A stretch of 64,000 nucleotides of DNA from an uncultured Chloroflexus sp. Its GTDB lineage: Bacteria; Chloroflexota; Chloroflexia; Chloroflexales; Chloroflexaceae. Position numbers and translations under genes: made by a program. Where the stretch lies: assembly GCF_937951745.1 (NCBI RefSeq), contig NZ_CALFBQ010000044.1:1-64000 (forward strand), written 5' to 3'. The notes beneath the pieces are model-generated. The model saw only the letters and a program-made list of their open reading frames with translations, was not told the DNA's origin and searched no databases. Below, piece after piece: positions 1 to 64,000 of this stretch; positions within the stretch are counted from its first letter, which is position 1; each line of letters opens with the position of its first letter.

Positions 1-1493
1 CGCAGAGTCACCGTATACTCAACTGTATCACCGGCATACGCAATCGCCGGATCAACCGCCTTGTTAACAATCGCGCGCGCACCGGGTTCGATAATCCGGG
101 TACGCACTTCACTGAGCCGAGTAGAAGTAAAACCATTAAAGGTATACGCACTGGTCGCTTGATTGACAATAACCGCATTTACCGGACTTGCGGCGACTAC
201 GGCACTGAACCCATGACCGGTGGCACTGAAGCCAAACGGCAGCGGATCAAGATAGCGCCAGCGAACAGCAGTAATCTGCTCACCGGCAGCTAACGTCAGC
301 GTTGCACACCCGCCGCCACTCGCGGGGGCAATATTGACACAGCTTGTGCTAGTAAAGGGACTGCCGGGTACAGCGGTAAAGGTTGTGTTAAGGTTCGTCG
401 TATATTCGAGCGCAACCCTGATCCCCGGCATATTGCCACCATGCACGGTCAAGCGTGTCACCTGCAACTCCGGCGGTACCGGGTCAGTAATCACCACATC
501 ACTAAGCGGCGTCGTCCCGGTATTAACGGCACTGAGCGTATAGGTCACGGTATCGCCGACCAAAGCTGAGTTAGGGCCGGTTTTAGTCGAACCCAAACCG
601 GGCGTAGGCGGCTGGATACGGCGCACGTCATCATCAGTCAGGGTCAATGTCACCGAACCGGCTTGGGCCGTCACATCAGCCATGTTGCGCACTTCCGTAC
701 CCACCGGGAATGAGGCGGACGGAAACACAACAACTACTGTACGGGTAGCGCAGAGACTACTCGGCACAGTTAGGCTAGTCGCTAGCCACGTCACCGTATT
801 GGTGGTCGGATTATAGGTACCGCCATCTGAAGCGCTCACAAACGTAGCACCAGCGGGCAGGGTATCAACAATCTGGACATTCGTTAGATTAAGCGAACCA
901 GAACCATTATTCGGGATACAAACCTGCACCTGATAGGTCGTCGGCACATCAGGCGCACCACCGGAGACAAAGGTCTTGGTTACGACGGCACGCGGTTCAG
1001 CGCGGGCTGTAATCGTCAGCGGGTTCGAGAGCCGTGGTGGCGCAGTGGTCGAGCGCATCTCGGCACGCAGGGTGGCGGTGGTGCCATCGGGGGTAGTGCC
1101 GGCGGGGAAGCGCACCCGCAATTCGAGTCGCCCAGAGTCACCAGCGGCTAATCGCGCATTGAAAGCCCATGTCACCGTGCGGGTGGCCGGATTATACGAT
1201 GGTGACGTGCCGGAACCAAGGGCTTGGACATCACCGGCGCCGCCGGCTAATTCGGGTGGGAGAACAACTGTAACGGTCGCATTTTCACATGGGGTATTAA
1301 CAACACTTGAACAACTGTAATCAACGTTAATCACCGACCAATCGCCGCTATTCACTACTGGAAAATTGGTGCTAAGCACTATGTTAACTGTAGCGTTGGC
1401 AAACGCTACATCTGGTCTGAGACCAACAAAGGCAACAGCGACGATTAACAATAGACTAAGCAACGAGCGGCGCACTACAGCGAGGTTTACCAT
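1..1493 (-). CDS. Secreted DUF11-repeat surface protein (partial, C-terminus outside window)
   Basis: An open frame of 497 codons runs on the minus strand from ATG at 1493 to the window edge with no stop. The protein begins MVNLAVVRR, followed by a leucine/valine-rich stretch ending near DVAFANA, which is a good Sec signal peptide. The rest is Thr/Val/Pro-rich and consists of repeated immunoglobulin-like DUF11 units (about residues 30-165, 170-290, 300-420 and a fourth cut by the edge). They carry phrases such as VGDTVTYTLSAVNTGT and IVDTLPAGATF, typical of bacterial surface stalk proteins. An AAAGG lies about 9 nt before the ATG. The likely role is a cell-wall or sheath component. The anchor cannot be seen because the 3' end is missing. 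Family assignment is strong; function is inferred. Confidence 0.85.
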   Translation of the reverse strand, partial: MVNLAVVRRSLLSLLLIVAVAFVGLRPDVAFANATVNIVLSTNFPVVNSGDWSVINVDYSCSSVVNTPCENATVTVVLPPELAGGAGDVQALGSGTSPSYNPATRTVTWAFNARLAAGDSGRLELRVRFPAGTTPDGTTATLRAEMRSTTAPPRLSNPLTITARAEPRAVVTKTFVSGGAPDVPTTYQVQVCIPNNGSGSLNLTNVQIVDTLPAGATFVSASDGGTYNPTTNTVTWLATSLTVPSSLCATRTVVVVFPSASFPVGTEVRNMADVTAQAGSVTLTLTDDDVRRIQPPTPGLGSTKTGPNSALVGDTVTYTLSAVNTGTTPLSDVVITDPVPPELQVTRLTVHGGNMPGIRVALEYTTNLNTTFTAVPGSPFTSTSCVNIAPASGGGCATLTLAAGEQITAVRWRYLDPLPFGFSATGHGFSAVVAASPVNAVIVNQATSAYTFNGFTSTRLSEVRTRIIEPGARAIVNKAVDPAIAYAGDTVEYTVTL

Positions 1494-1661
1494 GAAACTA
1501 ACCTTTACCAACAACGTGTACTACTGCGATGGCTTTCGGAATCAGCCGAAGGCCGACCGAAATGTCTAGGTCAAGTATATCTTCGGCGCGAACCAGTGCA
1601 TTACCAACTACTTAGGGATACACGCAGCAGTAAAAAGAGAGTGTAATGACACGATGCTTCT

Positions 1662-1767
1662 CTTCCCGTAGGGAAGAGGGTCGGGGTGAGGGGTATGCCC
1701 CCCGGCACCGCCAGTCCCCTTCCCCCCTCTTTCCCACGGGGAGAGGATCGGGGTGAGGGGCATGCCC
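1662..1767. repeat. Two copies of a G-rich intergenic repeat
   Basis: Copies at about 1662-1700 and 1730-1767 share the pattern TTCCC(G/A)...GGG(A)GAGG followed by TCGGGGTGAGGGG and ATGCCC. Related G-rich runs occur at 36548, 36778 and 39951. The rest of 1570-2070 holds no gene I can support. Confidence 0.6.
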
Positions 1768-2101
1768 TGCGTCCGGTAGAACTATGCAACATTCGCCGTT
1801 CGATGTTAGAGCTGCGCTTCCGTGCGACTCTAGGGGCGTTGCCTATTCACCAAAAACAGCACGTCGCAACCATCTTACTTTTGCGTAGAGAGTTCACAAC
1901 CAACTACGAGACTATTCGCTGCCCAGATAGTACCGAGTGCCGTGCAATTGATAATTATACCTGTTTAATTGAGATTTCACTTATGTGATTGAGCTTTCCA
2001 AAGGGGTAAAGAAAATGATCACATTTGAGCTACTGAGTTCCAACGTCTAAGAAATAGCATATATGCAAAATTTTGAAGTTGACAAGCGATTGCACAATTT
2101 T

Positions 2102-2138
2102 TGCAAATATTGCACACACCTGTAATATATGCTATACT
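2102..2138 (+). promoter_or_regulatory. Promoter of the bch operon with overlapping inverted repeat
   Basis: A -35 box TTGCAC (2110-2115) and a -10 box TATACT (2133-2138) are 17 bp apart, a near-consensus sigma-70-type promoter about 155 bp upstream of the first gene. The perfect inverted repeat TGCAA-ATA-TTGCA (2102-2114) covers the -35, and a further TTGCACAA lies just upstream (2090-2097). A repressor bound there would block RNA polymerase. The regulator is unknown. Confidence 0.6.
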
Positions 2139-2293
2139 CACGGCGAAAAGCACATCCCGAACGCCTCCATTATCTACAATGATAGGTTGCCGCGTCTGCC
2201 AACAGCAAGTTAGTCGTTGCACCCGAAAAAAGTAGTACGCAGTCTGCGCTACAGGTCATTCGTTTCATCTAACCAACTAGAAAGGTGTGCGTG

Positions 2294-3652
2294 ATGGGTC
2301 TGCTCCGTTTCGCCGTCAAAACCTTTCGTCTCTCGCTCATGCGGGTAGGCGCCGGATGGATGTTCGCGCTGTTGACGTTCAACTTCAACCGGGTCACGAT
2401 CGCCGACCTCGGTGCAATGGCAGTGATTGTCACTACACTGATCGGCCTACACCACTTCATCTCGTTCTTCCAAGTCTACTGGGGTCGCTTCACCGACCGT
2501 TACCCCATCTTTGGGCTACGACGCACACCGTATGTCATTCTGTCAAATATTGGGGCCGCGCTGATCTTTACGGCCCTGCCAAGCATTGCGGTTGGGCTAG
2601 GCGAACGGTCGCTGGCAGCTACACTTGAAGCCTTCGGGTTGATCTTCCTCTTTGGCGTGCTGATGGCGATGAACGGCAGCTCATCGAATGCGCTGATCGC
2701 CGAGGTAACAACGCCGAAAGAGCGTGGCGCAGTGGTGGCGTTCATCTGGGCGACGGTAATCATCAGCGGAATCGTCTCGGCGGGAGTGTCACGGGTGATT
2801 ATGCCCCAATACTCACCCGAAGCGATGCAATACCTGTACAACCTCACACCAATCATCGTGACCATCACCGTCCTGCTCGGCGTGGTCGGTCTTGAGAAAC
2901 CAATTACCCCAGAAGAGCACCGCAAACTGCTGCTAGCCGCACCGGAAAAGGGCGAGGCTGGCCCGCTGGAGACGTGGCGGGTGGCAACCGGCCTGATGGG
3001 GCGCAATCCACAGGTACGCGGCTTCTTCGCCTTTGTACTGCTGGCAATAATGGGCATTTTCCTCCAAGACGCTATTCTTGAACCATTCGGCGCCGAAGTC
3101 TTTGAGATGCCACAAAAAGACACAGCGGCGTTCCAGCAAATGTGGGGTGCAGGAGCATTGATCGGTATGCTCGGTATCGGTATTTTATCGAGTATCTTTT
3201 CCATTCAGAAAAAGACCATCGCCACACTTGGCGGTCTGGGTGTGGCCGGCGGCTTAGCACTCCTTATGATCTCGGCCCTAAGCCACCACCGTGAAATTAT
3301 CCAGCCTGCACTCGTGATAATGGGTTTAGGCATCGGCCTCTTCAACGTTGGCGCATTAGCAATGATGATGGAGATGACGGTCGAAGGGCAGACCGGTCTC
3401 TATATGGGCATGTGGGGGATGGCGCAGGGCCTCGGTAACGGCTTTGCGAATGTGCTCAGCGGGCTGGGGCACACGGTTATGATTGAAAGCGGCATCGTTA
3501 CCCCAGCTATGGGGTATGGCATAGTCTTCGGGCTAGAGGCACTATTGATGGTTATCGCCATCGGCATTTTGCGCGGCATCTCGGTGCAAGAGTTCAAAGG
3601 CTTGACGCGGCAAGACCTAACCGCAGCGTTGGCTATGGATACGGCCTCGTAG
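2294..3652 (+). CDS. PucC/LhaA-like MFS (bacteriochlorophyll delivery family) transporter
   Basis: A 452-residue integral membrane protein with about twelve hydrophobic segments. It belongs to the BCD branch of the major facilitator superfamily (PucC, LhaA, Bch2), whose members help assemble bacteriochlorophyll into light-harvesting or reaction-centre complexes. The family-typical stretch after TM2 (VYWGRFTDRYPIFGLRRTPY) is present. The ATG at 2294 is preferred over GTGs at 2285 and 2291 because AAAGG (2281-2285) is well spaced from it. It is first in the operon, ahead of bchF, bchC and bchX, which supports a role in pigment-protein assembly. Its exact partner complex cannot be told from sequence. 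Confidence 0.85.
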   Translation: MGLLRFAVKTFRLSLMRVGAGWMFALLTFNFNRVTIADLGAMAVIVTTLIGLHHFISFFQVYWGRFTDRYPIFGLRRTPYVILSNIGAALIFTALPSIAVGLGERSLAATLEAFGLIFLFGVLMAMNGSSSNALIAEVTTPKERGAVVAFIWATVIISGIVSAGVSRVIMPQYSPEAMQYLYNLTPIIVTITVLLGVVGLEKPITPEEHRKLLLAAPEKGEAGPLETWRVATGLMGRNPQVRGFFAFVLLAIMGIFLQDAILEPFGAEVFEMPQKDTAAFQQMWGAGALIGMLGIGILSSIFSIQKKTIATLGGLGVAGGLALLMISALSHHREIIQPALVIMGLGIGLFNVGALAMMMEMTVEGQTGLYMGMWGMAQGLGNGFANVLSGLGHTVMIESGIVTPAMGYGIVFGLEALLMVIAIGILRGISVQEFKGLTRQDLTAALAMDTAS

Positions 3653-3750
3653 GATAGCACGGTCTTGTCTGCTAGGCTTTGACGGTGAGTTTCGCACACT
3701 GACGCGGGCACACGACCAGCGGCCCGCGTCACTGGAAAGATCGAGTCGGT

Positions 3751-4551
3751 ATGGCGATCGAGATTGCTTTTGACAAGATTGCCGATGTCTACGACGCACA
3801 GCGCGGCCATTCGCCAGAGGTAGCGATAGCGATTGGGCAAGCGATTGTCTCTCAGACTGGAATTGGCGCGCAGGTGCTTGAGATCGGGATTGGCAGTGGC
3901 CGGATCGCACTGCCAACGGCGGCAGCCGGAGCGCAGGTTACCGGTATTGACCTCTCAACCGCGATGTTAGCAACCGCCCGTGAACGAGCTGCACAAGCCG
4001 GTGTACCACTACGGCTGGTTAAGGCCGACGCTCAAACCTTGCCCTTTACCACCGCAACCTTCGATGCGGCACTAGCAGTGCATGTGCTACATCTCCTCTC
4101 TGACTGGCGGACGGCACTCGCAGAAATGGTGCGTGTCGTCAAGCCGGGTGGGGTCATCATTCAGGGGATCGATTGGCGCGATCCAGCATCGTGCGTCGGC
4201 CTACTGCGCGGGCAATTGCGGCAGGCAGTTATGGAATTGTTGCCCGGCGCGCGCCCTCCCGGCGCCGGTGCTGCGGTTACGCAACACCTCGCCAAATTGG
4301 GCGCACCGGCAGGTGAACCGATCACAGCAGCGCGCTGGGAACGGGCAATCAGCCCTGCCGAGGTCATTGCCGGCATGGCCGACCGGATTGACGCCGAAAC
4401 GTGGGCACTCGACGACGAGGTCTTGCAACAGGCGATCAAACGAGTGCAAACGTGGGCGAGCCAGCGCTGGTCTGATCTTCACGAACCGCAGCTCGTTGAA
4501 CATCGCTTTCTGCTGACAGTTAGCCGTACCAGTATCGCAACGCCGGCATAG
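3751..4551 (+). CDS. Class I SAM-dependent methyltransferase in bch operon
   Basis: 266 residues. Motif I is VLEIGIGSGRIALP (about residues 31-44), followed by the acidic ribose-binding GIDLS and a VVKPGGVII motif typical of the Methyltransf_11 (UbiE/COQ5-like) fold. The C-terminal third is not recognisable. It sits between the PucC-like carrier and bchF, 98 bp after the former and 22 bp before the latter, so it is probably co-transcribed. It does not look like BchM (Mg-protoporphyrin methyltransferase) or BchU (C-20 methyltransferase). The substrate is therefore unknown; a pigment, quinone or regulatory role is possible. Confidence 0.75.
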   Translation: MAIEIAFDKIADVYDAQRGHSPEVAIAIGQAIVSQTGIGAQVLEIGIGSGRIALPTAAAGAQVTGIDLSTAMLATARERAAQAGVPLRLVKADAQTLPFTTATFDAALAVHVLHLLSDWRTALAEMVRVVKPGGVIIQGIDWRDPASCVGLLRGQLRQAVMELLPGARPPGAGAAVTQHLAKLGAPAGEPITAARWERAISPAEVIAGMADRIDAETWALDDEVLQQAIKRVQTWASQRWSDLHEPQLVEHRFLLTVSRTSIATPA

Positions 4552-4573
4552 CGCGGATGAGGTGGAGGATCGT

Positions 4574-5062
4574 ATGTACACGCCCGAACAATTGGAGCGA
4601 CGTAACCGCTCGCCGTGGACAAAAGCCCAATTTATTCTGGCTCCGATTCAATTCATCGTCTTTATCATCAGCTTTGCTCTCGTCATACGGTACCTTGCAA
4701 CCGGTGAAGGATACTGGATCGCTACTGTCAGTGTGTGGATCAAGATTGCACTGATTTGGGCATTGACCATCACCGGCATGCTGTGGGAACACGACATCTA
4801 CGGCAAATATTTTATGGCGCCCGAGTTCTTCTGGGAAGACTTAGGGAATCTGATAGCCATCATCACCCACAACGCCTATTTCGTGGCGGTGTGGCTCCAC
4901 CTCGATAGCCGCACCGTGATGTGGGTGATGGTCTTTGCGTATGTCACCTATTTGTTCAACGCTGGCCAATTCCTCTGGCGCGGGATCCGTTCGGCTAAAG
5001 AACGGCGCCTGCTTGAAGCGCAATTACGGGCGCAGTCGGCTAGCGCAGCGAAGGCGCAGTAG
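4574..5062 (+). CDS. bchF: 3-vinyl bacteriochlorophyllide hydratase
   Basis: 162 residues with four hydrophobic segments, the usual size of BchF, which hydrates the C-3 vinyl group to hydroxyethyl on the way to bacteriochlorophyll a. The opening MYTPEQLERRNRSPWTKAQ, the stretch LVIRYLATGEGYW and the FFWEDLGNL motif agree with the family. GGAGG lies 5 nt before the ATG at 4574. The next gene, bchC, encodes the following step, so the two act in sequence at the membrane. The last 25 residues are Ala/Gln-rich and probably disordered. Confidence 0.92.
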   Translation: MYTPEQLERRNRSPWTKAQFILAPIQFIVFIISFALVIRYLATGEGYWIATVSVWIKIALIWALTITGMLWEHDIYGKYFMAPEFFWEDLGNLIAIITHNAYFVAVWLHLDSRTVMWVMVFAYVTYLFNAGQFLWRGIRSAKERRLLEAQLRAQSASAAKAQ

Positions 5063-5146
5063 CAATGAAGTTGAAGCCATCGTTCGAGGTTGGCTGTGTC
5101 ACTGAGCAGAGATTACGCTTCGGCGTACTAGAAAGCGATCGACTGT

Positions 5147-6142
5147 ATGCCGATCAAGTCGCGCGCGGTAGTCATCCCGAAACGGAACACGATCGAGATT
5201 CGCACGGTGCAGGTCAATGAGCCGAAAGCCGGTGATGTGCTGATCAGGACGGCCTTTACCTCGATCAGCGCCGGTACTGAACGGATGCTGCTCGATGGTC
5301 GTCTGCCGCAACCGCAGCTCCTCTTCCCAGTCGTACCCGGCTACGAGACCGTTGGGCAGGTGGTGCAAGTTGGTAGCAAAGCGCCGAAGGAATTGCTTGG
5401 TCAGTGGGTATACATTGGCGGCGCGCGTTGTTTTCGCGGTGTCAATGCAGCGTGGGGCGGGCAGAGCGAGTATATCACCGCCGAACATGAGCGGGTCGTG
5501 CCGTTAGGATCGATCGATCCGGCGACCGGCGTACTGTTAGCACTGGCGGCAACCGCATTGCATGGCGTAAAGATTGGGCAAATCCGACGAACTGATCGGG
5601 TACTTGTGTTGGGGCAAGGTATTGTCGGCCAATTGGCAGCGCGGCTGGCAAAACTCGTCGGTGCGCAGCATGTGGCCGTCGCTGACCGCGTTGCTATTCG
5701 GTTGGAGGCGAGCCAAGCCGATCAAGTGATCGATGTTACCCGCGAGTCGCTCGATGAGGCCATTGGCGAGTCGAAGGTTGATGTGCTGATCGAAGCGACC
5801 GGCTCGATGGGGGCGCTCGCCGGAGCGTTGCCGCTGCTCGCCAACCATGGTCGCGTCGTGTTGCTCGGCTACTACGAACATATCAATATTCCCTACGCGC
5901 CGGTCTTTATGCGTGAAGCACAGATCTTAGTTGCCCGTGAATGGGAATTTGGCCCCGACGGCGATTTACCGCGGGTGCGCGACTTGCTCGCGAATGGTGA
6001 ATTGAATGTCGCTGGTCTACTCACGCACTATGTACCGCTCGACCGGATTCAAGCCGCGTATCGGCTGGCGTTGGAAGATCCGGCTTGCTTGAAAGTGGTT
6101 GTGACGTGGCCACAAAACGGAAATGGGCCGGAAGGGGCATAA
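5147..6142 (+). CDS. bchC: Bacteriochlorophyllide a dehydrogenase (2-desacetyl-2-hydroxyethyl form)
   Basis: 331 residues of the medium-chain dehydrogenase fold. BchC oxidises the C-3 hydroxyethyl group to acetyl. The N-terminal catalytic half contains SISAGTERMLLDGRLP and VVPGYETVGQVV, the BchC version of the alcohol-dehydrogenase core. The Rossmann half has VLVLGQGIVGQLAARLAK. It follows bchF by 84 bp and precedes bchX by 30 bp, matching the order of use in the pathway. No strong Shine-Dalgarno is visible before the ATG at 5147, so coupling to upstream translation is possible. Confidence 0.9.
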   Translation: MPIKSRAVVIPKRNTIEIRTVQVNEPKAGDVLIRTAFTSISAGTERMLLDGRLPQPQLLFPVVPGYETVGQVVQVGSKAPKELLGQWVYIGGARCFRGVNAAWGGQSEYITAEHERVVPLGSIDPATGVLLALAATALHGVKIGQIRRTDRVLVLGQGIVGQLAARLAKLVGAQHVAVADRVAIRLEASQADQVIDVTRESLDEAIGESKVDVLIEATGSMGALAGALPLLANHGRVVLLGYYEHINIPYAPVFMREAQILVAREWEFGPDGDLPRVRDLLANGELNVAGLLTHYVPLDRIQAAYRLALEDPACLKVVVTWPQNGNGPEGA

Positions 6143-6172
6143 CGACATTCCACCTAGAAAGAGACTATACGC

Positions 6173-7405
6173 ATGCCTGCGCATCCTAAGCAGAAGCAGC
6201 CCGGTTCAACCGCACGAATGCTGGCCGTCTACGGCAAAGGCGGCATGGGCAAGTCGTTCTTCACCACCAATCTGGTCAGTAAACTAGCCCTATTGGGAAA
6301 CCGGGTGCTCCAGCTCGGCTGTGATCCCAAGCACGACAGTTGTAACGCCCTCTTTGGCGGAGTCAGTCTGCCCACGTTGGGGGATGTCTGGCGTGAATTT
6401 AAAGAAGCCGGACGTGAGGATGAATTGGCAGTACACCACGTAATCTTTAAAACGACCGTTATGGGCCGGGCAACCGTCTACGGTTGCGAGATCGGCGGCC
6501 CTGAAGTTGGGCGCGGCTGTGGTGGACGAGGCATCACCTTCGGCTTCGATATGCTCGAAAAGTTTGGCCTCAGCCAATGGGCGCTTGATTATGTGGTCAT
6601 GGATTTTCTCGGCGACGTGGTGTGCGGTGGTTTCGCAACCCCCCTCTCGCGATCATTGGCCGAAGAGGTGATTATCCTCTGCGGCAACGACCGCCAGAGC
6701 CTCTATGCGGCCAATAATATCGCCAGCGCCGCCAAATATTTTGCCAGTATGGGTGGACGCACTAAACTGCTGGGGTTGGTGGTCAACCGCGACGATGGCA
6801 GCGGTGTGGCGGCCCGGTTTGCCGAGAAGATCAACCTGCCCATCTTGGCCAGCATCCCGCTGGATCGCACAGTGCGCGAATTGGCCGACGCTTGCCAGTT
6901 GGCGCTGCAAGAACCGCGCTTCGACGCGATCTTCGACCGGCTAGCTCGCCAGATCATCGATCGCACCTTGCCGGCAGTCAAGATGGAAGATGTTCGCCCG
7001 CTCGAGTACAAAGAGTTCTTGAGCGTGTTTGGGGCCGAAGAGCCGGACATTGTGCCTGATGGCGCCACCGCAGAAGAACTGTTCGGCGGGCAAACGGCGC
7101 GGCGGCCAGCGCCGGTGATTACGCTCGGTCTGATGGAACGGGCGGTTGGTGATAAGCCGGAGATGGACGCCCCTACCCGCATAGTTGTCAAGCGACTGCT
7201 CAATGAGTTGGGGATGTATGTGACCGAAGCCAACCACGATCCGAAGAAGGGTATGACGTTGACCGTTGATGGGCATACCACTATCTGCATGGGCAACACC
7301 GACGATCTTGACAGCAAGATAGCAATTCTGGCCGCGTTGCAGCGATCGGGCGAACAATTCCGCTACGTTGACCTGCGCCGTCCGGCCAGCCCGTTCTACC
7401 GATAG
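6173..7405 (+). CDS. bchX: Chlorophyllide a reductase iron protein (subunit X) with C-terminal extension
   Basis: 410 residues. The first 270 or so are a NifH/BchL-type ATPase: P-loop YGKGGMGKS at residues 20-28, the CDPKHDS switch region, and two cysteines (C116 in GRGCGG, C151 in VVCGG) that ligate the intersubunit [4Fe-4S] cluster. BchX delivers electrons to BchYZ, which reduces ring B of chlorophyllide. Typical BchX proteins are about 330-360 residues. Here an acidic linker is followed by about 85 extra residues ending in FRYVDLRRPASPFYR, which resembles the C-terminal beta domain of FtsQ/DivIB proteins. bchY and bchZ are not in this window, so the catalytic partner is encoded elsewhere. 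Confidence 0.93.
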   Translation: MPAHPKQKQPGSTARMLAVYGKGGMGKSFFTTNLVSKLALLGNRVLQLGCDPKHDSCNALFGGVSLPTLGDVWREFKEAGREDELAVHHVIFKTTVMGRATVYGCEIGGPEVGRGCGGRGITFGFDMLEKFGLSQWALDYVVMDFLGDVVCGGFATPLSRSLAEEVIILCGNDRQSLYAANNIASAAKYFASMGGRTKLLGLVVNRDDGSGVAARFAEKINLPILASIPLDRTVRELADACQLALQEPRFDAIFDRLARQIIDRTLPAVKMEDVRPLEYKEFLSVFGAEEPDIVPDGATAEELFGGQTARRPAPVITLGLMERAVGDKPEMDAPTRIVVKRLLNELGMYVTEANHDPKKGMTLTVDGHTTICMGNTDDLDSKIAILAALQRSGEQFRYVDLRRPASPFYR

Positions 7406-7444
7406 CCGGCTTTGTAACCGTAAGCCGGATGATGGAGGTGAGCA

Positions 7445-7606
7445 ATGCGGCTACACCTTGCGACAAAACCCACCGAGTATCGCGTAGCACCGCTGGCGCT
7501 GAGAATACGCTGGTGGATTGAGGGATGGATCTGGCGTTGGGGCCAAACCGCAGCAGACTTGCACGCGGACAGCCCAGAGTTGCAACATCCGCTGTGGAGG
7601 CGGTAA
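7445..7606 (+). CDS. 53-residue tryptophan-rich small protein in bch operon
   Basis: A short frame (ATG 7445, TAA 7604-7606) preceded by GGAGGTG 5-9 nt upstream. Its stop overlaps the next ATG as TAATG, so the downstream DUF169 gene is probably translationally coupled to it. The protein, beginning MRLHLATKPTEYRVAPLALR, is basic, with five Trp in the middle (IRWWIEGWIWRW) that could form a membrane-surface amphipathic helix or a pigment-contact segment. I do not recognise the family. The good ribosome site, exact overlap and location between bchX and bchI argue that it is real; it could also be a leader peptide. Confidence 0.6.
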   Translation: MRLHLATKPTEYRVAPLALRIRWWIEGWIWRWGQTAADLHADSPELQHPLWRR

Positions 7607-8343
7607 TGAGTGAAGTCGATGAGATTCCTGATTTGAAGGAGCTCAACCGCCTGCTGATCGAGCGGATGCGGGTGAAGCGGCGTCCGGTTGCGATCACCTA
7701 CTGCTACGATGGGCCGCCACCGGGATACGAACCGGCCAATGTGGTGGCGTGCGCAATCGTGCGCGAAGCCGAACAAGGACGGCGGGTGTATGTTGATGCC
7801 GAGCATCATGACTGCTGGGTCGGGCAATATCACCTCGGTCTGAATCCCAATCCGGGGCCATACATTACCGAGGGTGTCTATCTGACTGACGCGCAAGGCT
7901 TCTATACGCCGGAAGCAGCGGCCTGCAATAAACAGCAGAGCTACTCGCTGCCAGCGGGCATGATCAAGGCATTGGCCGCCGCGCCGCTCGATGACGTGCC
8001 GGATGGTGTGCCGGTCGATCTGATGGTGTGTGTGGTCGATCCACAGCGGGCGATGCAGATCGCCGGGGCAGCCAGCGTGCGGATCGGCACATTTCCGGTT
8101 GGTGAATTGGGCGCTAGCGCCTGCGCCTCAATATTCGCTGCGCCATGGCACACGAAAAACTCAGTGTTTGCGATTGGTGACGGCGGCGGACGGATGCATA
8201 ATCGGCTCGATCCGAGTGAAATGTTCGTTTCCATCCCGCGATCACATTTGCGCTACGTGGTAGAATTAATAGAGAACTTCCGCATTGATCCGCAGAAAAT
8301 GCGAGAAGTAATTATGCCGTCGTATGCCGCAAAGGCAAAATAG
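7606..8343 (+). CDS. DUF169 family protein
   Basis: 245 residues from the ATG at 7606 (GGAGG at 7597-7601, coupled to the preceding stop). A longer frame from 7525 overlaps the small upstream gene and is less likely. The sequence fits DUF169 (uncharacterised; also found in archaea): KRRPVAITYCYDGPP near the N-terminus, a CAIVREA segment, DCWVGQYHLGL, and a late GELGASACASIFAAPW and GGGRMHNRL. Several cysteines (in YCYDG, DCW, AACNK, ACAS) could bind metal or a cofactor, but no catalytic motif is established. Its place between bchX and bchI suggests an accessory role in pigment synthesis. That is inference from context. Confidence 0.8.
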   Translation: MSEVDEIPDLKELNRLLIERMRVKRRPVAITYCYDGPPPGYEPANVVACAIVREAEQGRRVYVDAEHHDCWVGQYHLGLNPNPGPYITEGVYLTDAQGFYTPEAAACNKQQSYSLPAGMIKALAAAPLDDVPDGVPVDLMVCVVDPQRAMQIAGAASVRIGTFPVGELGASACASIFAAPWHTKNSVFAIGDGGGRMHNRLDPSEMFVSIPRSHLRYVVELIENFRIDPQKMREVIMPSYAAKAK

Positions 8344-8363
8344 CCGCGAGAGGAGTGAACACT

Positions 8364-8558
8364 ATGCCAAGCGGACTCGGTGAAGCCACGCAAATGATCG
8401 GTCCGTTGACGCCAGCCATCCTGTGTTGGGCCTGTTTAATCCTCACTGTCCTTGGCCTCGGTCTGACATTCCTGTGGACGAATGTTACCGCCTATGCACG
8501 CCGCACACGCAACGGGCGGAAACCAACAGCCGGATCGGTGGTCAAGACGCAGCGGTAA
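8364..8558 (+). CDS. 64-residue single-pass membrane protein in bch operon
   Basis: Starts at ATG 8364; AGAGGAG at 8349-8355 fits this start better than the in-frame GTG at 8355. The protein has one hydrophobic helix (about residues 12-37, TPAILCWACLILTVLGLGL continuing to FLW) followed by a basic tail (YARRTRNGRKP), so the C-terminus is probably cytoplasmic. Twenty bp separate it from the DUF169 gene. The family is not recognised. It may anchor or organise soluble bacteriochlorophyll enzymes at the membrane, but this is only a guess from location and topology. Confidence 0.65.
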   Translation: MPSGLGEATQMIGPLTPAILCWACLILTVLGLGLTFLWTNVTAYARRTRNGRKPTAGSVVKTQR

Positions 8559-8694
8559 TTCGGCCCATAGCGGGATCGCGGTACACCGGTCGCAAGAGGT
8601 TGTGATCGGGTTGTCCTTGTTATCCCGCCTAATTCGGGTTTGATGGGTTGGGCGGGCATCTGCCCGCTCATTCATTTTGCAAAGGTACGACGCA

Positions 8695-9807
8695 ATGACT
8701 AAAGAACACGACCAAGCAGTCACGACAGCCGAACCATCAGCAAATGGTGATACTCCGTCTACCAATGCTCCGATTCCACCGTATCCATTTGTGGCCATTG
8801 TTGGTCAAGCAGAATTGAAGTTAGCCCTTTTGCTGTGCGTCGTTAATCCGACGATCGGTGGGGTCATGGTGATGGGTCATCGCGGCACGGCCAAATCAAC
8901 CGCCGTGCGCGCGCTTGCTGCCATGCTCCCACCGATCAAGGCCGTTGCCGGTTGCCCTTACTCGTGCGCCCCCGATCGTACCGCTGGCCTGTGTGACCAA
9001 TGCCGAGCCGTGCCCAACCAGACTGGCAAACCCAAAAAGCCGAGCGTCATCAATATTCCGGTGCCGGTAGTTGACTTGCCGCTCGGCGCAACCGAAGATC
9101 GCGTCTGTGGCACGCTCGATATTGAGCGGGCATTGACCCAAGGCGTGCAAGCGTTTGCCCCCGGCCTGTTGGCCCGCGCCAATCGCGGTTTTCTCTACAT
9201 TGATGAAGTGAATCTGCTCGAAGACCATCTGGTTGACGTCTTGCTCGACGTAGCAGCGTCGGGTGTGAACGTTGTCGAGCGCGAAGGTATCAGTGTGCGC
9301 CACCCGGCCCGCTTTGTGCTGGTGGGTTCGGGCAATCCCGAAGAGGGCGATCTGCGGCCACAGTTACTCGACCGCTTTGGCTTGCACGCCCGTATTACCA
9401 CCATTACCGATGTCAGTGAGCGGGTGGAGATTGTCAAACGACGCCGTGAATATGACGCTGATCCGTTCGCGTTTGTCGAAAAGTGGTCGAAAGAGACGCA
9501 GAAATTGCAGCGCAAGATCAAGCAAGCGCAACGCCGTTTACCCGAGGTGGTATTGCCCGATCCGGTGCTGTACAAGATCGCCGAACTCTGCGTTAAACTC
9601 GAAGTTGATGGCCATCGTGGCGAACTAACGTTGGCCCGCACGGCAACTGCACTGGCTGCGCTCGAGGGGCGCAACGAGGTGAACGTGAACGACGTGCGCC
9701 GGATTGCGGTGCTGGCGCTGCGCCACCGGCTGCGCAAAGATCCGTTGGAGACGCAAGACGATGCGGTGCGGATCGAGCGGGCAGTGGAAGAGGTGTTGGT
9801 GCCGTAA
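8695..9807 (+). CDS. bchI: Magnesium chelatase subunit I
   Basis: 370 residues, the usual length of BchI/ChlI, the AAA+ ATPase that with BchD drives Mg2+ insertion into protoporphyrin IX by BchH. Walker A is GHRGTAKST (about residues 61-69), the Walker B region is FLYIDEVNLLEDH (about 166-178), and the BchI-specific cysteine-bearing loop CPYSCAPDR...LCDQC lies between them. Sensor/arginine elements (SGNPEEG, PQLLDRFGLH) are intact. The ATG at 8695, with AAAGG upstream, is preferred to the TTG at 8677. bchD follows after 257 bp; bchH is not in the window. Confidence 0.95.
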   Translation: MTKEHDQAVTTAEPSANGDTPSTNAPIPPYPFVAIVGQAELKLALLLCVVNPTIGGVMVMGHRGTAKSTAVRALAAMLPPIKAVAGCPYSCAPDRTAGLCDQCRAVPNQTGKPKKPSVINIPVPVVDLPLGATEDRVCGTLDIERALTQGVQAFAPGLLARANRGFLYIDEVNLLEDHLVDVLLDVAASGVNVVEREGISVRHPARFVLVGSGNPEEGDLRPQLLDRFGLHARITTITDVSERVEIVKRRREYDADPFAFVEKWSKETQKLQRKIKQAQRRLPEVVLPDPVLYKIAELCVKLEVDGHRGELTLARTATALAALEGRNEVNVNDVRRIAVLALRHRLRKDPLETQDDAVRIERAVEEVLVP

Positions 9808-9890
9808 CGGGACATATATTGCTGAGGACGAAATGCAGCAGGCATCACAGGCAATTGCGCAATGAGCCGGCTCCGAGGCAACGAAGCGTG

Positions 9891-9923
9891 ATGATGTGCG
9901 GCAGTTTCACTGCCGCACGTCAT
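9891..9923. repeat. Hairpin of the GTGCGGCAG dispersed family (copy 1)
   Basis: GTGCGGCAG (9896-9904) and CTGCCGCAC (9910-9918) form a perfect 9-bp stem around a 5-nt loop, extended by ATGAT/GTCAT with one wobble pair. It lies between bchI and bchD. Related hairpins sit at 12014 and 27060. No T-run follows, so it may attenuate, stabilise or process the mRNA rather than terminate it. Confidence 0.65.
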
Positions 9924-10064
9924 ACCAATCCTGCAACTGTGCGACGGCTGCACGAAGCCTGTAATGTGCATTCCACGCTCTATCACAACCGCTCATGTTC
10001 CGTTCATCATTGATCATCTGGCAGTGTGACGCGATGCCGCCGATCACGCTGACAGGAGCGCATT

Positions 10065-11975
10065 ATGGCACAGAAAGTGAAAGAACTGCCGTCAGCGCCG
10101 CTCCCGTTTACGGCGATAGTTGGCCTTGAGACGGCCCGGCAGGCCCTGTTGTTGCTGGCGGTCGATCCGATGCTGGCCGGGGTGGCAATTGGCGCCGGGG
10201 CCGGAACCGGCAAGAGCGCACTGGTGCGCGCCTTTGCCCGTATGCTGGCCAGCGGGCGCGAGTTTGACCCCACCTTGCCCTGCAATTTGGTCGAGATGCC
10301 GGTCGGTGTAAGCGAAGACCGACTCTTGGGTGGGATTGATATTGAGGCGACGCTGGCCTTGGGCAAGCGGGTGCATCGCAGCGGGTTGCTGGCGCGCGCC
10401 AACGGCGGCTTATTATACGTGGATAGCGTCAACCTGCTCGACGATAGCACCATTAACCACATTCTCGGTGCGCTGGATAGCGGCGTGGTGCGGGTTGAAC
10501 GCGAAGGGATTTCGGTGGTGGAACCGGCCCGCTTTGCGCTGCTGGTGACTTATGATCCGGCAGAAGGGCCGCCCCGTCGCCACTTGCTCGACCGGCTCGG
10601 GTTGATCGTGGCCCCAATCGGCAAAGCACCGGTGACGACGCGGGCCGAAGTAGTGCGGCGTAATTTGCAACCAAACCTCGATTATGAAGACGATGAGGCA
10701 TTGGTCTTGGCCGGCGTGTTGGCAGCACGGGAACTGCTGCCAACGGTGACGATCACCAACGAGCAGATCCGGCAATTGAGTATGACTGCTTTGGCGTTGG
10801 GGGTCGAAGGCCACCGGGCCGATATGTTTGCGATGCGGGCAGCGCGGGCAGCGGCGGCGCTGGCCGGACGCGACACGGTGAGTAACGAAGATCTCGAACT
10901 GGCGGTGCGGCTGGTGATGTTGCCGCGCGCAACCCGGATGCCGGAAATGACGCAGGAAGAGGTGCAACCGCCGCCGCCTACCCCCGAACCGGCGCCGCCA
11001 CCGCCGAGCCAGCGCGATGAAGAGGACGAGCAGAACGACGAAGAGGATCAACCACCGAAACCGCCGGACGAAGAGCTGACGGTGGAAGACCTGATTTTGG
11101 CGGCGATGGAGACTGAGGTGCCGCCAGATATTCTCGAAACGCCATTCACAGTGCGGCGGCGCGGGCGAAGTGGCTCACGCGGCACGATTTCGGGCCAGCG
11201 CGGGCGGCACATCCGCTCGGTGCCGGGCCGTCCGGCGCAAGGCCGGCTTGATGTGATCGCAACGTTGCGCGCAGCAGCGCCGTGGCAACGCTTGCGGGCC
11301 AGCGAGCATCCGTATCATCAGCACCGGCGCGGGCGCATCCATTTGCGGGCCGATGACTTGCATATCAAAAAGTACCGCTCGAAAGCGGGCACCCTCTTCT
11401 GTTTTCTAGTTGATGCCAGCGGCTCGATGGCACTGCACCGGATGCGGCAAGCAAAAGGCGCGGTTAATGCTCTCTTGCAACAAGCCTACGTGCATCGCGA
11501 TCAGGTCGCGTTGCTCGCCTTCCGTGGTGAGCGAGCCGATCTGCTGCTCCCGCCATCGCAGAGCGTCGAGCTGGCAAAACGGGCGCTCGATGTCTTGCCG
11601 ACCGGTGGCGGCACGCCGCTAGCGGCGGCGCTGCTGGCAGCGTATCAGATTAGTGAACAGGCGCGAGCGCGTGGCATCTTCCGTACCACCATCGTGCTGA
11701 TCACCGATGGACGGCCCAACGTCCCGCTCAAAGCTGACCCGACGATGGATAAAAACCGCCGGCTCGAGCAGGCCCGCCAAGAGGTACAGCAACTGGCCGG
11801 ACGATTGCGCGCCGCCGGCATCGGAGCTGTAGTAATTGATACACAGCGTAGCTTTGTTTCGCGGGGTGAAGCGCAACAATTGGCGGCATGGCTGGGTGGA
11901 CGCTACGTGTATCTGCCGAACGGGCGCGGCGACCAGATCGCCAATGCCGTGATCGCGGCGAGTGAAGAGACGTAG
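10065..11975 (+). CDS. bchD: Magnesium chelatase subunit D
   Basis: 636 residues. BchD is the AAA+ adaptor that forms double rings with BchI. Residues 1-290 are an AAA+ module whose P-loop is GAGAGTGKSAL (about 44-54). A Pro/Glu/Asp-rich linker (about 300-350, PPPPTPEPAPPPP then a run of acidic residues) leads to a C-terminal von Willebrand A domain with the MIDAS sequence DASGS at residues 450-454 and a later ITDGRPN. CAGGAG precedes the ATG at 10065. It is the last gene of the operon; a strong hairpin follows at 12231. Confidence 0.94.
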   Translation: MAQKVKELPSAPLPFTAIVGLETARQALLLLAVDPMLAGVAIGAGAGTGKSALVRAFARMLASGREFDPTLPCNLVEMPVGVSEDRLLGGIDIEATLALGKRVHRSGLLARANGGLLYVDSVNLLDDSTINHILGALDSGVVRVEREGISVVEPARFALLVTYDPAEGPPRRHLLDRLGLIVAPIGKAPVTTRAEVVRRNLQPNLDYEDDEALVLAGVLAARELLPTVTITNEQIRQLSMTALALGVEGHRADMFAMRAARAAAALAGRDTVSNEDLELAVRLVMLPRATRMPEMTQEEVQPPPPTPEPAPPPPSQRDEEDEQNDEEDQPPKPPDEELTVEDLILAAMETEVPPDILETPFTVRRRGRSGSRGTISGQRGRHIRSVPGRPAQGRLDVIATLRAAAPWQRLRASEHPYHQHRRGRIHLRADDLHIKKYRSKAGTLFCFLVDASGSMALHRMRQAKGAVNALLQQAYVHRDQVALLAFRGERADLLLPPSQSVELAKRALDVLPTGGGTPLAAALLAAYQISEQARARGIFRTTIVLITDGRPNVPLKADPTMDKNRRLEQARQEVQQLAGRLRAAGIGAVVIDTQRSFVSRGEAQQLAAWLGGRYVYLPNGRGDQIANAVIAASEET

Positions 11976-12013
11976 CGGCGAGTTGGACGGGTAACAACCC
12001 ACGGGCAAGCGGC

Positions 12014-12046
12014 ATGGAGTGCGGCAGTTTGACTACCGCACTCCAT
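12014..12046. repeat. Hairpin of the GTGCGGCAG dispersed family (copy 2)
   Basis: ATGGAGTGCGG (12014-12024) pairs perfectly with CCGCACTCCAT (12036-12046). It is the same core as copies at 9891 and 27060 and lies 40 bp after the bchD stop. Confidence 0.65.
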
Positions 12047-12069
12047 CGACGGTTATCGCCAAGATATTG

Positions 12070-12196
12070 GTATTGCGAGGGGGCGTAGCCCCCGAAGGAA
12101 TCTCCGGCTGTAGCAGGCATAACCGCTGAGTGGTTACCTTTCACACTCGCGGGGATTGCTGCGCCGCGCAAGGCGCGGCGCGCAATGACGTCAGGA
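12070..12196. repeat. Palindromic ATTGCGAG...GCAATGAC intergenic element
   Basis: The element opens with TATTGCGAGGGGGCGTAGCC and closes with GCGCGCAATGACG. Internal segments GAATCTCC and GGGGATTGCTGCGCCGCGC give it overall inverted-repeat character, with a GC-rich palindrome near 12165-12182. Similar ATTGCGAG/GCAATCTCC elements are dispersed in many bacterial genomes, to my knowledge. No ORF is supported. The rest of 11976-12561 shows only hairpins. Confidence 0.45.
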
Positions 12197-12230
12197 AAGC
12201 GACGCGCGCTATCCCCGCTAGCGCCAACAA

Positions 12231-12261
12231 AACACCGGCAACCTCTATGGTTGCCGGTGTT
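12231..12261. terminator. Perfect 13-bp hairpin downstream of bchD
   Basis: AACACCGGCAACC (12231-12243), loop TCTAT, and GGTTGCCGGTGTT (12249-12261) form a perfect stem. It is the strongest hairpin after the bch operon. The U-run is short, so efficiency as an intrinsic terminator is uncertain. Confidence 0.55.
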
Positions 12262-12561
12262 CGTGCCTCTGGCACCCCGCCAGCAGAGGGAAGAGGAAGG
12301 TGGAAGAGGGGCAACGGGGAGCACAAGAGGCGGTGTACAGTTCGTGAGGTTTGCTACAGTTGCCTCTCCGCTGGCGGGCAGCGCCGTCTTCACTTACCTG
12401 TAGCATATGCCTTGGAGTTACAACGCGGCAATAGTTCTTTGATACCCTTTGCGATGAACCATGTGGCTCGCATCTATTGGTATTGACTTTGCGTCTGAGC
12501 TGAACTCATTTCAGTCAGAATCTCAATTCGTCAGCTTAGACCCTCTCGCGCAAGGAGCGAG

Positions 12562-13023
12562 CTAGGTCTTGGGTAAATGATATTGAATTATTACGGCGAA
12601 TATATAATTACCATATCTTGCAAATGTCCCGACCGTAATATCTTCAGTTCGATCGAGACCATGAAAAGCCGCATGACTTGATTTAGCGAGATTATCAACC
12701 AATTTTCGGGAAAGATGATGATCAAACAGGAATACCGTAATTATTCGCTCACGATCAGCAGCAAAGACCAGACAAGCCTTAATGTCTTCCATAGTTAGAA
12801 CAGGAAAGTCTGCCAACATTTCCGCAACGCTCATTCTAGCAGCGAGACAAGATAAAATATCACAAACTACATAGCGTAAACTACGAATAATTGGCTTACC
12901 ACTACGGATAGCAGGATTGACGATAATCATCAACTGATACGTTTTGCCCAGATGCACCTTAACTGCACCGATAACGTGCGAACTTATTGCAGGATTGTAG
13001 TGCATCAGCTTGCCTTCATACAA
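12562..13023 (-). pseudogene. Fused DUF433 antitoxin / DUF5615 toxin-like relic
   Basis: A 153-codon frame that contains two domains normally encoded by adjacent genes. Residues about 32-90 are a clear DUF433 (VapB-like antitoxin) domain: RSGKPIIRSLRYVVCDIL, SVAEMLADFPVLTMEDI, CLVFAADRER. Residues about 93-140 resemble the start of a DUF5615 (Mut7-C/PIN-like) toxin: FLFDHHLSRKLVDNLAK keeps the DxxLS signature, but the later K-D-x-D-F acidic motif expected near the end reads FAVIIQYH instead. The toxin's own start codon is missing, so the two are joined in frame. The loss of late acidic residues suggests an inactive relic of a type II toxin-antitoxin pair. The true start may be the Met at 12930. 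No neighbours belong to it. Confidence 0.6.
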
Positions 13024-13128
13024 GAGACGCTACCACGCTTAGCAACACACCGGCACGCAACCCGATATGCGGCCAAGATATGCTACAATCAGGAATAGTA
13101 CGATCAATAGCTCAACAAACTGTTGCCT

Positions 13129-14592
13129 ATGCCGCCCAAACCGCGAGGCCCAACTTTGTTTGACGCGCAACGCCAACAGGCGTTGCAGAATCAGGCGCCG
13201 CTGGCAGCGCGTATGCGCCCGCGCACGCTCGATGAGTTCGTCGGACAGGGCCACATCATTGGCGAAGGCAAGTTGCTGCGGCGAGCGATTGCTAACGATC
13301 AGCTTTTCTCGCTGATCTTGTGGGGTCCGCCAGGCAGCGGTAAGACGACACTGGCCCAGATCATCGCTAACAGCACCAATGCCCACTTCGAGCCGCTCAG
13401 CGCGGTGAGCGCCGGGGTGAACGATCTGCGCCGAGTAGTGCAAGAGGCCAAAGACCGGCTCGGCATGTTTCAGCAGCGCACAGTCGTCTTTATTGATGAA
13501 ATCCACCGTTTCAACAAGAGCCAGCAAGACGCCATCTTACCTTACATCGAAGATGGCACGATCATTCTGATCGGCGCGACGACCGAAAACCCATCATTTG
13601 AGGTTAATTCGGCCTTGCTCTCGCGGGCGCGGGTCTTTACGCTGGAAGCGTTGCGCGATGACGAGATCGGTATCTTGATCGATCGAGCCTTGAGCGATCG
13701 CGAGCGCGGGTTGGGTGAGTTGAAGATTATGCTCGCCAGCGATGCGCGCAGTTACTTGATCAATATGTCAAATGGCGACGCTCGCACCGCGCTCAACGCG
13801 CTCGAAGCAGCGGCCCGCTCAAAGCCACCGGCGATCGGCGAGACGCGCTTGATCACGGTTGACGATATTCGCGATGCGTTGCAAAGCCGGGCCGTGCGCT
13901 ACGATAAACACGGCGAACTGCACTACGACGCCATCTCGGCGCTGCATAAGAGCGTGCGCGATAGCGATCCCGACGGTGCGTTGTATTGGCTGGGGCGGAT
14001 GCTCGACGGCGGCGAGGATCCGCTGTACATTGCCCGCCGGTTAGTGCGGATAGCAGTGGAGGACATTGGGTTGGCTGATCCGCAAGCCTTGCCGCAGACG
14101 ATTGCCGCCCAACAGGCGGTGCATTTTCTCGGCCAGCCGGAAGGCGAATTGGCGCTAGCGCAGGCGGTTGTTTACCTCTGCCTCGCGCCGAAGAGCAATG
14201 CACTCTACCGGGCTTACGGCGCAGTGCAACGCGACGTGGCCGAAACGCGCAACGAGCCGGTGCCGCTCCATTTGCGCAACGCACCCACCGAGCTGATGAA
14301 ACGGCTGGGGTATGGTCGCAGTTACGAGTACGCTCACGACCTGCCAGAAGGGCGGTCTGATCAAGAACACCTGCCGCCGAATCTGGCGGGGCGAATCTAC
14401 TACGAGCCGACCGGACGCGGTTTTGAGGCGGTGGCCCGCGAACGGTTGGCGTGGCGCGAAGAGCGCCGGCAACGCTCAACCCCGCCACCTACCACACCAA
14501 CGCCGGCGGAAGAGCTGGCCCCCGGCGAAGAACCACAGCTACCGCCAGAGGACGTACCGCCGCGACGGCGCGGCAAACGGAGCACACTGTAG
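13129..14592 (+). CDS. rarA: Replication-associated recombination protein A (AAA+ ATPase)
   Basis: 487 residues from ATG 13129 (a TTG lies 6 nt upstream). RarA/MgsA acts at stalled forks and belongs to the clamp-loader AAA+ clade. Walker A is [10 protein letters not shown] (about residues 65-74), Walker B is [10 protein letters not shown], sensor 1 is [10 protein letters not shown] and the arginine-finger region is [13 protein letters not shown]. The C-terminal tetramerisation part ([30 protein letters not shown]) is intact. About 45 extra Pro/Glu-rich residues close the protein and end in a basic tail, a likely disordered extension. Nothing visible links it to its neighbours. Confidence 0.93.
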
Positions 14593-14631
14593 GGGCATAG
14601 CGCTGCTATGCCCCGACCGAGGAACATATCA

Positions 14632-15789
14632 ATGATCGACCGAGCACAAGTCGTTATTATCGGCGCAGGCGTGATTGGCGCGAGTATTGCCTTTCATTTG
14701 GCCGAACGTGGCCTGCGCGACGTGGTTATCCTTGAACGCGAAGAGACCGAAATCAGCGGCAGCACGGCTCGCTCGGCTGCCGGGGTGCGCCACCAATTCT
14801 CGTCGCGCATCAATGTCTTGCTGTCGCGCTACAGCATCGAACGACTGCGCCACTTCGAGGAAGAGGTCGGCGGCCACGCCGAATTGCGGCAGGTGGGGTA
14901 TCTGTTCCTGATTAACGACGAAGCGACGTGGGCGCAGTATCTGCGCAACGTGGCGATGCAACGCGAGCTGGGGGTGCGGGTTGAGACACTGACGCCGGAA
15001 GAGGCGGCGCGTTTTGTGCCGCAAATGCGGATCGATGACTTGATCGGGGCCACCTTTGGCCCTGACGACGGCTACTGTGATCCCTACGGCATTGCGCTCG
15101 GCTACCTGCGCGCTGCGCAACGTCACGGTGTACGCCTGCGCCGTGGCACGCCAGTGACCGGTTTTCAGATCACCGGCGGGCGCGTGACGGCGGTAGAAAC
15201 GCCGTCTGGGCCGGTCGGCTGCGACATTGTGATCAACTGCGCCGGGCCGTGGGCAGGTGAAGTAGCGGCGCTAGCCGGTCTCGACTTGCCGGTGCGACCC
15301 TACCGCCGCAACGTCTATATGACCACCCCCTTCCCAGCGATCAGCGCGCCGATCCCGTTGACGATCGATGTTGGCACCGGCTTCTACATGCGGCGCGAGG
15401 GGCAGAGCATCTTGATGGGTCGCTCGAACCCAGCCGAGCCAAGCAGCACCAATACCACGGTGGATTGGGATTGGCTGGAGGCGGTGATTGAAGCCGGCAT
15501 CCACCGCTTCCCGATTCTGGAGACGGCAGGGTTGGCCGAACAGCAGTGTTGGGCAGGCTTGTATGAAATCACGCCGGATCACAATCCGATCCTTGGCCGG
15601 CATCCTGATTTAGCAGGTTATATTGACGCCAGCAGCTTCAGCGGCCATGGCATCATGCACGCGCCAGCAACCGGTTTGTTGATCGCCGAAGAGGTGATCG
15701 ACGGGCGGGCGCATACGATTAATATTGACGAGCTGCGGATCGACCGGTTCCGTAGCGGCAAGCTCGCATCCGAATTCAATGTTATCTAA
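14632..15789 (+). CDS. FAD-dependent amine/amino-acid oxidase (DAO family)
   Basis: 385 residues from ATG 14632, chosen because GAGGA lies 9 nt upstream; a second ATG is at 14608. The dinucleotide-binding motif VVIIGAGVIGASIAFHLAERG opens the protein, followed by ARSAAGVRHQFS, the flavin-contact region of sarcosine/glycine oxidase-like enzymes. Near the C-terminus are GLYEITPDHNPILGR and SFSGHGIMHAPATG. These enzymes oxidise secondary or primary amines to imines, usually giving H2O2. The substrate is not predictable; sarcosine oxidase beta, HcnC-like and proline dehydrogenase-like members all share these motifs. The next gene, 14 bp on, is probably in the same operon. Confidence 0.85.
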   Translation: MIDRAQVVIIGAGVIGASIAFHLAERGLRDVVILEREETEISGSTARSAAGVRHQFSSRINVLLSRYSIERLRHFEEEVGGHAELRQVGYLFLINDEATWAQYLRNVAMQRELGVRVETLTPEEAARFVPQMRIDDLIGATFGPDDGYCDPYGIALGYLRAAQRHGVRLRRGTPVTGFQITGGRVTAVETPSGPVGCDIVINCAGPWAGEVAALAGLDLPVRPYRRNVYMTTPFPAISAPIPLTIDVGTGFYMRREGQSILMGRSNPAEPSSTNTTVDWDWLEAVIEAGIHRFPILETAGLAEQQCWAGLYEITPDHNPILGRHPDLAGYIDASSFSGHGIMHAPATGLLIAEEVIDGRAHTINIDELRIDRFRSGKLASEFNVI

Positions 15790-15803
15790 CGAGGTGATGA
15801 ACC

Positions 15804-16049
15804 ATGACGCTTGATGAAGCGATTGCCGAGATTCAGCGCCGGATTGCCGCTGCCAGCCCTAGCGCGGTCACACGGGTGACGCGCGTTTCCGCCGAAGAGG
15901 CTAGCATTCGGGCTTACGCCCCCGCCGCCGACGAGCAGGCGATCAAGAATGCGACGAATGAGTTTACCATTTCGCTGTTGACCAACGAGGGCCTTGACGT
16001 GCAGGTGCTGGTGTACGACATCACGACATCGTTGCCGCCAGAGGAGTAG
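15804..16049 (+). CDS. 81-residue conserved-looking hypothetical protein
   Basis: ATG 15804 follows GAGGTGATG. The protein is small, soluble and acidic (MTLDEAIAEIQRRIA at the start, TTSLPPEE at the end), with alternating helix and strand. I do not recognise a family. Only 14 bp separate it from the FAD oxidase, so it may be an accessory subunit or a regulator of that enzyme. Confidence 0.6.
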   Translation: MTLDEAIAEIQRRIAAASPSAVTRVTRVSAEEASIRAYAPAADEQAIKNATNEFTISLLTNEGLDVQVLVYDITTSLPPEE

Positions 16050-16261
16050 GGGAACGGGCATATCGCACATACGATACATATCCTTAACAGATCACAAAAG
16101 CTATTGTTTGGGTAGCATCGCAGTGACTCCGCCTCCAGTTGCCTTGAATGGCACGGAGCGCGGGGTCATATTTCATTGCCAAACTAAAACGTCAGTGCTT
16201 AAAAAGTGAGCGAACGTTCAAGTTAGTTGTAGGCTTCTATTGCTATCACGCTTACTAGAAG

Positions 16262-16793
16262 ATGATACACCTCAATCTCGACAAGCCTCAGCGATGGAAG
16301 CAAGACATTGAGCAATCAATATTTCAATCGCTGGTTCATCACATTTGCTCCAGAGACGTTCCGAGCAGCGCGTGAAGGCACTATTACGCCCTCAACAAAC
16401 ATTGCAGATTTGCGCTTAATCACGCCAAGCGAACCCTATTATTCGTAACGAGCAAGAGCGTCGCCAACCTTCGTTTGATAGCAACATTTCGCGAACAGCA
16501 TTGATATACCAAACAATCAGTAGCTAGCACCATGCTGATCTCGACAATGCGCGCCAGTACATACGCTGTTCGATTGAACATCACTGGATAGATCAACATT
16601 CCACATAGATGTCGTTATGCAAACCAAGAATGCGCTCCCTTAACAAATTCCCATTTTTATTGAAGCGAAGCTAGCCGGTGATTTCGTTAACCTAAGCAAG
16701 CGCCGGAAAGAAGCAGCCAATAAGATGCAACATATACGAGCAGCGTGTGGTGACAACATCCGGTACGTATTATTTCTGGCCGGAAGTGACTAG
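16262..16793 (+). pseudogene. Decayed XamI-like type II restriction endonuclease gene
   Basis: No intact ORF, but in-order fragments of a XamI-type nuclease can be read over several frames. From ATG 16262 frame 1 gives NLDKPQRWKQDIEQS. A frameshift near 16315 leads to YFNRWFITFAPETFR and then ITPSEPYYS-stop. After a poorly readable stretch, from about 16545, come TYAVRLNITG-stop-INIP, a one-base shift, IDVVMQ, a stop at 16641, then PIFIEAKLAGDFVN, LSKRRKEA and YVLFLAGSD-stop (TAG 16791). The IEAK...AGDF..KRRKEE block is, from memory, the conserved core of the family. Three stops and at least two frameshifts make it non-functional. No methyltransferase is adjacent. The rest of 16050-16836 holds nothing else I can support. 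Confidence 0.65.
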
Positions 16794-16836
16794 GGAAGAA
16801 GTAGTACAGGTAACATTGTGGTGAACCGCTCCTACC

Positions 16837-17601
16837 TCACCCCCGCTCGTCATTCATCAACACCTGCTGCAACTGCCGTTTAAGGCGGGCAAAGGCTGGG
16901 TCGGTGACGAGGGTGTACGAGCGCGGGCGAGGCAGCGCAACGCGCAGCTCAAGCGCGATGCGGGCCGGGCGCGGGGTGAGGACGTAGATGCGGTCGGCAA
17001 GGATGATGGCCTCGTCGATGTCGTGGGTGACGAGCAAAACCGTGCGGTCGAGCCGATCCCACAGGGCGAGCAGCCACTGTTGCAACTGGGCACGGGTGAG
17101 GGCATCGAGCGCGCCGAAGGGTTCGTCGAGCAGCATGATCGGGCGGTGCCAGAGGACGGTGCGCAGAAAGGCGGCGCGCTGGCGCATGCCACCCGACAGC
17201 AGGGCTGGGCGGGCATCACCCCAGCCTTGCAAGCCAAAATCGGCCAGCAGCGCGTGCGCTTCGCGGCGGGCCGCCGCCACATCGCCGCCATGCACCACCG
17301 TCGCCAGCACCGCGTTCTCGATCACCGATAACCACGGGAGCAGGGCGTCGCGTTGCGGCATATAAGCCACCTGCCCGCGCCGGCCCGTCACATCCACACC
17401 GTCGATACGCACGGCACCGGCATCGGGTCGTTCAAGGCCGGCAATGATGTTAAACAGGGTCGTCTTGCCGCTGCCGCTCGGCCCAATTACGGCGACAAAC
17501 TCCCCCGCCGCGACCTGCATGCTCAGCCGGTCGAGCACCAGCATCGGCCCGGCGGGAGAGGTGAACGTTTTGCTGATGGAGTGTAGTTCGAGGGTTGGCA
17601 T
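16837..17601 (-). CDS. thiZ: Thiamine-precursor ABC transporter ATPase (ThiZ-like)
   Basis: 254 residues. An ABC ATPase of the nitrate/taurine type: Walker [10 protein letters not shown] (about residues 40-48), Q-loop YMPQRD, signature [11 protein letters not shown], Walker [14 protein letters not shown] and the switch His in LLVTHDIDE. It energises the permease at 18641. The gene is last in a four-gene operon under a TPP riboswitch, which identifies the cargo as thiamine or a pyrimidine (HMP/formylaminopyrimidine) precursor. A 47-bp gap separates it from the binding-protein gene. Without that context, nitrate, sulfonate or aromatic substrates would also be possible. Confidence 0.85.
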
Positions 17602-17648
17602 TGCGTTAGTTACCGAAGGGAGACAGCGGCGCTGTGTCCATACGGCGG

Positions 17649-18641
17649 TTACGGCAAGAAATCGTTAGTAAAGGCCTTTTCCGGCTCGATCATGCGCGCA
17701 ATAAGGTTGCGTTCGGCCATCCATTGGGCGTAGGTGCGCCAAACCGCAAGCTTCTGCTCACCCCAACGCGGCGCTTCGGCCTGATATTGGCCGGCCAAAT
17801 ATTGCTGGCTGCGCCGCACCAGCTCGGCGTCGAGTTCGGGCGCAGCCTTAAGAAGGATATCGGCAGCTTCGGCGGGCTGCTCGATGGCAAAGCGATACCC
17901 GGCGCTCGTTGCGGCGAGGAACCGTCGCACCAGATCAGGCCTCTCGGCGATCAGCTTTTCACTTGTAATTATGACCGGCGTATAGTAGTCGGGGATGCAC
18001 TGCACATCGTTCATCATCACAATATTGAGCGGCACACCGCGCACCTCAGCTTCAATGCCGGTCCAACCTTTGAAAATCCAGACAAAATCAACTTCATCGC
18101 GTTCGGTGGCGACAAAAAAGTCGGAACTACCGATGTCAACAAACTTCACCTGATCAAACTGTTCACCGGCCCCAACACATTCAAGCAAACCACGGATAAC
18201 CGCTTCTTCGACAGGGGAGCCAAACGCACCATACTTCTTGCCAATGAAATCGCGCGGGCTGGTGATGCCCTCTTCGGCGCGGCTGGCAAAGCCACTGGTG
18301 TTGTGCTGAATAATTGCAGCAATCGAGACAATTGGCACTCCCTCCACACGGGCTTGGGTGACACCTTCTTGATACGAAATGCCAAAATCAAGCCGGCCAG
18401 CAGCCACCAACTGCTCGACCGTGCCGCCCTCTTGCGCACCGAGAATCTCGACAGCGAGACCTTGCTGCGCGTAGTAGCCTTTATCTTGGGCCACATAGAG
18501 ACCGGTATGATTGGTATTCGGCGTCCAATCTAATCCAACGCGCACGTTGGTTAAAGGAGTCTGAGGGGAAGACGGTGTTGCAGTCCCACTACCACACGCA
18601 GTCAGCACCATCATCAGGGTAAATAACAACCATCTGCGCAT
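17649..18641 (-). CDS. thiY: Thiamine-precursor-binding lipoprotein (ThiY/NMT1-like)
   Basis: 330 residues beginning [19 protein letters not shown], a type II signal peptide with lipobox LTAC. The mature N-terminus has [23 protein letters not shown], the hallmark of the NMT1/THI5-like group that binds formylaminopyrimidine or HMP. Its ATG at 18641 overlaps the upstream permease stop as TAATG, with GGGAGA before it, so this start is preferred over the ATG at 18659. The lipid-anchored protein would deliver ligand to the permease. Confidence 0.85.
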
Positions 18642-19459
18642 TAGCGTTCTCCCTTCCAAAACACGATCCAGCGTTCAAGCAGGCTAACCAAGGTGAAGAG
18701 AACAATCGTTAGTAACGATGTCACCAGTGCGGCGACAAAGACTTGATCAGTACGGAAGGCACGCAGCGAGCGTGCAATATAGACGCCCAAACCGGCGCTG
18801 GCGCCGATCCATTCGGCTAACACGGCACCGATCACACTGTAGGTAATCGCAACCTTAATCCCGGTGAAGATAGCCGGCAAAGCAGCGCGCAACCGCAACA
18901 GGCGGAGCAGTTGCCAATAGTTGGCCCCCATTGCCTCAAGCAGACGACGCTGGTCGCGATCGGCCCCTTGCAGACCGTCGATGGTATTGACCACAATCGG
19001 AAAAAAGGTAATTAGCGCCACCACCAGCACCTTGGGCAAGAGACCAAACCCGAACCCGACGACCAGCAGGGGTGCAATCGCCACGATTGGCACCGTCTGC
19101 GACGTAACCAGCAGCGGATAGATAGCGCGGCGCAGGAGCGGTGAGGCATCGAGTGCCACGCCTAACCCAAATCCAGCTACCAGTGCCAGTGTAAAGCCGG
19201 GGATCGTTACCGTGAGCGTGGCTATGGTATGCTCGGCTAACACCGGCAGACTTGTCACCAAAGTGGTAGCAATGCGGGATGGTGATGGCAACAGCCATGC
19301 CGGAACGGCCCAATACCAGACCAGCCCTTCCCAGAGCAGCAGCAAACTGATGACGAGCAAAGCTGGCGGGCCATATTCAACCAAGCCGGTGCGCCACGAT
19401 AGGCGGGTGGGAGCAGTGACCGGTGTCGTGTGGATTGGTGCCGAAACCTCTTCACTCAT
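18641..19459 (-). CDS. thiX: Thiamine-precursor ABC permease (ThiX-like)
   Basis: 272 residues with six hydrophobic segments and the BPD_transp_1 coupling loop (EAMGANYWQLLRLLRLRAALPAIFTGIKVA). The start is the ATG at 19459, which overlaps the preceding gene's stop by 8 bp; a longer start at 19492 would overlap by 41 bp. It forms the membrane channel of the transporter with its ThiY-like and ThiZ-like partners. Tight overlaps on both sides show an operon. Confidence 0.85.
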   Translation of the reverse strand: MSEEVSAPIHTTPVTAPTRLSWRTGLVEYGPPALLVISLLLLWEGLVWYWAVPAWLLPSPSRIATTLVTSLPVLAEHTIATLTVTIPGFTLALVAGFGLGVALDASPLLRRAIYPLLVTSQTVPIVAIAPLLVVGFGFGLLPKVLVVALITFFPIVVNTIDGLQGADRDQRRLLEAMGANYWQLLRLLRLRAALPAIFTGIKVAITYSVIGAVLAEWIGASAGLGVYIARSLRAFRTDQVFVAALVTSLLTIVLFTLVSLLERWIVFWKGER

Positions 19460-19745
19460 ACTTCGCCAGCTTCTCGGCAATTGACGAACCATTCGGATCG
19501 TAATCTATCTTGATTAGGGTAAAGACCCGGCTGGCGCCAGCGGCCAGCACCGCCTCTTGCGCCCGCTTAATGACCGCCATAATCGCATCGTAATCACCTT
19601 CGATCGTTGTCTCCATGGGGCAAACGCGGTAGGTCAAACCACTCTCGGCCACTACCGCGATCGCCGCATCAACGGCAGCGTAGGTCGTCGCTTTATCGGG
19701 CAACCCACCGGGCAAGACCTCGAAACTGACGGTGACAGCGGGCAT
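19452..19745 (-). CDS. Thiamine-binding protein, YkoF/MTH1187 family
   Basis: 97 residues from ATG 19745, preceded by AAGGAGG (19751-19757). The fold is the small thiamine-BP alpha/beta family (PF01910): SFEVLPGG near the start, TYRVCPMETTIEGDYDAIMAVIKRAQE in the middle, and RVFTLIKIDYD near the end. Members bind thiamine or HMP. It is first in the operon, 26 nt below the riboswitch terminator, and overlaps the permease gene. It may buffer the vitamin or assist transport. An upstream in-frame extension to 19856 runs through the riboswitch and is not coding. Confidence 0.85.
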   Translation of the reverse strand: MPAVTVSFEVLPGGLPDKATTYAAVDAAIAVVAESGLTYRVCPMETTIEGDYDAIMAVIKRAQEAVLAAGASRVFTLIKIDYDPNGSSIAEKLAKYE

Positions 19746-19770
19746 ACCATCCTCCTTGTTGCGCCAACAA

Positions 19771-19804
19771 TAAAAACCGCCACTCCAGCGATGGGGAGCG
19801 ACGG
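19771..19804 (-). terminator. Intrinsic terminator of the TPP riboswitch
   Basis: On the minus strand CCGTCGCTCC (19804-19795) pairs with GGAGTGGCGG (19786-19777), with two G-U pairs, followed by TTTTTA. It lies between the aptamer and the ribosome site at 19751-19757. Ligand-dependent premature termination is the likely mechanism. Confidence 0.8.
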
Positions 19805-19817
19805 TACCATGACCAGA

Positions 19818-19917
19818 AAGCCTTCCCTCCGCTGGCATAACCCAGATCAGGTTCAAAGGGTCAACGGCATCAATCGGGCCGCAATCTCAGCCGGGCTCAC
19901 CCGGCTCCCCTGGCTGC
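19818..19917 (-). promoter_or_regulatory. TPP (THI-element) riboswitch
   Basis: The minus strand contains the conserved aptamer blocks in order: GGGGAGCC, GGCTGAGATT, ACCCTTTGAACCTGATCTGG, GTTATGCCAGCGGAGGGAA. These are the diagnostic P2/P3 and P4/P5 parts of the thiamine pyrophosphate riboswitch. With the terminator just downstream, it should shut off the thiamine-precursor transport operon when TPP is plentiful. Confidence 0.95.
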
Positions 19918-20061
19918 GCAGATGCGCTTGATTCAGTTGTGTTAAGAATGATAGAAGGAAGCGGGCCGGCTGTCAAGCGCCGGAGGTATAGATAGCTACA
20001 AAGAGGCAGATAGGTGGTAGAGCAATCTTACAGCAAACGACCGGCGTATACCGGTCGCGCT

Positions 20062-20136
20062 TGGTGGGCCGCCTCGGATTCGAACCGAGAACCTGTCGGT
20101 TATGAGCCGATTGCTCTGCCGTTGAGCTAGCGGCCC
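20062..20136 (-). tRNA. tRNA with anticodon CAT (elongator Met, or Ile2)
   Basis: A 75-nt cloverleaf: acceptor GGGCCGC/GCGGCCC, D arm GCTC...GAGC, anticodon loop CTCATAA, T arm CTCGG-TTCGAAT-CCGAG, discriminator A and an encoded CCA (20064-20062). The first pair of the anticodon stem is an A-C mismatch. Not an initiator type, since it lacks the three G-C pairs before the anticodon loop. CAT could also be lysidine-modified Ile2; elongator Met is my preferred call. Confidence 0.9.
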
Positions 20137-20172
20137 GTCTCGCCCTATTATAGCGAGAGGGAGGGGTTGGCG

Positions 20173-20982
20173 TCAACCAGTTGGCCGCTGGCCAACGACC
20201 AGCAACATTGAACGGGTAGGAGGAATCGCAGCAGTAAGCGCAAAAAAGAGCGCTTTACCAAGCACTCGATGGGGTGCGCTAAGCAAGCGACTCGCTTCAA
20301 GACCAACTCGCTCCCACGGTGCTTCATACCGCTTGCACACAATCCGAAAACCGGCTTGTTCGACCAACCACGTCAATTCACCCATTGTGTAGGTGCGGCT
20401 GTGGGTGGTATAACGCGCCTCGCCTTCGAGCAGCATCTGGTGGCGAAACTCTTCAGGTGTACTGAGACTCTGCCAAAGCAGCATGCGCAGAATTGCGCGG
20501 GCACGGCTTTTGAGGTAGAGTTCGTTAGGCGTGGTAATCAACAACCGGCCACCGGGCCGCAAAACGCGGTAAAACTCGCGTAAGATCGGCAACGGCGAAT
20601 AGACCATATGCTCGATCACTTCGGAAAAGACCACCCAATCAAAGCCAGCATCGGGGTACGGCACCGGTTCGCGTTCGAGATTGACCTGCCGCACTTCAAC
20701 GCCTAGCCGATCCCAAAGTGCCTTGCGGGTAAAGGGATCAAGGTCAGCGCCACTGACCTTGAATCCAGCTTCAACCAATAGCTCAGTAAACTGGCCGGGC
20801 GTTACCCCCACTTCAAGCACACGAGCGCCGTTGGCCGGCCCCATCGCACGTAGCATTGCCGCAAAGCGGTAGCGATGTAGGCGAAAGTAGGCTTCTTTAC
20901 CATCGGCCCGTGCGCTCTGGGCAACGCGGTCAAACAAGGCAGATTCTTCAACTTTGGTCATGGTTTGTTCGTCAATCATCAT
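20173..20982 (-). CDS. Class I SAM-dependent methyltransferase
   Basis: About 269 residues (start uncertain; in-frame ATGs at 21030, 20982, 20979 and 20961, none with a clear ribosome site). Motif I is VLEVGVTPGQFTELL, the acidic motif is SGADLDP, and FDWVVFSEVIEHM and VLRPGGRLLITTPNE are motifs of the Methyltransf_23/ UbiG-like group often found with cell-surface carbohydrate genes. The C-terminus is hydrophobic (ALFFALTAAIPP). The substrate is unknown. It diverges from the holin-like gene at 21082. Confidence 0.75.
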   Translation of the reverse strand: MMIDEQTMTKVEESALFDRVAQSARADGKEAYFRLHRYRFAAMLRAMGPANGARVLEVGVTPGQFTELLVEAGFKVSGADLDPFTRKALWDRLGVEVRQVNLEREPVPYPDAGFDWVVFSEVIEHMVYSPLPILREFYRVLRPGGRLLITTPNELYLKSRARAILRMLLWQSLSTPEEFRHQMLLEGEARYTTHSRTYTMGELTWLVEQAGFRIVCKRYEAPWERVGLEASRLLSAPHRVLGKALFFALTAAIPPTRSMLLVVGQRPTG

Positions 20983-21081
20983 AGCGGTTGCCGCCCACAG
21001 CAACGCCGCGCCGTATAGTATCATACTCACGACAGATCGGCGAGTCGGGTGTTAACCCACTCGACTGGAAGGAGCGTAACA

Positions 21082-21519
21082 ATGTATCCATCCTCACCTC
21101 CCACCACTCCACAGCGCAGTGAACTGAGCCGCCTCTTTTTGCGCTGGCTCATCTACTCGCTAGCGATCTTTGCCGCAGTGTGGATTGTGCCGGGGATCGA
21201 GTTTACCGGGCCGGGCTGGCAAATCGGGATTGTCGCTTTGCTGTTCGGGCTGCTAAACGCGCTCTTGCGGCCACTGCTCTATTTTCTCACCTGCCCACTG
21301 GTCATTCTGACGCTGGGTCTGTTCGGGCTAGTGATCAACGCCCTTTTGTTGGGGCTAACCTCGGCATTGGCCGATCAACTCGGCATTCATTTCGTGGTTA
21401 ATGGTTTCTGGCCGGCCTTTTTTGGCGGCATGGTGATTTCCATCGTTAGCACGGCGCTGCAATATCTAGCCGGCGACGTGCAGTTTCGGATCGTGGTTGA
21501 ACGCCGGCCAAGGAATTAA
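21082..21519 (+). CDS. Phage-holin-IV-like (PF04020) membrane protein
   Basis: 145 residues with four hydrophobic segments. The start is ATG 21082, with GGAAGGAG at 21067-21074; a longer in-frame start at 21049 has no such site. It fits the PF04020 (YvlD/holin superfamily IV) family: IFAAVWIVPGIEFTGPGW, LLFGLLNALLRPLLYFLTCPLVILTLGLF and the late FGGMVISIVS. Despite the family name it is a chromosomal, widespread protein without proven lytic role; YvlD members are envelope-stress linked. It is monocistronic and ends at a palindromic hairpin. Confidence 0.85.
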   Translation: MYPSSPPTTPQRSELSRLFLRWLIYSLAIFAAVWIVPGIEFTGPGWQIGIVALLFGLLNALLRPLLYFLTCPLVILTLGLFGLVINALLLGLTSALADQLGIHFVVNGFWPAFFGGMVISIVSTALQYLAGDVQFRIVVERRPRN

Positions 21520-21521
21520 TC

Positions 21522-21550
21522 GTAGAGACGTTGCAATGCAACGTCTCTAC
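21522..21550. terminator. 29-nt palindrome between convergent genes
   Basis: GTAGAGACGTTGCA (21522-21535) and TGCAACGTCTCTAC (21537-21550) are perfectly complementary around one base. It lies between the holin-like gene (+) and the DUF11 gene (-), so it can serve as a bidirectional terminator; AGTTTT follows on the plus strand. The same core sequence is a familiar dispersed repeat in cyanobacteria, to my recollection. Confidence 0.6.
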
Positions 21551-21561
21551 AGTTTTACGCC

Positions 21562-23340
21562 TCAAATCCGCTCGCGGGCACGGTGAAGCCGAACAGTGCG
21601 GGTGAGCAGCGTTGCGCCGAGCAACAACACGCCAAGGAAAGGTATACCGGCGCTCGTGTTGGGTAACGGCGCTTGCCCGCCACTCTGGCCGCCGGCAGCC
21701 GGCGGCGTGGGCGTGACGGTAGCCGTGGGTGAAGTGCCGCCACCGATCACGGCGCCAGCAGTTGCGGTTGGGCTAGAGGACGCTGCTGTGGCGATAGCAG
21801 TTGCTGTCACCCCCACTGTAGCCGTCGCAGTTGGACTCGTCACTGGCGCAAGTGTCGCGGTCGCCGTGACCACCTGCTGCTCGCCAACCACCAACACGGT
21901 GCTGATATTCGAGAATACGGGCCGGCTCAAGCCGCTATAACTCGCCTGCGCCTGCACCACTAACAACGTCCCGGCAGTAACGTTGGGACGGATACGGGTC
22001 GCAATCGTGATTTGCACACGCTCACCGGGGGCAAGATCGGGCGCAGTGTACGTCACTGTTTGGCTGCTAATTACCGGATCGGCCCCACGGCTCGCGTTTG
22101 CACTCAGTACTTGCAGGTTCGAGGGCAGTACACTCCGTAGGTTCACCGCACTGATCGTCTGCTCAGGATGTGTATTCCCTAACACTACTGTAAAGACCAC
22201 ATCTTGGCCAGCGTAAGCGCTGCCCCAATCGCTAGACAGGCGGAGCAGCAAATCACCTTCGCTAAACACAGCCGGAGCTGGTTGTTCGGTTGGAGTCGGT
22301 GTTATTTCCGGCAGCGAGGTTGCTGTTGGCGAAGCCGGAGGCCTTGGTCGCGGCGTTGCAGGCGGACGTGGCGCAACCGTCACCACTGGCGCCGGTGGTG
22401 GTGGCTCAGTTGGCAAGACTGACGGCGAGGTTGGTACGGTTGGCGCTGGTGGTGACGTTGGCGCTGGAGGTTCAGTAGGACGCGGCGCCGGCGGCGAGGT
22501 TGGCCTTGGCGCTGGTGGTGACGTTGGCCGCGATGTTGCGACCGGTGTTACCACTTGGGTTGGAATTGGTGTATTGGTTGTTATTGGCGTCACGGTTGGT
22601 GATGTTGGAGTTGGTGTTATGGTAACGACGGTGGTCGGGGTTTCTGGGGTTGATGTAACCGCCGGAGCAGTTGGTACTGGTTCTCCGGCGACAGTTACAT
22701 TTACGACATTCGAGGTGGCAATAGTAAGACTCCCCTGTTCAAGGACTGCCTGATTGGGAATCAGCGTTCCTATGCTTGTTGTTGGGCGAACACGCACTTG
22801 CAACGTCACCGATGCCGGATTAAGCGTACTCACCGTGAGTGTGCAGAGCACAGTTTGGCCGGGGAAGCAGGTGCCTGATATCGCCGATACTTCCAACAAC
22901 TCCAATTGAGAATCCAACACGTCACGCAGGGTAACGGTCAACAGACCCGCACTCTGCGTCGTCACCGCTAAACTGTAACTAAACGTTTGGCCGGGAGCGA
23001 CATTAGCCAACGATGCAAACTTAGTCACGCGAGTTGTGGCCGGTGTTGGCGACGGCGTCACCGTCTCGACCGTCGGCGTCACCGTTACCGGCGTTGGTGA
23101 GTTTACGGGGGTAAAGGTTGGCGGGCGCTGCTCGAGGCTAGCTGCCGTTTCGGTTACAGCCATCAAACCCTGCGCTGGCGCAATCGGCGGGCGCAGCCAA
23201 TTGAGCGCTTCCAAGGTAAGCGGTACCACAATCATCAAAACGCTCACCGCAATCGCCATGAGTTCCCAAATCGTCCACGGCGCCGGAGCGCGGCCACGAT
23301 CGGGTGGCAGATTGGCGGAGCGCGAAGGTTTCGGCGGCAT
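21562..23340 (-). CDS. DUF11 surface protein with sortase sorting signal
   Basis: 592 residues from ATG 23340, preceded by GAGGAGG. The N-terminus has one hydrophobic segment (about residues 24-45, MAIAVSVLMIVVPLTLEAL) acting as signal or anchor. There are two DUF11-like domains (about 85-200 and 340-470) joined by a long Pro/Thr/Ser linker with APRPTSPPAP-type repeats. The C-terminus is LPNTS (from residue 559), a hydrophobic helix and the basic tail RTVRLHRARERI, a complete cell-wall sorting signal of LPxT-S type. The sortase gene lies immediately upstream in the same operon (15 bp), so this is its probable substrate. Confidence 0.85.
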   Translation of the reverse strand: MPPKPSRSANLPPDRGRAPAPWTIWELMAIAVSVLMIVVPLTLEALNWLRPPIAPAQGLMAVTETAASLEQRPPTFTPVNSPTPVTVTPTVETVTPSPTPATTRVTKFASLANVAPGQTFSYSLAVTTQSAGLLTVTLRDVLDSQLELLEVSAISGTCFPGQTVLCTLTVSTLNPASVTLQVRVRPTTSIGTLIPNQAVLEQGSLTIATSNVVNVTVAGEPVPTAPAVTSTPETPTTVVTITPTPTSPTVTPITTNTPIPTQVVTPVATSRPTSPPAPRPTSPPAPRPTEPPAPTSPPAPTVPTSPSVLPTEPPPPAPVVTVAPRPPATPRPRPPASPTATSLPEITPTPTEQPAPAVFSEGDLLLRLSSDWGSAYAGQDVVFTVVLGNTHPEQTISAVNLRSVLPSNLQVLSANASRGADPVISSQTVTYTAPDLAPGERVQITIATRIRPNVTAGTLLVVQAQASYSGLSRPVFSNISTVLVVGEQQVVTATATLAPVTSPTATATVGVTATAIATAASSSPTATAGAVIGGGTSPTATVTPTPPAAGGQSGGQAPLPNTSAGIPFLGVLLLGATLLTRTVRLHRARERI

Positions 23341-23354
23341 AGAGCCTCCTCGTC

Positions 23355-24254
23355 TCACCTGATCGGACGCGAGTCAATCAGATCGGCGACAACGATCAGG
23401 CGTTGCGTATCCCAGTTGGTGCAAGTAATCAGCGTGAGTACAGGTGAAGACGTCGGATCCATCACCTCGACTTGGGTCGGCCAGACATTGCGCGTTTCAC
23501 GCACACGGTAGCGGTAGAGCCAGCCACCTGCTTCTAATAATATCTCATCACCCGCTTTAAGCGCCGGCAGATCACGAAACACGGCACCGCGAAGGCCAGC
23601 GTGACCAGACAAAACCGTATTGCCCACCGTGCCCGGCAGTGCGGTACCATGGTGGTAGCCGGCGGCATATTCAGCTACCTGCCAAGCGCCATCAACCACA
23701 AAGACCTCGTAGATCGACGTATCGAGCTGGATGCTGGGGATGCGCAACCGCTGCGGACGCGGATCGGTTTCTGGCAAGGGCTGTACTCGCGGTTGGGGAG
23801 CCGTATAATCGGGCGGCTCGACCGCCATTTCCGGCGCCGTAAACGGCAAAGCCGGCAGATGAGGCGCAGCCGCAGGAGGCGCAACTGGCCCCGGTGACTG
23901 CAACGGCTGGGCTGAAACGGCAACCGGCGGCTGCGCTTGGCCCCGCCAAGCCCGCCACCAATCGCGCCCATAGCCATCGATTAGCCAGTAGGCGAAGACG
24001 GTGATCATTGCTACAAAGAGAGTGATTTCGGCAATGAGCAACGCACGATCAATCCACGTGCGCCGCAAGAAACCACGGAGGGCTTGCTCGCGATGCGCCG
24101 CGCGGGAACGCAGTTGCGCTGGACGCAACGGGTCGCGCCGGCCCGGCAGGTCGTACAGAAGCAACTCTTGCAGCAAATCGTGGTCGCTTACACGCTGCAC
24201 CGGTGGCGGTGACGACCGGGGTGTGGCGGAGCGGCGCTGCGGAAGTGTGGTCAT
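23355..24254 (-). CDS. Sortase (class D/E-like transpeptidase)
   Basis: 299 residues from ATG 24254 (a TTG at 24329 is an alternative). A basic cytoplasmic N-terminus is followed by one membrane helix (about 82-105, ALLIAEITLFVAMITVFAYW), a Pro/Ala-rich spacer, then the sortase beta-barrel starting at LRIPSIQLDTSIYEV. The catalytic residues are His218 (LSGHAG), Cys278 (TLITCTNW) and Arg285 (QRLIVVA). Sortases cut LPxTG-like signals and link proteins to the wall. The next gene ends in LPNTS plus anchor, forming a dedicated pair. A good promoter lies upstream at 24409-24437. Confidence 0.92.
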   Translation of the reverse strand: MTTLPQRRSATPRSSPPPVQRVSDHDLLQELLLYDLPGRRDPLRPAQLRSRAAHREQALRGFLRRTWIDRALLIAEITLFVAMITVFAYWLIDGYGRDWWRAWRGQAQPPVAVSAQPLQSPGPVAPPAAAPHLPALPFTAPEMAVEPPDYTAPQPRVQPLPETDPRPQRLRIPSIQLDTSIYEVFVVDGAWQVAEYAAGYHHGTALPGTVGNTVLSGHAGLRGAVFRDLPALKAGDEILLEAGGWLYRYRVRETRNVWPTQVEVMDPTSSPVLTLITCTNWDTQRLIVVADLIDSRPIR

Positions 24255-24408
24255 CGTTGTAACGTTTCTGATGCCAAGCGTGAACGGTGTATCTGCGCGA
24301 GCAGGCACACGCTGCTCTAACGCAAGCAACCTGCTTTCATCTGGAGGAACGAGCGAATCCGCATTTTTTGCGCTCTATAGTCAACCAACTTGCTTGCCGA
24401 TTGCAAGA

Positions 24409-24437
24409 ATTATACACGACGATTGAGCGCTCTGCAA
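24409..24437 (-). promoter_or_regulatory. Promoter of the sortase operon
   Basis: On the minus strand TTGCAG (24437-24432), 17 bp, then TATAAT (24414-24409), a near-perfect sigma-70-type promoter upstream of the sortase. Confidence 0.7.
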
Positions 24438-24497
24438 TAGTCTGGCCGATAGAATGAGCCATGCGCAGCGATCATTCCCCATGAAGTGTAAAATAAA

Positions 24498-24513
24498 GCG
24501 CTTACGCAAGCGC
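24498..24513 (-). terminator. Intrinsic terminator overlapping the aminotransferase stop
   Basis: On the minus strand GCGCTT-GCGT-AAGCGC is followed by TTTATTTT. The stem contains the TAA stop of the aminotransferase gene (24504-24502). Confidence 0.65.
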
Positions 24514-25644
24514 GGCACAGAGCCGTTCGATCCCGGCAGCAAATGTTGCCGGCTCGGTGAGAGCCGAAATCATGATGTGGCAGCCGGGTACCTCACCGTA
24601 GAAGTAGCCGGGATGGACAAACACCCCTTGTTCGAGCAGGTAGAGCACCAGCGCCTCCTCATCGTCCCAGCCGCTGATGGATGGGAAGAGATAATAGCCG
24701 CCAGCGGGCGGGCGGGCATGGATGCACGGATGATCGGCGAATTGGTGCAGGGCAAAGGAGATATTCGACCGCACACGAGACACCATCGCCGCCACAAAGG
24801 GGGCGCCCTCTGCAAACAGGGTTGGCAACAGAAACTGGCTGAGTGCATTCGCGCCCAGCAGCGTATCGTTGAGCAATTCGAGCCGGGGCGCGAAGGCGCG
24901 CGCCGGACGATTAAGCGCAATCCAGCCTAATTTGAGGTCGGGCAACGCAAAGAGTTTAGAAATCCCGTTGAGGGTGAAGACCGGCAGATCGGGATGAAGC
25001 GCAGCTAGCGGCGGGGTTGCCGGTACGGTGTAGGTGAAGGGAGCAAACACCTCATCGCAGATGACCGGAATGCCGAGCAAATCGAGCGTTGCCAAGGGGC
25101 GATCAACGATTGCACCGGTCGGGTTGTGCGGCGAGACGATCAAGATGGCGCGCGTGCGCTCATCGGCGGCGCGACGGAGCGAGCGAGCATTGATCCGCCA
25201 ATCGCGCTCTTCGTCAAGCTGGTAACTGCGCAGTTCAAGATTACGCAGGGCAGCGAGGTACTCAAACAGCGGATAGGTGACGTTGGGCACAAGCAGATTG
25301 TCACCGGGATCGGCGAGCAAGGCGAAGAGCAGGCTGTAGGCTTCGCTGGTGCTAGCTGTGAGAAAGATATCATCGGGTGTCACAACCAACGGCGGCGAAC
25401 GGCGAGCATAATAGGCGGCAACCATCTCACGCGCCGCCAAATCGCCGCGCGGATCGGGCCGATAGCGGCGGCTAGGCCAGTAGGCGGCTGCGGCGGTCGC
25501 CAACACCTCTGGCGGGAAGAGCAAGCCTTGCGCGGTAGGGTTGCTGCTGGTCAAATCAATCAGATCGCCCCGGGCAGCGCGCGCCTGCCGGGCCTGTTCG
25601 AGCCGGTTGGGGGTGAGATCGAGCTGGGCAAAGACGCCGGCCAT
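24502..25644 (-). CDS. PLP-dependent class I/II aminotransferase
   Basis: 380 residues. Fold type I aminotransferase: LIDLTSSNPTAQG at the start, TASTSEAYSLLF near residue 95, SPHNPTGAIVD (about 170), VICDEVFAPF with the Asp that pairs with the pyridine nitrogen, and NGISKLFALPDLKLGW with the Schiff-base Lys (SK). This is the AspC/DapL-like superfamily; the exact amino donor and acceptor cannot be assigned. It begins 6 bp after the LLM oxidoreductase gene, so the two are probably co-transcribed. Confidence 0.85.
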   Translation of the reverse strand: MAGVFAQLDLTPNRLEQARQARAARGDLIDLTSSNPTAQGLLFPPEVLATAAAAYWPSRRYRPDPRGDLAAREMVAAYYARRSPPLVVTPDDIFLTASTSEAYSLLFALLADPGDNLLVPNVTYPLFEYLAALRNLELRSYQLDEERDWRINARSLRRAADERTRAILIVSPHNPTGAIVDRPLATLDLLGIPVICDEVFAPFTYTVPATPPLAALHPDLPVFTLNGISKLFALPDLKLGWIALNRPARAFAPRLELLNDTLLGANALSQFLLPTLFAEGAPFVAAMVSRVRSNISFALHQFADHPCIHARPPAGGYYLFPSISGWDDEEALVLYLLEQGVFVHPGYFYGEVPGCHIMISALTEPATFAAGIERLCAALA

Positions 25645-25650
25645 CGTTGT

Positions 25651-26676
25651 TCACCCGTTAAGCGAGCTGGTGAGATGGCGCCAGAAGGCATCACGTTCGC
25701 CGGGCACAAATGGCATATAGAGCGCAACCCGGTCGAGCAGACCTTCGTACCGTTCACGCAACGCTGCCGGCAAATCAGCCGGATCGGCCTCGACGGCGAA
25801 GGTGGCTAGCATCGTCTCATCGATCAGGCCGGGCATGTCGGCCCACCGCTGCTGCGCCGCCAAGCGCGACAACTCTTCGCCTACCTCTCCCCAACCATGG
25901 CAGGCCAGCACCGCGCGATAGGTCGGCGTCGAGGCATAAAACGCGATTTGCTGGCGGGCAAAGGCCCGCATCCGTTCACGTTCGGCCCGATCATTGCCGG
26001 TAATGACCAGCGCGCTACCGGCAATCGCACACGCCGCCGGATCACGACCGGCTGTGGCAGCGCCTTCGGCAATCTGCGGACGCAGCACTTCGCGCAGATA
26101 GCGGGCGCTGTTGAGCGGGTGGGCGTGAAAGCCGTCGCACACTTCGCCAGCCAGATGGGCCAGACCGGTATTGACACCGGCGATGTAGATGGGAATATTG
26201 GGATGGGCAATTGGGCCGGGACTAAAGAAGGGCGTCATCAGGGTATGTTGGTAATACTGGCCACGATAATCGAGTTTGCCGCCGGTCTGCCAACATTGCC
26301 AAATCGCGCGCAGCGCACCGATATAGTCGCGCAACCGGCCTACCGGCGAATCCCACACACTGCTAAACCGGCGTTCGATATGGGCCTTGACTTGGGTGCC
26401 TAACCCCAACACGAAACGCCCGCCGCTAAAACCGGCCAGATCCCATGCGATCTGGGCCGTCACCATCGGGCTGCGCGGGAAGGCGATCGCCACCGCAGTA
26501 CCAAGCGTAAGCTGGCGGGTATGTTCGGCGGCAATTGCCAAGGCGAGAAACGGATTATGGGCCGTTTCCGGCGCCCAAAGCGCGGCAAACCCGATCGCTT
26601 CAGCGGCCTGCGCCACAGCGGCGGCATGTGGCAAGGGATTGGCGTCAACTTGAAAAGCGGCGTCGAGCAAGAGCAT
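25651..26676 (-). CDS. LLM-class (luciferase-like, probable F420-dependent) oxidoreductase
   Basis: 341 residues with the bacterial-luciferase TIM-barrel signatures: AEAIGFAALWAPETAHNPFL near the N-terminus, LTLGTAVAIAFPRSPM, and DLAGFSGGRFVLGLGTQVKAHIERRF, a phrase typical of the TIGR03617 group of F420-dependent enzymes. The substrate is unknown. It is first of a two-gene unit with the aminotransferase. FMN use cannot be excluded from sequence alone. Confidence 0.82.
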   Translation of the reverse strand: MLLLDAAFQVDANPLPHAAAVAQAAEAIGFAALWAPETAHNPFLALAIAAEHTRQLTLGTAVAIAFPRSPMVTAQIAWDLAGFSGGRFVLGLGTQVKAHIERRFSSVWDSPVGRLRDYIGALRAIWQCWQTGGKLDYRGQYYQHTLMTPFFSPGPIAHPNIPIYIAGVNTGLAHLAGEVCDGFHAHPLNSARYLREVLRPQIAEGAATAGRDPAACAIAGSALVITGNDRAERERMRAFARQQIAFYASTPTYRAVLACHGWGEVGEELSRLAAQQRWADMPGLIDETMLATFAVEADPADLPAALRERYEGLLDRVALYMPFVPGERDAFWRHLTSSLNG

Positions 26677-27059
26677 AGTGTTCTCCGTGACAGGGCGGTC
26701 TTTGAATGCGTATGATAGCAGATGTTAGGTCAAGAGGTGAGGGAATTGCGCCCAGCCCTTTAGGGCCGGGTTCCGAAACCCGCTGGGCAGGCGAGGGGTA
26801 GAGACCGAAAAGCGTCCCCATACGGCCCACCACGGAAGCGGGTTGTTGCCAATGTGGTGTCGGTTTGGAGCGCAGTCTTCCCTCGCCCACCTCACGACGG
26901 TCAAGGGAGCTACTGAGTAGACGGACAAGGCATTCTGAAGCGGAATGCAGCAGCACCCCCTCTTCCGCACCAGTAGCAGAGGGGTAGGGGTGCGGGCAAG
27001 GGTGGAGCCAACGATACGTTTGCGCAGCCTGCCGGCACAAGCTAGGCTTTACAACAGGT
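26677..27059. other. Intergenic stretch without supportable gene
   Basis: Apart from a short hairpin-like CCAGCCCTTTAGGGCCGGG near 26753 and a G-rich run resembling the intergenic repeats (GAGGGGTAGGGGTGCGGGC near 26979), I see nothing here. Short frames on both strands lack ribosome sites and recognisable content. Confidence 0.5.
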
Positions 27060-27092
27060 ATGGAGTGCGGCAGTTACACCGCCGCACTCCAT
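27060..27092. repeat. Hairpin of the GTGCGGCAG dispersed family (copy 3)
   Basis: ATGGAGTGCGGC (27060-27071) pairs perfectly with GCCGCACTCCAT (27081-27092). It is nearly identical to the copy after bchD (12014) and lies downstream of the NurA/HAS pair. Confidence 0.65.
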
Positions 27093-27140
27093 AGAGTAAG
27101 CACAAACAGACGGGGGGACTACTACCGTTGCGCTTGCGAT

Positions 27141-27764
27141 TCACGGCTTAATCCGGTGCAACAGCGCCGTCAGCCGGTCATAATCCTCTTTGAGCAGCCG
27201 GGCCAGTTCACGGCCCACCCGCACCAGATAGGCCGGGCCATCGCGGCGGGCCAACGCAATCGCGCGGACAGACGCGGCCAACAGTTCATCCGACGGAACA
27301 CCGGGAGCGAGCAAGACGATGCGCAGAAAATCGAGTTGCTCACCAAACTGCGCCAATTCCTGCGGCTCGCAGGGGTAGACCGAATAGTGAACTGGCGGAG
27401 GTTGGGGCGACAGGCGCTGGAGCAAACGGCCATCAAGCGCGTACCCGACAGTCAGCGCGGCAAACTCGGTTTGCAACACCTCGCCGAGATCGGGATGTTC
27501 GCGGTAGATTTGGTCATCATACAGATTACGCCCGCTGTAGGTACGGCCCCGCACAATCGCTCGCCCGCCCGGCTCACGACTGCCGGTGTGAATATCAAAC
27601 ACCAAACCATAGACCGCCAGCGCCTGATCGCGAGTAGTCGCCCGCACCAACGCGCCAAACGGCGGCGCGGCTAATAATTCGTAGGTAGCCGCAACAAAAT
27701 GCGTCGTCGAAGACTCAATGATTTCACCGATCCGGCCATTTTGCGGCATCGTCATGATCGTCAT
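27141..27764 (-). CDS. Stand-alone HAS-barrel protein
   Basis: 207 residues. The N-terminal 100 residues (GRIGEIIESSTTHFVAATYEL, FGALVRAT, AVYGLVFDIHTGS) match the HAS barrel, the beta domain that caps HerA-type DNA translocases. No P-loop is present, so this is not HerA itself. The second half is helical and ends VGRELARLLKEDYDRL. Its ATG overlaps the upstream NurA stop as ATGA, so the two are coupled and probably form a complex. The partner ATPase must lie elsewhere or be absent. Confidence 0.75.
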   Translation of the reverse strand: MTIMTMPQNGRIGEIIESSTTHFVAATYELLAAPPFGALVRATTRDQALAVYGLVFDIHTGSREPGGRAIVRGRTYSGRNLYDDQIYREHPDLGEVLQTEFAALTVGYALDGRLLQRLSPQPPPVHYSVYPCEPQELAQFGEQLDFLRIVLLAPGVPSDELLAASVRAIALARRDGPAYLVRVGRELARLLKEDYDRLTALLHRIKP

Positions 27765-28972
27765 CCCTGCACAAACTGCTTGCTCTCGCGCTTGGCCGAA
27801 ACACCAGCCGGCGCTTCGGCGCGCTGGAGCGCACCGGAGACCATCTGCTCAAACACGCGCCGCTCGGCGCTGCGAATCACCGCTTGCTCGTGGGCGCGTT
27901 GCAAGGCAATCGGGTAGCCCTGCCCGCGCGCCGCTTGATCGTAGACCAACACATGCACTTGATCGACCCATTCCGGCTGACCGGCCACCCAACCGGGCAG
28001 CTCAATGCGGGCCAGCTCGCGCCCGACACGCAAGAAAAAGAAGTGAATTTGGTGATGTTCGTAGCCTTCAACACTGATCCGGCTCAGTGAACGAAAGATC
28101 GGGCTACGTTGGCCTTCGCGCAAACGAGGGGCAAAGATGTCGGCGTCAATCAAATCTTGGCAAACCATGCACGACGGCATCCGCCCTTGTTTCGCATCAC
28201 TACACTGTGCGCAATTGGCCCCGCGTTGCGCATGGACATTCACATCAGGACAGAACATCAACCGCACTAATCCCATCACCTCCGGCGAACGGCTGCGGCT
28301 GATGTACGACGCGACCGGGATCGCGTGTTGGCGCATTCGTTCGAGGTAGGTCAAATATTGCCGTAAAAAGTGATCACGCACTTGAGCATCAGCATTCGCC
28401 AGCGCCCACCGGATGAGCGTACCATCTTGCAGTGCCAACCGGGGAATTGCCGGGTCGGTCAGCGAGCCGATGGCCAACTCGCCTAGCGCCACCCCCTCTT
28501 CGACATCGCGCCGCACGCTGAGCAACGCGCCTTCGATCAGAATGCGGCGGGTATCATTATGAAAAAATAGGTCTGTTTCGGCAAAATAGAGCTTTGGGGA
28601 TGACTCAAGCCGCGCTTCCGGCTGCGCGCCGTAGCGAATGTAGACTTTTCCGATGTTGATCAGATAACAACTCACCTCGCCATGGCGATCGACATCGATA
28701 TGCGAGCCATCGGTCGCGGCGATGGCGTAATCGGTGGGGATGGGGGGCAGATCTCGCACCGTATCCAACGGCTCAACCGGCGCCGCCAGCAGCCAGTTTG
28801 CTGATGCCTCGCTAAGCTTGACCGCAGCAGCCCAATGTTCCTCACGGCCAATCTCATGCAGATACCGCTCGCATACCTCGGCGACCCGCACATCGCGTTG
28901 GCGCGCCTCACGCGCGACGGTCTGGCTCATCTGTCGTACTTGTTCGCCGAGTGCAGCGAGATTGAGGCTCAT
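27761..28972 (-). CDS. nurA: NurA-domain nuclease
   Basis: 403 residues from ATG 28972, preceded by AAGGAG. NurA is a Mn2+-dependent 5'-3' nuclease that works with HerA in DNA end resection. IAATDGSHIDVDRHGE and RLALQDGTLIRW provide the conserved acidic residues. An insertion with GANCAQCSD...SCMVC, four cysteines in CxxC pairs, could bind zinc; I do not recall this in archaeal NurA. Archaeal and some bacterial operons carry nurA next to herA; here only the HAS-barrel protein follows. Confidence 0.82.
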   Translation of the reverse strand: MSLNLAALGEQVRQMSQTVAREARQRDVRVAEVCERYLHEIGREEHWAAAVKLSEASANWLLAAPVEPLDTVRDLPPIPTDYAIAATDGSHIDVDRHGEVSCYLINIGKVYIRYGAQPEARLESSPKLYFAETDLFFHNDTRRILIEGALLSVRRDVEEGVALGELAIGSLTDPAIPRLALQDGTLIRWALANADAQVRDHFLRQYLTYLERMRQHAIPVASYISRSRSPEVMGLVRLMFCPDVNVHAQRGANCAQCSDAKQGRMPSCMVCQDLIDADIFAPRLREGQRSPIFRSLSRISVEGYEHHQIHFFFLRVGRELARIELPGWVAGQPEWVDQVHVLVYDQAARGQGYPIALQRAHEQAVIRSAERRVFEQMVSGALQRAEAPAGVSAKRESKQFVQG

Positions 28973-29233
28973 AGCTGCTCCTTCGCTCACCTGTTCGTAT
29001 TGGTTAGCATAGCCGATTTGAAGTGGGCTGTCAATCGAATGGCGAAATTACGAATAGGGTACCGGCAACCTGTGCCGGTCAGGGCGACTTTGAAACTCGC
29101 CCTGACCGTTGCTCGTCATGTAAGGCATATGCTGTATGGGCAGATGGCGTAGAAATGGTATCATACACCAACAACAGACACCTCCTGCGCCACCTATTCC
29201 CGATAGGGTGCAGTCTTGCGAGAAGATGCTGCT

Positions 29234-30550
29234 ATGCCCATTACTACCTATCAAACTGCACTCGACTACATCTACAGTTTTATCGACCCCACCCGACAGG
29301 GTTCGCCTGACCCGGCGATTGCCGCGCGCGCACTGACCCGGATTACAGCGTTATTGGAAGATGCCGGCAATCCGCACCACCACTTGCGTGCCGTGGTAGT
29401 AGCCGGCACGAAAGGCAAAGGCAGCACCTGCGCAATGATCGAAGCGATGGCTCGTGCTGCCGGGTTGAAGGTAGGATTGTGGACATCGCCACACCTTAGC
29501 TCGTACCGCGAACGGATTCAGATTGATCGCGAGCCGATCAGCCAACAGACACTGATGAAGCTAGTCAATGCGGTGCAACCGCTGGTAGAGGAGTTTGACG
29601 TAGCGACCTATGGCCGCCCCAGCACGTTCGACATTGGTTTTGTGATTGCTATGCGTCACTTTGTCGCCAAGCAGGTCGATCTCGCGGTGGTGGAGGTGGG
29701 GTTGGGCGGACGCTATGACGCAGCAGCGACGATCACGCCGCTGGTAGCGGTGATCTCGTCGATTAGTTATGACCACATGGCGATACTAGGGCCAACGTTG
29801 CGCGACATTGCCTACAACAAAGCCGGCATTATCCGCGCCGGCCAACCGGCGATTACGGTACCGCAGCGTGCAGAAGCGGCGCAAGTAATTGCTGCTGAGG
29901 CGCAAGCTGTTGGCGCGCCGCTCTGGTTAGCCGCTGAAACCGCCGTTGAACCGTGGATCGGCGCCGGATTGCCGCTGACCTATCCAGCGCCGCCGCAGCC
30001 AACTAAGCTGCGCGGTGCATTTCAACGCGAAAATGCGCGGTTAGCGATGGGTACAGCATTGCTACTACGCGGGCAAGGCATTGCAATCAGTGATGAGGCG
30101 ATTCGGCGTGGGTTAGCCGAGGCGTGGTGGCCGGGCCGGTTTGAGTTGATCGATGGCTCGCCGCGCATTTTGATCGACGGTGCCCATAACGGCGATTCGG
30201 CAGAAAAGCTCTGGCAGGCGATTACGCAAGCGATACCACACCGCCGAATGATCCTCGTCCTCGGCACTTCCCGCGATAAAGACATCGCCGCAATTGCTGC
30301 TGCACTTGCGCCCCACGCGGCGCAGATCATCATTACCCGTTCCAGTCATCCGAAAGCGATGGATCTCGACCGCATCGCGGCAGAGGTAGAACCATGGACG
30401 ACGGCGCCAGTGCAGATTGCCCCAGTAGTGGCTAATGCTGTCGACGTTGCCCGTACTTTGGCCGGCCCTGATGATTTGATCTGCATTACCGGCTCACTGT
30501 TCGTGGCCGGCGCAGCACGTGAGGCGTTGGGCTTGGCGGTAGCCGACTAG
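29234..30550 (+). CDS. folC: Folylpolyglutamate / dihydrofolate synthase
   Basis: 438 residues from ATG 29234 (TTG at 29216 is an upstream alternative). FolC adds glutamate to dihydropteroate and to folates. The ATP loop VAGTKGKGSTCAMIEAM (about residues 57-73), LWTSPHLSSYRERIQ and VEVGLGGRYDAA are Mur-ligase-family folC signatures; DGAHNGDS is the C-terminal substrate motif. It is monocistronic and convergent with the ABC permease. Confidence 0.93.
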   Translation: MPITTYQTALDYIYSFIDPTRQGSPDPAIAARALTRITALLEDAGNPHHHLRAVVVAGTKGKGSTCAMIEAMARAAGLKVGLWTSPHLSSYRERIQIDREPISQQTLMKLVNAVQPLVEEFDVATYGRPSTFDIGFVIAMRHFVAKQVDLAVVEVGLGGRYDAAATITPLVAVISSISYDHMAILGPTLRDIAYNKAGIIRAGQPAITVPQRAEAAQVIAAEAQAVGAPLWLAAETAVEPWIGAGLPLTYPAPPQPTKLRGAFQRENARLAMGTALLLRGQGIAISDEAIRRGLAEAWWPGRFELIDGSPRILIDGAHNGDSAEKLWQAITQAIPHRRMILVLGTSRDKDIAAIAAALAPHAAQIIITRSSHPKAMDLDRIAAEVEPWTTAPVQIAPVVANAVDVARTLAGPDDLICITGSLFVAGAAREALGLAVAD

Positions 30551-30602
30551 GCTGTTCCTCTTTGTGTCCTTTTTGTGTCCTTGCGCCGTTGCGGTGATGC
30601 CA

Positions 30603-31391
30603 TTACGACGACGCGCTGGTATACGAACGCAACCCAACTCGCCAAAACGCCCGCGCTGCTAGCAACAACACCCCGGCAATCACCGGCGCCAGCGCAAGGT
30701 ACATCGGTTCGAGCAGCCCGATCAGGGCTGCGGCTGGAAAGGTGGTTAAGAAAGCAATAGGGATAACAAAGGTGAGTACCAACCGGATTGCGGGGCTGTA
30801 GGCGGTGACCGGAAAACGGCCGGTCTCGTAGATGGCAGTCAGCAGCTCAGTAACGTTCTCGACCCGAACGAGCCAGAAGGCCGTCGTTGCCAACAGCATC
30901 CAAATTGCGTAGGCCGTCACGATGCCGCAAACTAGCAGAAAGAAAAAGGTTAAGAGCTGGATCGGAGTAGGCCATATCTGTCCCAACCAGAGGCCGTAAC
31001 CGATCAAGCCAAACCCAACTAGCAGATCAGGTAGCACAAGCAGATTAACATGGCGCAGCGAAGCCATAAACTGGCTGTCAACCGGCTTGACCAGCACAAA
31101 ATCGAGTGTCCCTTTCTGAATGTGCTCAACGATGCGGGTGATATTCGGGCGCATAATACTATCGATCAAGCCCTCGAAGATGCGAAAGAGACCGACAACC
31201 AACAAGGCCTGTGGCAGCGTCCAGCCACCGAGGGTGCCGGTAAACTGGAAGAAGACCAGTGTACCGAGTACTCCCCACAAGAGCCAAAGGCCGCTCTGCA
31301 AGAGAGCGGTTAGAAAGTTGACCCGATATTCCAGTGCCAACTGCAGGCTGTTGTGAACAAAAAGTGCGAATAGGCGTAGATAACGAAGCAT
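30603..31391 (-). CDS. ABC-2 type transporter permease (PF06182/DUF990)
   Basis: 262 residues with six membrane segments (start ATG 31391, beginning MLRYLRLFALFVHN). The sequence NSLQLALEYRVNFLTALLQ and the mid-protein LDFVLVKPVDSQFMASLR match the DUF990 family of ABC-2 permeases. Such genes usually occur as two permeases beside an ATPase gene; here neither is adjacent, so it is an orphan. Cargo unknown. Confidence 0.8.
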   Translation of the reverse strand: MLRYLRLFALFVHNSLQLALEYRVNFLTALLQSGLWLLWGVLGTLVFFQFTGTLGGWTLPQALLVVGLFRIFEGLIDSIMRPNITRIVEHIQKGTLDFVLVKPVDSQFMASLRHVNLLVLPDLLVGFGLIGYGLWLGQIWPTPIQLLTFFFLLVCGIVTAYAIWMLLATTAFWLVRVENVTELLTAIYETGRFPVTAYSPAIRLVLTFVIPIAFLTTFPAAALIGLLEPMYLALAPVIAGVLLLAARAFWRVGLRSYTSASS

Positions 31392-31447
31392 AGGTTTAGC
31401 AACAAGATATCGCAAAGACGCTTATTTCAGCATACCACAGAACCCAA

Positions 31448-31473
31448 CAGGGGATACCTTCTGGCATCCCCTG
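31448..31473. terminator. Hairpin downstream of the secreted repeat gene
   Basis: CAGGGGAT (31448-31455) pairs with ATCCCCTG (31466-31473) over a 10-nt loop. It follows the stop of the minus-strand gene at 31511. No clear T-run, so termination strength is uncertain. Confidence 0.4.
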
Positions 31474-31510
31474 CGACAGATACAACCGCTCGCAGTAAAC
31501 TGGCCTGAGC

Positions 31511-31798
31511 TTACCGCTGCACTAGCGGTACGAAGAGACGCGCCGTGTTGCTCACGCCACCCCAGAAGCCTCCCGCCAAGGTATAACCGCCGCCACTGAG
31601 CACACCGCCATCGGGTTGACCAATCGTACCGCCGAGCGTATAACCGCCCCCTGTGCTGAACGTGGCGCCGCCGCTATCAATGGTGCTCCACGTCAAGTCA
31701 TACCCGGCACCAGCTTGAGCGTGGGCAAGCGGCGTCACACTTACTGTCGGCACACTAGCCAGTGCCAGTAGTACAAGCATTACGTAGATCAAGCGCAT
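31511..31798 (-). CDS. Small secreted glycine-rich protein
   Basis: 95 residues: signal peptide MRLIYVMLVLLALASVPTVS...AHAQA, then a glycine-rich body with two imperfect repeats, FSTGGGYTLGGTIGQPDGG and LSGGGYTLAGGFWGG, ending in RLFVPLVQR. I recall similar GGGYxLGGTIGQPD proteins in several Chloroflexi. Function unknown; it looks like a secreted or surface adhesin fragment. It lies 13 bp after the larger repeat protein at 31812-33179, suggesting co-expression. Confidence 0.75.
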   Translation of the reverse strand: MRLIYVMLVLLALASVPTVSVTPLAHAQAGAGYDLTWSTIDSGGATFSTGGGYTLGGTIGQPDGGVLSGGGYTLAGGFWGGVSNTARLFVPLVQR

Positions 31799-31811
31799 GA
31801 TACCCTCCTAG

Positions 31812-33179
31812 TCATTGAGTGCTAACTTCCACTGTTCGCACCGTTACCACCCAAGCAGTATTTAGGGGGCTACTTGCGACCAAGAATCGCAGCGTATCAG
31901 TTGGATCATCAGCGAGTACGAACACAATCGATGTACCCATAGTAAGTGTACTACTCCCTAAACTTTCGAGGGGGGTGACACCAACTAAACTCGTTGTACC
32001 GCCGACATTGGCAATCACGCCGCTCAAGCGAAAACCCGCAGACTCGCCATCAGTCTGCCGACCAACAATCAAAGCCTCAAAGACGACGGTGCGATTGTTG
32101 GAGATCGTGATCCGCTCTGTGCCGCCATTGAGAAAGAGTTCAACTGATGAAGAGCTTCCGGTTACGTTGCGCAAGACATAGATTGAGGTTTGCGCATCGC
32201 CGGGTACCGCAAAAGAGCCTGATGCATACGCCATCTGGCCGTAATTAGTGGCTACCGCGTGCGAACCGCCGGGAACGGTGGCAAAGACGCCGCTGGCAGT
32301 GTTTTGACCGCCGCCACCAACTGTAGCATGAGAACTGCTTGTGGCATTCTGGTTACCGCCACCGATAGTAGATCCATCACCACTAGCGTTATTGCCAATA
32401 CCGCCACCAATAGTACTATATGAACCAGCAGCAGAATTGCCATTTCCGCCGCCAATGGTGGCGCCTCCACCACTGGCCACACTGTAGCCGCCGCCAGCAA
32501 TCGTAGCGCCGTCACCACTAGCCGTATTGCTAACTCCCCCGCCAACCGTTGCATACGATTTGTCACTAGTTGTGCCAGCATCGTCACCAGCCCGATTGTT
32601 GTAGCCACCACTGACAACACCGTAATTATCGGTCACGCGGTTGGGGAAAGCATTGTCGCCACCGCCGCCGATAGCTGCGCCGATCACGTTACTGGTGATA
32701 TTATTACCGCTGAAGCCGCCAATCAGGTTAGGGCTAGTAGGGTTGGGCTGCGTCCACAACCCCGGCAACGCCAGTGCATACGGCGCTGGGGTAAGTGGTT
32801 GACGTGGGGTGAGCGGTGTGTAGCTACCGCTTCCCGCCGGACACCGCACGCTAATCGCGAGCCAGCGCGCATCACCGTTGAATGCACTCACACCAAAATC
32901 GAGTGCGACGGTAAACACGCCGTTGGTAACCGTGACATTGGTCTTGGTTTGCGTGCTGCCAATCTGGGTTCCGGCGGCAGCGTCATCGTACAACTTGAAC
33001 TCAAGGTCACAGGTGCCATTCACCGCCCCGCTACTATTGGTCAACCGACCTTGGTAGGTGAATGCAGTTCCTAGCACCGCTTGCAATCCCGGTGTACCGC
33101 TTTGGGCAGCTGTGCGCGAGAGTCCCAACGTAGTAACTAAAAGAACGATCGTTGCGAGCAAAATGACCGTGTGCTTCAT
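31812..33179 (-). CDS. Secreted protein with seven YadA-head-like 15-residue repeats
   Basis: 455 residues: signal peptide (MKHTVILLATIVLLVTTLGL) followed by an Ig-like stretch (FTYQGRLTNSSGAVNG..LEFKLYD, about 40-135). Residues about 205-320 consist of seven 15-residue repeats of the form (A/S)T(I/V)GGGxxNxASGxx, for example ATVGGGVSNTASGDG and STIGGGIGNNASGDG. This period resembles the left-handed roll of trimeric-autotransporter heads. A further beta-rich region follows. No outer-membrane translocator or sorting signal is visible, so it is probably released or held by neighbours. Likely a surface adhesin or sheath component. Confidence 0.75.
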   Translation of the reverse strand: MKHTVILLATIVLLVTTLGLSRTAAQSGTPGLQAVLGTAFTYQGRLTNSSGAVNGTCDLEFKLYDDAAAGTQIGSTQTKTNVTVTNGVFTVALDFGVSAFNGDARWLAISVRCPAGSGSYTPLTPRQPLTPAPYALALPGLWTQPNPTSPNLIGGFSGNNITSNVIGAAIGGGGDNAFPNRVTDNYGVVSGGYNNRAGDDAGTTSDKSYATVGGGVSNTASGDGATIAGGGYSVASGGGATIGGGNGNSAAGSYSTIGGGIGNNASGDGSTIGGGNQNATSSSHATVGGGGQNTASGVFATVPGGSHAVATNYGQMAYASGSFAVPGDAQTSIYVLRNVTGSSSSVELFLNGGTERITISNNRTVVFEALIVGRQTDGESAGFRLSGVIANVGGTTSLVGVTPLESLGSSTLTMGTSIVFVLADDPTDTLRFLVASSPLNTAWVVTVRTVEVSTQ

Positions 33180-33300
33180 ACAGACGCTCCTTGTATGCGA
33201 CGAATAGCAACAACAGAGCAGCGATATATACCAACGGTTTAGATGCGTGCTCTGCTATGCAGCCATCGTAGCAAACGAGCGTCCTCAAAACGTCCTCGGC

Positions 33301-33343
33301 AAAAAAAGCACAGGGACGCAGTGTAGCTGCGCCCCTGCTGTGC
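33301..33343 (-). terminator. Intrinsic terminator of hflX
   Basis: On the minus strand GCACAGCAGGGGCGCAG and CTGCGTCCCTGTGC pair with a small bulge, followed by TTTTTTT (33307-33301), just after the hflX stop. Confidence 0.85.
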
Positions 33344-33352
33344 CCCAAAGGA

Positions 33353-34696
33353 TTACGCGCGGGCAAAACGGGTAAATTGCGCGGCCAACGCCGGTGGCAA
33401 CCGGCCAACAATATGCGCACCGTTGCTATCAAATTCTTCGACCTCGATCACACCCCGTTGGCGCCAGAGGGCCACGAGATCGTTGCGCTGATAAGGGATC
33501 AGCGCCTCCACCCGCACCATTCGCTTGGCCAGCGTCTCGACAATCCGCTCGCCGAGCATCTGCAAGCCCCAACCTTGTTGGGCCGAGACGGCCACAATAT
33601 CGCCGGGCAGCCCCATTTCAGCCGCAATTTGCCCAATCCCCTCGGCAGTCGCACCTGTGAGCAGGTCAATTTTGTTGAGCACGGTCAGAATCGGCTTTTG
33701 ATCGACCCCTAGCTCGCGTAGGGTTTGCTCAACGGTTTGAGCGTGCTCTTGCGCGTTACGGTGGGTGACATCAACCACGTGCAACAGCAGGTCAGCCTCT
33801 TCGATCTCTTCAAGCGTAGCGCGGAAGGCCGCAACTAGCTTGGGAGGCAGCTTCTGGATAAATCCGACAGTGTCAGTCATCAACGCGACAATATTGCCGG
33901 GCAACAACACCTGCCGGGTGGTCGGGTCGAGGGTGGCAAACAGCTTGTCTTCGGCCAACACCTCGGCGCCGGTCATGGCATTGAGCAGCGTACTCTTGCC
34001 AGCGTTGGTATAGCCAACCAGCGCGATAATTGGCACACCGCTCTGGCGGCGGCGCTGGCGGTACAGCTCGCGGTGACGGTGAACGTCGGCCAGTTGCTCT
34101 TTCAGCCATGCAATCCGGCGCTCGATCAAGCGGCGGTCAATTTCAAGCTGCGTCTCACCGGGGCCACGTAGACCAACCACGCCACCCGCTGAAGTACCGC
34201 CACCTATGCCGGCCTGCCGTTCGAGGTGCGTCCATTGCCGGCGCAAACGGGGCAGCAGGTATTGGTATTGGGCTAGTTCGACCTGCAAGCGCCCTTCGTG
34301 AGTACGGGCATGACGGGCAAAGATATCGAGGATCAGACCGGTGCGGTCGATCACCTGCGTCTGCAACTCCTCTTCAAGATTGCGAGTCTGGGCCGGACTC
34401 AGTTCATCATCGAAGACGATCAGATCGGCTTGTGTCTGCTCGCGCAGAGCAGCAACTTCCTTGACCTTACCGGGGCCAATGAAAAACTTGGGTAAAGGTT
34501 CAGGCAGGCGCTGAAAGATACGACCTACCACTTCAAGGTCGGCTGTCTTAGCGAGAAGGGCCAACTCGTCGAGCGAGTCTTCAACCGGCCATGGGCTGTG
34601 CGTACTCGCAATTTCTGCCCCAACAAGCAGCGCGCGTCGGCGGGGTACAGCGGTCGGATAGAGCCGTTTGCCATCGTGAGTACGAATCTCGTTAAT
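33353..34696 (-). CDS. hflX: Ribosome-associated GTPase HflX with probable ATT start
   Basis: 447 residues if started at ATT 34696-34694. HflX splits stalled ribosomes and has an N-terminal nucleotide-binding subdomain and a G domain. Family motifs: GPGKVKEV, GPGETQLEIDRRLIERRI, the G1 loop GYTNAGKSTLLN, TLDPTTR, DTVGFIQ and LNKIDLL. The first ATG/GTG/TTG in frame is TTG 34564, but the 44 codons before it read RRRALLVGAEIASTHSPWP and DSLDELALLAKTADLEVVG, clear HflX homology. They are open back to a TAG at 34712. The only plausible start there is ATT, 6 nt after AAAGGAG (34709-34703). Confidence 0.9.
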   Translation of the reverse strand: MNEIRTHDGKRLYPTAVPRRRALLVGAEIASTHSPWPVEDSLDELALLAKTADLEVVGRIFQRLPEPLPKFFIGPGKVKEVAALREQTQADLIVFDDELSPAQTRNLEEELQTQVIDRTGLILDIFARHARTHEGRLQVELAQYQYLLPRLRRQWTHLERQAGIGGGTSAGGVVGLRGPGETQLEIDRRLIERRIAWLKEQLADVHRHRELYRQRRRQSGVPIIALVGYTNAGKSTLLNAMTGAEVLAEDKLFATLDPTTRQVLLPGNIVALMTDTVGFIQKLPPKLVAAFRATLEEIEEADLLLHVVDVTHRNAQEHAQTVEQTLRELGVDQKPILTVLNKIDLLTGATAEGIGQIAAEMGLPGDIVAVSAQQGWGLQMLGERIVETLAKRMVRVEALIPYQRNDLVALWRQRGVIEVEEFDSNGAHIVGRLPPALAAQFTRFARA

Positions 34697-34842
34697 AGTT
34701 GTCTCCTTTGACTAAACGTGCATATGCTTCACCATTGCCTATATTGTAGCACTGCCTGCTGGTCGCTTCAAGCTGTTGGTGGGACAGTGGTCGAGCCACA
34801 ACCGGCAGTGATTGTTATTTTTTCGCACAATCTCTAGTGTCT

Positions 34843-34870
34843 ATTATACACTACGATTGATGGAAAGCAA
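34843..34870 (-). promoter_or_regulatory. Probable hflX promoter
   Basis: On the minus strand TTGCTT (34870-34865), 16 bp, TATAAT (34848-34843). It gives a leader of about 140 nt before the hflX ribosome site. The TATAAT sits in an AGTGT...ACACT inverted repeat. Confidence 0.5.
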
Positions 34871-34944
34871 AGGTTGCACCTTTGTTTTCATCCGGCGCGA
34901 GACAGCGTCGTCGGAGCGTCGCTCAATGATAGAGGAGGTTAGTT

Positions 34945-35115
34945 ATGTATAGCACGTGGCTCGAGTTGACGGCTGCCGAGGTGCATCAGCGCGATCTCAT
35001 CCGCGATGCCGAACACGAACGGCTGGTGCGCGAAGCGCGTCGCCTCCGCCGCGAACAATCGTGGTGGTACCGGTTGTGGAAGTTATTGACTAACGTCCAA
35101 CTGGTCAAGAAATAG
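34945..35115 (+). CDS. 56-residue basic helical small protein
   Basis: ATG 34945 is preceded by AGAGGAGG (34931-34938), a near-perfect ribosome site. The protein has many Arg/Glu residues in helical spacing (HQRDLIRDAEHERLVREARR), a Trp-Trp-Tyr patch (EQSWWYRLWKLL) and a basic end. It is divergent from hflX. No family recognised; possibly a membrane-associated or nucleic-acid-binding small protein. Confidence 0.65.
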   Translation: MYSTWLELTAAEVHQRDLIRDAEHERLVREARRLRREQSWWYRLWKLLTNVQLVKK

Positions 35116-35248
35116 AACTGCGTCCTACGTCAAGCCGCAAGACGCGCGGGCAGATTTACGAACGGGCAGCGCTTCGGCTGCCCCTTGGTATATAACCCCC
35201 GCAGGCCTGTTACCCCCACCCCTGTTCCTCCCCCACTGGGGGACGGGA

Positions 35249-35390
35249 ACATAGGTTACCGCAGAGGACGCTGAGAGCGCGGAGGATGATCCGATGCCAT
35301 ACCCTTTGCGCTGCTCTGCGTCCTTTGTGCCTTTGCGTTCCGATCGCTGCGCCGTTGCGTTGTCGCTCTCTCCGTCTTGGGGATGAGGGT
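35249..35390. repeat. Intergenic repeat region: GCAGAGGACGC ... TGCGTCC(T)TTGTGCC
   Basis: ACCGCAGAGGACGCTGAGAG (from about 35258) and a later GCTCTGCGTCCTTTGTGCC (about 35312) are inversely related. The same phrase occurs at 30561-30600 (TTTGTGTCCTTGCGCC) and 36599-36614 (GGCGCAAAGGACGCAG). Such 'CTTTGCGTCCTTTGCG' repeats are dispersed in many bacterial genomes. No gene supported in 35116-35398. Confidence 0.45.
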
Positions 35391-35398
35391 GAACGACA

Positions 35399-36403
35399 TC
35401 ACTCCCCCACCAACGCCGCCAAGCGCCGTTGCGTGCGCAACGCGGCCAACGGCCCACCGGGAGGCTCGATCCAGCGGGCCAGTGCGGTGATCGAAGTGGT
35501 GCGGCGGGCCTGAATAATCCGACGTTGCTGCTGCAAGACCGGCCATTCAGCCAGCGCCATCAGGCGACCAGCGACCATATCCGGCTGCCGGCGTAATGCG
35601 GCATACGCCAGTGCCATGCCATCGTAGGCTAGGATTGACGGCAAGCAGGCGGCTAGCAATGGTGCTGGCAAACAACGGATCAGCATGCGGATCCGGTTGC
35701 GACCAAGCAGACGCTGCTTGAGCGGGCTGAACATGCCGGCGGTGGCCGAATAGACGTGGCGCGCACGGGCATGGGGTGCCAACACACACGACCAGCCGCG
35801 CAACTGGGCCCGCCACGCCAGATCGGCGTCTTCGAGATAGCTGAAAAAGTCGGCAAAGAAGCCGATGTCTTCGAGCATTGCTCGCCGCAGCAACGCCAAG
35901 CCGCCACTGGCGCCGAAGACCGGCTGCGGCTGGGCCGGCAGCGCAGCCACCGGCAGCCCCAGCGCCCGCTCGGTCGCAATGCCATCGGCTTGAAAGCGAA
36001 TACCGGCCCCAGCCACCACCTGTGGGCGGCGGCTGAAGGTTAACACTCCTGCTGCCCAACCCGCCGCCGGCTGTTCGCGCAGCGCATCCCACAGTGCATC
36101 CACGCAACCCGGCTCGGCTAGCGCATCATCGTTGATCAGCCAAATCAACTCGCCACGCGCTGCCGCGATACCGGCATTCACACCACCGACAAAACCGGCG
36201 TTGTACGGCAGCTCAATCACGCGCACCGCCGGCAAATGAGCGCGCACCCACGCGCCAGCGTGGTCGCGTGAGCGGTTATCAACTAGCACAATTTCGTCAT
36301 ACGGACGCAACTGCGCTTGCACCGCGCTGAGGCAGGCCGGCAGGTAGCGTAGGGCGTGGTAGGTGGGGATCACCACCGAGATAGGCGGACGGGCAGGAGC
36401 CAT
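35399..36403 (-). CDS. Family 2 glycosyltransferase (rhamnosyltransferase-like)
   Basis: 334 residues from ATG 36403 (an in-frame longer start at 36478 is possible; neither has a strong ribosome site). The GT-A fold is shown by ISVVIPTYHALRYLPACL, VDNRSRDHAGAWV, NAGFVGGVNAGIAAARGELIWLINDDA and a later GFFADFFSYLEDADLAWR, where the acidic residues bind the metal and catalyse. This arrangement is typical of wbbL/rhamnosyltransferase-like enzymes acting on cell-wall polymers. The C-terminus is hydrophobic, indicating membrane association. Sugar specificity unknown. Confidence 0.82.
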   Translation of the reverse strand: MAPARPPISVVIPTYHALRYLPACLSAVQAQLRPYDEIVLVDNRSRDHAGAWVRAHLPAVRVIELPYNAGFVGGVNAGIAAARGELIWLINDDALAEPGCVDALWDALREQPAAGWAAGVLTFSRRPQVVAGAGIRFQADGIATERALGLPVAALPAQPQPVFGASGGLALLRRAMLEDIGFFADFFSYLEDADLAWRAQLRGWSCVLAPHARARHVYSATAGMFSPLKQRLLGRNRIRMLIRCLPAPLLAACLPSILAYDGMALAYAALRRQPDMVAGRLMALAEWPVLQQQRRIIQARRTTSITALARWIEPPGGPLAALRTQRRLAALVGE

Positions 36404-36547
36404 ACAATGCTCGCGGTAACGGCGACACCACACGAGTGATTGTAGCGCATGTGGGGAAGGTAGCAGACGCATGCGCAAACAGGGCGTTTTCTGGCAAGCC
36501 TATACGTCAAAGTGTGCGTTTCGGTTATCAGAATGAACAACCTCCCC

Positions 36548-36800
36548 CTCTCGCTGTGAGGCGGGAGAGAAGGGCGAGGGGTGAGAGCCAATGACCAAGG
36601 CGCAAAGGACGCAGAAGATTGGGAATGGTGAGCAGGGGAGAGGAACTATCTGATTCCTACTCCCGATTCTCTCCACCCTAATTCACCCGCACCCCCTGCG
36701 CCTTCCCCTGCGCGGACGAGGAGCACTGCTACATTCCGCTCCCGCACTGCCGTGCCCGCCATACTGCGGCTCTCCCTCTCTCGCTGTGAGGCGGGAGAGG
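36548..36800. repeat. Direct repeat CTCTCGCTGTGAGGCGGGAGAG (two copies)
   Basis: Copies at 36548-36569 and 36778-36799, each followed by a G-rich tail. CTCTCGC/GCGGGAG makes each copy an imperfect hairpin. The surrounding 36404-36880 holds only repeats; I see no gene. Confidence 0.65.
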
Positions 36801-36883
36801 GGCCGGGGGGGCGAGGGCGACACCCTGCTGACCATACGTTGGTTGTGTACGGAGCCACACAGCCATGCGGCGCTGCGGAGATC

Positions 36884-36921
36884 TTGACACCTCTACCGTC
36901 CTTTGGTATATTGTATACAAT
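36884..36921 (+). promoter_or_regulatory. Promoter and operator of the GntR/HyuAB operon
   Basis: TTGACA (36884-36889), 17 bp, TATATT (36907-36912). The perfect palindrome ATTGTATACAAT (36910-36921) begins inside the -10, and ATTGTATACAT recurs at 37054-37064 just inside the gntR coding region. Two matching sites suggest autorepression by the FadR-type regulator. Confidence 0.75.
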
Positions 36922-37045
36922 CTTTCTAAGGCATAACTAATATAACTATTCGGTATAATTGCGTTTTGATATGTCTTTATGACGTTATCTACATGTCGCT
37001 TGACGATGCTCTCATGCAGTTTACCGGCTACTACAGTGAATTGTA

Positions 37046-37762
37046 ATGACTAGATTGTATACATCAGATGAATCTTCTTCCGCCGATCAGGTTTACCAGC
37101 GCTTGCGCCGGTTGTTGATCGAGGGCCATTACCCGCCCGGCTCCCGGCTGGTCGAAGAGCGATTGGCCAGCGACCTCGGCGTCAGCCGCACGCCGGTACG
37201 GCAGGCGCTGGTGCGCGCCGCCGCCGAAGGGTTGGTGCAGATCTTCCCTAACCGAGGCGCAGTGGCGCGCAGTTTTACGATTGATGACCTGCTTGAGATG
37301 TATGACTTGCGCGCCCTGCTCGAAGGCCATGCCGCTTTTCTAGCCGCCCAACGGATTTCCCCCGAACAGTTAGCTCGCATGGAAGCCGCTGCCGCAGCGT
37401 TGGAAGACTCGCTGAACCAAACCTTTGCTCGCCGCGAAGACGAGGTGCATTTTCTGGTCGAGCAGAATGCCGTCTTTCACCAGACGATTGCCGAAGCTGC
37501 CGGCAATCAACGCCTGATTGCAATGCTCAATCAGATTGTCGCGGTACCGTTACAGTTTCGCTCGTTCTATTGGTATCGCCCAGAAGAGCGCCAAATTTCC
37601 AATTTTTTCCACCGCAGTATTCTCAATGCACTCGTGCTTGGTGATGGCGATCGCGCTCGCGCCATGATGCGCGAGCATATTTTGTATGGTCGAGATGTGT
37701 TGTTGCAGAGCCGGCGCGCGGAATCGGCTGCCGTCGCGTCCGGCGAGGAGAATGAACCGTGA
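37046..37762 (+). CDS. GntR-family (FadR/FCD) transcriptional regulator
   Basis: 238 residues. N-terminal winged helix: YQRLRRLLIEGHYPPGSRL, VEERLASDLGVSRTPVRQAL (recognition helix), GLVQIFPNRGAVAR. The C-terminal all-helical FCD domain (DLLEMYDLRALLEGHAAFL through HRSILNALVLGD) binds small organic acids through a metal site with histidines. It overlaps the CoA-transferase gene at GTGA. Because its own promoter has the palindrome at 36910, autoregulation and pathway control are likely; the inducer is probably a substrate or CoA intermediate. Confidence 0.88.
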   Translation: MTRLYTSDESSSADQVYQRLRRLLIEGHYPPGSRLVEERLASDLGVSRTPVRQALVRAAAEGLVQIFPNRGAVARSFTIDDLLEMYDLRALLEGHAAFLAAQRISPEQLARMEAAAAALEDSLNQTFARREDEVHFLVEQNAVFHQTIAEAAGNQRLIAMLNQIVAVPLQFRSFYWYRPEERQISNFFHRSILNALVLGDGDRARAMMREHILYGRDVLLQSRRAESAAVASGEENEP

Positions 37763-38967
37763 GCCGCCAACGTCCGCCGCGACCACTCGATGATATTCGC
37801 GTGCTCGAATTGGGCGCATTTTTGGCCGGGCCGTTTTGCGGCCAGTTGTTGGCCGATTTCGGCGCCGAGGTGATTAAGGTTGAACCGCCCGGTAAGGGTG
37901 ATCCGATGCGTGAGTGGGGCCGCCATCGCTATAAGGGCCGCACGCTGTGGTGGTCGGTACTGGCCCGTAACAAGAAGTCGGTCACGATCGATCTACGTAC
38001 CCCTGAAGGTCAAGCGCTGGTCAAGCGGATGGTGCCCCACGTGGATATGGTGCTGGAGAATTTTCGTCCCGGTACGCTTGAAGAGTGGGGGTTGGGTTGG
38101 GAAGAGTTGAGCGCGCTGAATCCCGGTTTGATCATGATCCGGGTGAGCGGGTTTGGTCAAACTGGCCCGTACCGCGATAAAGCTGGCTTTGGTTCGATTG
38201 GCGAGGCGATGGGCGGCATTCGCGCAATCACCGGCTTCCCCGACCGTCCGCCTACCCGCATCGGTATCAGTATCGGCGATTCGCTTGCGGCGACGTTTGC
38301 TGCCCTCGGCGCGTTGGTTGCACTGCATCAACGTCAGCGCAGCGGGCAGGGGCAGGTCGTTGATATTGGTATCTACGAGGGTGTGCTGGCTTTAATGGAA
38401 AGCATGATCCCTGAATATCAGTTGACCGGCCATATCCGCGAGCGCACCGGCAATATTTTGCCCAATGTCGCCCCCTCTAATATTTACCCCACTGCTGATG
38501 GCGGTTGGTTTGTGATCGGGGCTAATGCCGATACGATCTTTACCCGTCTTGCCCAAGCGATGGGCCAACCCGAATTGGCTCGCGATCCGCGCTTCGCCAC
38601 CCACCATGCGCGCGGCGAAAACCAAGCTGAACTCGATGATCTGATTGCGGCGTGGACGATCAACTACACTGCTGATCAACTCCAAGCCATGATGGACGAG
38701 TATGGCGTCCCGGCTGGCCGGATCTATACCGCCAAGGAGATGTTGAGCGATCCGCATTTTATCGCCCGCCAGTCGATTGTTGGCGTGCCTGACCCCGATT
38801 TGGGCGAGATCAAAATGCAGAATGTCGTGCCCCGGCTTTCAGCCACTCCCGGCGGGATTGATTGGACAGGGCCAGCCCTCGGCCAGCATAACCGTGAGGT
38901 GTTCGTCGATCTGCTAGGGTTGAGCGAAGACGAGGTAGCGGCGTTGCAAGCGAAGCGAGTGATTTAA
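37759..38967 (+). CDS. Class III CoA-transferase (CaiB/BaiF family)
   Basis: 402 residues starting at GTG 37759 within the gntR stop. RVLELGAFLAGPFCGQLLADFGAEVIKVEPPGKGDPMR is the family start, and LDLI-type Asp environment TPEGQALVKRMVPHVDMVLENFRPGTLEEWGLGW and GFGQTGPYRDKAGF follow. These enzymes transfer CoA between carboxylates, using an Asp as the covalent acceptor. It is directly followed (TAATG) by an HMG-CoA-lyase-like gene, so the acceptor acid is probably a branched hydroxy or keto dicarboxylate. Substrate unknown. Confidence 0.87.
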   Translation: MSRQRPPRPLDDIRVLELGAFLAGPFCGQLLADFGAEVIKVEPPGKGDPMREWGRHRYKGRTLWWSVLARNKKSVTIDLRTPEGQALVKRMVPHVDMVLENFRPGTLEEWGLGWEELSALNPGLIMIRVSGFGQTGPYRDKAGFGSIGEAMGGIRAITGFPDRPPTRIGISIGDSLAATFAALGALVALHQRQRSGQGQVVDIGIYEGVLALMESMIPEYQLTGHIRERTGNILPNVAPSNIYPTADGGWFVIGANADTIFTRLAQAMGQPELARDPRFATHHARGENQAELDDLIAAWTINYTADQLQAMMDEYGVPAGRIYTAKEMLSDPHFIARQSIVGVPDPDLGEIKMQNVVPRLSATPGGIDWTGPALGQHNREVFVDLLGLSEDEVAALQAKRVI

Positions 38968-39920
38968 TGGAAGCAGTGACGATCATTGATGTCGCACCTC
39001 GCGATGGCTTACAAAATGAGCCTGAGGTGTTAGAGGTTGCAACGCGGGTTGAGCTGATCGAGCGTCTGCTCGCAGCGGGCGTGCCGCGGGTTGAAATCGG
39101 GTCGTTCGTCAATCCGCGGCAGGTGCCACAGATGGCCGGAGCCGGCGAGATTGCGCGCCTCCTTATCGAGCGCGGTCACCATTTGGCCGCCCGTACCAGT
39201 AATGATACGTTTCGTTTCACGGCTCTTGCCCCCAACCAGCGTGGCTACGAATTGGCCGCCGCCGCCGGAGTGCGCCACGTCCGGCTGGTACTAGCCGCTA
39301 GCGATGGTCTCAATCAGGCCAACTTCAAGCGCACGACTGCCGAGTCGTTAGCCGAGTTTAGTCAATTGGCACTGCGGATCCGTCGTGAAGGCATAGCGTT
39401 TGGGATCGCGATCGGCGCGTCGTTTGGCTGCCCCTTCGATGGCTATGTCTCGCCCGCACGGGTGCTCTCGATTGCCGAGCATGCCGCCGATATGGGAGCG
39501 AACGAGATCGTCTTCGCCGATACCACCGGTATGGCTGTGCCGACACAAGTGGCCGCGCTGTGCGAGATGGCCGTGCGCAGATTGCCACACGTCACTCTCA
39601 CGATTCATCTGCACAATACGCGCAATACCGGCTACGCCAACGCCTTCGCCGCTTGGCAAGCCGGTATCCGTTCGTTCGATGCAGCCTTAGGCGGGATCGG
39701 CGGTTGCCCCTTTGCCCCCCGCGCCGTCGGCAATATCGCCAGCGAGGATCTGGTTCACATGTTCAACGGTATCGGCGCCCCGACCGGGATCGACCTGCCA
39801 GCTTTGCTTGCGGCATCCGATTGGCTGAGCGCAACGCTGGGCCGGACCTTACCGGCGCTGACCGGCAAGGCTGGGCCGGTCTACGCGCAGGTGGTGACCC
39901 CGGCAAACCACCGGTTATGA
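38967..39920 (+). CDS. HMG-CoA-lyase-like enzyme
   Basis: 317 residues. IIDVAPRDGLQNEPEVLEV opens the TIM barrel, GASFGCPFDGYVSPARVL and HLHNTRNTGYANAFAAWQAG follow, and GGIGGCPFAPRAVGNIASEDLVHM contains the active-site Cys and metal ligands. HMG-CoA lyase makes acetyl-CoA and acetoacetate; relatives cleave citramalyl-CoA or other 3-hydroxyacyl-CoAs. Its ATG overlaps the CoA-transferase stop (TAATG). The context suggests the lyase uses the CoA product of the preceding enzyme; leucine breakdown is not indicated, since no other leucine genes are here. Confidence 0.9.
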   Translation: MEAVTIIDVAPRDGLQNEPEVLEVATRVELIERLLAAGVPRVEIGSFVNPRQVPQMAGAGEIARLLIERGHHLAARTSNDTFRFTALAPNQRGYELAAAAGVRHVRLVLAASDGLNQANFKRTTAESLAEFSQLALRIRREGIAFGIAIGASFGCPFDGYVSPARVLSIAEHAADMGANEIVFADTTGMAVPTQVAALCEMAVRRLPHVTLTIHLHNTRNTGYANAFAAWQAGIRSFDAALGGIGGCPFAPRAVGNIASEDLVHMFNGIGAPTGIDLPALLAASDWLSATLGRTLPALTGKAGPVYAQVVTPANHRL

Positions 39921-39950
39921 AAGGGGGCGGATCAGAAGCGCTTCACTACG

Positions 39951-40003
39951 TCTCCCCCTTCTCTCACGGGGTGGAACAAGGGCGGGGGGGATGAGGGCAG
40001 AGA
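39951..40003. repeat. G-rich intergenic repeat fragment
   Basis: TCTCACGGGGTGGAACAAGG and GGGCGGGGGGGATGAGGGCA resemble the elements at 1662 and 36548. It lies inside the operon between the lyase gene and hyuA, with a short UTR. Confidence 0.45.
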
Positions 40004-40031
40004 TAGCAGTTTCAACGGGAGGAATGGAGCC

Positions 40032-42077
40032 ATGAGTTATCGTATCGGAGTCGACGTCGGCGGCACCTTCACCGACCTTATGCTCTTCGATGAGGAGAGT
40101 GGGCGCTATTGGCGCCACAAGACCCCTTCCACGCCCCACGATCCGTCAGAGGCAGTGCTGACCGGGATCGCGGCCATCTGCCAGCAAGCTGGCATTGACC
40201 CCGCACAAGTCGCTCAGATCATGCACGGTACCACTGTCGCGACCAACGTCATTCTTGAAGGCAAAGGCGCGCGTGTCGGTCTGATCACCACCGAAGGCTT
40301 TAAGCAGATCTTGCACCTTGCCCGCTCGCAGACGCCGGGGCCGTTGGCGGGCTGGATGATCATGATTAAGCCGGAACCGCCCGCAACACTGGCCGATACC
40401 CGCGAGGTATCCGAGCGTATGAGTGCGCGCGGCGAGGTCGTGCGCCCACTCGATGAGGCCCAAGCCGAAGCGGTGATGCGCGAGCTGGTCGATTCGGGAA
40501 TCGAGTCGCTGACGATTTCGCTGATCAATTCGTATGCTAACCCCGATCACGAGCGCCGCCTGAAGGCGATTGCCCAGCGCGTCGCCCCTAACTTGCCAGT
40601 AACTATCTCGTATGACGTGCTGCCGGAGTTTCGCGAGTACGAGCGCACGCTCACCGCAACTATGAATGCGTATGTCAAACCAAAAGTCAAGACCTACGTT
40701 CACAACCTTGATCAGCATCTGCGCCAGCAGGGGGTGCAAGCCAAGCTCAACATTCTCCGTTCGGATGCCGGCCTGATGACTGCCGAGACGACTGAGGAAA
40801 ACCCGGTCTATACGCTGCTCTCTGGCCCCTCAGGTGGCGTAGCTGGCGCATTGCACATCGCCATCCGCGCCGGGTATCCCAATATTCTGACCTTCGATAT
40901 GGGCGGCACTTCAACCGACGTCTCGCTCTGTATGGGTGAGCCGAATATTGCCCGCGAGACGGTGCTCGGCTACTTCCCGGTGAAGGTGCCGTCGGTGGAT
41001 GTGCGTTCGGTTGGCGCTGGCGGCGGCTCAATTGCCCACGTGCCTTCGCTTACTCGCGCGTTGCGGGTTGGTCCTCAAAGCGCCGGGGCAGTGCCCGGCC
41101 CGGCCTGTTATGGCAAAGGCGGCACTGAACCGACCGTTACCGATGCGAATCTGGTCTGTGGCTACTTGCCACCAAGCATTCTTGGTGGTGCGATGCAGCT
41201 CGATATATCGGCAGCTAAAGCGGCAGTGCAGAAAATCGCCGATGCGACTGGTTTGAGCTTGATGGACGCTGCCGAGGGAATCTTGCGCATCGTCAACGAG
41301 AATATGTTCGGCGCACTGCGGCTGGTCAGTGTCCAACGCGGCTTCGATCCGCGCCAATTTGCTTTGATGGCCTTCGGCGGGGCCGGCCCGCTCCACGGCA
41401 ACGCGCTGGCCGAATTGCTTGGCTGCTACCCGGTGATCGTGCCGCCTGCCCCCGGTCTGCTCTGCGCGCTTGGTGATCTCAGCGCTGATTACCGTGACGA
41501 GTTTGCCCGTACCTACATCCGCACGGTCGATCAGGTAGATCAAGCAGAGATGGTCGGCATACTGCGCGAACTGGGCCGCGAAGCCCGCGCTATGCTCGCC
41601 GCCGAAGCTATTCCGCCCGCCCGCCAAGAGATTCGCTACTTCGTTGATATGCGTTACTACCGCCAAGGCTACGAGATGCCGATTGCGGTCAGCGAGGCTG
41701 AGTTTGAGCAGGACTTAATCCCGTTACTGGTACAACGCTTTAACGAGCTGCACGACCGCACCTACGGTTTTATGCTCGACAGCAACGTCGAGATCGTCAA
41801 TCTGCGCGCGGTTGGTATTGGTCGGGTAACGAAAGTTGAATTACCTGAAGCCGAGCCGGGTGATGCCGATGCTAGTAGCGCCTACACTGGCGAACACCAG
41901 ATCTACCGCCACGGCGAATGGATCACGGCCAAGCTCTACGACCGCAACAAGCTGCGCCCCGGTATGCAGGTCGAAGGCCCGGCCATTATCACTGAAGTTG
42001 ACAGCACGACGGTGGTGCTGCCCCATCACACTGCGACCGTTGATCGCTATTTCAACCTGTTGATCAATCGCAGCTAA
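40032..42077 (+). CDS. hyuA: Hydantoinase/oxoprolinase family subunit A (HyuA)
   Basis: 681 residues from ATG 40032 (GGAGC upstream). IGVDVGGTFTDLMLFDEESG is the N-terminal nucleotide-fold signature and MHGTTVATNVILEGKGARVGLITTEG follows. Mid-protein FDMGGTSTDVSLCMGEP and AGGGSIAHV are conserved. HyuA with HyuB forms an ATP-dependent cyclic-amide hydrolase (5-oxoprolinase, N-methylhydantoinase) or acetone-carboxylase-like enzyme. The length and lack of a HyuB fusion indicate the separate-subunit type. It starts 111 bp after the lyase gene. Confidence 0.9.
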   Translation: MSYRIGVDVGGTFTDLMLFDEESGRYWRHKTPSTPHDPSEAVLTGIAAICQQAGIDPAQVAQIMHGTTVATNVILEGKGARVGLITTEGFKQILHLARSQTPGPLAGWMIMIKPEPPATLADTREVSERMSARGEVVRPLDEAQAEAVMRELVDSGIESLTISLINSYANPDHERRLKAIAQRVAPNLPVTISYDVLPEFREYERTLTATMNAYVKPKVKTYVHNLDQHLRQQGVQAKLNILRSDAGLMTAETTEENPVYTLLSGPSGGVAGALHIAIRAGYPNILTFDMGGTSTDVSLCMGEPNIARETVLGYFPVKVPSVDVRSVGAGGGSIAHVPSLTRALRVGPQSAGAVPGPACYGKGGTEPTVTDANLVCGYLPPSILGGAMQLDISAAKAAVQKIADATGLSLMDAAEGILRIVNENMFGALRLVSVQRGFDPRQFALMAFGGAGPLHGNALAELLGCYPVIVPPAPGLLCALGDLSADYRDEFARTYIRTVDQVDQAEMVGILRELGREARAMLAAEAIPPARQEIRYFVDMRYYRQGYEMPIAVSEAEFEQDLIPLLVQRFNELHDRTYGFMLDSNVEIVNLRAVGIGRVTKVELPEAEPGDADASSAYTGEHQIYRHGEWITAKLYDRNKLRPGMQVEGPAIITEVDSTTVVLPHHTATVDRYFNLLINRS

Positions 42078-42121
42078 ACGCCGGTGCGGCGTTGTGCCAA
42101 GACGAAAAACGAGGAACAGCT

Positions 42122-44059
42122 ATGGCGACCAATCTCAAAATCGCGTCGATCCCTCAGATCGAGATCGATCCGATCACGCTCGATATTATCGAAAACGCGC
42201 TCAAGAATACCCGCTATGAGATGGACGCGGTGCTCTACCGCACGGCGATGAGTCCGGTTATTCGCGAGCAGCACGACCAGTTTCCGATGATTACCGACCC
42301 GCATGGGCGGATGATCGTCGGCCAGTTCGGTTCGTATATCGCCGGTCTGCTCGATAACTGGGATCAGACAATCGAACCCGGCGATGTCATTTTGCTCTCG
42401 GATCCCTACCTCTGCGGCGGCGCGATCAGCCACATTAACGACTTGCTGGTAATGTTGCCGATCTTTTACGGCGAAGGGGAGAATCGTGAGCTGATCGGCT
42501 GGGCGAGCATGTTTGGTCATGCCCAAGATGTCGGCGGGCCGCTACCCGGCTCGCTGCCCACCAACGCCACCACCATCTTCGGTGAAGGGTTGCGGCTGCC
42601 GCCGGTCAAAATCTACGAACGTGGCAAGCTCAACCGGGCCGTACTCGACATTATGCTGAACAACGTCCGCCAACCCGAAATGAACCGCGCCGACCTGATG
42701 GCAATCATCGCCAGTTGCCGCACTGCCGAAAAGCGGGTGATCGAGCTGTGTGACCGCTTCGGCAAAGATGTCTATCTGGCTGCCACCCAAGCCTTGCTCG
42801 ACCGCACTTATCGGGCGATGAAAGAGCTGATCATGCGCAATTTGCCTGAAGAGCCGCAGTCGTTTGAGGATTATGTCGATGACGATGGGCTGGGCAACGG
42901 GCCGTTCAAGATGAAGTTGACCATCTGGCGGCAAGGCCACGAAGCCTACTTTGATTGGACGGGCACCGATCCGCAAGCGATGGGGCCGATCAACTTCTAC
43001 CTCAATGAGTCGATGTTCAAGATGTTCATCGGCGTCTACCTAATCATGGTCTTCGACCCGCAAATCCTGTTCAACGACGGCTTCTATCCGCTGCTGCACG
43101 TCACTATGCCCAAAGGCAGCCTCATCCAACCCGAATTTCCGGCGGCGCTAGGATGCCGCACCCATGCCCTCACCCGCTTGTTCGACGTGCTCGGCGGAGC
43201 GTTGGCCAAACGCGCACCAGAGTTTACCACCGCCGCCGGTTATGGTACTTCGCCTTACCTGCTCTATTCCGGCTACGACAAAGACGGCGAGTTCTTCTAT
43301 CTGATGGAAATCAACTACGGCGGGATTCCCGGTCGTCCGATTGGTGATGGAATGGATGGGCATTCGTGGTGGCCGCTGTTTACTAACATCCCCACCGAAT
43401 ACCTTGAGAGCTACTACCCGATCCGGATCGAGCGTTACACCAGCATCATAGATTCGGGTGGCGCCGGTTTCCACCGCGGCGGCAACGGCATCGAGAAGGT
43501 CTACACCTTCCTCGAACCGGGCGAAATCTCGATCCACGACGACCGCTGGCTGACGCCGCCGTGGGGCAACGTCGGCGGCAAACCGGGCAGCCGGTCGAGC
43601 AAGTTGCTGGTGCGCACCGATGGCAGCCGGCAGGTGCTGCCGAGCAAATGTGACCAAATCGCCGTCGAACCGGGTGATCAACTGATTTACCGCACTGCCG
43701 GCGGCGGTGGTTGGAAAGACCCGCTCACTCGACCCGCTGAAGCGGTGCAGCGCGATGTGCGCTACGGACTAGTCAGCCGGGAAAAGGCGCTGAACGACTA
43801 CGGTGTTGTCCTGACCGATACGCTAGAGATCGATGTTGCCGCCACCGAAGCCAAACGTGCCGAGCTGGCCGCCGCGCGCGGCGAGATCAAAGGTTTCGAC
43901 TTTGGCCCACCGCTCGAAGAGCTACTGGCGAACGCCGAAGCCGAGACCGGCTTGCCTGCGCCGCGCAAACCGCAACCGGTGCGGTGGGCGATGGCTCGCG
44001 CCGCCCGTCGCGAACGCATGGCGCAAGTTGCCGCTCAACGCGAAGTGACGGCAGATTAA
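42122..44059 (+). CDS. hyuB: Hydantoinase/oxoprolinase family subunit B (HyuB)
   Basis: 645 residues from ATG 42122 (AGGAAC upstream), 44 bp after hyuA. IDPITLDIIENALKNTRYEM, SPVIREQHDQFPMITDP, SDPYLCGGAISHINDLLV, GWASMFGHAQDVGG and a late TAGGGGWKDPLTRPAEAVQRDV are HyuB landmarks. The two subunits together bind metal and hydrolyse the ring amide at ATP cost. A C-terminal 50-residue Ala/Arg-rich tail is unusual but of low complexity. Oxoproline, N-methylhydantoin or a related imide are possible substrates; the following hydrolase favours a hydantoin. Confidence 0.9.
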   Translation: MATNLKIASIPQIEIDPITLDIIENALKNTRYEMDAVLYRTAMSPVIREQHDQFPMITDPHGRMIVGQFGSYIAGLLDNWDQTIEPGDVILLSDPYLCGGAISHINDLLVMLPIFYGEGENRELIGWASMFGHAQDVGGPLPGSLPTNATTIFGEGLRLPPVKIYERGKLNRAVLDIMLNNVRQPEMNRADLMAIIASCRTAEKRVIELCDRFGKDVYLAATQALLDRTYRAMKELIMRNLPEEPQSFEDYVDDDGLGNGPFKMKLTIWRQGHEAYFDWTGTDPQAMGPINFYLNESMFKMFIGVYLIMVFDPQILFNDGFYPLLHVTMPKGSLIQPEFPAALGCRTHALTRLFDVLGGALAKRAPEFTTAAGYGTSPYLLYSGYDKDGEFFYLMEINYGGIPGRPIGDGMDGHSWWPLFTNIPTEYLESYYPIRIERYTSIIDSGGAGFHRGGNGIEKVYTFLEPGEISIHDDRWLTPPWGNVGGKPGSRSSKLLVRTDGSRQVLPSKCDQIAVEPGDQLIYRTAGGGGWKDPLTRPAEAVQRDVRYGLVSREKALNDYGVVLTDTLEIDVAATEAKRAELAAARGEIKGFDFGPPLEELLANAEAETGLPAPRKPQPVRWAMARAARRERMAQVAAQREVTAD

Positions 44060-44114
44060 GGTAGAGTTGGGGCGACGCATGCGTCGTCCCAACCATTCTG
44101 AGGATTATAGTGTG

Positions 44115-44759
44115 ATGACACCGTTTGACCACCTTGCCGATGACTACCGTCAACACGGGTTAGCTGGGCGGGTTGGCTTTGGCGAACGACCGGCGCTGCT
44201 GGTGATCGACTTCATCAAAGCCTACACCACCCCCGGCTCGCCGCTATACGCTGCTCCCGGCGTACCGGATGCGGTGCGCGCCAGTCAGCCGGTGTTAGCC
44301 GCAGCCCGTGTTGCCGGCATCCCGATCATCTACACCACCGTCGCTTACGCACCCGATGGCCGTGACGGTGGTATCTTCGTCCAAAAGGTACCGGCGCTAC
44401 GCCAACTTACCCACGACTCGCCGCTCATTGCAATTGTTGACGAACTCCATCCGCAAGGGAATGAACTCGTCATCGAAAAGAAATATGCCAGCGCCTTTTT
44501 CGGCACCCATCTCGCTGCCACGCTCACTGCACTGCGGGTCGATACCATCATTATGATTGGCTGCTCAACCAGCGGCTGCATCCGGGCTAGTGCCGTTGAT
44601 GGCATGCAACACGGCTTTCGGGTGATCGTGCCCCGCGAATGCGTTGGCGACCGCGCCCCTGAACCGCACTTTGCCAATTTATTTGATATCGATGGCAAAT
44701 ACGGTGACGTGGTTGCGGTTGATGAGGTATTGGCGTATTTGCGTCTATCAACGCCATAA
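44115..44759 (+). CDS. Isochorismatase-fold cysteine hydrolase (N-carbamoylsarcosine amidase-like)
   Basis: 214 residues from ATG 44115 (GAGG upstream). The triad is visible: Asp in ALLVIDFIKAYT, Lys in LVIEKKYASAFFGT and the nucleophile Cys155 in IGCSTSGCIRASAVDGMQHG. This particular block, plus GFRVIVPRECVGDRAPEPH, is closest to N-carbamoylsarcosine amidases, which release CO2 and NH3 to give sarcosine. Directly after hyuAB it would hydrolyse the ring-opened carbamoyl product. Nicotinamidase or isochorismatase activity is less likely. A 55-bp gap separates it from hyuB. Confidence 0.82.
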   Translation: MTPFDHLADDYRQHGLAGRVGFGERPALLVIDFIKAYTTPGSPLYAAPGVPDAVRASQPVLAAARVAGIPIIYTTVAYAPDGRDGGIFVQKVPALRQLTHDSPLIAIVDELHPQGNELVIEKKYASAFFGTHLAATLTALRVDTIIMIGCSTSGCIRASAVDGMQHGFRVIVPRECVGDRAPEPHFANLFDIDGKYGDVVAVDEVLAYLRLSTP

Positions 44760-44881
44760 AACCATTACATTGTAACAATGAACTATCATTGCAGCCATCG
44801 TAGAACCTGAACCCTTAAACAGATAACTCCTGTAGCGCGATATTCGGTTCATCCTGCTCCATTCACGTAATATATTTCTTC

Positions 44882-44910
44882 TTGACTTTATGCAAAGATA
44901 GTATTATCAT
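44882..44910 (+). promoter_or_regulatory. Promoter of the lipoprotein gene
   Basis: TTGACT (44882-44887), 17 bp, TATCAT (44905-44910). It lies 69 bp before the ATG at 44979. The surrounding 44760-44978 holds no other feature. Confidence 0.6.
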
Positions 44911-44978
44911 GGAGGGTACGGCATCTGCTTCAATGCCGACATTTTGTGTTCCTCATAGAAAGTGTACGGTCTTAAGCG

Positions 44979-45626
44979 ATGAGCCACCGCTATCGCTGGA
45001 TCTTTCTGGCCGGCGTGGTCGTCGCGCTCAGTGGTTGTCTGTCAACATTACCGACAACAATGGACGTGAACGGGCCATTGCCGGCTACCTTGCCACCACT
45101 AGCGCAAACCTTGCGCGCCACGATAGGGCCGACAAATCTTGTGCCGGCGCAGGAAGCTGCTGTGCCTGCAAGCACAATGACTGCGACCGCAGCGATTATT
45201 GTTGCAACACCGCCACCAGTCACCACAGCGCCGCCCACACCCACCTTAGTGCCAGCGCCAACCCTCGTCTTACCAACGTTGCCGGCATTATCGAGCGAAG
45301 AACGTTGGCGATTGCAACAGCTCAATCGCCAAATCTTTGCCGAACCACGTTTATATACAACGAAACGCAGTGAATTGTACTGGTACGATCCAGTTAATCA
45401 ACAATCAGTATTAATCGGTATCATAAATGGTGAATTTATGGCACAAGCCACATTCACCTTCCGCGAAAATAATCAGCTATCTCTTGAAGTACCATACCAT
45501 ATCAACCATTCTTATGGACTTTCCTCCCTCTCTCCTGCGTTAATCGAACGTATTCGCACCGCAGGATATGATGAATGGATTGAGACGTTCGTCTTTTTAA
45601 CGCCTGATGTGCAAGCCAAAGGCTGA
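44979..45626 (+). CDS. Lipoprotein with Pro/Thr linker and C-terminal beta domain
   Basis: 215 residues. MSHRYRWIFLAGVVVALSGC is a type II signal peptide with lipobox LSGC (Cys 20). A Thr/Pro/Ala-rich linker (about 30-100) is followed by a compact domain (about 105-215: ERWRLQQLNRQIF, SELYWYDPVNQQSVLIG, NQLSLEVPYHINHS). I do not recognise the domain. It is probably anchored to the outer face of the membrane and may work with the following membrane protein. Confidence 0.75.
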   Translation: MSHRYRWIFLAGVVVALSGCLSTLPTTMDVNGPLPATLPPLAQTLRATIGPTNLVPAQEAAVPASTMTATAAIIVATPPPVTTAPPTPTLVPAPTLVLPTLPALSSEERWRLQQLNRQIFAEPRLYTTKRSELYWYDPVNQQSVLIGIINGEFMAQATFTFRENNQLSLEVPYHINHSYGLSSLSPALIERIRTAGYDEWIETFVFLTPDVQAKG

Positions 45627-45740
45627 CGGTTTCGCAGTTACCGGGTTACGAACTGGTTAGGAAATGGTTGTATAATCTTTTCGGTTTGGTCACTTTTGAT
45701 AGTTCTACAGCTATAGTTTAGCAAGGAAGAAGGAACCGCC

Positions 45741-46643
45741 GTGAGCAGTCGCTATCTTGAAATGGTGCGTGGACAACGCCGCCGAGGCGGCTGGCAATTC
45801 ACCTCAAAATCGTTGCTTGCCATCCTCGCGTTCATCGCTATGATTGGCTCTGCGGTCTATTGGTGGGGTGTCCAGAGTCAATTAACCGGCAATTGGATTA
45901 TTGCTGCGGCATACACCGCAATTCTGGTGTTAGCGCCACCGAGCCTCATGTCGTTCCTCATCCCATGGTCGCCGGGTGGGATGCTCTTGCAAAAAATCAA
46001 CGCAAAGACGTGGGGCTATGTCGCGGTCATGATCGCCGCGCTCTACCTTGTCTATTATTCGTTTGAAATTCAATGGACATGGTGGGCGTCGCAGCCGGTT
46101 GTCCAAAGTACAGGGTTAGTCGTCCAACAGGTATTGATTGGCATTATCGGCTTTATCATTATTCCTGCGCTCTTGTGGACTCCGGTGACCTCTGAGGAGC
46201 TGGTTGAGCAAGTGCGCCAAGCCCATCTGGTGCGTCGCTACGAACTGCAAACACAGGCTGATATTGCCATTCTGCGCGCGACGCTCCTGCGTGCGCAAGA
46301 GAAGGCGTTGATCGGGTTTGCGAATCTGACCGTGCAAGAGCGTGAGGAATTGGCCGCCGTGATGCGTGGATTGGTCAAAGGCATTGACGCAACCCTGCGC
46401 GATATTGGCGAGAGCGTCAAGACCGTGAGCGGGGCAACTGTTCCGTTCAATAGCCTTGAAGACAATGAGGATATCCAGAAGTACCTCGATTTTGTCGCCG
46501 AAACGCTGACCGAAAATTCCCTGCTGCCTCGCCGCTCATCTACCACTGGCCAGCACGAAGCGGCAACCCGCCAACTTTCGACTCGCGAAGATGAGGAGTA
46601 CTACGAAGATGACCGGCGTACACGCGCATTGCGACAACGCTAG
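45741..46643 (+). CDS. Four-helix membrane protein with cytoplasmic helical tail
   Basis: 300 residues from GTG 45741 (GAAGGA upstream). Four hydrophobic segments lie in residues 25-155 (ILAFIAMIGSAVYWWGV; IIAAAYTAILVLAPP; GYVAVMIAALYLVYYSF; VLIGIIGFIIIPALLW). The next 100 residues look like a coiled coil (EELVEQVRQAHLVRRYELQTQADIAIL), and the tail is acidic/Arg-rich (EDEEYYEDDRRTRALRQR). No family recognised. It precedes an 80-aa gene by 12 bp, suggesting an operon that continues into nadD and rsmG. Confidence 0.7.
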   Translation: MSSRYLEMVRGQRRRGGWQFTSKSLLAILAFIAMIGSAVYWWGVQSQLTGNWIIAAAYTAILVLAPPSLMSFLIPWSPGGMLLQKINAKTWGYVAVMIAALYLVYYSFEIQWTWWASQPVVQSTGLVVQQVLIGIIGFIIIPALLWTPVTSEELVEQVRQAHLVRRYELQTQADIAILRATLLRAQEKALIGFANLTVQEREELAAVMRGLVKGIDATLRDIGESVKTVSGATVPFNSLEDNEDIQKYLDFVAETLTENSLLPRRSSTTGQHEAATRQLSTREDEEYYEDDRRTRALRQR

Positions 46644-46655
46644 TTAGGTGGGACT

Positions 46656-46898
46656 ATGCGCGGCTACCGTTTCACCACCGATGACCGCCTACCCGAACGC
46701 GACTTGCAAGAGCTAGCCGATGAGCTGGCGATCCAGTTGCATTATGCGCTCGGCGAGCGCGTGTTTCTGTTGCCGCGTGCCGATGTAGCTGAGTTGATTT
46801 GGCCGTATATCGAAGACCTCCATCCTGATGACCAGAATGATGTTGTCTGGCTGGTGTGGCATCTGTTCCAAGAAGCGCATGAGCTGGACGAAGAGTAA
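46656..46898 (+). CDS. 80-residue acidic conserved-looking hypothetical protein
   Basis: The ATG at 46656 follows AGGTGGGA. The small acidic protein (LPERDLQELADELAIQLHY in the middle, LFQEAHELDEE at the end) has no recognised domain. Short gaps to both neighbours (12 bp each side) place it in an operon with the membrane protein and nadD. Confidence 0.65.
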   Translation: MRGYRFTTDDRLPERDLQELADELAIQLHYALGERVFLLPRADVAELIWPYIEDLHPDDQNDVVWLVWHLFQEAHELDEE

Positions 46899-46910
46899 CC
46901 CGCCTTCATC

Positions 46911-47525
46911 ATGACTACGGTTCGCCGGTTGGGGATTTATGGAGGTACGTTCGATCCGATCCATTTCGGTCATTTAGCCATTGTCGAAGAGGCGCGCTGG
47001 TTTTGCCGACTCGATCAGGTGCTCATTGTTCCTGCCGCAGCTCAACCGCTGAAGGAAAGCCATCTCGCTGCTGCTCATCACCGGCTGGAGATGGTGCGGT
47101 TAGCGTGCGCCGGCAACGACGCACTGGTCCCATCGTCGCTCGAACTTGATCGTCCGCCGCCCTCGTATACGATTGATACGTTGCGTGTATGCCGGGAACG
47201 GTACGGCCCAGAGGTTGAGCTGTTTCTGATTATCGGCGCTGATGCCGCCACCGATTTGCCGCGCTGGCGCGAACCTGACCAGATCGCACACCTCGCTCAC
47301 CTCGTCGTGGTCGAGCGTCCCAATTATACGTTTGACCACGAATCGCTCGTTGCAGCAGTGCCGGCAGTACGTGATCGTATGATTGTCCTTGCCGGGCCAC
47401 AACTCGCTATTTCCAGCACTGATCTGCGCCAGCGCCTCGCCACCGGTCGCCCGGTACGCTACCAGTTGCCTGATGCTGTACTGGCTTATGTGAATCATCA
47501 CCGGTTATATCAAATTGAGGAATAA
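46911..47525 (+). CDS. nadD: Nicotinate-nucleotide adenylyltransferase
   Basis: 204 residues. NadD makes deamido-NAD from nicotinate mononucleotide and ATP. The N-terminal LGIYGGTFDPIHFGH contains the nucleotidyl-transfer HxGH (His18, His21); IIGADAATDLPRWREP and ISSTDLRQRL (the ISSTxxR motif) are present. Start ATG 46911. It is 12 bp after the 80-aa gene and 6 bp before rsmG. Confidence 0.93.
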   Translation: MTTVRRLGIYGGTFDPIHFGHLAIVEEARWFCRLDQVLIVPAAAQPLKESHLAAAHHRLEMVRLACAGNDALVPSSLELDRPPPSYTIDTLRVCRERYGPEVELFLIIGADAATDLPRWREPDQIAHLAHLVVVERPNYTFDHESLVAAVPAVRDRMIVLAGPQLAISSTDLRQRLATGRPVRYQLPDAVLAYVNHHRLYQIEE

Positions 47526-47531
47526 CGCCCC

Positions 47532-48248
47532 ATGGCCGACGATGCCGAGCGCCTCTTGAGCGAGACCGCCGCCGCGTGGAAGCTTGCGCTCAATGAGCGT
47601 CAAATCGCCCAATTTCATCGCTATCTCGACGAACTGATCGTCTGGAACGACCGCTTTAATCTCACCGCAGTGCGTGACCGCATCGCTATGGTGCGCCGCC
47701 ACCTGCTCGATTCGCTGTGGCTGGCCCGTGATTGGCAATCACAACCGGCCAACCTGCTCGACATTGGCAGCGGGGCCGGCTTCCCGGCGCTGCCGATCAA
47801 AATTCTCTATCCAGAACTGCCAGTCACGTTAGTCGAAGCTACCGGCAAGAAGGCTGAGTTCTTGCACCACATGATTGATTGTCTCGAACTGGACGGCGCG
47901 CGCGTGCTGAATGAACGGATCGAAACAGTAGGACGCGATCCCGCCGAACGCGATCAGTACGACGTGGTGACGGCCCGCGCTGTCGCCGAGCTGCGGGTAC
48001 TGGTGGAATACGCCTTGCCGCTGTTGCGGATTGGCGGGAGATTGCTTGCGCCCAAAGGCCGCGATCCCGAGGCCGAAATTGTCGCGGCGCGCAACGCACT
48101 GGCCCTGCTCGGCGGCGAAATAAGTCTCTGTCAGCCGGTAGATATTCCCGGTGAAGAGCGCCGCAGTCTTGTGATTGTGACCAAAATCGCCCCCACTCCT
48201 GACCGTTTTCCGCGCGCGATTGGCATACCGGCCCGCCGGCCACTGTGA
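47532..48248 (+). CDS. rsmG: 16S rRNA (guanine-N7) methyltransferase G
   Basis: 238 residues. RsmG methylates G527 of 16S rRNA. The Rossmann motif [39 protein letters not shown] and the N-terminal [23 protein letters not shown] are family hallmarks; [21 protein letters not shown] is the substrate-side motif. It starts 6 bp after nadD and is likely co-translated. Confidence 0.92.
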
Positions 48249-48452
48249 ACAGGCGTAGAGACAAACAAATAGTTGTCTCTTTGGCACATCCGCATGCGCT
48301 GATGCAGTATTCATGCAACTTCTTGACCTCTCCACACGTACAGATCAACGGTTGTGGATGACGGATCGACATGCTATGATGTAAACAGTGTTTCCGTTGC
48401 AGCAAGTCCGCAGCCTTGGTCATCTGTCCGAACATCCAAAGGAGGAGCATCC

Positions 48453-49115
48453 ATGTCCATTCTCGGTCGTATCAAGGATCTGATCAGCGCCAACATCAAC
48501 GCCATGCTAGACAAAGCGGAGGACCCGGAGAAGATGGCGAATGAATACTTGCGCCAACTGACTAATGAGCTGTATGAGGCTCGTACCGGTGTCGCCCAAG
48601 CTATGGCCGATGAGACTCGGCTTGAACAACGCCGTATTGCTGCCGAAGGTGAGGCCGAGCAATGGCAGATCAAGGCCGAGCGAGCGTTGCGCGCCGGTGA
48701 TGAGGCGCTGGCCAAGGCGGCGCTTGCCCGCAAGGTGCAGGCTCAGAAGCTGGCCGAGCAGTACCGTGCCCAAGAGAAGGCTCAGGAAGAGCAGGTAGAG
48801 GCCTTACAGCAAGCGTTGATCGATCTCGAAACGCGGATCGCTGAGGTGAAGGCACGCAAAGAGCTGATCATCGCCAAGAAAAACCGTGCCCAAACCCAAG
48901 AAGCAATTCAACGCACCGCCAATTCGATTGGTCGTGTCAGCGCACTTGATAAGCTTGATCAACTGGAAGAGAAGGTTGATGACCGCTTGGCCCGGGCTGA
49001 GGCAATGGCAAAGCTCGAAGGTGACTCGCTTGAGGCTCGTTTTCGCAACCTTGAGAAGGAGACCGAGGTTGATAGCGAACTGGCTGAGCTGAAGCGCAAG
49101 CTGGGATTGAGCTGA
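48453..49115 (+). CDS. pspA: PspA/IM30 family membrane-maintenance protein
   Basis: 220 residues from ATG 48453, preceded by GGAGGAG. LGRIKDLISANINAMLDKAEDPEKM is the family N-terminus and the rest is a long coiled coil rich in Glu/Lys/Ala. PspA and its relative Vipp1 form ESCRT-III-like scaffolds that protect membranes. A role in photosynthetic-membrane upkeep is plausible in a phototroph but not shown. Confidence 0.9.
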   Translation: MSILGRIKDLISANINAMLDKAEDPEKMANEYLRQLTNELYEARTGVAQAMADETRLEQRRIAAEGEAEQWQIKAERALRAGDEALAKAALARKVQAQKLAEQYRAQEKAQEEQVEALQQALIDLETRIAEVKARKELIIAKKNRAQTQEAIQRTANSIGRVSALDKLDQLEEKVDDRLARAEAMAKLEGDSLEARFRNLEKETEVDSELAELKRKLGLS

Positions 49116-49165
49116 TCGGATAGCGAGGGGCGGGTGTCAAACCTGCCCCTACACCTACCCCGTCT

Positions 49166-49747
49166 CTATACCGCCGGCTCGTAGCAAGCGCGGCAGCGTG
49201 CCTCGTACATATCAAGACCGCCCACAACAATTGTTGGCGCATTGGCCGGGGCAGGTTTGCCGTCGATCAAACGCTGTGAGCGCGTCGCATACGCGCCGCA
49301 CTTAACGCAGATCGCGTACAGTTTATCAACTTGCTCGGCCATGGCCAGTAAGTGCATCATCGCTGGAAACGGCTCGGCGCGGTAATTGAGATCGAGGCCG
49401 GCCACAATCACCCGCGCGCCACGGTCGGCGAGCCATTGGCAGCCACGCACCATCTCGGCCGGATCGTCATCAAACAGATGCAATTCATCAATCGCCACGA
49501 CATGCACATCTTGGGCATAGGCCAAAATCTCACGCATTGTTGCCACTGTAATCGCCTCTAGCCGGCTGCCGCTATGGCTAGCTACCTGCCCCTCGGCATA
49601 GCGCGTATCCATCCGCGGCGTAAAGATCCGGTACGACTGGCGGGCAATCCGCACTTGCCGCATCCGCCGGATCAGCTCTTCGGTCTTGCCACTGTACATG
49701 CAGCCGCAAATAACCTCGATACGGCCGCCATCGCTCGGACGGGTCAT
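49166..49747 (-). CDS. tdk: Thymidine kinase
   Basis: 193 residues from ATG 49747 (AGGAGG upstream). P-loop [30 protein letters not shown] (Walker B), a lasso region and the zinc-binding cysteines in CVKCGAY and CRACYEPAV. Type II TK; phosphorylates thymidine in salvage. Monocistronic. Confidence 0.92.
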
Positions 49748-49892
49748 TACTCCTCCTGAAATGATCATATGCTAGGCTAAGTAGGGTACACTGTACATAC
49801 GCCATCGGTAAGGGGAATCATCATTCACCCTTGCCGTTTCGCTCTTGCGGTCGCCTTTCTCGGCTACCGTTAGCTTGCGGAGTATACCATAT

Positions 49893-50609
49893 ATGTCACG
49901 CCAGACAGAAGACGAACGCCTGCTGCGCACCGATCCGTACCGTCACCCGCACGATTTTACCCATACCGACACGTGGCGCGTGTTGCGGATTATGGGTGAA
50001 TTTGTGGAAGGATTCGAGAATATGGCCGGGCTTGGCCCCGCCGTCTCGATCTTTGGTTCGGCCCGTATTCCACCAACCTCACCCATCTATTTGGCAGCGA
50101 GTGAAACGGCCCGCTTACTCGCGCAGGCCGGCTTTACCATCATCACCGGCGGCGGCCCCGGCCTGATGGAAGCGGCTAACAAAGGCGCGCGCGCCGGTGG
50201 CGGGCGCTCGGTTGGCTGTACGATTGAATTACCATTTGAAGCAGGCGCTAATCCCTTCGTTGATCTTGAAGTGCGGTTTCGCTACTTCTTCATCCGCAAA
50301 ATCATGTTCGTCAAATATGCCCATGCCTTTGTCATCTTTCCCGGCGGCTTCGGCACGCTCGATGAACTATTTGAGGCCTTAACCTTGATCCAAACGGGCA
50401 AAATCCACGATTTCCCGATTGTGCTGTACGGCTCAGAGTTTTGGCAAGGTATGATCGATTGGGCGCGCCATACGCTGCTCACCAGCGGTACGATTGCGCA
50501 ATCCGATCTCGACCGTTTGCAGGTGCGCGACGATCCGCAACAGATTTGCGACCTGATTGTACAAGCTCATCAGCACCGGCAGAGAGGCGGCGATCCGTGG
50601 ACGCGCTAA
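49893..50609 (+). CDS. LOG-family (TIGR00730) Rossmann-fold protein
   Basis: 238 residues from ATG 49893. AVSIFGSARIPPTSPIY, IITGGGPGLMEAANKGA and the signature FPGGFGTLDELFEALTL (the PGGxGTxxE motif) define the LOG/YvdD group, which cleaves nucleoside monophosphates such as cytokinin ribotides to base and phosphoribose. In bacteria the usual substrate is AMP-like or unknown. The last 13 bases overlap the next gene. Confidence 0.88.
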   Translation: MSRQTEDERLLRTDPYRHPHDFTHTDTWRVLRIMGEFVEGFENMAGLGPAVSIFGSARIPPTSPIYLAASETARLLAQAGFTIITGGGPGLMEAANKGARAGGGRSVGCTIELPFEAGANPFVDLEVRFRYFFIRKIMFVKYAHAFVIFPGGFGTLDELFEALTLIQTGKIHDFPIVLYGSEFWQGMIDWARHTLLTSGTIAQSDLDRLQVRDDPQQICDLIVQAHQHRQRGGDPWTR

Positions 50610-50803
50610 CGTGGCCAGCGGATGACGAATTGTGTGCATTGCTGCGCCGCTATTATCAAGGTGACGCGGGCCTTTGGTCGGAAATTTTGGCCCGCGTCGA
50701 ACAAGAATTGCGCCTACGCCAATTGCCGCCCCTCCCGCGCCACGTGCGGTTCCGGCGCATCGGCGATGGCTATGTGGTGGTGATTACGCCGGCGGGGGCA
50801 TAG
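50597..50803 (+). CDS. 68-residue hypothetical protein overlapping the LOG gene
   Basis: Start GTG 50597, preceded by AGAGGCGG, overlapping the LOG stop by 13 bp. The protein reads MDALTWPADDELCALLRRYY and ends YVVVITPAGA. It is compact, with a basic middle (PRHVRFRRIGDG). Unrecognised; likely translationally coupled. Confidence 0.55.
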   Translation: MDALTWPADDELCALLRRYYQGDAGLWSEILARVEQELRLRQLPPLPRHVRFRRIGDGYVVVITPAGA

Positions 50804-50822
50804 ACGCCCGCTGTGACACACC

Positions 50823-51854
50823 TTACGTCGCCGCCGGATACCCGCCGCGTTCGAGGTATTGCCGGCGGTAATAGTCCATGTACTCACCGGATTTGATTGG
50901 TCGCCACCACGCCTCGTTCTCGACAAACCAACGCACGGTCTTTTCCAACGCTTCATCAAAAGTATGGCGTGAACGCCACCCCAATGCGCGCAGTTTCGAG
51001 CAATCGAGCGCGTAACGCCGATCATGGCCGGCCCGGTCAGCAACGTGCTGGATCAAGCTGTACGGCTTACCAAGAATATCGAGTATCTTGCGCGCCATCT
51101 CGATATTCGGTGTCTCGACTTCGGTGCCAACGTTATACACCTCGCCAAGTTGGCCTTTGTGCAGCACGATATCGATTGCCTCACAGTGATCAAGCACGTA
51201 TTGATAATCGCGCACTTGTAATCCGTCTCCGTAGATCGGCAAGGGGAGATTGTCAATGGCATTAGTGGTAAAGAGTGGCACAGCCTTTTCGGGGTAGTGG
51301 TATGGGCCGATATTGTTTGAGCCGCGCGTGGTGGTCACCGGCACGCCATACGTGACGTAGTACGCATAGACAAGATGCTCGGCCCCAGCCTTGCTGGCCG
51401 AATATGGGCTGCGCGGTTCGAGCGGATCACCCTCGCGTGAGCGATGCGGCGCCGGGATCGCGCCGTACACCTCGTCGGTGCTGATCTGATGAAAGCGCTC
51501 GAGTTTTAGTTCGCGCGCCACCTCTAGCAACGCCCACGTGCCGTTGACATTGGTGCGCACCACCGCGTCAGGGGCCATAATCGAGCGATCAACGTGGGTC
51601 TCGGCGGCAAAATTGATGATGGTATCAATATCATAGGCGCGCACCGCTTCACGCACCGCATCAATATCACAAATATCACCGCGCACAAACGCAAAGCGCG
51701 GATCGTTGGCGACCGGCGCCAGATTAGCCAAATTGCCGGCGTAGGTCAGTTTGTCGTAGACGACGATGCGATAATCGGCATACTTGCCCAGCATATAGTG
51801 AACAAAGTTGCTGCCGATAAAACCGGCCCCGCCAGTCACGAGCAGATGTCTCAT
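50823..51854 (-). CDS. rfbB: dTDP-glucose 4,6-dehydratase
   Basis: 343 residues from ATG 51854, beginning MRHLLVTGGAGFIGSNFVHY. Short-chain dehydrogenase fold with NAD motif GGAGFIGS, YSASKAGAEH (catalytic Tyr and Lys), TDEVYGAI, and GSNNIGPYHYPEKAVPLF. RfbB converts dTDP-glucose to the 4-keto-6-deoxy sugar for rhamnose and other deoxysugars. The other dTDP-rhamnose genes are not nearby, so it is an isolated locus; the glycosyltransferase at 35399 could use its products. Confidence 0.93.
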   Translation of the reverse strand: MRHLLVTGGAGFIGSNFVHYMLGKYADYRIVVYDKLTYAGNLANLAPVANDPRFAFVRGDICDIDAVREAVRAYDIDTIINFAAETHVDRSIMAPDAVVRTNVNGTWALLEVARELKLERFHQISTDEVYGAIPAPHRSREGDPLEPRSPYSASKAGAEHLVYAYYVTYGVPVTTTRGSNNIGPYHYPEKAVPLFTTNAIDNLPLPIYGDGLQVRDYQYVLDHCEAIDIVLHKGQLGEVYNVGTEVETPNIEMARKILDILGKPYSLIQHVADRAGHDRRYALDCSKLRALGWRSRHTFDEALEKTVRWFVENEAWWRPIKSGEYMDYYRRQYLERGGYPAAT

Positions 51855-52058
51855 AGGAGATCCAATCCCTTTCACTGCATAACGTTCGCGCAACCAACGA
51901 TAGCATCTTGCTGCAACTGCTATCTTGATACAAACGCCGAAGGTCTGCGCCAACCGGCTTGTGCTATCGCTTGGCGGCAATCATATCTACTTACAGACAA
52001 CGTTACAGACAATAGCACATGAGAATGAATAGGCAACCGGTCTTGCCGGCCACATAGA

Positions 52059-52553
52059 TTACGCTTCTGTAAAGATGCGGTTTTTGGCCCGCGATTCGGT
52101 TGCCATACGCTCTTTGTAAGCTTGCACTTGCGCCAACAAAGCCGGATCGGCGCTAGCCAGAATCTGCACAGCGAGCAAACCAGCGTTGCGACCATTACCA
52201 ATCGCAACCGTGGCAACCGGTACCCCTGCCGGCATCTGCACAATCGAGAGCAGCGAGTCGAGGCCGTTGAGCGCTTTGCTCGGCACCGGCACACCGATCA
52301 CCGGCAACGGCGAATAGGCGGCAATCATGCCGGGCAAATGAGCCGCGCCGCCGGCCCCGGCAATGATGACCCTGATACCGCGCTGGTGCGCGGTGATGCC
52401 GTATTCGGCCATATCGAGCGGCGTGCGGTGCGCTGAGACAACCCGCGCTTCGTAGGGAACGCCAAACTCGCGACAAACATCGATTGCGCCTTGCATCGTT
52501 GGCAAGTCGCTGTCACTGCCCATAATGATACCCACGAGCGGATGATCAGACAT
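52059..52553 (-). CDS. purE: N5-carboxyaminoimidazole ribonucleotide mutase
   Basis: 164 residues from ATG 52553 (AGGAAG upstream). [32 protein letters not shown] and [24 protein letters not shown] define PurE class I, which moves CO2 to form CAIR in purine synthesis. It follows purK by 22 bp and shares its transcript. Confidence 0.95.
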
Positions 52554-52575
52554 AGCGCTTCCTCGTCTCGATTCG

Positions 52576-53709
52576 TCACGATGGCATCGCCACCAGCGCA
52601 GCGGCGCGACGAGCAATCGTTTCGGCTTCAGCCAAGGTATCTGCCAACGCGGTAATATGACCCATCTTGCGCCCGACTCGCTCTTCGCGCTTGCCATAAA
52701 AGTGCATGTGCGCACCGGGAACCGCCAGCGCCTCGATGATTGCGCTGGTATTGATAGGGCCGTTGCGCTGGCCGAGCAGATTGACCATCACCGCTGCTGG
52801 CGCGCGCATCGCGGTCGAGCCAAGCGGCCACCCTAACACAGCCCGCAGATGCTGCTCAAACTGCGAGATGACGCAGGCTTCAATCGTGTAGTGGCCGGAA
52901 TTGTGCGGGCGGGGGGCCAACTCATTGATTAGCACCCGGCCATCGGCCAGCGCAAACAACTCGACGCCAAAAATCCCCACCCCCTCGACCGCCTCAATCG
53001 CGGCCACCGCCAGTTCAGTCGCCAACGTGGCCATCGTCGGTTCAACCCGCGCCGGCGCGTAGACCACATGGCAGATATGATTCTGCTGCACCGTTTCGAC
53101 CACTGGGTACACCGCCGTCGCGCCATCGCGCCGGCGCGCAACCATCACCGCCAATTCGCGGCTAAACGGCACCCATGCCTCAACCAACAACAGGCTGCCG
53201 CCGCGAGTAAGCCGTTCCCACGCTGGCGCGACATCAGCGGGACCGCGCAGCGTGGCATTGCCGTAGCCATCATAGCCATTGCGGCGCGCTTTGAGCACCA
53301 GCGGCCAGCCAAACTCTTTGGCAACCGCCAAGACCTCATCTGGCGCAACGACCGACCGGAACGGCGGCACCGCCAGCCCTGCTGCTGCCAATCGTTCCTT
53401 TTGCCACAACTTATCTTGCACCACGGCAACCGTCGCCGGGGCGGGCCAAACCGGCGTACCCAAAGCAACAACCCGCTCGAGCAAGCCGGCATCGATAAAC
53501 TCGTTTTCTAACGTCACCAGATCGCACTGGCGGGCAAACGCAGCGAGCACCGCTTCATCTTCCCACGGCCCAACCACCGCATGCTGGGTATACCGCGCCG
53601 CCGGGCTATCTGGCACCCGCTCGCAGATCACGATTTCAATGCCTAAACTAATGGCTGCCTGCACCAGCATCTGCGCCAACTGGCCGCCGCCAAAAATCCC
53701 TACCCGCAT
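52576..53709 (-). CDS. purK: 5-(carboxyamino)imidazole ribonucleotide synthase
   Basis: 377 residues from ATG 53709, beginning [22 protein letters not shown]-grasp enzyme: [16 protein letters not shown] binds [20 protein letters not shown], and [18 protein letters not shown] is the metal/substrate motif. It feeds PurE, coded just downstream. Longer starts exist (53739) but this start has the usual N-terminus. Confidence 0.94.
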
Positions 53710-53950
53710 AGCGCTTCTCACCACGAACTGATTAACCACGCTGGGTATAGTACCGTTAGAGGACTAGATGCGCAAGCGTATGATGAGCTCGCACGGGTCT
53801 ATCGCTCTACACCAGCGTCCCATCCCATAGCACGGGTTGAGCAAGACTTCCCTCGCAGCTTATGTCATCCAGCCCACCCCTTCAAAGTCAGGCGCAAACT
53901 TCCGCTATAATACAACTGGTGACAACAACCTTCGCAAGGAGCATGGCCGT

Positions 53951-54145
53951 ATGTCGATTTCTTCGCGCAGCAATCGCCGCCGTTCCAATCAACGCTCTAG
54001 CCCGGTACGCCGCCCGGTCGCCCGGTCGGTCGAACCGCCTGATTACAGCCGCGAGTATGCCGATGTCCGCCAAGACCTAATCTGGATCACAATCTGGGGC
54101 GGGCTGCTCACGATTGGGATGATTGCGGCTTCCTTCGTGCTGTAG
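53951..54145 (+). CDS. 64-residue basic single-pass membrane protein
   Basis: ATG 53951, with AAGGAG 10 nt upstream. A very basic N-terminus (SSRSNRRRSNQRSSPVRRP) is followed by DYSREYADVRQDLIW and one C-terminal membrane helix (ITIWGGLLTIGMIAASFVL). It reads like a small tail-anchored protein; family unknown. A longer frame from 53837 exists but has no ribosome site. Confidence 0.7.
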   Translation: MSISSRSNRRRSNQRSSPVRRPVARSVEPPDYSREYADVRQDLIWITIWGGLLTIGMIAASFVL

Positions 54146-54212
54146 CACCACCGATCACTGCCGCAAAGAAGGCAACTCGTCATAGGAGCCTTGCTTTGCG
54201 GCCATTCTCTCT

Positions 54213-55196
54213 ATGACACCTATGATGAACAGCGCCGAAAACCGGTTGCGTAGCAAAGCCGCCCGGTTGCGCCACCTTGAGCATAAGCTATACAATGCAC
54301 CACCCAACGGCTACAGCGTGATCGAACTCGCCAAACTGTGCGGCGTCAACCGGCGCACGATCTACCGCGATCTCGATACGCTGAGCGAAGCGGGGGTACC
54401 CATTTGGGAGCACCACGGCAGATACGGCCTCGATCGCAGCAAGTACCTCGCCACCATCCGACTTAACCTCAATGAAGCGATCGCGCTCTTTTTCGCTGCG
54501 CGGTTGCTCAGCCACCACAGCGACGAACACAACCCGCACATTGTTTCAGCGCTCGACCAGCTCGCTGCGGGTCTGCCCGACCAAACGATCGCCGGCCACA
54601 TTGCCCGCTTGGCCGATATTGTGCGCCAGCGCCCGCCGGATCCGCATTACGTCACCATCCTCGAACTCCTCACCCGCGGGTGGGCTGAACGGCGCATGGT
54701 GCGCATCTGCTACCGCGCCCCCAACCGTCCGCTCACCGAACGCGACATTGCCCCCTATTTTCTCGAAGTGGTGCGCACGACGCCGGGAGTGTACGTGATC
54801 GGCTACGACCGGCTGCGCGATGACTTGCGCACCTTCAAAGTGGAACGGATCGAGCATGCCGAGCTGCTCGACGAGCAGTTCAGTATTCCAGCGGACTTTG
54901 ACCCGTATACCCACTTAGCGCGGTCGTGGGAGGTGATGAACGAGGCTGAAGTGACGATTCACCTACGCTTCAGCCCGCAAGCTGCGCCGCGCATCCGCGA
55001 GACTCGCTGGCACCACAGCCAACAATTGTTTAACCATGCCGATGGCAGTTGCGACTTATGCCTGACCGTCGCCGGCATTCGCGAAATCTTAGGTTGGGTA
55101 TTGAGTTGGGGAACTGAGGTGGAGGTGATCGAGCCGGAGGACCTACGGGCCGAGGTCATCAACCATGCCCGCCGCATATTAGATAAATACAAATAA
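54213..55196 (+). CDS. WYL-domain transcriptional regulator
   Basis: 327 residues (start 54213 or 54225). N-terminal helix-turn-helix: YSVIELAKLCGVNRRTIYRDLDTLSEAGVPI. A middle helical part and the WYL domain (about 150-240, RMVRICYRAPN, ERDIAPYFLEVVRTTPGVYVIGYDRLRDDLRTFKVERI) follow, then the WCX end (LGWVLSWGTEVEVIEP). WYL proteins sense nucleic acids or nucleotides and often control DNA repair or defence genes; no such gene is next to it here. Confidence 0.88.
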   Translation: MTPMMNSAENRLRSKAARLRHLEHKLYNAPPNGYSVIELAKLCGVNRRTIYRDLDTLSEAGVPIWEHHGRYGLDRSKYLATIRLNLNEAIALFFAARLLSHHSDEHNPHIVSALDQLAAGLPDQTIAGHIARLADIVRQRPPDPHYVTILELLTRGWAERRMVRICYRAPNRPLTERDIAPYFLEVVRTTPGVYVIGYDRLRDDLRTFKVERIEHAELLDEQFSIPADFDPYTHLARSWEVMNEAEVTIHLRFSPQAAPRIRETRWHHSQQLFNHADGSCDLCLTVAGIREILGWVLSWGTEVEVIEPEDLRAEVINHARRILDKYK

Positions 55197-55244
55197 GAGA
55201 GGGCGACGCGCGCGTCGCCCCAGCTATTTCCGAGACACCAACAA

Positions 55245-55544
55245 CTATTCCGTCTCTTCGCCGTAAATTTCCTTCAGCAGGCTCTTCTTCTTTTCGGGCT
55301 GGCGGCCAGCGCGGCGCGCTTCGCGCTCGGTCTGCCGCTCTTGAGCGACATTCAACCGGCGCATAAAGCGATCAACTTGGCCGGCGGTATCGACGATACG
55401 CTGTTCACCGGTGTAAAACGGATGGCAGTTGGCACAAATCTCCACCCGCAGATTTGGGCGGGTCGAACCGATCTTCCACACCGTCCCGCAGGTTGTGCAG
55501 ACGATGCCATCGGTATAGTACTTGGGATGAATACCCTGTTTCAC
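55245..55544 (-). CDS. rpmE: 50S ribosomal protein L31
   Basis: 99 residues from GTG 55544 (MKQGIHPKYYTDGIVCTTCG). The CxxC pairs (CTTC, CANC) bind zinc, so this is the zinc-form L31. It carries a longer basic tail (RRAGRQPEKKKSLLKEIYG) than the usual 70 residues. It is last in the rplU-rpmA-rpmE run. Confidence 0.93.
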   Translation of the reverse strand: MKQGIHPKYYTDGIVCTTCGTVWKIGSTRPNLRVEICANCHPFYTGEQRIVDTAGQVDRFMRRLNVAQERQTEREARRAGRQPEKKKSLLKEIYGEETE

Positions 55545-55557
55545 CGTCGTATCCTCT

Positions 55558-55836
55558 CTAATTGGCAGCGGACTCGGCAGACGCAACTGGGATCACGCTG
55601 ACCATCTTCTGGGTGCGCGAATAGTGGCCGAACTGCACCACGCCATCAACGAGGGCGTAGAGTGTCCAGTCGCGGCCAACGCCGACATTCTCACCCGGCT
55701 TGATTTTGGTGCCGCACTGGCGCACGATAATATTGCCGGCCCGAACCAGCTCGCCGCCGAAGCGCTTGACACCGCGCATTTTCGGATTGCTGTCGCGCCC
55801 GTTGCGCGAGCTGCCTACACCTTTTTTGTGTGCCAT
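55558..55836 (-). CDS. rpmA: 50S ribosomal protein L27
   Basis: 92 residues beginning [20 protein letters not shown], the standard L27 N-terminus that reaches the peptidyl-transferase centre. [29 protein letters not shown] is conserved. No N-terminal extension needing proteolysis is seen. 13 bp after rplU. Confidence 0.95.
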
Positions 55837-55849
55837 TGTTCAAGCTCCT

Positions 55850-56161
55850 CTAGGCGACGATCTCGCTAATGCGAATTTTGGTATAGCGCTGGCGATGGCC
55901 GGTGCGGCGGCGATAGCGCGTCTTGTTGCGGTAGCGGAACACGACAATCTTGTCGCCCTTCTGCTCACCCAATACCTCTGCCCGCACCACAGCACCCTCG
56001 ACCAGCGGCGAGCCAACCTTTACCTGCTCCGCGTCGCCCACCAACAGCACTTCACCTAGCTCAATCTGGCTGCCCGGCTCGGCGCTGATCAGGTCGATGG
56101 TCAGGACTTGGCCCGGCTCGACACGGTATTGCATACCACGGTCACGAATAATCGCATACAC
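55850..56161 (-). CDS. rplU: 50S ribosomal protein L21
   Basis: 103 residues from GTG 56161 (AAGGAG upstream). [25 protein letters not shown] at the start and [30 protein letters not shown] at the end are L21 signatures. First of three ribosomal protein genes. A longer frame runs upstream but no start fits better. Confidence 0.94.
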
Positions 56162-56283
56162 GGTCTTCTTCTCCTTGGGGCGACGCACGCACTGCGTCGA
56201 GACAACATGAAAACAGAGCGGTTGCACCGCCCTTTGCCTTGCGTAGTATAGCAAAGGGTTGGCGTAGTGTCAAACGCCGTTCG

Positions 56284-57198
56284 CTACTCGCTGCGCGCAA
56301 TCCGAGCCATCTCCTCGCACGCGCGCAAGGCGGCGATCCGCGCCCAACCGAGCGACGCATTAGCGCCAATTGCCAGCAACAAGATCAGGTCATCAACCGA
56401 CGCCATAATGATGTTTTGATCTTGGCCCTCGTGAATAACCAAATGGCCGGGACGCTGCTGGCCCAAATGGCGGCCAATCTCGGCCAGCGCCAGCGTGTTG
56501 CCGGCAGCCAGCGCCGCCACTACCGTGACGTTAATATCGCGCCGCCGGCTCCAATGGCTGAGCACCAACCCGCTCATATCGGCCAAAATCGCACACTGCA
56601 CATCGGGCGCTAGCGCCAAATCCTTCAACGCCTGCCGCATGCGTTCAAGCTGGGCTTCCGAATAGCTACGCCCGCTTCGACCGGGCTGGTTGGGCGTCAG
56701 CCGCATTGCTACCGCCGAGTTCACCGCTGGCGGCGACTGGCGAGCACGCAAGGCGGCCAGCCGCTGACTAAACCGGCTGCCGCTGGCCGGTTCGGCTGAT
56801 TGCGCTTCGGGACGGCTTGATCCCACCGGCTTGATCGGATCGAGCAAGGTGGTCGCTGCTAACCGCAATTGTTCGGCAGTGGCCGGCTTGGTCAACACGT
56901 AGTCGATCTGCAATTCGGCTTTGAGTTGCGGCGACAAGTCTTCGGGGCTAATGGTAAACACGACCACTGCCGTGCTCGGATCGAGCTGGCGCACCCGCTG
57001 GATCAACTCGATCCCATTCATACCCGGCATGCGGAGATCGGTGAATAACAGATCGACTGGCTGGCGCGAAATGTGCAACAGCGCAGCCTCCGCCGAAGAG
57101 ACATCGCTCACTTCATACGGCGTATCATCGGTGAGCGCCAACGCCACCAACCGGCGAATGTTTGGATCATCATCGACAATTAAAATGCGCTTGGGCAT
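56284..57198 (-). CDS. Response regulator with Roadblock/LC7 domain
   Basis: 304 residues from ATG 57198. The receiver domain begins MPKRILIVDDDPNIRRLVAL (acidic pocket Asp), with phospho-acceptor Asp in DLLFTDLRMPGMNG and Lys in YVLTKPAT. After a linker (about 125-185), the C-terminus (ILADMSGLVLSHWS, ALAAGNTLALAEIGRHL) resembles Roadblock/LC7 (MglB-like) domains, which bind small GTPases. It has no DNA-binding domain, so it may act on a GTPase or polarity system such as gliding. No histidine kinase is adjacent. Confidence 0.82.
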   Translation of the reverse strand: MPKRILIVDDDPNIRRLVALALTDDTPYEVSDVSSAEAALLHISRQPVDLLFTDLRMPGMNGIELIQRVRQLDPSTAVVVFTISPEDLSPQLKAELQIDYVLTKPATAEQLRLAATTLLDPIKPVGSSRPEAQSAEPASGSRFSQRLAALRARQSPPAVNSAVAMRLTPNQPGRSGRSYSEAQLERMRQALKDLALAPDVQCAILADMSGLVLSHWSRRRDINVTVVAALAAGNTLALAEIGRHLGQQRPGHLVIHEGQDQNIIMASVDDLILLLAIGANASLGWARIAALRACEEMARIARSE

Positions 57199-57406
57199 AC
57201 CTGCTCCGGCGAACGCAACGCCGCGCCTGTCTCGGCGCGGCGGCGGCATGGACGTCGTGCATCTTATAGTATAGCTTTTTTGAGCGAACTTGTCGCCGGG
57301 TCAGAAGTACTACTTTTTTCCCCAGACACCGTAGCCGGCAGATTTTGCGCCTACCACCGAGTTGCCGATCGGCAGAGACCACTTCCTGTGGTGGCGCTCC
57401 GGAGCG

Positions 57407-59173
57407 TCATTCATCGACGATCCGGATATGCAGCTCTTTCAACTGGCGCTCATCAACCGGCGATGGCGCGTTGGTCATCAGATCGACTGCTTGCTGCGTC
57501 TTGGGGAAGGCCATCACTTCGCGGATAGTCGGCTCGCCAGCCAAGATCATCACAAGCCGATCGATACCGGGAGCGATCCCACCGTGGGGTGGCGCGCCAT
57601 ACTCAAACGCTTCCAGCATGTGACCAAATTGCGCCTGCGCCTGTGCCTCACTGATGCCGAGCAGCGAAAAGATCTGTTGCTGCACATCACGGCGATGGAT
57701 ACGGATGCTACCACCGCCCGCCTCATAACCATTGAGGATCAGGTCGTAAGCCTTAGCCCGCACTTTGCCCGGATCGGTTGCCAACAGCGGCAGGTCTTCG
57801 TCTTTGGGTGCGGTAAAGGGATGGTGAACGGCATCCCAGCGCTGCTCGTCCTCGTTCCATTCTACCAGCGGAAAATCGATGACCCACGCAAAGCAGAGCG
57901 TGTCGGGATCGGCAAGGTTCAGCCGTTCGGCCAGATTGCGGCGCAGCTTGTCGAGTGAGGCAGCAACCACCGCCGGCTGATCAGCGACGATCAACAACAG
58001 ATCGCCGGGTTGCGCTGCCATACGTTGGGCAATCGCCTCGAACTCGCCGGGAGCAAGGTTTTTGGCAAAGCTTGAGCGGACTTCGCCACCATCAGCGGGT
58101 AGAACGGCCCATGCCAACCCTTTCGCACCGCCAGCGCGTGCCACCTCGGCCAGCTCGTCGATCTGCTTGCGTGAGAAGGTTGCACACCCCGGCGCGCGAA
58201 TCCCTTTCACCTGACCGCCGGTGACCAACGCACTGCGGAACACTTGGAACGGCGTCTCGGCTAGCAGATCGCTCAGATTGACTAATTCGAGGTCGTAGCG
58301 CAGATCGGGCTTATCGGAACCGTAGCGCTCCATCGCTTCAGCATAGGTGAGGCGGCGGAATGGCGTCGGCAGATGCTTGTGCGGCGTTATCGTGCGACAC
58401 AGCGCAGTAAAGAGCCGCTCGATCAGATCGAGCACATCTTCCTGATCGACGAAGCTCATCTCCATATCGAGCTGGGTAAACTCAGGCTGGCGATCGGCGC
58501 GCTGATCTTCATCACGGAAGCAACGGGCAATCTGGAAATATTTATCGTAGCCGGCGACCATCAGCAACTGCTTGAGTTGCTGCGGGCTTTGCGGCAGGGC
58601 ATAAAACTTGCCCGGATGCAAGCGCGAAGGTACTAAATAGTCACGCGCCCCTTCTGGAGTTGATTTGATCAAGATCGGGGTCTCGATCTCAAGAAAACCC
58701 TCGTTATCAAGAAAATCGCGGATAAACTTGACCACGCGATGGCGCAAGATCAAGTTACGCTGCATCCGCTCGCGGCGCAGGTCAAGGTAGCGATACTTGA
58801 GGCGCACCGCTTCATCTTCGCCACCTTCTTTGGCAATATAGATCGGCGTCGTGCGGGCCGAGTTCAGGATATGCGCTTCAATCGCAGACACTTCGATCTC
58901 GCCGGTGGCAATTTCAGGATTGACAGCTTCGGCAGGGCGAATGCGCACCCGCCCACGCACCTGAATAACATATTCCGATCGCACTGTCTCGGCTACTTCA
59001 TGCGCCGCCGGGTTAGCGCTATCAAATACGACCTGCGTGATACCGTAGCGATCGCGCAGGTCAATAAAAATAAGGTCGCCGTGGTCGCGCCGGCGATGCA
59101 CCCAGCCGGCCAGTGTCACCTCTTGGCCAGCATGAGCGGGGCGCAACTCACCACAGGTATGTGAACGGTACAT
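57407..59173 (-). CDS. aspS: Aspartyl-tRNA synthetase
   Basis: 588 residues. Class II synthetase of bacterial type: N-terminal OB-fold ([22 protein letters not shown]), motif 2 region ([21 protein letters not shown]), the inserted GAD domain and motif 3 [22 protein letters not shown]. Discriminating versus non-discriminating activity cannot be settled by eye. Monocistronic. Confidence 0.95.
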
Positions 59174-59245
59174 AGCCTCTCCTGCCGGATTGAAAGCGGC
59201 AACGAACGGTTAGCCGTCGCATTATAACATAGGCGCTCGCACCGC

Positions 59246-60163
59246 TTAGCCACCAATCTGATCGATCAGCGCCGTGAGCCACGGGGTGGTCACGCCAACC
59301 GGCAATTGCGCCAGCGCCTGCCGGGCAGCAGCCTGTTGTTCAACCAGCGCCGCCCGCGCTGCCGGCAACCCATCGCGACGGATGATCGGCACCGCGGCTG
59401 CAGTCGTTTCCGGTGACGGATGGGCAAAGAGTGCCTGCAACTCTGGCGCTGGCGCATCACCAGCGGCCAACACTAAGGCCAACGGTACATAACCGGCTTG
59501 CAGCAAGGCGCCATCTGCCTCAATATCACGTATCTCCTTGGCTAGCCGCCGGGCTAAGCCAAGCCGCAAGCCAAACTGCGCCGCCGATTCAAGCAATGGG
59601 TCAGCCAACCCACCGCACAATACCCCGGCCTGCGCCGCCGCCGCCAACAAGACCCCGGCCAACGCTTCCGCCCGCTGCCAATACGCCGCCAGCGCCGCCT
59701 CGTGCGGCGTCAAGCTGCTCACCGTCGTCAACTGGCCTTCACAGATCCGCATCACTGCCTGCGAATATAGACCAATAATGCGCGGATCGGGACTGCGCGC
59801 CATCTCTCCGGCAGCCAGTGCAAAGAGGTAATCGCCCACCATGAGCGCCACACCGTGATCCCACGCGCCGTTAGCCACCCGACCAGCGCGGCGGGCCTGC
59901 TCGTCGATCAGATCATCGTGCACGCGGGTCGCTGCTTCAATCAGTTCCACCGCTGCCGCGGCATGCGCCACCTGTTCGCCAGAACCATTCCCCAAGCGGG
60001 CAATGGCCAGCACAATCAACGCCCGCAACCGATCAGATGGATCGGTCATCAAATGGGGGCCAACCATAGAAATGACGGCTAGCCGCGCCCGCGTGCGCTC
60101 ACGCAAGAGCTGCTCGACTAACAAGAAATCGTGATGTAATTCTGGTGGAACAGACCAGCTCAT
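59246..60163 (-). CDS. Polyprenyl-synthetase-like protein with degenerate second Asp motif
   Basis: 305 residues from ATG 60163 (a longer start at 60214). The first aspartate-rich region reads ATRVHDDLIDEQARR, so DDxxD is kept, as is LMVGDYLFALAAGEMAR. The second motif, usually GxAFQIxDDxxD, reads ARRLAKEIRDIEADG, with the Asp pair lost. Active enzymes chain isoprenyl diphosphates. This protein may be inactive, a partner subunit, or differently tuned. It diverges from the acylase gene. Confidence 0.72.
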   Translation of the reverse strand: MSWSVPPELHHDFLLVEQLLRERTRARLAVISMVGPHLMTDPSDRLRALIVLAIARLGNGSGEQVAHAAAAVELIEAATRVHDDLIDEQARRAGRVANGAWDHGVALMVGDYLFALAAGEMARSPDPRIIGLYSQAVMRICEGQLTTVSSLTPHEAALAAYWQRAEALAGVLLAAAAQAGVLCGGLADPLLESAAQFGLRLGLARRLAKEIRDIEADGALLQAGYVPLALVLAAGDAPAPELQALFAHPSPETTAAAVPIIRRDGLPAARAALVEQQAAARQALAQLPVGVTTPWLTALIDQIGG

Positions 60164-60360
60164 GGTTCGTTTCTTCGACTGCGCATGCGATTCCCTTTTG
60201 GAAAGATACGCCATCCGTTCGTCACTGTCAACCGCTTAAGCGGATAATGGTCGTAAGCGGCACTACCGCAGGCACTTTCCTCAGATCAGCGTTTGACACT
60301 TTCGGCTGTGCGGTTGACAATACAAGTGTCACCATTCTCAGTCTGAAACGGAGGTGGAGC

Positions 60361-62817
60361 GTGACATTCAACCCCTCTCGCCTCGGACGGGCCATCGGCA
60401 TTACGATTGGCGCGGTCGCCGCCCTTGCTGGCGTGGGCGCCGTCGCTGCCCTGCGCCGTCCCTTGCCGCGCACCAATGGGCGGGCTAAGCTGCCCGGTCT
60501 GCACGCAGCCGTCGAAGTGCGCCGTGATCGTTGGGGAATTCCGCATATCTATGCGGATAACAACGAAGACCTCTTCTGCGCCCTTGGCTATGTGCATGCC
60601 CAAGACCGGCTCTGGCAGATGGAGCTGCACCGCCGGATCGGGCATGGCCGGCTAGCCGAGATCTTTGGCCCGATTGCGATCGACTCCGATCGCTTCATCC
60701 GCACGCTCGGCTTTAGCCGCATCGCCCGCCGCGAAGCTGCGTTGCTCGACGATGAGACGGCAACCTTGATGACCGCGTATTTGCGCGGCGTGAATGCCTG
60801 TATCGAGCAGATTGGCAGCCGGTTGCCGCTCGAGTTTACCATTCTCGGTTTCCAGCCACAGCCGTGGGAATTGGCCGATCTGCTGGTCTGGCCAAAGATG
60901 ATGTCACTTAATCTCTCGACCAACTGGATGCAAGAGTTGTTGCAGGCGCAGATTGTGGCAACTGTGGGCACCGAGCGGGCCGTTGCACTCCGTCCGCGCT
61001 ACCCCGAAGACGGCCCTTTGACGGTGCCGTCCGGTGCGCATTACACCGCCAATCTCGGCGCCGCCGCCCTGCAACTGGCTAGCGATGCCGCCCTCTTTAC
61101 CGGCGAGACCGAGACGCCGCAAGGCTCCAATGCGTGGGTGGCAGCCGGCAAACGCACCACTAGCGGACGCCCTCTGCTGGCGAATGATCCGCATCTGAAT
61201 GTGGCCTTGCCCAATCTCTGGTACCAAGTGCATCTCGAAGGCGGCGATTTTCACGTCGCCGGAGCGACCATTCCAGCCACCTGCGGCGTGATTATCGGCC
61301 ACAACCAGCGTATTGCGTGGGGCGTGACCAACGCGCGTACCGATAACCAAGACCTCTTCATCGAGCAGTTCGATCCCGCTGACCCGCTGCGCTATCGCTG
61401 GCGCGATGAGTGGCTGACCGCCGAAGTCGTGCCAGAGACGATTACGGTCAAAGGGCAAGCAGAGCCAGTGGTAATCGATGTGCGTATCACCCGCCACGGC
61501 CCGATCATCGATCCGGTGGCCGGCACACTGCGCGGCGACCCCACCACGACCAGCGCCGAAACTACCGCCCTTGCCCTCCGTTGGACGGCGCTCGACCCCT
61601 CGCCAACCTTAATGCGTTCGGTACTGAAGCTTAACCGAGCCCAAAACTGGAACGAGTTCCGCGCTGCCTTGGCCGATTGGGATACGCCGCCCCAGAATTT
61701 CGTCTATGCCGATATTGACGGCCATATCGGCTATTGTTTGGCTGGCCGGTTGCCGATCCGCCGGCACAGTGACGGTATGCTGCCGGTGCCCGGCTGGAGC
61801 GGCGAGTATGAATGGGAGGGCATGATCCCATTTGAAGAATTGCCCAGCCAGCTCGATCCGCCGGGTGGCACAATTGTCTCCGCCAACCACCGGATTACCG
61901 GTGGTGAACAGCGCAATGCCCCCATCCATGGCTTTTGGCTCAACCCGTATCGCGCCCAACGTATCCAAGAGCTGCTCGATGCCACCAAACAACACGATGT
62001 GCGCAGCTTTGCCCGGATTCAGAATGATCTGCTGTCAGTGCCCGGCAAAAAACTTGTCGAACAGGTGGCGCGCCTGAACCTCGAACCGGGGATCGAGCAG
62101 CGAATCCGGGACATCCTTGTCGAGTGGGATGGCCAGCTTCACGCCGAGAGTGTCGCCGGCTCGATCTACGACGGGTTGCGTTACCATCTGCTCCGTATCG
62201 TCTACCAAGAACTCGCTAACTTGTTCCACGCACCGGCGGCGCTCGGATCGTTTAGTGTGTTGCCGGCTAACATTTATCTGGAATGCGCATTACCGATGGT
62301 GCTGGAACGCATGGCATCCCAACCGCTCGACCAACCTGACGAGTGGTTGGGCAATGGTCGCACGTGGGGCGGCGTGTTGCGTGCAGCGCTGGCCCGCACT
62401 GCCGCCGAGTTATCCGAACGGCTGGGTACAGATCTGGCTCGCTGGCAGTACGGGAAGATCCATAGCCTGACCTTGCGCCATCCGCTGGGGAGTGTGCCGG
62501 CGCTGACCCCGCTCTTCAACCGCGGGCCATGGCCGATGGGTGGCGATCTCGACACCGTTAACCATTGCTACATTCCGCGCGATATTGCCGGCATGACGAT
62601 CTTCAATGCGCCATCGCTACGCTTTATTCTCGATCTGAGCGACTGGGACGCTTCCCGCGCCATTTTGCCCGCTGGTCAGAGCGGCCATCCGGCCAGTCCG
62701 CACTATGCCGATATGACTGATGCGTGGCGGGCCGGCGCGTATCATCCCCTGTTGTGGACGCGACCCGCCGTGGAGCGGTATACTGATGGAGTGTTAACCT
62801 TAACGAGTGAAGGATAA
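60361..62817 (+). CDS. Penicillin-acylase family (Ntn-hydrolase) protein
   Basis: 818 residues from GTG 60361 (GGAGG upstream). An N-terminal membrane helix (AIGITIGAVAALAGVGAVAAL) may export it. VRRDRWGIPHIYADNNEDLFCALGYVHAQDRLWQMELHRR is the family N-terminus. The processing site reads ETPQGSNAW, with Ser as the new N-terminal nucleophile of the beta subunit. NDPHLNVALPNLWYQ and GVTNARTDNQDLFIEQ follow. Substrates range from beta-lactams to acyl-homoserine lactones; not predictable here. Confidence 0.88.
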   Translation: MTFNPSRLGRAIGITIGAVAALAGVGAVAALRRPLPRTNGRAKLPGLHAAVEVRRDRWGIPHIYADNNEDLFCALGYVHAQDRLWQMELHRRIGHGRLAEIFGPIAIDSDRFIRTLGFSRIARREAALLDDETATLMTAYLRGVNACIEQIGSRLPLEFTILGFQPQPWELADLLVWPKMMSLNLSTNWMQELLQAQIVATVGTERAVALRPRYPEDGPLTVPSGAHYTANLGAAALQLASDAALFTGETETPQGSNAWVAAGKRTTSGRPLLANDPHLNVALPNLWYQVHLEGGDFHVAGATIPATCGVIIGHNQRIAWGVTNARTDNQDLFIEQFDPADPLRYRWRDEWLTAEVVPETITVKGQAEPVVIDVRITRHGPIIDPVAGTLRGDPTTTSAETTALALRWTALDPSPTLMRSVLKLNRAQNWNEFRAALADWDTPPQNFVYADIDGHIGYCLAGRLPIRRHSDGMLPVPGWSGEYEWEGMIPFEELPSQLDPPGGTIVSANHRITGGEQRNAPIHGFWLNPYRAQRIQELLDATKQHDVRSFARIQNDLLSVPGKKLVEQVARLNLEPGIEQRIRDILVEWDGQLHAESVAGSIYDGLRYHLLRIVYQELANLFHAPAALGSFSVLPANIYLECALPMVLERMASQPLDQPDEWLGNGRTWGGVLRAALARTAAELSERLGTDLARWQYGKIHSLTLRHPLGSVPALTPLFNRGPWPMGGDLDTVNHCYIPRDIAGMTIFNAPSLRFILDLSDWDASRAILPAGQSGHPASPHYADMTDAWRAGAYHPLLWTRPAVERYTDGVLTLTSEG

Positions 62818-62871
62818 TGGGATCCTGCAGACGCCGGTGAGCCTCACGCAATGGTCATTGCAAGAGTGCGG

Positions 62872-62896
62872 AGGGAGCCAACGATGCTGGCTCCCT
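62872..62896 (+). terminator. Hairpin downstream of the acylase gene
   Basis: AGGGAGCCA (62872-62880) pairs with TGGCTCCCT (62888-62896) over a 7-nt loop. No T-run; it may be a weak terminator. Confidence 0.4.
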
Positions 62897-63028
62897 ACCT
62901 AGCTCATCAGCAACTGCTGCGCGGATCACGCCATCCAAAATCCGCTCAAGCATTGCCCGTCCCTGTAACCGGCAGCGCTGGCGCGCAGCCCTGTACGGAG
63001 CATGCTTACGTGACTGTTGAACCTCATC

Positions 63029-64000
63029 ATGAACAGCATCTTCCAATTGATCGCTGATCTGGCCGATCAGCCGGTGTGGCTAGCTGGCGGCGCTGTGCGC
63101 GCGTTGCTGAGCGGGCAAACGCCGGTTGATCTCGATCTGGCCACCGCTGGCAGCGGCTTGGTGCTAGCCAAAACGATTGCTGATGCTAGCGGTGGCGCAT
63201 TTGTCGCCCTCGATCGCGAACACGACACCGGACGCGCCGTGTTACCCGACGGGATCACGATTGATTGCGCGGCGCTCCGTGCTGCTGATATCGAGGGCGA
63301 TTTGCACTTGCGCGACTTTACCATCAATGCGCTCGCTTTGCCGCTCGCGGCAGCGCTGGCTGGCGACTGGAGCGCGCTGATCGATCCGCTCGGAGGGCGT
63401 GATGATCTGGCCGCCGGTCGCCTGCGCCTCTGTGCACCAACCAGCTTGCGCGATGACCCGTTGCGCGTGGTGCGGGCTGGGAGGTTCCGCGCCACTCACC
63501 GGCTGCTCCCAGACCCCAACCTCATCGCGGCGGCACGCGAGGCGGCTCCGCTGCTCGTGAACGTTGCGATCGAGCGCATCCGCGACGAGCTGCTAAAGAC
63601 ATGCGATGGGCCGGCTGCCGCCGCCGGTCTGCGCCTGCTCGACGAGGTTGGCGCGTTGACGATCATCTTCCCCGAACTCGAACCGGCCCGCACCTGCGAT
63701 CAGCCGCGGGTGCATTTTCTGCCGGTGTTAGCCCACATGCTCGAAACCGTCGCCGCGCTCGACTGGTTGATCGATGACGGTGATCCGCCGGTAGCGGTGC
63801 AGACGTATCCGCAGCTTAGCCGCGCACTGCCCTTTGCCGGCCAGTATCACGAGTTGCTCAACCAGCGCCGCGGCATCGTGCGACGCGCCGCATTGCTCAA
63901 GCTGGCGGCGCTCTTGCACGACAACGCCAAACCTCAGACGAAGGTCAGTCACCCCGATGGCACCGTGACCTTCTACGGCCATCAAAGCTTAGGCGCAGAA
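63029..64000 (+). CDS. CCA-adding enzyme / poly(A) polymerase family nucleotidyltransferase (partial)
   Basis: 324 codons from ATG 63029 to the window edge. WLAGGAVRALLSGQTPVDLDLA contains the GG...DxD nucleotidyltransferase motif of class II CCA enzymes; IDPLGGRDDLAAGRLRL, LRDDPLRVVRAGRFRAT (head and neck motifs) and AALLHDNAKPQTK, the start of an HD domain, are visible. The downstream end is missing. It is called a CCA-adding or A-adding enzyme; which one cannot be told by eye. Confidence 0.88.
   Translation, partial: MNSIFQLIADLADQPVWLAGGAVRALLSGQTPVDLDLATAGSGLVLAKTIADASGGAFVALDREHDTGRAVLPDGITIDCAALRAADIEGDLHLRDFTINALALPLAAALAGDWSALIDPLGGRDDLAAGRLRLCAPTSLRDDPLRVVRAGRFRATHRLLPDPNLIAAAREAAPLLVNVAIERIRDELLKTCDGPAAAAGLRLLDEVGALTIIFPELEPARTCDQPRVHFLPVLAHMLETVAALDWLIDDGDPPVAVQTYPQLSRALPFAGQYHELLNQRRGIVRRAALLKLAALLHDNAKPQTKVSHPDGTVTFYGHQSLGAE

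Follow-up and report, generated by a model that had tools for sequence, protein, structure and literature searches.

The window, by which we mean the whole 64,000-nucleotide stretch of Chloroflexus DNA analyzed here, carries a bch operon in the order pucC-like, methyltransferase, bchF, bchC, bchX, W53, DUF169, TM64, bchI, bchD (Table 1). The three frames between bchX and bchI are all present as the initial annotation had described them, including their coordinates, ribosome sites, and overlap. Purine-rich ribosome sites precede W53 (GGAGGTG), DUF169 (GGAGG), and TM64 (GAGGAG), and the stop codon of W53 shares one base with the start codon of DUF169 (TAATG). The C. aurantiacus locus tags are Caur_0417 for bchX and Caur_0419 for bchI (PMC3150298). 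By inference, the DUF169 gene of that species is Caur_0418, and the W53 and TM64 genes seem to be without a locus tag in the Caur_ annotation. Farther upstream in the window, a SAM methyltransferase gene (3751-4551) lies between the pucC-like gene and bchF; it evolves faster than its neighbors and is found in only part of the family.

Table 1. Positions of genes, codons, and signals around the three frames, in window coordinates.
Feature	Position	Strand	Details
bchX, chlorophyllide a reductase iron protein, 410 aa	6173..7405	+	TIGR02016, E 8.8e-143, 475 bits, residues 15-302
W53, 53-aa Trp-rich protein	7445..7606	+	ATG 7445, TAA 7606
bch-type DUF169 protein, 245 aa	7606..8343	+	ATG 7606; PF02596 match
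Codon of Cys49	7750..7752	+	conserved across most of the DUF169 family
Codon of Cys70	7813..7815	+	conserved across most of the DUF169 family
Codon of Cys173	8122..8124	+	conserved in all sequences compared
Codon of Asp192	8179..8181	+	Cys in most other DUF169 proteins
Extended -10 promoter element (putative)	8258..8266	+	TGGTAGAAT, TGGTAnAAT form; within DUF169 codons 218-221, 106 nt upstream of the TM64 start
TM64, small RC-LH subunit (by sequence match), 64 aa	8364..8558	+	ATG 8364; orthologous to PDB 8YDM chain N; corresponds to R. castenholzii protein Z
Intrinsic-terminator-like hairpin and T-run	8649..8679	+	consensus scan; between TM64 and bchI
bchI, Mg-chelatase ATPase subunit	8695..9807	+	TIGR02030, E 2.4e-193, 642 bits

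All three frames evolve as protein-coding genes. Among up to eight genomes of the genus Chloroflexus, mean dN/dS is 0.085 for W53, 0.027 for DUF169, and 0.042 for TM64, values that indicate purifying selection. Third codon positions account for 564 of 906, 1856 of 2157, and 611 of 750 differences, respectively. None of the frames is broken in any of these genomes, while the two alternative forward frames contain stops in nearly all genomes compared. The initial annotation had staked its two short frames on their conservation in other species, and both proved to be conserved: low dN/dS, differences concentrated at third positions, and unbroken reading frames identify W53 and TM64 as genes. Across the family-level group f1, identity is mostly 36-47% for W53 and mostly 41-97% for TM64.

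TM64 has a single clear match in the PDB, the "hypothetical protein chain N" of entry 8YDM, to which it is near-identical over its full length (phmmer E = 7.5e-37, residues 1-64 to 1-64). The M chain of 8YDM matches the PufM of the source genome itself (E = 3e-208), and the entry is therefore a Chloroflexus RC-LH structure. Chain N is identical to the translated TM64 orthologue of another genome in our set, G007; the entry itself is silent on where the gene lies and how it is controlled. We infer that 8YDM belongs to the cryo-EM paper on the Chloroflexus aurantiacus RC-LH by Huang et al., (doi 10.1111/jipb.13853), which a 2025 paper lists among its references (PMC12650329).

In the Roseiflexaceae, tblastn gives no clear match to TM64. 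The frame directly 3' of DUF169 in these genomes encodes a small membrane protein that matches "subunit Z / reaction center small polypeptide" of the R. castenholzii RC-LH (8hju_Z, E = 1.1e-34). Profile-profile comparison relates the TM64 and protein Z families with a probability of 93.6 (E = 2.1e-7), and both genes follow DUF169. R. castenholzii protein Z (WP_041331144.1) is thus like TM64 in the immediate position of its gene, its single helix, and its profile. It differs in sequence, with a pairwise identity of only 20% over 40 columns, and in its downstream neighbors, which are bchY and bchZ rather than bchI and bchD. The published accounts differ on the helices: protein Z has been modeled between LHalpha11 and RC-M and is said not to overlay the H-subunit helix (PMC10516601), and a "protein h" has been named at that helix position (PMC10432797). 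On these sequence comparisons, TM64 is almost certainly a single-helix structural subunit of the RC-LH, known so far as a deposited chain. In the initial annotation, each of the three frames was a candidate for an accessory or assembly role in bacteriochlorophyll synthesis. TM64 does not fit that proposal, because of its match to chain N, its profile match to protein Z, and the place after DUF169 that the two genes share. An RC-LH subunit that had entered the PDB as no more than a "hypothetical chain" can now be given a gene, which is wired into the bacteriochlorophyll operon, together with its evolutionary history and the signals that likely control it.

The likely control signals flank TM64 on both sides. 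The string TGGTAnAAT is found within the 150 nt upstream of TM64 in all 35 f1 genomes, each with a chance expectation of 0.3-0.6%, and the search string has 44 matches in total on both strands of 580 kb. Its distance to TM64 is 95-108 nt in 33 of these genomes and 116 and 128 nt in the other two. The string overlaps DUF169 codons 218-220 (GTG GTA GAA). Across the 12 genomes with an intact DUF169 gene, there is no other stretch of at least three consecutive codons that is identical throughout, and just 9 of 164 invariant degenerate residues are encoded by a single codon. The matching residues are coded freely in the Roseiflexaceae, and R. castenholzii, unlike the TM64 locus, has no conserved TGGTAnAAT at these codons. 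The element also occurs in f1 genomes that have no DUF169 gene, where it heads a fossil of the DUF169 3' end. It has the sigma-70-type extended -10 form (TGn-TAnAAT) at a conserved distance, though this consensus may not be that of the Chloroflexus RNA polymerase itself. A simple TTGACA/TATAAT scan finds no good -35 near the element, and the same scan missed the element itself.

These observations suggest with good confidence a putative promoter for TM64 embedded in the 3' end of the DUF169 gene, a feature absent from the initial annotation. The conservation and position of the string, together with the absence of a clear -35, would also suit some other nucleic-acid signal, such as an RNA-processing or regulator-binding site for the TM64 transcript. 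We consider that improbable. The string has the extended -10 form, and one position of its hexamer varies freely (G, C, A, and T) while the remaining positions hold. Furthermore, the identical string is found just upstream of open frames elsewhere in the source genome: the fuller version, TGTGGTAnAATW, is present in nine copies, eight of which sit 4-58 nt before an open frame.

At the same place downstream of TM64, each of the eight Chloroflexus-genus genomes has a strong terminator-like hairpin that beats 20 of 20 shuffles. The stem is kept while its sequence shifts between species, with TGGGCGGGC/GCCCGCTCA in the window and AGGCAGGCG/CGCCTGCCG in G007. The simplest reading of the embedded promoter and the hairpin would make TM64 a separate transcription unit within the bch operon. 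Transcription of TM64 would start from the promoter marked by the extended -10 in the final 30 codons of DUF169, and the hairpin terminator would partly insulate TM64 from bchI-bchD. Such an arrangement may let the cell produce the structural subunit and the pigment enzymes at different rates.

The DUF169 protein itself belongs to a distinct branch of its family. It matches PF02596 over profile positions 2-208 of 209 (E = 1.7e-37, 129.7 bits against a cut-off of 27) and is a member by that measure. We surveyed 158 genomes of the class and scanned public genomes in addition. Within the survey, orthologues occur in all eight Chloroflexus-genus genomes, the Roseiflexaceae-like group f4, some f1 genomes, one f3 genome, and G085; the public scan adds Anaerolineae phototrophs (Roseilinea, Thermoflexales). 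A profile of this bch-type protein scores its intact members above 340 bits and all other Chloroflexota DUF169 proteins below 60 bits. The clade is found only in phototrophic Chloroflexota, mostly adjoining bchX or after bchXYZ. The order is bchX-W53-DUF169-TM64-bchI in Chloroflexus, bchX-DUF169-Z-bchY-bchZ in Roseiflexaceae, and bchX-bchY-bchZ-ICMT-like-DUF169 in the Anaerolineae phototrophs, with bchZ assigned by position and sequence rather than by profile. The ICMT/PEMT-like membrane methyltransferase between bchZ and DUF169 in this last group (PF04140, E = 1.8e-20) lies at 7271-7873 of locus L161, with equivalents in L164, L167, L197, and L200. In one Roseiflexus genome, DUF169 is split by a frameshift or an assembly error (L066 5557-6263, the same as L166 8001-8707).

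In G085 the reaction center is of type I, and a type II center is absent; the DUF169 gene is nonetheless present, though not next to bchX. No DUF169 orthologue was found in G086, a relative of G085 in which BchX is present. BchX of the window continues for about 105 residues past the TIGR02016 domain; the extension is alignable in type II Chloroflexota loci, and the BchX matches of G085 and G086 end at residue 286.

Neither single-sequence nor profile searches of the PDB identify a solved relative of DUF169, and the literature search returned only passing mentions of DUF169 / COG2043, with no function. Fold assignment from the predicted model was attempted, but the best hits from Foldseek (E = 0.08) and VIA-align (Z = 4.5, thiolase-like) are not trusted.

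Pfam DUF169 (PF02596, COG2043) and the bch-type proteins share the whole domain, as well as Cys49, Cys70, Cys173, and Arg196. A fourth cysteine, at position 192, is present in most members of the family; the bch-type proteins compared all have another residue there, Asp in Chloroflexales and G085 and Glu in the Anaerolineae type. They thus keep three of the four cysteines, and since the four-Cys pattern is not part of the Pfam definition, profile membership stands. The bch-type proteins are further set apart by additional conserved residues of their own and by their linkage to bchX/bchXYZ. In the AlphaFold2 model (pLDDT 89.8), each of the four residues sits at the first turn of a helix or immediately ahead of it, and each of these helices comes after a strand; this predicted placing fits a shared site. 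Moreover, other DUF169 genes, from three families (L208, L209, L212, and L231; a small sample), have a gene for an NfuA-like Fe-S carrier at a distance of one or two genes. The NB-cluster of dark-operative protochlorophyllide reductase, an enzyme of (bacterio)chlorophyll synthesis, is a [4Fe-4S] cluster with three Cys ligands and one Asp ligand. We take the likeness to the Cys/Asp set of DUF169 as a lead only and claim no homology, the DUF169 cluster being putative.

Judged by residue conservation, DUF169 would most likely bind a putative [4Fe-4S] cluster through Cys49, Cys70, Cys173, and Asp192. It may then aid BchXYZ as an electron relay to BchX, or as a donor or protector of its cluster. 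The linkage to bchX/bchXYZ, the presence in G085, the cysteine pattern, and the NfuA-like neighbors all point to a [4Fe-4S] helper of the chlorophyllide a reductase BchXYZ, to which we would give slightly less than an even chance. The protein is not essential for bacteriochlorophyll synthesis as such, because its gene has disappeared several times from phototrophs in which BchX remains.

Two other roles for DUF169 deserve consideration. The gene directly precedes an RC-LH subunit gene in both Chloroflexaceae and Roseiflexaceae, as would be expected if it encoded an RC-LH assembly factor made together with TM64 or protein Z instead of a partner of chlorophyllide reductase. This seems unlikely, as G085 has DUF169 in the absence of a type II reaction center, a finding that favors pigment synthesis over the RC-LH as its place of action. 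In addition, the Anaerolineae phototrophs carry DUF169 after bchXYZ with no TM64- or Z-like frame seen after it, and TM64 has its own promoter element and persists where DUF169 has been lost. The linkage to bch genes, the strong purifying selection, and the sharp separation of the clade are also compatible with DUF169 being an enzyme that itself catalyzes a step of (bacterio)chlorophyll chemistry, such as a ring or side-chain modification, in place of a redox or cluster helper. We regard this as about as unlikely as an assembly factor: several lineages with BchX have lost the gene with no evident replacement, and the fold searches found no match to a known enzyme. A helper of BchXYZ remains the best explanation, and to that extent the proposal of an accessory factor in bacteriochlorophyll synthesis is supported. 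The result ties an uncharacterized family to a defined pathway with testable chemistry, namely the exchange of a carboxylate for a cysteine.

W53 is a real, family-specific, helix-forming Trp-rich protein. Its conserved motif is TEYxxAPWHLRLRWW...WxW...NPLWRR, with Y12, A15, P16, R20, R22, W23, W24, and W51 invariant in the alignment, and the predicted structure is one long helix spanning residues 17-46 with moderate confidence (AlphaFold2 pLDDT 70). No relatives were detected in the PDB by single-sequence or profile search, 8YDM included, or in domain-profile searches. The overlap may couple W53 to DUF169 in Chloroflexus, and on that account the frame might be taken for a mere translational coupling leader. 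This is very improbable, however, given that the amino acid sequence itself is under selection (see dN/dS above) and that the frame is retained in most genomes without DUF169. The persistence of W53 after the loss of DUF169 makes a different working partner probable. The gene is missing from the bchX-DUF169 interval in Roseiflexaceae. Roseiflexus has no chlorosomes (PMC10432797), and a link between W53 and chlorosomes is our guess. W53 is confirmed as a gene; the part in bacteriochlorophyll synthesis suggested for it would be speculative. Taken jointly, a TM64 transcription unit, a DUF169 Fe-S helper, and a genuine W53 give a reading of the locus that we hold at a probability of roughly 60%.

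The history of the DUF169 gene can be followed in the genomes that no longer have it. On the BchX+BchC tree, its distribution requires at least five changes, three of which are forced by well supported branches. These changes are losses, because remnants exist in many genomes without the gene. Five such genomes contain short matches to the DUF169 C-terminus between W53 (or bchX) and TM64. The possibility that these encode small functional proteins was ruled out, as they have stops, frame breaks, or no start of their own, but all five decayed remnants retain TGTGGTAGAATT. Across 23 genomes without DUF169, similarity to its 3' codons begins at the element and continues toward TM64, and in 11 of them it beats all 920 shuffles. 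Upstream of the element, DUF169 similarity is seen in only one of the 23. The genomes thus form a natural series, from which the decay of a coding gene and the survival of the putative promoter embedded in it can be read.

A broader interpretation is that bch-type DUF169 proteins constitute a novel type of accessory protein for nitrogenase-like reductases, with a three-Cys-plus-carboxylate [4Fe-4S] cluster and acting with BchX. The DUF169 gene would carry the promoter of an RC-LH subunit, and its 3' end would be kept as a promoter fossil after the death of the gene in many lineages, with successive stages of decay still visible. We offer this as a tentative proposal that is, as a whole, rather doubtful. 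The literature searched, with most subscription papers outside its scope, yielded no account of the place of the TM64 gene, the element in DUF169, the fossil series, or the bch-type clade with its ligand swap. In G021 and G022, molybdate-transporter-like genes, judged by eye to encode a binding protein and a permease, are inserted in the interval between bchX and TM64 (L111 5820-8800 and L112 9270-11400).
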